Positions 1-17,104 of a DNA stretch of 17,104 nt are shown one piece after another. Source of the DNA: Chrysochromulina parva (taxonomy: Eukaryota > Haptophyta > Prymnesiales > Chrysochromulinaceae); NCBI GenBank assembly GCA_002887195.1, contig PJAB01001118.1:1-17104 (forward strand), given 5' to 3'. Position 1 is the first letter of the stretch; the number at the start of each line of letters is the position of its first letter. A program made the translations under genes and the position numbers. The notes under the pieces are model-generated. The model ran no database searches, was not told the DNA's origin, and worked only from the letters and a program-made list of their open reading frames with translations.

Positions 1-92
1 TTGAGCTAGAACTCAATGGGAGTGCGTGGGACACCTCTGGCTTGAGTTTCGTTCAAATCCCTTCAGTACTTTTGGAGATCAGTTTTTGCCCC

Positions 93-119
93 ATGTACAC
101 CATGAGCGGACTACCTTAA
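93..119 (+). promoter_or_regulatory. possible upstream micro-ORF overlapping the glycosyltransferase start
   Basis: An ATG at 93 opens an eight-codon frame (with a second ATG at 102) that ends in TAA at 117-119. The final A is also the A of the main ATG at 119 (TAATG). If the mRNA includes this stretch, ribosomes would have to terminate and restart. The transcript start is unknown, so this is only a sequence observation. Confidence 0.2.
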
Positions 120-2338
120 TGCCCCAGCGCTCTTTCGCGCTCACGCCCGATGTGTGCGTCTGCGTGCTGTCGTACCAGCGGCTTGACTTACTCCGCACGA
201 CGCTGCGCTCCATTATCGATCACATCGAAGCGGACGAACGCGGCGTCTCCTACGAGCTCGTGTGGGTTGACAACGGGTCAGACAATGCCGAGCGCCGAGC
301 CGTGCACGCTGAGTTTGCATTTGAGAAGGCGCTCTTCCTTGGGACCAACTATGGCATGGCGTACGGCTTCAACACACTCTTCTTCCGGCTCTGTTCGGCA
401 CCATACTTCTTAACACTTGAAGAGGATTGGGAGTGGATTGGCGCCCGAAAGAGCGTGCTGCTCGATGCTATGAGTGTGCTGCGGCACGACACGTCCATCT
501 CGGGCGTGTTTCTGCGGCCCGATACGCTCGACCAGTTCTTGGCACGCTCGGCATGGCGTCGCACCGCGCCTGCAGCCGCCGTGGCTGTCGACGCCAGCGG
601 CCGCACCGCACCGGGTGCCTCTGGGAAGGGTGGAGGCGTTCAGTACGCCACCTACTGCATGGACAGACAGGCGGCGTACTTGTGGGGAGCCTACTCGAAC
701 GGCCCTGGGCTCTACGACCGCGTGCGGCTTCAGCAGCGTGTTGGACGGCAGTTTGGGGAGCCCGGCGACCGCTTCCCGGACGTAAACTCCGAGAGCAACT
801 ACGCGTACCGGGTCGGAACTGCTGGGCTGTGCTCCGCACTCCTTCGAGTGTCGCCTGGGTGCGAGGGCGTGCATACATGTAATGGGCAGCTCTTCCGACA
901 CCTTGGGGACGAGCGCTCACATGGCTACGGCACGGGGCGGAAGCCCGAGGCCCGCTGGGTGCTGTACGGCTCAAATCATTCATACGACCCCCACGTCGTC
1001 CAGCTGCGCGCCCTTGACATCGAGCCAAGCTCGCACTGGCTGTCGATGTACCTGACGCATGGCGAGCAAGCTGCGCCAGTGGTCGACGGGGGGCGGCTCG
1101 CTGTGCTCATTGCGGCACGCGCGCACTCCCTGGCGCCCATCGTGCGCATGGCGCGTGCCGCCTTGTTCTCGGCACATGCGCCTGAGATGCTCGAAGTACT
1201 CTGGCTGCTACCTACCCACGAGGGCGTGAGCGACGGGGCCGCCGCCGCCGAGGGAGGGTCTGCCGCAGTGCCCTCGGAGCGCCTTGCGAATGAGTGCGCA
1301 GCCGCCTCGGCCCAGCTGCGGGACGAGCTTGCGACGCGCGCGCAACGCCCTGTGCACACGCGAGCGCCCGGCGGGCAAGTGCTACGATGCATTGCCCCCC
1401 TACGCGAAGCGAGCACACTGGCGGAGCGCTTCAGCGTGCTCGCGAGCGCCACCAACGCTCAGCTGCTCTGGCTGTGCCCACGGCTGGTCACACGCGTCTC
1501 TTACGAATCAGCAGGGACAGCGCCGTCGCAGGCGGGCGCCGTTGCGGGCGCGCATGCCAAGCCCGCGCCCAGCCGCATGCAATCGGGCCCGTTGTGGGAC
1601 CAGCAGGCCCGATTGCACTTTGTGGGCGATGGCGACGTGCGGGCCTTCGCGAAGGATCGCCTGTTACTGCTGCAGGCCGCGCCAGCGAGCGACGGCGGCC
1701 CGCCCGCCAGCGTGCCCAACGGCCACGTGCTCGTGCATCGCGATGCGCTCGATCATTTGGGATACGTGGGCCCACCCGCGGCAGGCGCCTGCTGGCTCCA
1801 CTTCTCGTTGCACATGCAGCTCGTCTTTGGGTCCGTCGGCCGCTACCGGCTGCTCGAGGGCGTCCTCGTGGAGGAGACTGACGAAGCCGATGGGGCGCCA
1901 CGTCACGAAGCCGATGGGGCGCCACGTCACGAAGCCGATGGGGGCTCCAACGGCAACGTTTATGGCCGCGACGCTGGGCAAGCGGAGGCACCGATTGCCG
2001 GCACAGCGCTCCGAGAGGCGTTCCAGCGGGCCACGGTGCAGAGAGCCATTGACACGCATCGGATCGAGCATCTCATGCTGGCTCTCAAGCTCAAGACACG
2101 CTCGGCGCTTGAGGGCGCCACCGCCGCGTACGTGCGCTTCGCCGAGCTGTACAACGCTGGCGAGCTCGCACGGGCGTGGCCCGTCCTGGCTGAGGTGCTC
2201 TGGGGGTTGCTCATCGTCGATCGCTCGGACGACTGGGTGCTCCGCGACATGGTCAGCCCCAGCATGCTGAGTGCGGCACAAGATTTGCAGGGGACACTCT
2301 TGGATAGGTTTGCGGCGGCGGCCTACCGTACCGCGTAG
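119..2338 (+). CDS. GT-A-fold glycosyltransferase-like protein (739 aa), possibly with a second degenerate GT-like half
   Basis: Single open frame. No in-frame ATG lies between an upstream in-frame TGA (2-4) and the ATG at 119, so that ATG is the chosen start; an unseen 5' exon cannot be excluded. The first ~330 residues resemble family-2-type nucleotide-sugar transferases: a beta strand (VCVCVLSYQR), DNGS at residues 51-54, the NYGMAYGFN segment near 77-85, and an acidic EEDW motif at 101-104 in the place of the metal/nucleotide-sugar binding DxD. A conserved-looking block with SNGPGLYDR and GDERSHGYGTG follows. Residues ~330-610 again read like a GT-A domain (strand-helix start, VLVHRDALDHLGYVG), but the expected acidic motif is absent. 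A tandem EADGAPRH repeat lies near residues 590-605. There is no clear signal peptide or membrane segment, which is odd for a Golgi enzyme. Acceptor and sugar are unknown. The GT-A assignment is moderately secure; the second half is inference. Confidence 0.7.
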   Translation: MPQRSFALTPDVCVCVLSYQRLDLLRTTLRSIIDHIEADERGVSYELVWVDNGSDNAERRAVHAEFAFEKALFLGTNYGMAYGFNTLFFRLCSAPYFLTLEEDWEWIGARKSVLLDAMSVLRHDTSISGVFLRPDTLDQFLARSAWRRTAPAAAVAVDASGRTAPGASGKGGGVQYATYCMDRQAAYLWGAYSNGPGLYDRVRLQQRVGRQFGEPGDRFPDVNSESNYAYRVGTAGLCSALLRVSPGCEGVHTCNGQLFRHLGDERSHGYGTGRKPEARWVLYGSNHSYDPHVVQLRALDIEPSSHWLSMYLTHGEQAAPVVDGGRLAVLIAARAHSLAPIVRMARAALFSAHAPEMLEVLWLLPTHEGVSDGAAAAEGGSAAVPSERLANECAAASAQLRDELATRAQRPVHTRAPGGQVLRCIAPLREASTLAERFSVLASATNAQLLWLCPRLVTRVSYESAGTAPSQAGAVAGAHAKPAPSRMQSGPLWDQQARLHFVGDGDVRAFAKDRLLLLQAAPASDGGPPASVPNGHVLVHRDALDHLGYVGPPAAGACWLHFSLHMQLVFGSVGRYRLLEGVLVEETDEADGAPRHEADGAPRHEADGGSNGNVYGRDAGQAEAPIAGTALREAFQRATVQRAIDTHRIEHLMLALKLKTRSALEGATAAYVRFAELYNAGELARAWPVLAEVLWGLLIVDRSDDWVLRDMVSPSMLSAAQDLQGTLLDRFAAAAYRTA
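1883..1944 (+). repeat. 24-bp tandem repeat within the glycosyltransferase gene
   Basis: Two identical 24-bp units (1883-1906 and 1907-1930) and a third partial unit (1931-1944) encode EADGAPRH twice and then EADGG. The unit is a multiple of three and keeps the frame, so copy number can vary without breaking the protein. It lies in a low-complexity linker near the end of the second GT-like half. Confidence 0.9.
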
Positions 2339-3065
2339 ACACGCGGCGCAAAGCCTTATGCTTATCGGGGACATCACGGGCGACGCCTCGCCAGCCGTCC
2401 CAGTACGATTACAAGACTCTTAGGAAATACACGGAGACAGGACTCGACAGCTCGGTGGTGCGGTGGAGTCGCCAGTCAAGTCGACCGCGGGGTCCGCTTC
2501 CGGGCCGACCGCTCCACACACCACAGCGCATGACCACCGGCGGTCCAGCACTGGGCATCTGGCACTGGGTCAGCGCACCCCGGGCCACCGCGCGCCTATT
2601 GATGCGCCTTTGACCGGCTCGGGGCCCACCCGCACCCGCACGTGCGACAGGTCGTCGCCCGGGCGTGGTCGAAGTCCGAATAAAGTCCGAACGACGTAGA
2701 ACGACGAGTCCGCGCGGAACGTCAACCATGACGTCAACGTGACGCGCATGGTGACGCGTCGCTCCGCTCGAACTTCAGAGTCCGGTGAGACTCAGACTGG
2801 AACACCATGCGAATGCTCCCTACCTAGAATTCATACATGGGTCTGAGACGTAGTATGGCTAGATATCTAACAAATTCGAGGGGATAGCGATAGGCGGCGA
2901 AGGCAGAGGGACGGATCGAACAAGCTGCTCAACAGCTCAAGCTCCAGCTTCAAGCTCTTCGTGCCGATTTTTCGAGGAGAGAGCGTCGTCACACGTGTCC
3001 GACGGACGGCGAGCGAACGAGGCTCCGCTGCCACTTGCCACCACCAGGCACCAGCACACAGTCAC
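2339..3065. other. intergenic region between convergent genes, no gene recognised
   Basis: About 727 bases separate the stop of the glycosyltransferase from the stop of the minus-strand small gene, so both 3' ends point inward. Short open frames on both strands have biased, shadow-like composition and no recognisable motif. An AATAAA hexamer occurs at 2679-2684 on the plus strand, but it is 340 nt from the stop and need not be a polyadenylation signal. The stretch near 2930-2965 is rich in AGCTC/AAGCTC words. I see no tRNA, snRNA or mobile-element hallmark. Confidence 0.5.
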
Positions 3066-3509
3066 TCAGCTTCGCTCTTGCCACAGCACCAAATCCTGGG
3101 CACCGATGCCCAATTCTTCAATCGTCTGCGGCACGTCCATCGCCTTGCCGTCATAACCAATCACTTTTTTGGTCAGTTGCACGGGTTTGTTATTAAAGTA
3201 GCAAATAATATTGCGTGGGTTCTTGATCCACCCAGAAGGTTTGCTGGTCATTTTGTTGGTCTTACGGTCCATCGTCGTAACCATCGGTGTCAAGACCTTG
3301 TTGTATGCCTCCTTGGCCACGTCCAACTTATTGTAGCCAGCTACGATCGCGTCGATCATCTCCTGGACAGTAGCGGACTCATTGACGACGAGCTGGTGAC
3401 CGTCCGGAGACGTACTATTTTCGGCCAGTCGGAGGATCCATGGCGTGTAGCAATTGACTGGGGCCACAAATTTTACCTTGATTCTGATCTTTTCACTGCC
3501 GAGGTCCAT
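3066..3509 (-). CDS. small uncharacterised protein (147 aa), possible beta-grasp/ubiquitin-like fold
   Basis: The minus-strand frame runs from an ATG at 3509 (MDLGSEKIRIKVKF) to a stop at 3066-3068. The frame is open 48 nt further upstream only through a GTG, so the internal ATG is preferred. The protein has a conserved-protein feel: a beta strand (IRIKVKF), a helix after ATVQEMIDAI, and a C-terminal pattern (TIEELGIGAQDLVLW) resembling the last helix and strand of ubiquitin-like beta-grasp domains. There is no diglycine tail, membrane segment or signal peptide. I do not recognise the family. Its base composition is visibly lower in GC than the flanking genes, with AATAATATTG and TTTTTT-type runs in the coding strand or its complement, suggesting different selection or a different origin. 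It is transcribed away from the kinase gene. Coding status is fairly likely; function is unknown. Confidence 0.6.
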   Translation of the reverse strand: MDLGSEKIRIKVKFVAPVNCYTPWILRLAENSTSPDGHQLVVNESATVQEMIDAIVAGYNKLDVAKEAYNKVLTPMVTTMDRKTNKMTSKPSGWIKNPRNIICYFNNKPVQLTKKVIGYDGKAMDVPQTIEELGIGAQDLVLWQERS

Positions 3510-3866
3510 CGCAGCGTGCAATCTCACCCGCAGGTTTCTTGTGCACCAGCGTGCCACAGGCCAGACAGACCACTCGAGATTGACGTGAGTGAGAGTGGGT
3601 ATCCGAGCAAGAGAGAGACAGTCCAGAGCGCGGTGGCCGGCCGAGTGTCTTCTCGTTAGAGCGCTCCAAACGAATTTGCACGAAGTAGGAACTCCGATTC
3701 CGGTTCAAAAACACCGCGGGGGGGAGCCGGGACACACATACCGGTACGCACCGGCGCGTGAGCATACCGGTACCGGTACGCTGTAATCCAGGCGGCGATC
3801 GTAAGGGGTCTCGACCAGCGCTAACGTTCACACCGAGTTCACACGCCAGGCTTTCTTTCCAACGCC
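3510..3866. promoter_or_regulatory. divergent intergenic region with ACCGGTACG repeats
   Basis: The small minus-strand gene and the plus-strand kinase are head to head, so their promoters should lie here. CATACCGGTACG occurs at 3737-3748 and, as CATACCGGTACCGGTACG, at 3763-3780. The latter contains the palindrome CCGGTACCGG. The spacing and self-complementarity could suit a dimeric factor, though a simple repeat is equally possible. A G-run lies near 3718-3724. No convincing TATA box is visible. Confidence 0.35.
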
Positions 3867-6103
3867 ATGGACGTGGTGGAGCCCCTGCCGGAAGCGCCAT
3901 TGGTCCTCGGCAGCAATCCGCAGCACTCCGACTTTTCGGTCATCGAGGAGTTGCACCGCTCTTCGGGCGGCACCGTCTACCTCGCGCGGCATCGGCCGAG
4001 CGGCCGCAAGGTCGTGCTAAAGGAGCGGCGCGTCTCTGAACTCGGACGTGACCATGAGCTGGACAATGAGGTCGAGCTCTACGAGCGCGTTCCGAGGCAT
4101 CCGAACCTGATCGCCTACCTCGGTTCGTACCGCCGCGGCGCGGCCGCCGGCCGCCGCGAAGGGCAGAGATCCGACGGCCAGATACTCGTGATGGTCTTCG
4201 AGTATGCGCCGCAGGGGGACCTGCACCGCGCGCTGCTCAAGCAGCGCTCCTCGGGGCGCTACCTGGGTGAGACGATGCTGCTGCAGTGGTTCTTGCCCAT
4301 CGCGGCGGGCGTGCGCCACCTGCACAAGCACGGCGTGGTGCATCGCGACCTCAAGAGCCTGAACATCGTGCTCTGCGACGGAGTGCCCAAGATCTGCGAC
4401 CTTGGCATCTCGCGCTTCCGCTCGGATGAGACGGTGTTCATGAGGTCCTTCTGCGGCACGCCTGCATACCTGAGCCCTGAGATGGTCGCCACGCAGCCCT
4501 ACACCGAGAAGACCGACGTGTGGGCGCTCGGTGTGCTGCTGGTCGAGCGTCAGCTGATTGCCTTTGATTGCATCTCTGACGGCCTCTCTGATGGCCGCAC
4601 GAATGGCCTCCCTCATCAGGTGTGCTGCTGTACGAGCTCGCGGCGCTCCGATTGCCCTTCGTCGGCCAGTCGATCATCGACATCTCCAAGCTGATCTCGA
4701 GGGGTGAGTACCCGCCGCTGCCCTCGCATTACTCGCCGCAGCTGTCCCACCTCGTCGCCGATATGCTTCAACTCGACGCCGCGCAGCGCCCGTCCGTCGC
4801 TGAGGCGAGCCGCCGCGCGCAGGCCATGCTCGCTGAGCGCGTGGCGTCCAAAGCGTCGCGCGAGCTCACGCGGGGTGAGCGGCGCGACCGCCCGGCGGCC
4901 GCTGAGCCTCCGATGGCTGAAGCGGCCGCGGCCGGTGGAAGCGCTGCCATGGGCGGCGCGGCCGGTGGAAGCGCTGTCATGGGCGGCGCGGCCGGAGGGA
5001 AGGGCGCCTCAAGAGGAGTCGACGAGGAGGCGGATGCGATGCCGCGCCGACTTGTGCGCCGCGAGGCTGACGCCCTGCTGCCGCAGCCACCGCGGTCGCA
5101 GCAGCAGCAGCAGCACCACCACCAGCAGCACCAGCAGCAGCAGCATTCGCCGCCCGCCGACCCTGCGACCGCCGCCTTGGGCGACCCGACGGCGCCACCG
5201 TCGCGTGCCACCCCTCGCCCGGCCGGCGTCAAGCGGACAGACCCCGCAGCTGTGGCGATCCCGACGAACCCGACGAACCCGACGAAACTGGTAACCGCCG
5301 CTGTGGCGATCCCGCCGCCGCCGCCATCTCATTCCGAGCCGTCGCCCGCGCCGTCGCAGCTGCCCACCGGCGTCGTGCCGCTCGCCTGCGTGCCCAACAT
5401 CGCCGCCGCGCGCGCCGAGCTGCCCCCCTCCCGCGGGTCCGACGCGTCCGCGGTGAGCCTGCGCGAGCAACGGCTGCAGCAGCGCGCCCTCGAGCGCCGC
5501 CGCCCGTCGACCTCCGGCAGCGCCGGCGAAGGCGCCGGAGGCGGCGTCTTCGTGGGCGGCGGAGGTCGAGAGCTGTGGATGCCCGCCACGGCGCCCGTTA
5601 CGCCGCAGCTCACGCAGTCATCGACGCCCCCCACCTCTGGCACGCCGCCGGGCGTCGTGCCTGGCGTGTCACTGCCCGAGGAGCACCGTGACTGGAGCGC
5701 CGCGGAGGTGGAGGCCTACGTGCTCGCTCAGCAGATGCAGCGTCTGCATGCACGCGCGGGAGAAGCGCAACAGGCGCTGCTCCCATCGGGCGCCGTGTCG
5801 GGCGCGCCCATGACAGCGCTGCGCCCGGGCTCCTCTACCGCTTCGTCAGCGTCGGGCGCTGTGTCGGGCGCCTCACGCCCCACGACGGCGCAGAGCAACC
5901 GCCCTCCCCACTTGGGCGACACGCCGGCACAGACACCCCAGGGGGATCAGTTCCTTCGGATCCGCAAGGAGCGCGTCGCGCGGCTCCTCAGCCCTGCAAG
6001 CGCGCCGCTCCAACCTGCGGCCGCTGGTGCCACACGCGCCAACGGCAAGGACGGCGGCTTTGCGGGGCGCTACGACATCATCTCCGGAGACTACCGATTA
6101 TAA
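3867..6103 (+). CDS. NEK-like serine/threonine protein kinase with long low-complexity tail (two exons, 715 aa)
   Basis: Exons 3867-4530 and 4620-6103; removing 89 nt restores a frame that otherwise breaks inside the kinase domain (ALG|VLLYELAALRLPF). The kinase domain covers roughly residues 22-295: a degenerate glycine loop (RSSGGTV), catalytic Lys52, probable alphaC Glu68, HRDLKSLN with Asp161 and Asn166, DLG (178-180) instead of DFG, and an activation segment FCGTPAYLSPEM with Glu205. DLGIS and GTPAYLSPE point to NEK-like kinases, which in general act in cilia, centrosomes and mitosis; the subfamily is inferred. Residues ~297-715 are Ala/Pro/Ser/Gln rich and probably disordered, with 10-residue repeats, a Gln/His tract and a distinctive end (GRYDIISGDYRL). 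All core catalytic residues are present, so activity is expected. The substrate is unknown. Confidence 0.85.
4531..4619 (+). other. intron of the kinase gene, bounded by a perfect 12-bp direct repeat
   Basis: GT-AG intron of 89 nt (TCG|GTGTGC ... ATCAG|GTGTGC). GGTGTGCTGCTG occurs at 4530-4541 and again at 4619-4630. Only this choice of ends within the duplicated segment gives GT and AG together and restores the conserved kinase reading ALGVLLYEL. The 5' splice site lies inside the first repeat copy and the acceptor abuts the second. This is what a target-site duplication around an inserted intron would leave. The interior has CTGATTG, CTCTGAC and CTCTGATGG words and a final AATGGCC tract like the FIG4 intron. 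Confidence 0.88.
4931..5000 (+). repeat. 30-bp tandem repeat in the kinase tail
   Basis: Two near-identical 30-bp units and a partial third encode AAGGSAxMGG repeats directly after the kinase domain. The frame is preserved, and the units differ at one base (GCC versus GTC). Confidence 0.85.
5099..5148 (+). repeat. CAG/CAC microsatellite encoding a Gln/His tract
   Basis: Interspersed CAG and CAC codons give runs of Gln and His within the disordered kinase tail. The interruptions by CAC probably slow slippage. Confidence 0.9.
5249..5314 (+). repeat. duplicated coding segment with 9-bp tandem units
   Basis: GCTGTGGCGATCCCG occurs at 5249-5263 and 5300-5314, 51 bp apart and in frame (AVAIP twice). 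Between the copies are three CCGACGAAC-type 9-bp units. No GT-AG pair fits, so I read it as coding duplication. Confidence 0.75.
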
Positions 6104-6393
6104 GACTCACGACACAGTGTCCACAGTCGACAGTGCATGCAGCATACCGGCAGACACCACAGCCGCGCTGAAGCCGTTGTCGGGTAGCCTCGGTTCGCTT
6201 CACCACACATCAGACGTGACTCACGTACCCCCCCGCCCGTAGCCCGTACGTTCCAGTGGATCGGTGCGAGGTTCAGGAGTCAGGATGAAAGTGGAAAGAA
6301 GATCGATCTTATTATCACTTCCACCAAGGATACGTTTGACTAAGTACACTATGACCACTTGCAGTGTGTGTTGACTAACCTTGGTCCGACTGT
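6104..6393. other. intergenic region between convergent 3' ends
   Basis: About 290 bases lie between the kinase stop and the stop of the minus-strand LRR gene, so both genes end here. It contains the 12-bp palindrome AAGATCGATCTT (6299-6310) and is more AT-rich from 6290 to 6375 than its surroundings. I see no gene and no canonical AATAAA. Confidence 0.5.
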
Positions 6394-9300
6394 CTAGAAT
6401 TCCTCCTGCTCCTCCTCCTCCTCCACTTCATCGTCGTGCTCGCCTGTGCCATCAGCATCGCTGTAGCCATCGTCGTCCTCCTGCACTTGCTCCTCCTCGT
6501 CCGCGCCCGAGCCAGCGCCGCTCGCGCCACTCTTCTTGTCGCCGGCGTGGCCGCCAACCTGGTATCCAAACGAGCGGCGCCATGTGTCCACGCCGCCCGG
6601 CATCAGCCGGCGCACCTCACGCTTGAACGTCGTGAGCCCGAAATCGTCGCCGAAGCGCAGCTGCATGTTGCCGTGCTGGAAGCGGATCGCGACGACGGCC
6701 TGGTCGCCCGCCAGAAAGTCGACCTCGATGAGCGACGACCAGCGGAACTTGGCGTCCTCTTGAAGCAGCTTCATGCCGTCCCGCCGCCCCGAGCGCCTCT
6801 CGGCAGCCGTCAGCTGGGGGTCGCACATAAAGTAGCTCGGGTCCTCGATGAAGAGATAGAGCGAGATCGACGAGATCACGGCGACGCGCGGCAGCACGCG
6901 CCCGGTGGACAGCTCGAGCTTCTCCACTTGCATGTACAAGCGCACCTCCTCGGTCGCCGGCTCGAGCAACTTCTCGCGCAAGATCCTCATTGTCTTCGCC
7001 TCGACCTCCATCGGCGCTGGGTGCGCGAGTGGGTTGAGGTTGCGGATGGTCTTCGCGATGGTGTCGGCCACATGGAGCGGAAGCAGGCTGAACTGGAGCG
7101 CCTTCGCGGGCTTCTCCAGCGTGACGCGATGACGCGACCACAGGATCTGTACTCGCTGGCACATGCCCGGCTGCGCGCCCCAGCCCAGGGCGATCTCGTG
7201 CACCTCGCGGAAGGCAAAACGTTGCAGGGGGTCGGGGCCGGTTGGGCAGAACAGGTGCGGGTCGCACACGGTGCACCGTTGGAGTAACGGCTCCCTGAGC
7301 ATGTAGTACGCTCGGTTCGTCACCACGAGGAGCCGGCGCTTCTTCGTCGGCTCGAGGCGCACCCATGAGGCGATGATGACGCGCTCGGGCTCGGGGAAGA
7401 TCTTGCGGCTCGTCAGATGCGGCTGGAGCGCCGTCTCATACCTGTGGGGAAGGGGACGGGGCGCCGTGGTGAGTACTTGCATGCAAGCCTAGCTGCTCGA
7501 GCGCCGTCTCGTACATGCGCCTCTGCACGAGCATCAGGAGCGTCTGCATGAACGAGGGGCGCAGCGCGAGCTTATGCTCCACTTCGTAGCGCGCAAAGGT
7601 CTCCAGTAGCTCCCAACGGGTGTCCTCATTCACGCACAGATGCTCGGCAAGGAGGCGGGTGAGCGACGACGCGGTCGCCTGACGGAACATGGCCGCATCG
7701 GCCTCCTCCGCCGTCCAGACCGCGTAGGAGAGGAGATTCTCGTAGTACAGATACTTGATGAGCTCCCGCATCTCCGCGACCGGGAGCAGCAGCTGCAGCG
7801 TGAGCTCCTTACAAGCGCGGTTCACTTCGGTATCGTCAGCGAAGTGCATATGCGTGATCGTGTCGCACATGACGCTGTACGTGAGCACGACGGAGCGCAG
7901 AAGACGCTCCTCCTGCTCGCCCATCGGCTTGATCTGGCTCGACGAGAGGCCCGCCTTGATCACCTTGTTGATCTTGGCCTGGAGCATTTGCATGCACGAG
8001 CGCAGCATGACCGTGAGCATGTCGTACAGCATGACATTCGAAGAGTCCTCCTTGAGGGTATTGGGCGCCATCTTGATCAGCTCCTGGGCGATCAGGAGCA
8101 GGTTGGGTCCGACGTTGGCGGGGTACCACGTGGTGTTGGTCACGTCGTCCGCCAGGCAGATGAGCGTTCGCAGCAGCGACACGTCGCGCAGCGCATCGAG
8201 GGTCGCGCGCTTCGTCGCTTCGGTGCCGTAGCGGATGAGCGCGAGGAGGACTCGGAACGCGGCTCCCACGGCCTGCCCCTCGTTGCTCGTCGTCTCGAGG
8301 TCGGCTGCGTTGGGCGCTCCCACGGTCCCCTTTCGCAGCACCGCATCGACGTTCTGGCTGGCCACGTCGAGGGAGAGCGCGTGCAGATGCGGCGTGAAGA
8401 GGAACTCGTACCCTTCGATCTTGATGTCGGGCAGGTCCTTGGTCTTCTCGTCCGTCGAGACCATCTGTTGGTCCACGAGTTGCTGCTGCTTCTTGGCCCA
8501 CGAGAGGATGCGCGCTGAGACGCCGGTGGGCGTGTACATGGTGGGCGAGATGGGGATGTTCTCGCGCAGGTAGCGCATGAGATCCGAGGTGCCGCCTAGC
8601 TGCACGAAGTTCGAATGCTGCAGAATCCGCTGCTTGATGAGGTCGGGCGTATCCTTGGAGGTGTCACGGATCTCCATCGCGTCGGCCGACGCGATCTCTT
8701 CATCGGAGATCCGACCCTCCAGCACCTCGGCCATGCGCATCAGCACGCGCACCGCGATCTCGCCCTTGATGTCGAGCGTGTGCAGCACCTGCAGCAGCGC
8801 CGCGACGGACGAGCCCACGGCGGTGCGCTCGATTCGAATCGGCACATCCTGCCGCCCGTACGTCTCCTCGTTCATCATGATCGCCATCATCGCGTCGACC
8901 GCATCGCGTGTCTGCATGAGCTCGCACCCCTCCGGCCAGTCCGCGGACGCGGCACGCAAAAAGTTGACGCACCCGACCGAGAGCTGCGTCTTCTCCTCCG
9001 TCTCCTCGTTCGACGATCGCGTGTCGCGCCCCGTGTTGCGGACGAGGATGTCAAGCGCCATGTGGATCGTCGCCGAATGGAACCGACGGAAGTGCGCGCC
9101 CTCTTCGCCGTCGTCGAGGGCGAGCTTGGACATGATCGAGAAGGCGTGCCTCAAGATCTCCTCGGTGCGCCCGAGGGACAGGTTCTCGCAATCGGCCACG
9201 ATGCTCACTATGTTCGCCACCTCGGGCGCCTGCAGGTTGTCGAGCGGCATCTCCTCGAGGCACTCCATCACGAGCACCTTGAGGTCGTCATCGGGCACCT

Positions 9301-11958
9301 CGAGCGCGGCAAAGAGCACCTGTGGGGAGAGGGGCGTGGGCGCGCCGTGGTGAGCACTTGCATGCGAGCGGCGGCCACCACGAGCGCGGCACAGAGCGCC
9401 GTGGTGAGCACCTGCTCGCGCCCCGCGACGTCGAGCTTGTCCGACACGTCGATCGCGTCCGGGTGGCCCTCGTTGGCCTTCTTGCAGTAGACCTTGATCA
9501 GCCCCACCACCGAGCCGATCGCCTTCTTCATCTCCCTGTTGCGCAGCAGTGCCAGCGGCACCGTGCCACTCTCGTCCACCTCGCCGCACAGCTCGGCCAG
9601 CTGCTCGTACCGGCGGCCCTGGATGTAGTTGAGCATCGGCACGACGCCGCCCAGCCCCGCCGAGATCTTTTTGAACATGAGCGAGTCACAATCCATCAAG
9701 ATCGCGGCGAGCGAGCGCAGGCAGGCTCCAAGCAGCCCGGCGCGAATGTTGACCTGGGAGGAGAAGATGCGTAACAGCCGGTCGACGTAGCCCGCCTTGA
9801 GGCAGTCTTCGCGCGTCTTCTCGGAGTGGGAGCACAGCGCGGCGGTCGTGTTCACGAGCTGCTCCACCCATTTCGATTTGGGCTCTGAGAATTGACCGGG
9901 CACCGACACGGCGCTGTGATGAGCACTTGCATGCAAGGCAGGTCATCAGCATGCAATCAACGTACCTGAGAATTGACCGGGCACCGACACGGCGCCTGCG
10001 ACCTCGCTGAGCAGCTCGGTGTGCACGCCCGACTTTGCATACAGCTCAGCGGCGCGCTCGTTGTTGACCGAGGACCACTGGACGAGTCGCAGCAGCTGCA
10101 TCCGGCGCGCGTGCGGCCAGCGGCGCGTCTCGCGCGCGCGCAAGAGCGCGATCGCGCGGCGTGGCACCTCACGCAGCTCAAGCGCCGTCTTCTTGTCCTT
10201 GAATGCAGTGGCGATGACGCCGAGCATTGCCTCGCTCGGCTCCCTGTCCGAGAGCCAGCCAGCGAGCGTTGGGGCGAGCGGTCGCATCGCTTCCATGATT
10301 CCTTGGCCCTCGTCGGCGAGGGTGTGCAGCGCCCTGAGAAGCAGGTTGCGCGCGCGGTTGGGGATCTTGGGATCGTTGAGCTGCGGCAGCATCGTCGCCA
10401 TGATCGTGTCCACGACGACCGGGCCGATGGAGCCCGCGTCGAGCATGTCGATGAGCTGCTCGAGCGCGCGCTGTGAGAGTCCTTCGTTCTCGAGCGAGAC
10501 CGTGAGCACGAGCAGCCGGAGCACCTGTGGGGAGGCGAGGGCGCCGTGGTGAGCACTTGCATGCCAGGCGCAGTGGCCGGAGCACGAGCAGCCGCCGTGG
10601 TGAGCACCTTGGGCCCGACCGCGGGTTGCCGCTCGACGAGCAGCATGAGGGTCTGCACATACTCCTCGATGATGTCCGCAGGCGCGCGAAAGTCCTCGCC
10701 GTGCTCCGAGCGCTCCTTCTCCTTATCCTCGGCCTCGAGGAGCTCGAGCTCGTCGCGCATGTCGTCCTTCTCGAAGTCGAACATCACGCGCCCGCGCGGG
10801 TCGAGCGGGATGAGCTGGAGCAGCTTGTCTTGCACCTGTGGGGAGGCGAGGGCGCCGTGGTGAGCACTTGCATGCAAGGCGCTGGAGCAGCTTGTCTTGC
10901 ACCTTGGCCACAGCGTCGAGCGTCCTGTCGGGCGCGTCGAAGCACTCCATCAACTGCTTCGTCTGCTCAAACAGCTTGACGACGACGCGCTTGCCCAAAT
11001 ACTCATCGAGCGTGTTGTCCGCCTTGACCTCCTTGACCACCGCGGGCGGGTCCTTGATGCGCGAGCGCCGCTCGAGTACGCTCATCTTCTCACCGTCGAC
11101 GTCGATGATCTTGGGGCAGTTGGAGAGGATCCAGATGCGGTACCCCTCGACCTCCTCGACGAAGGGATTGCCCACGAAGGCGAGGTGGCGGAGACTCTTC
11201 TCCTTCAGGGTCACCACCTGGTCGTTGAACGTCTTCTGGTCCCAGTTCATCTGGTTGTACGACAGGTCAAGGCGCGTCAGCTGCTGCAGCGGGCTGTTCT
11301 TGAAGTTCTCCCACCCATCAGGGGAAGTTTCACTCTCGGGCCGTGTGCCGATGAGGTTGTGGCTCAGGTCGAGGTGCGCGAGCGTCTTGAAGCCCGAGAG
11401 GTCGGGGATGCCCTGAAGCCGGTTGTGCGACAGGTCGAGCACCTTGAGCCGCGGTAGCTTCTCGATGACCACCTCAAAGATCTCATTGCGCGACGCCTTG
11501 AGAATCTTGAGGGTCGAGAACTGATCGAGCGAGTCGAGCACCATGAGCTTGTTGTCGGAGAGGTTGAGCTCCTTGAGCGCGGTGCCTTTGATCGACACCA
11601 GGCCCTCGATCGAGCGCAGCTGAAAATTCGGGTGCGTGCACACCACGTAGGTCGGGTAGCGCAGCTGGTGGAGCTTCTTCGCGCCCGCGAGCTCCTGCAG
11701 GATCGGCTCCGTGAGCTCCACGATCTTCTCGGTCGGATCCCTGAGCAGATTGAGCTCCTCGGCCGTCTTACGCGCGCGCAGCAAGCGCCGCTTCCGGATG
11801 CCGGTGGCAGCGCCGTCGGCTGCCTGGCCCTCACCCTGAACCTCTACGGCCCCTCGTTCCTCATCCCCCGAGCCGCCGTGCGGCGACCGAGTGAAGTCGT
11901 CTTGCGCTTCGTCGGCGCTGCCGTCGCCCGTTGCCCGGTCGGCCGCGGGAGTATTCAT
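6394..11958 (-). CDS. large LRR / ARM-like / PH-like scaffold protein (six exons, about 1722 aa)
   Basis: Exons in gene order: 11958-10903, 10835-10608, 10524-9966, 9884-9412, 9319-7515, 7441-6394; together they give one uninterrupted frame. The ATG at 11958 is the first in-frame ATG (the frame is open to a GTG at 12048). After a disordered N-terminus, residues ~115-270 are SDS22-like leucine-rich repeats (LKELNLSDNKL, LKVLDLSHNRL, LAHLDLSHNLI, LTRLDLSYNQM), followed by an LRRcap-like segment (GYRIWILSNCPKIIDVDG). Residues ~355-1370 are almost all helical and read like ARM/HEAT repeats. The last exon has one or two PH-like segments (VIIASWVRLEPTKKRRLLVV; LPRVAVISSISLYLFIEDP) and ends in a strongly acidic tail. 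The layout suggests a membrane-associated scaffold rather than an enzyme. I cannot name a characterised orthologue. All five introns carry the same repeat core. Confidence 0.78.
7442..7514 (-). other. intron 5 of the LRR gene: introner-like, ~20-bp imperfect direct repeat
   Basis: 73 nt, CAT|GTACGA ... CCCCACAG|GTATGA; splicing restores RRMYETALQPH. The segment encoding YETAL is present both at the start of the intron and at the start of exon 6 with two mismatches over about 20 bp. The core reads TTGCATGCAAGTACTCACC, one base different from intron 1. Confidence 0.88.
9320..9411 (-). other. intron 4 of the LRR gene: introner-like, composite
   Basis: 92 nt, CAG|GTGCTC ... CCCCACAG|GTGCTC, joining DVAGREQ to VLFAALEV. 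GAGCACCT (plus strand) at 9314-9321 and 9406-9413 is the minimal repeat. The intron also holds a diverged ~25-bp copy of the start of exon 5 (GCTCTGTGCCGCGCTCG versus GCTCTTTGCCGCGCTCG), with core sequence on both sides of it. Confidence 0.88.
9885..9965 (-). other. intron 3 of the LRR gene: introner-like, 30-bp direct repeat, acceptor inside the repeat
   Basis: 81 nt, CTCAG|GTACGT ... CTCAG|AGCCC. A perfect 30-bp repeat spans 9966-9995 and 9885-9914 (SVPGQFS encoded twice). Here the donor lies just outside the first copy and the acceptor is the end of the second copy, the reverse of the other introns. A second acceptor-like CATCACAG at the end of the core would give a 52-nt intron but would shift the frame by 29 nt. 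Confidence 0.87.
10525..10607 (-). other. intron 2 of the LRR gene: introner-like, composite
   Basis: 83 nt, AAG|GTGCTC ... CCCCACAG|GTGCTC, joining AVGPK to VLRLLVL. An 8-bp repeat AGGTGCTC flanks it (plus-strand GAGCACCT at 10519-10526 and 10602-10609). The core word GTGCTCACCACGGCG occurs twice within the intron. Between the two lies GGCTGCTCGTGCTC, a copy of exon 3 sequence. Confidence 0.88.
10836..10902 (-). other. intron 1 of the LRR gene: introner-like, 24-bp direct repeat
   Basis: 67 nt, AAG|GTGCAA ... CCCCACAG|GTGCAA, between codons. A 24-bp direct repeat spans 10881-10904 and 10814-10837 (encoding VQDKLLQ twice), offset 67 bp. Between the copies sits a 43-bp core with TTGCATGCAAGTGCTCACC. 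The first copy supplies the donor and the second begins exon 2. Confidence 0.9.
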
Positions 11959-12169
11959 GTCGCTCACTGCCGTCCCGCCAAAGCCCTTCCTATCGGAAAG
12001 CCGCCCTTGTGAGGAATTCTTCGGCGCCGTGTCGAGCACTAGGAACACTGCACAGTCTCCAATCTAATTAAATCGCGCTCCACCACGGCGCGACATGAAG
12101 GATAGTTAGGGATGGAGAGAGTGCGCGTTTGTGTTTCACAGCAGGCAGCAGCAACTTGGAAGGAGGACC
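11959..12169. promoter_or_regulatory. bidirectional promoter region between the LRR gene and FIG4-like gene
   Basis: Only 211 bases separate the two start codons. A CCAAT pentamer lies at 12059-12063, followed by an AT-rich TCTAATTAAAT and a GC-rich stretch with inverted CGCGC/GCGCG. Head-to-head spacing this short implies shared regulatory DNA. Assignment of individual elements is tentative. Confidence 0.45.
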
Positions 12170-15100
12170 ATGCCTCTTCGGCAGACCATCGTGGCTCGCG
12201 TCGACCTATTCGAGAGCCCGGCGGCGTATGTGCTCGTCGGCCACGAGGGCCCTGACCTGCGCCGCGTGATGCACGTGTACCGGCCGGCGGCGGACTGGCG
12301 TCCGGGTAACATGCTGCCTGTGGAGGAGGAGAGGACGTTGTACACAGAAAAGGAGTGCATGGCGCGGCTTGCCGAGATCGGAGCGCACCACGACGCGCCG
12401 CTCGTGTGTCTGCTCAATGCGTCGGCGCTGCTCGGCATGGTGCGCTTCGTCGAGGGCTGGTACATGCTCTTTGTGACACGGCACGAGGTGGCCGGTGTCA
12501 TCGGGGGCCACTACATCTATCGCGTCGAGGAGACGGCGATGCAGGCCGTGCTCCCCGCCGCGCCGGACGCGAAGCTGTCGCCCATCCCACCGCCGCCGCC
12601 GGCCCTCTTCGCCGCCGCCGCCGCCGCAGAGGGGGACGCCCACGACGACGCCCAAGTGACGGAGCCTGAGCCTTCGTCGACCGAGGCCCGCGGCCCGCCT
12701 CCCCATCATGCTGGTCCGCCGCCCATCATGCAGGTCATCGGCAACCCCAAGGGGGGGCAGAGCCTCGTGCGCGGCGGCAAGCTCCTGCTCGCGGCCGCCT
12801 TCTCCAAGGTCGCCACGTCCCTCCAGCTCAACGCCGAGAATTGGGCCGAGACCAAGTACTGATGGGCTCTGATTGGGATTGGCTCTGATTGCTCCGAGAA
12901 TTGGGCCGAGACCAAGTACTGATGGGCTCTGATTGGGATTGGCTCTGATTGCTCCGAGAATTGGGCCGAGACCAAGGACAAGAACCTCTTCTCGTCGAGT
13001 ACCTCTGATTGGCTCTGATTGGCTCTGATTGGCTCTGATTGCCCCTAATGGCCTGCGGGTGCCTCCTTTATCAGGTACAAGAACCTCTTCTCGTCGATGG
13101 ACCTGACGCGCGACTTTTACTTTTCGTACACGTACGACCTGACGAACACGCTGCAGGAGAACATGCGCGCCAAGCCCGCGCTCAATACGGCGCCTAATAC
13201 GAAGCCGCGCGCGCCGCTGGGCGAACCTGCCGCCGCCGCGGCGGCGGCGGCGGCGGCGGCGGCGGAGGGCGGGAGCGCTGAGGGCGGTGCTGCTGGGGGC
13301 GGTGGCAGCGCGTGGGCCTCGGCGGGCTCCGGCTCGGATCCGGCGCCGCCACCCCGAGACAAGTTCATCTGGAACCACTACCTCGCGTATGGCTTGCTGC
13401 GACGGCTCCACTCGGACGCGTGGGTGCCGCCACTCGTGCATGGCTTCTTCATGCAGCTCGCCACCTCCTTGTTCGGGCGTGGGCTGACCCTCACGCTCAT
13501 CGGGCGGCGCTCCCGACACTTTGCGGGCGCGCGGTTGCTCAAGCGCGGGCTGAACGAGGCAGGTCACGTCGCAAACGAGGTGGAGGTCGAACAGATAGTG
13601 AGCGACGGCGTGCGCGGCTCTCTGCACGAGGGCGGCCTTTGCTCGGCAGTGCAGCTGCGTGGGTCCATCCCTCTTGTGTGGGGGCACGGCGAGCAGAAGC
13701 ACATGGTGCCCCGACCTGACATTCATCTGCACAAGATCGACCCGCGCCACGAGTTCACATTTCGTCACTTTGAGGAGCTGCACGAACGCTACGGCGGGCC
13801 CGTGTTCGTCTTCGACTTGATCCGGCAGCATGAGAAGCGCGCGAGGGAGACGACGCTTGGCAAGGGGCTCGCCGAGGCCCTCGAGGCGCTGCAGATGCGC
13901 TTACGCCGCGAGGGCCACCCGCTCGAGCTGCGCTACGTGCCGTTTGACTTCAAGAAGGAGTCGAAGCGCAAGGGGGGCGACGTCCTTCAGAGTATTGAGA
14001 AGATCGCCGCACACCTGACCGAAGAGATCGGTTTCTTCTCGACAGTCCCGCCACCGCAACTTGGCGCAGCCGGCGCGGGCATGCCGTCGCGGCTGCTCCC
14101 CCTCCCCCTCCCCGAGAGCCCTGCCGAGAAGGAGGCGCTCGCACGGCTGACGCTGCGCCCGGGCGACCTTCTCCCCGAGCTGGGCGCCTACGATGGCCTC
14201 GACGCACCCTCGGCTGCGTACGCGCGTGCGGCGGTTGCGAGGCGCGAGCGCGAGGCGAGCGGCGCGCCCTCTGTGAATGTGAATGTGTCGGCCGATGTGA
14301 GCGCGGAGGCGAACAGCGCGGGCGCCAGTGGGATGGCCGTGGGGGGCGCGCTCGAGCCGAGCAGGAGCGGAAGCTTTGGAGCCCGTGCGGAGCCGAGCAG
14401 GAGCGGCAGCTTCTCTCGCAGCCACTCCCTGACCAAGCAGGGTGGTGACCCACGCGCCGGCGGTGGCGCGCCGGCGGCAGAGGGGAGCAAAGGCGAGGGG
14501 GCGGCGGACGAGGATGAGGAGGATGAGGACGAAGATTACGAGGACACGGAGATTGGGAACCTCAAGATTGGCAACCTGACGAGCGCCGTGCCGAGCGGTG
14601 TGCGCGGCCTGGCCACGAGCGCCGAGCTGAGCGCCGAGCCAGCGCAGCCGCGCATCCCACGCCCGCACAGTGCAGGCTCGGGCCAACGGCTCCGGGGGAT
14701 GCTCGGCACTGGCAGCGGCTCGGCCCGCTGGGCCCCCGGCAAGGGCTGGCGAGGCGCGGAGGGAGGCGTCGTCTCGAGCGGAGGCCCCAACGAAGACGCG
14801 CCGTGTTGGCAGGATGGCGGCCGGCAGGACAGCCGCGGCGTGTGCGCCTCGGGCCGGTGCTCGCTGCAGCGTGGCGTGGTGCGCACCAACTGCATCGACT
14901 GCCTCGACCGCACCAATGTGGCACAATTCTGCGTCGGGCGCGCGCTGCTGCGCCAGCAGCTGACCACCCTGGGCTTCGTTCTCACAACCGATGTGCTCGA
15001 GGTGGCCAATGCACTGCTCATGCGCATGTACGAGGAGCTCGGCACCCAGGTGGCGCTCCAATACGGAGGCTCCCAGGCGGTGGGTACGCTCAACTCGAAC

Positions 15101-15341
15101 GAGGTCAAGGACTTTGTGCAGTCGGTCAAGCGCTTCTACCGTAACACCTTCTCAGACTTCGAGAAGCAACAGATTATGGACGTGTTCCTTGGCGTGTTCA
15201 TGCCTGGCGTGGGACCTCATATATGGGACCTCGACTCGGACTTGCACTTGCACAACCGGCCACCGCCCCACTTTTATCAACCGCTCTTCCCGGAGCGACC
15301 AGCACACGGCGCCGAGTGCGCCACCGCCACCACCACCGCCG

Positions 15342-15374
<33 letters not shown>

Positions 15375-15985
15375 CAGCCGCAGCCAAGGGGCGGAACAAG
15401 CGGCGCGAGGCGCACCGTGCCTCGTTTGATGAGTATTACGACACAAGCGTGCTCAGCTCCTTCGACGAGCTGCTCGAGCGTTCATACGTCAAAGCGCCGC
15501 CGTACACTGTGAACGCACCGTACACTGTGAAGCCCACCGCCACGCTCGCGTCCGGCTCGACGGCGGCACCTGCTGACGAGCCGGTCACCGCAACGCGCGA
15601 TGCGCCCGCCGGCTGGCTGCACACGGATGCGCTTACCGGCACCTCGGTTGACCATCCACTGTGGGCGGAGGTGGTCACTTGGGGCAAACAGGTCGAGTAC
15701 TATGGGTTTCATGAGACGGTCGATCTGTATACACTCCACGACCAAGTCGACCTGCAGGTGTTCATGCCGAAGGACTACGTCGAGTGCGACCTCTGGCAGC
15801 AACCCGTGCTGGGCCCTGTGCTTGGCGCCGTGCCGGGCGCACGGGAGAAGAGGTCGGCGGAGGACCCGTACGGGTTGCAGCCGGTCAACGAGAGCTTCTA
15901 CCAGGAGTACTGCGACTCCGCGGCCGACGACAGGCGGTTCCTGGCGCGCCACGAGTCGTTGTGGGCGGTACACAGCTCGGAATGA
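12170..15985 (+). CDS. FIG4: FIG4-like Sac-domain phosphoinositide phosphatase (two exons, about 1198 aa)
   Basis: Exons 12170-12855 and 13075-15985; the ATG at 12170 is the first in-frame ATG and has a purine at -3. The Sac catalytic signature RTNCIDCLDRTN is intact, with Cys835 and Arg841 forming CX5R. FIG4-type features include the N-terminal pattern through VRFVEGWYMLFVTRHEVAGVIGGHYIYRVEET, then MDLTRDFYFSYTYDLTNTLQ, FIWNHYLAYGLL and FDLIRQHEKR. FIG4 enzymes remove the 5-phosphate of PI(3,5)P2 on endolysosomal membranes, working with VAC14 and a PIKfyve/Fab1 kinase. The protein is longer than typical FIG4 (about 900 aa) because of low-complexity inserts: a Pro/Ala block at ~130-205, a poly-Ala/Gly block at ~260-320, a ~275-residue Ser/acidic insert at ~551-825 just before the catalytic motif, and an Ala tract near 970-1000. 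No transmembrane segment is seen, which also favours FIG4 over Sac1. The symbol reflects family, not proven orthology. Confidence 0.87.
12836..12976 (+). repeat. 60-bp tandem duplication across an exon-intron boundary
   Basis: Copies at 12836-12895 and 12896-12955 are identical, and 12956-12976 repeats the first 21 bases. Each full copy carries the same potential donor CCAA|GTACTG, so the gene has two consecutive identical 5' splice sites. Confidence 0.95.
12856..13074 (+). other. intron of the FIG4-like gene with nested duplications
   Basis: 219 nt, CCAA|GTACTG ... TTTATCAG|GTACAA; splicing gives ENWAETKYKNLFSSMDL, matching the FIG4 pattern. A 60-bp unit covering the last 20 nt of exon 1 and 40 nt of intron is perfectly duplicated (12836-12895, 12896-12955). 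A third partial copy fuses directly to a copy of the exon 2 start. Four CTCTGATT-containing 10-bp units follow (13001-13040), then CCCCTAATGG, a plausible branch site. Use of the second donor (12916) would read into a stop immediately. Confidence 0.88.
12978..13097 (+). repeat. 21-bp direct repeat flanking the last intron segment
   Basis: A perfect 21-bp repeat beginning ACAAGAACCTCTTC lies at 12978-12998 (inside the intron) and 13077-13097 (start of exon 2), offset 99 bp. The intronic copy is joined to exon 1-like sequence as if it had never been interrupted. Confidence 0.93.
13228..13265 (+). repeat. GCC/GCG trinucleotide tract encoding poly-Ala
   Basis: A run of GCC codons switches to GCG, making a self-complementary GCCGCCGCGGCGGC centre. 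It encodes a poly-alanine insert in the FIG4-like protein. Confidence 0.9.
15342..15384 (+). repeat. CCGCAG hexanucleotide microsatellite encoding poly-Ala
   Basis: Repeated GCC/GCA codons in frame, with one GTA interruption, give an Ala tract in the C-terminal part of the FIG4-like protein, after the conserved Sac region. Confidence 0.9.
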
Positions 15986-16355
15986 GTGCTGATTTGGGGT
16001 CGGACACGACTCTACGCGTGTACCGGACGTTTCTGAAGAGGGCATCTGCCCATAGATCTCCAGAGGGTCGGGGTTTTCCGGAACCAAAAGACGCCATCTG
16101 AACGCAGAGGCTTGCCGTACCGCCTACCTTTGTGTCCGGTCCCGTGGGCACACGGTCCCGTCAGAGCGCCGTGTGCAAAACACTTATTCGGAGTGTGTGC
16201 GCGCGTTGTGTTGAACAGCAGCAGCTCTTATTCGTTTCACAGCCAATTCACAACAGCAGATGTCGGCTTATAATATATGCCCGCCACGGCGCTGAAGCCC
16301 CGCGAAGAGCCGAGAGGCCGAGGAGCCGAGAGGCCGGAGCGATCGAAGCCCGCCG
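15986..16355. other. intergenic region with hairpin, TATA-like box and 5' leader repeat
   Basis: 370 bases separate the FIG4-like stop from the zinc-finger ATG. GCACACGG (16148-16155) and CCGTGTGC (16169-16176) form a perfect 8-bp inverted repeat with a 13-nt loop, in the likely 3' UTR. TTATAATATATGC at 16268-16280 is a TATA-like element about 80 bases before the ATG. The leader then holds a near-tandem GCCGAGAGGCCGAGGA unit (about 16309-16338). No further gene is recognised. Confidence 0.4.
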
Positions 16356-17104
16356 ATGCCGCCAGCCAAGAGACAGCGTACGTCGCGAGATGCCGCCGTT
16401 GCGCGGACCGTGGCGGATGTCGACTCGGACGAGGAGGATGAGATACGCCAACTTGAAGGCGAGCAGCCGGGACGGCGAGAGGGCAAGGAGCCCATCGCCC
16501 AAGCCACAGACCCACGCGGGAAGAAGAGACGGGTGCCCATGGGCGCTGCGCCTGCGGCGGCAAGCGCTGTGGCGCCGAGCGCCGCGCCAAACGCCGCGTC
16601 GCGCGCAGCATCTCCCAAGCCGTGTGCCTGCACCTGGGAAGGCTGCTACATGCGCTTCAGAGACAAGTCCGGCCTCGCAGCGCACTTGTGCAAGCACACG
16701 GGCGACCGTCCGTTCGTTTGCACCTGGGAGGGCTGCGTCGAGTGCTTCTCGCAGAAGGCCCACCTCACAGCGCACTTGCGCACGCACACAGGCGACCGTC
16801 CGTTCGTTTGCACCTGGGAGGGCTGCGTCGAGTGCTTCTCGCAGAAGAGCCACCTCACAGCGCACATGCGCACGCACACAGGCGACCGTCCGTTCGTTTG
16901 CACCTGGGAGGGCTGCGTCGAGTGCTTCTCGCAGCAGGGCCACCTCACAGCGCACATGCGCACGCAGCACTCGGCGGAGGCGGAAGCGCGGTGTTCGACG
17001 CGGCGCGCTCGTCTCGCGCGTTGGCGGGAGCAGCAGCAGCCCCTCGTCTGCCAAGCGGCGGCAAAGGGGCCGCTGCCTCTCCTGCGCCTCTTGGACGGCT
17101 TTGT
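16356..17104 (+). CDS. C2H2 zinc-finger protein, 3' end beyond the window
   Basis: ATG at 16356 opens a frame that continues to the window edge (249 complete codons). The N-terminus is basic/acidic and low in complexity, with MPPAKRQR at the start and a nuclear-localisation-like GKKRRV. Four C2H2 fingers follow: C92-C97-H110-H114, C122-C127-H140-H144, C152-C157-H170-H174 and C182-C187-H200-H205, all CX4C types with HTGDRPF linkers. The family binds DNA, or sometimes RNA, in the nucleus. Fingers 2-4 are nearly identical and have the same helix contact residues (Gln at -1, His at +3, Ala at +6). The remaining sequence (CSTRRARLARWREQQQ) is basic. A TATA-like element lies about 80 bases upstream. 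Targets are unknown and the gene may have introns further on. Confidence 0.85.
   Translation, partial: MPPAKRQRTSRDAAVARTVADVDSDEEDEIRQLEGEQPGRREGKEPIAQATDPRGKKRRVPMGAAPAAASAVAPSAAPNAASRAASPKPCACTWEGCYMRFRDKSGLAAHLCKHTGDRPFVCTWEGCVECFSQKAHLTAHLRTHTGDRPFVCTWEGCVECFSQKSHLTAHMRTHTGDRPFVCTWEGCVECFSQQGHLTAHMRTQHSAEAEARCSTRRARLARWREQQQPLVCQAAAKGPLPLLRLLDGF
16711..16977 (+). repeat. 90-bp tandem repeat encoding zinc fingers 2-4
   Basis: Units start at 16711, 16801 and 16891, with only a few base differences. Synonymous sites are as conserved as the rest, so the copies look recently duplicated or homogenised. Finger 1 belongs to the same frame and spacing but is clearly diverged. Confidence 0.93.

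Follow-up and report, generated by a model that had tools for sequence, protein, structure and literature searches.

Introns of a Chrysochromulina parva leucine-rich repeat gene as putative introner copies flanked by long exon duplications and predicted to borrow either splice site

The origin of new introns is an old and open question. In the sections of PMC9860276 that describe introners, one splice site is supplied by the element and the other by the target duplication. Most introners are interpreted there as small DNA transposons, and such target duplications as they have are short; the characterized families carry duplications of 3–9 bp. According to the Figure 2 legend of that paper, Symbiodinium introners carry the 3′ splice site and co-opt the 5′ site, and those of Chrysochromulina do the reverse. 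The introner elements of Amoebophrya are described, in parts of PMC7789003, with direct repeats of 3–5 nt, inverted repeats of 8–20 nt, and non-canonical splice sites. Excerpts of PMC4202315 report repeats of 4–12 bp at 33 neointrons of Daphnia pulex, for which repair of staggered double-strand breaks was proposed. Direct repeats of 4–30 bp near intron borders (mean 11.4 bp) have been read as footprints of insertion in passages of Rogers and Bendich (2025; PMC11782384). A new intron can also be produced by tandem genomic duplication, in which an exon segment is doubled (excerpts of PMC4974935).

The window examined herein is a stretch of 17,104 nt of Chrysochromulina parva DNA that carries a gene for a leucine-rich repeat (LRR) protein (Table 1). 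Removal of five inferred GT–AG introns from this gene yields one open frame of 1,722 aa, in which Pfam finds leucine-rich repeats. A first-pass annotation had labeled the product LRR/PH-like, but the PH part is not borne out, as Pfam finds no PH domain at E ≤ 0.001. The same annotation had reported one repeat core in all five introns, and GCATGCAAGTRCTCAYCA is indeed present in each of them without a mismatch, always on the minus strand. When as many as three mismatches are permitted, the window holds six matches to the core, whereas 0.04 are expected from shuffles. The core is followed by CGGCGCC in three of the five introns, in keeping with the "most" of that annotation, and by CAGCGCC in intron 3 and CGGCGCG in intron 4. 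Four of the five end alike with CCCCACAG, also as annotated, and intron 3 ends with ATTCTCAG. Because the frame needs no further break to be removed, all introns of the gene, as far as the frame shows, belong to the core family.

Table 1. Positions in the window of the LRR gene, its introns and cores, and two introns that lack the core
Feature	Positions	Strand	Description
LRR-repeat protein gene	6394..11958	-	ATG at 11958, stop ends at 6394; single open frame after splicing; protein relatives P0001-P0023
Intron 1, type A (donor-borrowing)	10836..10902	-	67 nt; first 22 nt are a copy of the next exon
18-nt core, intron 1	10858..10875	-	0 mismatches
Intron 2, type A	10525..10607	-	83 nt; element-like GTGCTCACCACGGCG piece interrupts the left flank copy
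18-nt core, intron 2	10547..10564	-	0 mismatches
Intron 3, type B (acceptor-borrowing)	9885..9965	-	81 nt; element's own GTACGTTGATTG donor at the start; ends in the second flank copy
18-nt core, intron 3	9917..9934	-	0 mismatches
Intron 4, type A	9320..9411	-	92 nt; element-like GTGCTCACCACGGCG piece within the left flank copy, as in intron 2
18-nt core, intron 4	9348..9365	-	0 mismatches
Intron 5, type A	7442..7514	-	73 nt; 26-nt duplicate with 4 mismatches
18-nt core, intron 5	7467..7484	-	0 mismatches
Protein kinase gene intron, without core	4531..4619	+	89 nt; ends GGCCTCCCTCATCAG; first 18 nt copy the next exon, 16 of 18 matching
SacI-domain gene intron, without core	12856..13074	+	219 nt; TGATTG-type repeats; 23-nt exon flank present three times, 21-nt flank twice

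Each of the five introns is bordered by a duplicate of exon sequence. Flanking repeats of 8 bp had been annotated for two of the copies, which is incorrect: Local alignment gives an exact repeat of 15 nt or a longer duplicate at all five. The duplicate is exact over 24 nt at intron 1 (10904–10881 and 10837–10814), over 15 nt at intron 2 (10594–10580 and 10518–10504, within a longer interrupted repeat that also shares GTGCTC), and over 30 nt at intron 3 (9995–9966 and 9914–9885). At intron 4 it extends, with mismatches, over about 38 aligned columns, and about 28 of these columns lie after the acceptor; the duplicate of intron 5 is 26 nt long. The element of intron 1 contributes the core, a branch-point-like CTCAC, and CCCCACAG.

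The core was then sought in the 45.07-Mb assembly, which consists of 2,199 contigs and includes the window; the repeat counts given here are lower bounds. With up to two mismatches, at least 1,764 copies are present (896 forward and 868 reverse), compared with 2 and 0 for a control with the reversed pattern. A genome-wide search had been recommended in the first-pass annotation, and these about 1,800 dispersed copies rule out a core restricted to the LRR gene. In longer copies, GTACGTTGATTGCCACTGATGACCTGCCTT precedes GCATGCAAGTGCTCACCAC(G/A)GCGCC, which is followed by a C/T-rich stretch that ends with CCCCACAG. Two truncated architectures can be distinguished. In type A the left part is missing, and the element brings the core, a branch-point-like CTCAY, a C/T-rich stretch, and the acceptor; the duplicated exon has a GT at its left edge, which is the donor. 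Type B copies instead lack the right part: the element brings a donor and the core, and the second exon copy has at its right edge an AG, the acceptor. Introns 1, 2, 4, and 5 of the window are of type A, and intron 3 is of type B. A strict type A pattern, for copies ending CCCACAGGT, matches 205 times in the genome (109 and 96 per strand), and a strict type B pattern, built on the GTACGTTGATTG left part, matches 32 times (21 and 11); controls give 0 in both cases. The sequence CTTGCATGCAAGTGCTCACCACAGCGC occurs 201 and 228 times at up to two mismatches (control 0). The 1,764 cores and the 205 and 32 strict copies mean that many introns at unrelated sites share sequence, which is expected of introners.

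A viral source for the element was considered and rejected. A single exact 23-nt match was found in IMG/VR, within 60 nt of the end of a 4.5-kb contig. This contig otherwise looks like cyanobacterial phage or prophage when its frames are read by eye, and the matching end is probably a chimeric assembly. An exact-match search of genome_contigs returned none. The antenna proteins of the genome, with 58 matches to chlorophyll-binding domains, point to a haptophyte: One of them matches best, among PDB entries, 9jj8_A (311 bits) and 8z11_A, iFCPI-7 (295 bits), followed by 9uh3_G (261 bits) and the next entry (179 bits), and 8z11, 9jj8, and 9uh3 are haptophyte structures. A second antenna protein gives no clear signal, with 9vfj LHCI-11 as its best match (166 bits) and 9uh3_U and 8z11_I at 90 and 87 bits.

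Copies were sampled from 20 stretches of 10 kb and 40 stretches of about 500 bases, chosen from the listed cores, together with the window. The listed cores are exact matches, and cores with many mismatches are therefore under-sampled. A further 20 stretches of 326–601 bases came from listed exact matches to CTTGCATGCAAGTGCTCACCACAGCGC, which enriches one architecture. Loci L001–L008, whose centers fall in other loci, were excluded from the counts, and copies near the ends of stretches were dropped, leaving 136 copies with up to two mismatches. Of these, 87 are isolated, with no other same-strand core within 160 nt; the 49 clustered copies were kept out of the duplication tests.

Duplication was scored as the best local alignment of the 100 nt preceding the core with the 110 nt that follow it; the null was formed by 3,000 mismatched pairs. 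Duplicated flanks exceed the 99th percentile of the null at 67 of the 87 isolated copies and the 95th percentile at 74; at the other 20, no duplication above the 99% null was found. Among the 67, the repeats are 13–45 nt long (median 26, interquartile range 21–30.5) with a mean identity of 0.93, and 22 are perfect. Target duplications of unusual length, as claimed from the LRR gene, thus hold for these 67 isolated sampled copies. The divergence of flank copies is not correlated with the number of mismatches in the core (rho −0.07, n = 66), with cores sampled from near-exact matches. Three loci (L017, L023, and L033) have flank repeats without clear intron features.

In 48 of the 67 copies, a GT and an AG lie in register such that excision would remove the element and exactly one flank copy, whereas 24 shifted registers give 1–14 such cases with a mean of 5.75. 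One of the 48, the window copy at 9365, was counted through a register other than the proposed one. A frame test, which is weak in a GC-rich genome, favors exact splicing over both frame shifts in 17 of the 48, disfavors it in 7, and is tied in 24. Conserved proteins are more telling than the frame test. When spliced, an AMPK1_CBM gene (L028) and a myosin-head gene (L022) yield Pfam matches that span the introner junctions with scores above the curated cut-offs; a glycosyltransferase piece (L024) gives a match of 6e-5, below its cut-off. From these data we infer that the in-register GT–AG pairs are spliced out of mRNA.

Both architectures are represented among these 48 copies: by script, 30 fall into type A and 18 into type B. 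Inspection of the donors by eye shows that 14 of the latter start with an element-derived donor resembling GTACGTTGATT. The remaining four comprise two that are type A by reading (L055 and window 9365) and two that are ambiguous (L033 and L075). Outside the 48, the flank copy is followed by GCACGTTGATTG in three cases (L014, L027 at 5009, and L071), suggestive of GC–AG introns. One core is therefore predicted, from its splice-site arrangement, to make introns in two opposite ways, by borrowing either a donor or an acceptor from the copied exon.

High copy number and target duplication, together with a splice site partly supplied by the duplication (compare the Figure 2 legend of PMC9860276), are features that would also fit a non-autonomous DNA transposon of the MITE type, as proposed for introners of Micromonas and Aureococcus. 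However, such an element should leave target duplications of fixed length, and the duplications here range from 13 to 45 nt (n = 67). Copies truncated at one side or the other, and the microhomology of the free junction (see below), also argue against this explanation. Terminal inverted repeats were sought as exact inverted pairs of the core: Genome-wide, there is one pair at a gap of 50–80 nt and none at 20–50 nt. An inverted pair in L021 had prompted the idea that the core itself is a MITE terminal repeat; that idea was rejected, as only this exact pair was found at gaps of 20–80 nt. We regard a MITE-like origin as unlikely.

Evidence that the introns were inserted comes from proteins that lack them. 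LRR relatives were aligned to the spliced protein, and those with 57%–76% identity that match on both sides of a site were counted. Only P0023 qualifies at sites 1 and 2, and it lacks the insert at both. Site 3 is without an insert in P0022 and P0023; site 4 in P0008, P0013, P0019, P0022, and P0023; and site 5 in P0006, P0008, P0009, P0010, P0011, P0012, and P0018. At the protein level, the repeat is present once in relatives that cross the sites. Left out of the count are two further relatives, P0015 and P0017, which diverge near site 5. Including an AMPK-beta-like gene (L028), whose introner is absent from P0026 (50% identity), which reads across without an insert, empty sites are seen at the protein level for six sites (1, 1, 2, 5, and 7 relatives for LRR introns 1–5 and 1 for L028), as expected if new introns arose in exons. 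Closer relatives of L028 have the element: P0024 starts inside the introner and P0025 reads through it (95%–96% identity).

A comparison of presence and absence between strains, which the first-pass annotation had recommended, is provided by intron 5, which differs between near-identical relatives. P0001 and P0003 run through the intron and stop just after it. P0002 (97.8% identity) and P0004 (92.8%) have one flank copy (RRMYETALQPHLTSRK) and read straight on. Both P0002 and P0003 open with a start codon placed exactly behind intron 4, as expected of frames taken from unspliced genomic DNA, and thus P0002 is probably not a transcript. Intron 4 is read through in frame by P0001 and P0005. At site 4, P0007 (66%) has unrelated sequence upstream and P0016 (60%) starts exactly there; neither was counted. 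Since these two do not read across the site, they may have an intron or frame break there, so that site 4 could predate the other sites or could have been hit twice. The simplest reading of these comparisons is that introns were gained in this lineage, which is least certain for site 4. The duplicated flanks, in-register splice sites, and empty sites together support the central claim of the first-pass annotation, namely that copies of one element have been inserted repeatedly and are used as introns.

The same observations bear on whether the core is mobile at all. It might instead be a motif of the splicing machinery, namely an extended consensus for branch point and 3′ splice site that introns of this alga share. 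In type A the core does lie close to the acceptor and is followed by a freely varying C/T stretch, and TRCTCAY within it resembles a branch point. A splicing motif would not, however, account for flank duplications or for insert-free sites in relatives. Moreover, conservation continues well past the branch point, the left half is common to type B copies, some copies are without intron features, and the kinase and SacI introns of the window lack the core. We therefore consider a purely spliceosomal origin of the core extremely improbable.

Another explanation is local tandem duplication of exon–intron units, by slippage or unequal exchange, after an ordinary insertion. Clustering is common: 54 of 142 copies with up to three mismatches lie within 160 nt of a same-strand neighbor. 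The 28 adjacent pairs differ by 1.21 mismatches per 25 nt, and 11 are identical, whereas random pairs differ by 2.25 (p = 5e-5). Because adjacent copies are more alike than random ones, many arrays are probably tandem duplications of flank-plus-element units. Against this process as the general source are single elements between two flank copies, with unrelated flanks at dozens of loci, and the one flank copy in relatives. These observations require an insertion first, so that tandem duplication explains the arrays only; as an account of the introns themselves we judge it very unlikely.

The junctions provide further information on how insertion may occur. In 16 copies the second flank copy starts inside the right tail of the element. 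At least 2 nt are shared with the tail at this free, unselected right junction in 15 of the 16 (null 0.132; binomial p = 9e-13) and at least 3 nt in 9 (null 0.045; binomial p = 6e-9). If the right end were fixed at CAGCGC, the selection rule would favor overlapping copies; against such a fixed end, none of the 67 alignments starts directly at it (offset 6), and three start at offsets 7–8. At left junctions without filler, of which there are only six, at least 2 nt are shared in four (control 0.108, p = 0.0017). Filler between flank and core in type A ranges from 0 to about 30 nt and in some cases is the end of the left half of the element (CTT, CCTT, or, in L020, a longer stretch). In introns 2 and 4, the left flank copy contains GTGCTCACCACGGCG, which is part of the core, at the place where the exon has GTGCTC; this looks like template switching at the shared GTGCTC.

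We think it probable that the five introns represent an introner, a short mobile sequence that makes introns, whose copies were inserted at staggered breaks with joining assisted by microhomology. A break, or a pair of nicks, staggered by 13–45 nt would open the exon. Fill-in of the ends would create the duplicated exon flank, and a fragment of the element would be joined at the free end through microhomology. Selection would then keep those insertions in which the borrowed splice site falls exactly at the edge of the duplication. The template of the inserted copy could be excised intron RNA or DNA copies; both are possible. The exact intron edges may have either of two explanations, selection or the use of intron RNA ends. 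Selection alone may be sufficient, because duplications at other positions would change the mRNA.

Use of RNA ends would be expected under retroposition, in which the enzyme of a retroelement copies excised intron RNA, or a small RNA related to it, into DNA at a nicked target. Type A copies would then be 5′-truncated products primed at the intron 3′ end, and type B copies would be internally primed products that reach the 5′ end. Variable duplications and 5′ truncation, as found here, are features of target-primed retroposons. The 13–45 nt range, left truncation at differing points, and free-junction microhomology are all consistent with this route, and the exact GTACG and CCCCACAG edges would equal the ends of intron RNA. 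A possible source of enzyme exists, as at least five RVT_1 matches are present in the genome, in frames of 758–2,709 aa, one with an internal stop. However, no poly(A) or other common 3′ tail was seen in the sampled copies. The common 3′ end expected of retroposons is present in type A as CCCCACAG, not in type B, and selection for splicing could yield the same result. In addition, type B requires internal priming, and the few copies without intron features have neither exact end. Retroposition is thus a possible but doubtful alternative to insertion at staggered breaks.

Two introns of the window lack the core and nonetheless show copies of exon flanks (Table 1). These introns, the two intron modes, and the free-junction microhomology go beyond the first-pass annotation. 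Splicing of the kinase intron raises the Pfam Pkinase score from 139 to 167.3 bits and extends the profile reach from 5–189 to 5–258 of 263. Its duplication score of 14 is below the 95% null value of 20, and the case for it rests on the register and the Pfam gain. Splicing of the SacI intron raises the Syja_N score from 191.5 to 222.5 bits and the reach from 63–305 to 2–305. A second family, TTGCCTCCCTCATCAG, is present 1106 and 1036 times per strand at up to one mismatch (control 0). Its duplications exceed the 95% null in 7 of 25 sampled copies and the 99% null in none, with a null that is inflated by tandem arrays.

These cases raise the prospect of a general route that needs no transposon of its own, in which existing introns are dropped into breaks staggered by 13–45 nt with microhomology joining. 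Any intron could then become an introner, and the core, TTGCCTCCCTCATCAG, and TGATTG-repeat families would spread alike, each borrowing whichever splice site was lost by truncation. Among direct-repeat pairs that lack the core, in-register GT–AG is in no overall excess (36 and 28 of 222 per strand; controls 35 and 50), and in the same coarse scan the core-bearing pairs give 12 and 12 of 75 (controls 7 and 6). Extension beyond the core family thus rests on single cases, and we offer the general route as a tentative proposal that is rather unlikely to be correct.

The elements described here resemble the introners of PMC9860276, as far as its sections on these go, in that many similar introns appear to derive from insertion into exons and their splice sites have a split origin. 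They are unlike them in the length of the duplications (13–45 nt) and in the use of one core in both modes, as opposed to one mode for each example in the legend. The pipeline in that paper looks for similarity near both splice boundaries, and in type A similarity starts well inside the intron. Since this criterion is a search filter, the statement that the element works like an introner stands. As in the Daphnia neointrons (excerpts of PMC4202315), terminal exon bases are repeated at the other end of the new intron, but the repeats are longer here and all inserts are copies from a single family. The Amoebophrya elements, in the parts of PMC7789003 consulted for them, are likewise repeated, strain-specific introns with direct repeats at their borders, there in a marine protist; here the repeats are long, no inverted repeats were found beyond the one exact core pair at gaps of 20–80 nt, and the introns are mostly GT–AG. 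The upper end of the repeat lengths in PMC11782384 overlaps those reported here, although the passages concerned describe a survey of 213 introns in four classes and not one mobile family. Unlike the tandem duplications in the excerpts of PMC4974935, the copies here have a dispersed repeat between them. Among the listed open-access titles and opening lines of abstracts, no introner family with duplications this long was found; an earlier report may exist.

The long duplications, microhomology, truncation on either side, and two borrowing modes point to an insertion chemistry other than that of the small DNA transposons, one closer to break repair or retroposition. Because near-identical strains are found with and without an insertion, the mechanism is testable. 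Furthermore, a site-specific exon copy fills one end of each intron, so that filters demanding similarity at both ends may miss such families. If splicing proceeds as predicted, either half of a single sequence can give rise to a working intron.

Two introns in other genes of the window bear repeats of their exon flanks (see table). The intron of the SacI-domain gene holds three copies of a 23-nt exon flank and two of a 21-nt flank, and the first 18 nt of the protein kinase intron imperfectly duplicate the exon that follows it.

For the LRR gene, the position of intron 4 is not read across in two protein relatives, P0007 and P0016 (66% and 60% identical), which either carry unrelated sequence before this site or start exactly at it. 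Judging from the protein alignments, both may have an intron, or a break in the frame, at this position. At its C-terminus, the frame of a near-identical strain, P0002 (97.8% identical), ends after LYMQVD, where the window reads on as LYMQVEKLEL; a further strain-specific insertion may lie at this point.

Several core copies with flank repeats are without clear intron features, and their targets are apparently coding or low-complexity stretches. An inverted core pair in another sampled stretch, L021 (5043, plus strand; 5123, minus strand), is the sole exact one found with a 50–80 nt gap genome-wide. One contig from IMG/VR (L090) also has an exact core with an acceptor-like end at its very tip (4490–4554). 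The remainder of this contig looks like cyanobacterial phage or prophage by its reading frames, and the core-bearing tip is probably a chimeric assembly.

Location of other features in the window and genome
Feature	Location	Strand	Details
Protein kinase gene intron	window 4531–4619	+	89 nt; 3′ end GGCCTCCCTCATCAG
SacI-domain gene intron	window 12856–13074	+	219 nt; TGATTG-type repeats; core absent
Tandem repeat	window 16620–16966		90-nt unit, three copies; coding-looking
Core copies, flank repeats, clear intron features absent	L017 1128–1206, 1500–1554		
Same	L023 4184, 5946–6073		
Same (one copy)	L033 252		
RVT_1 match	C103 30237–30743		within frame of 758–2,709 aa
RVT_1 match	C34 41247–41879		same range
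RVT_1 matches	C324, C1434, C2182		same range

A Pfam search of one frame of the tandem-repeat stretch returned no match. Across the assembly, TTGCCTCCCTCATCAG occurs in 1106 + 1036 copies at ≤1 mismatch, and the control pattern in none. This repeat is probably a second large introner family.
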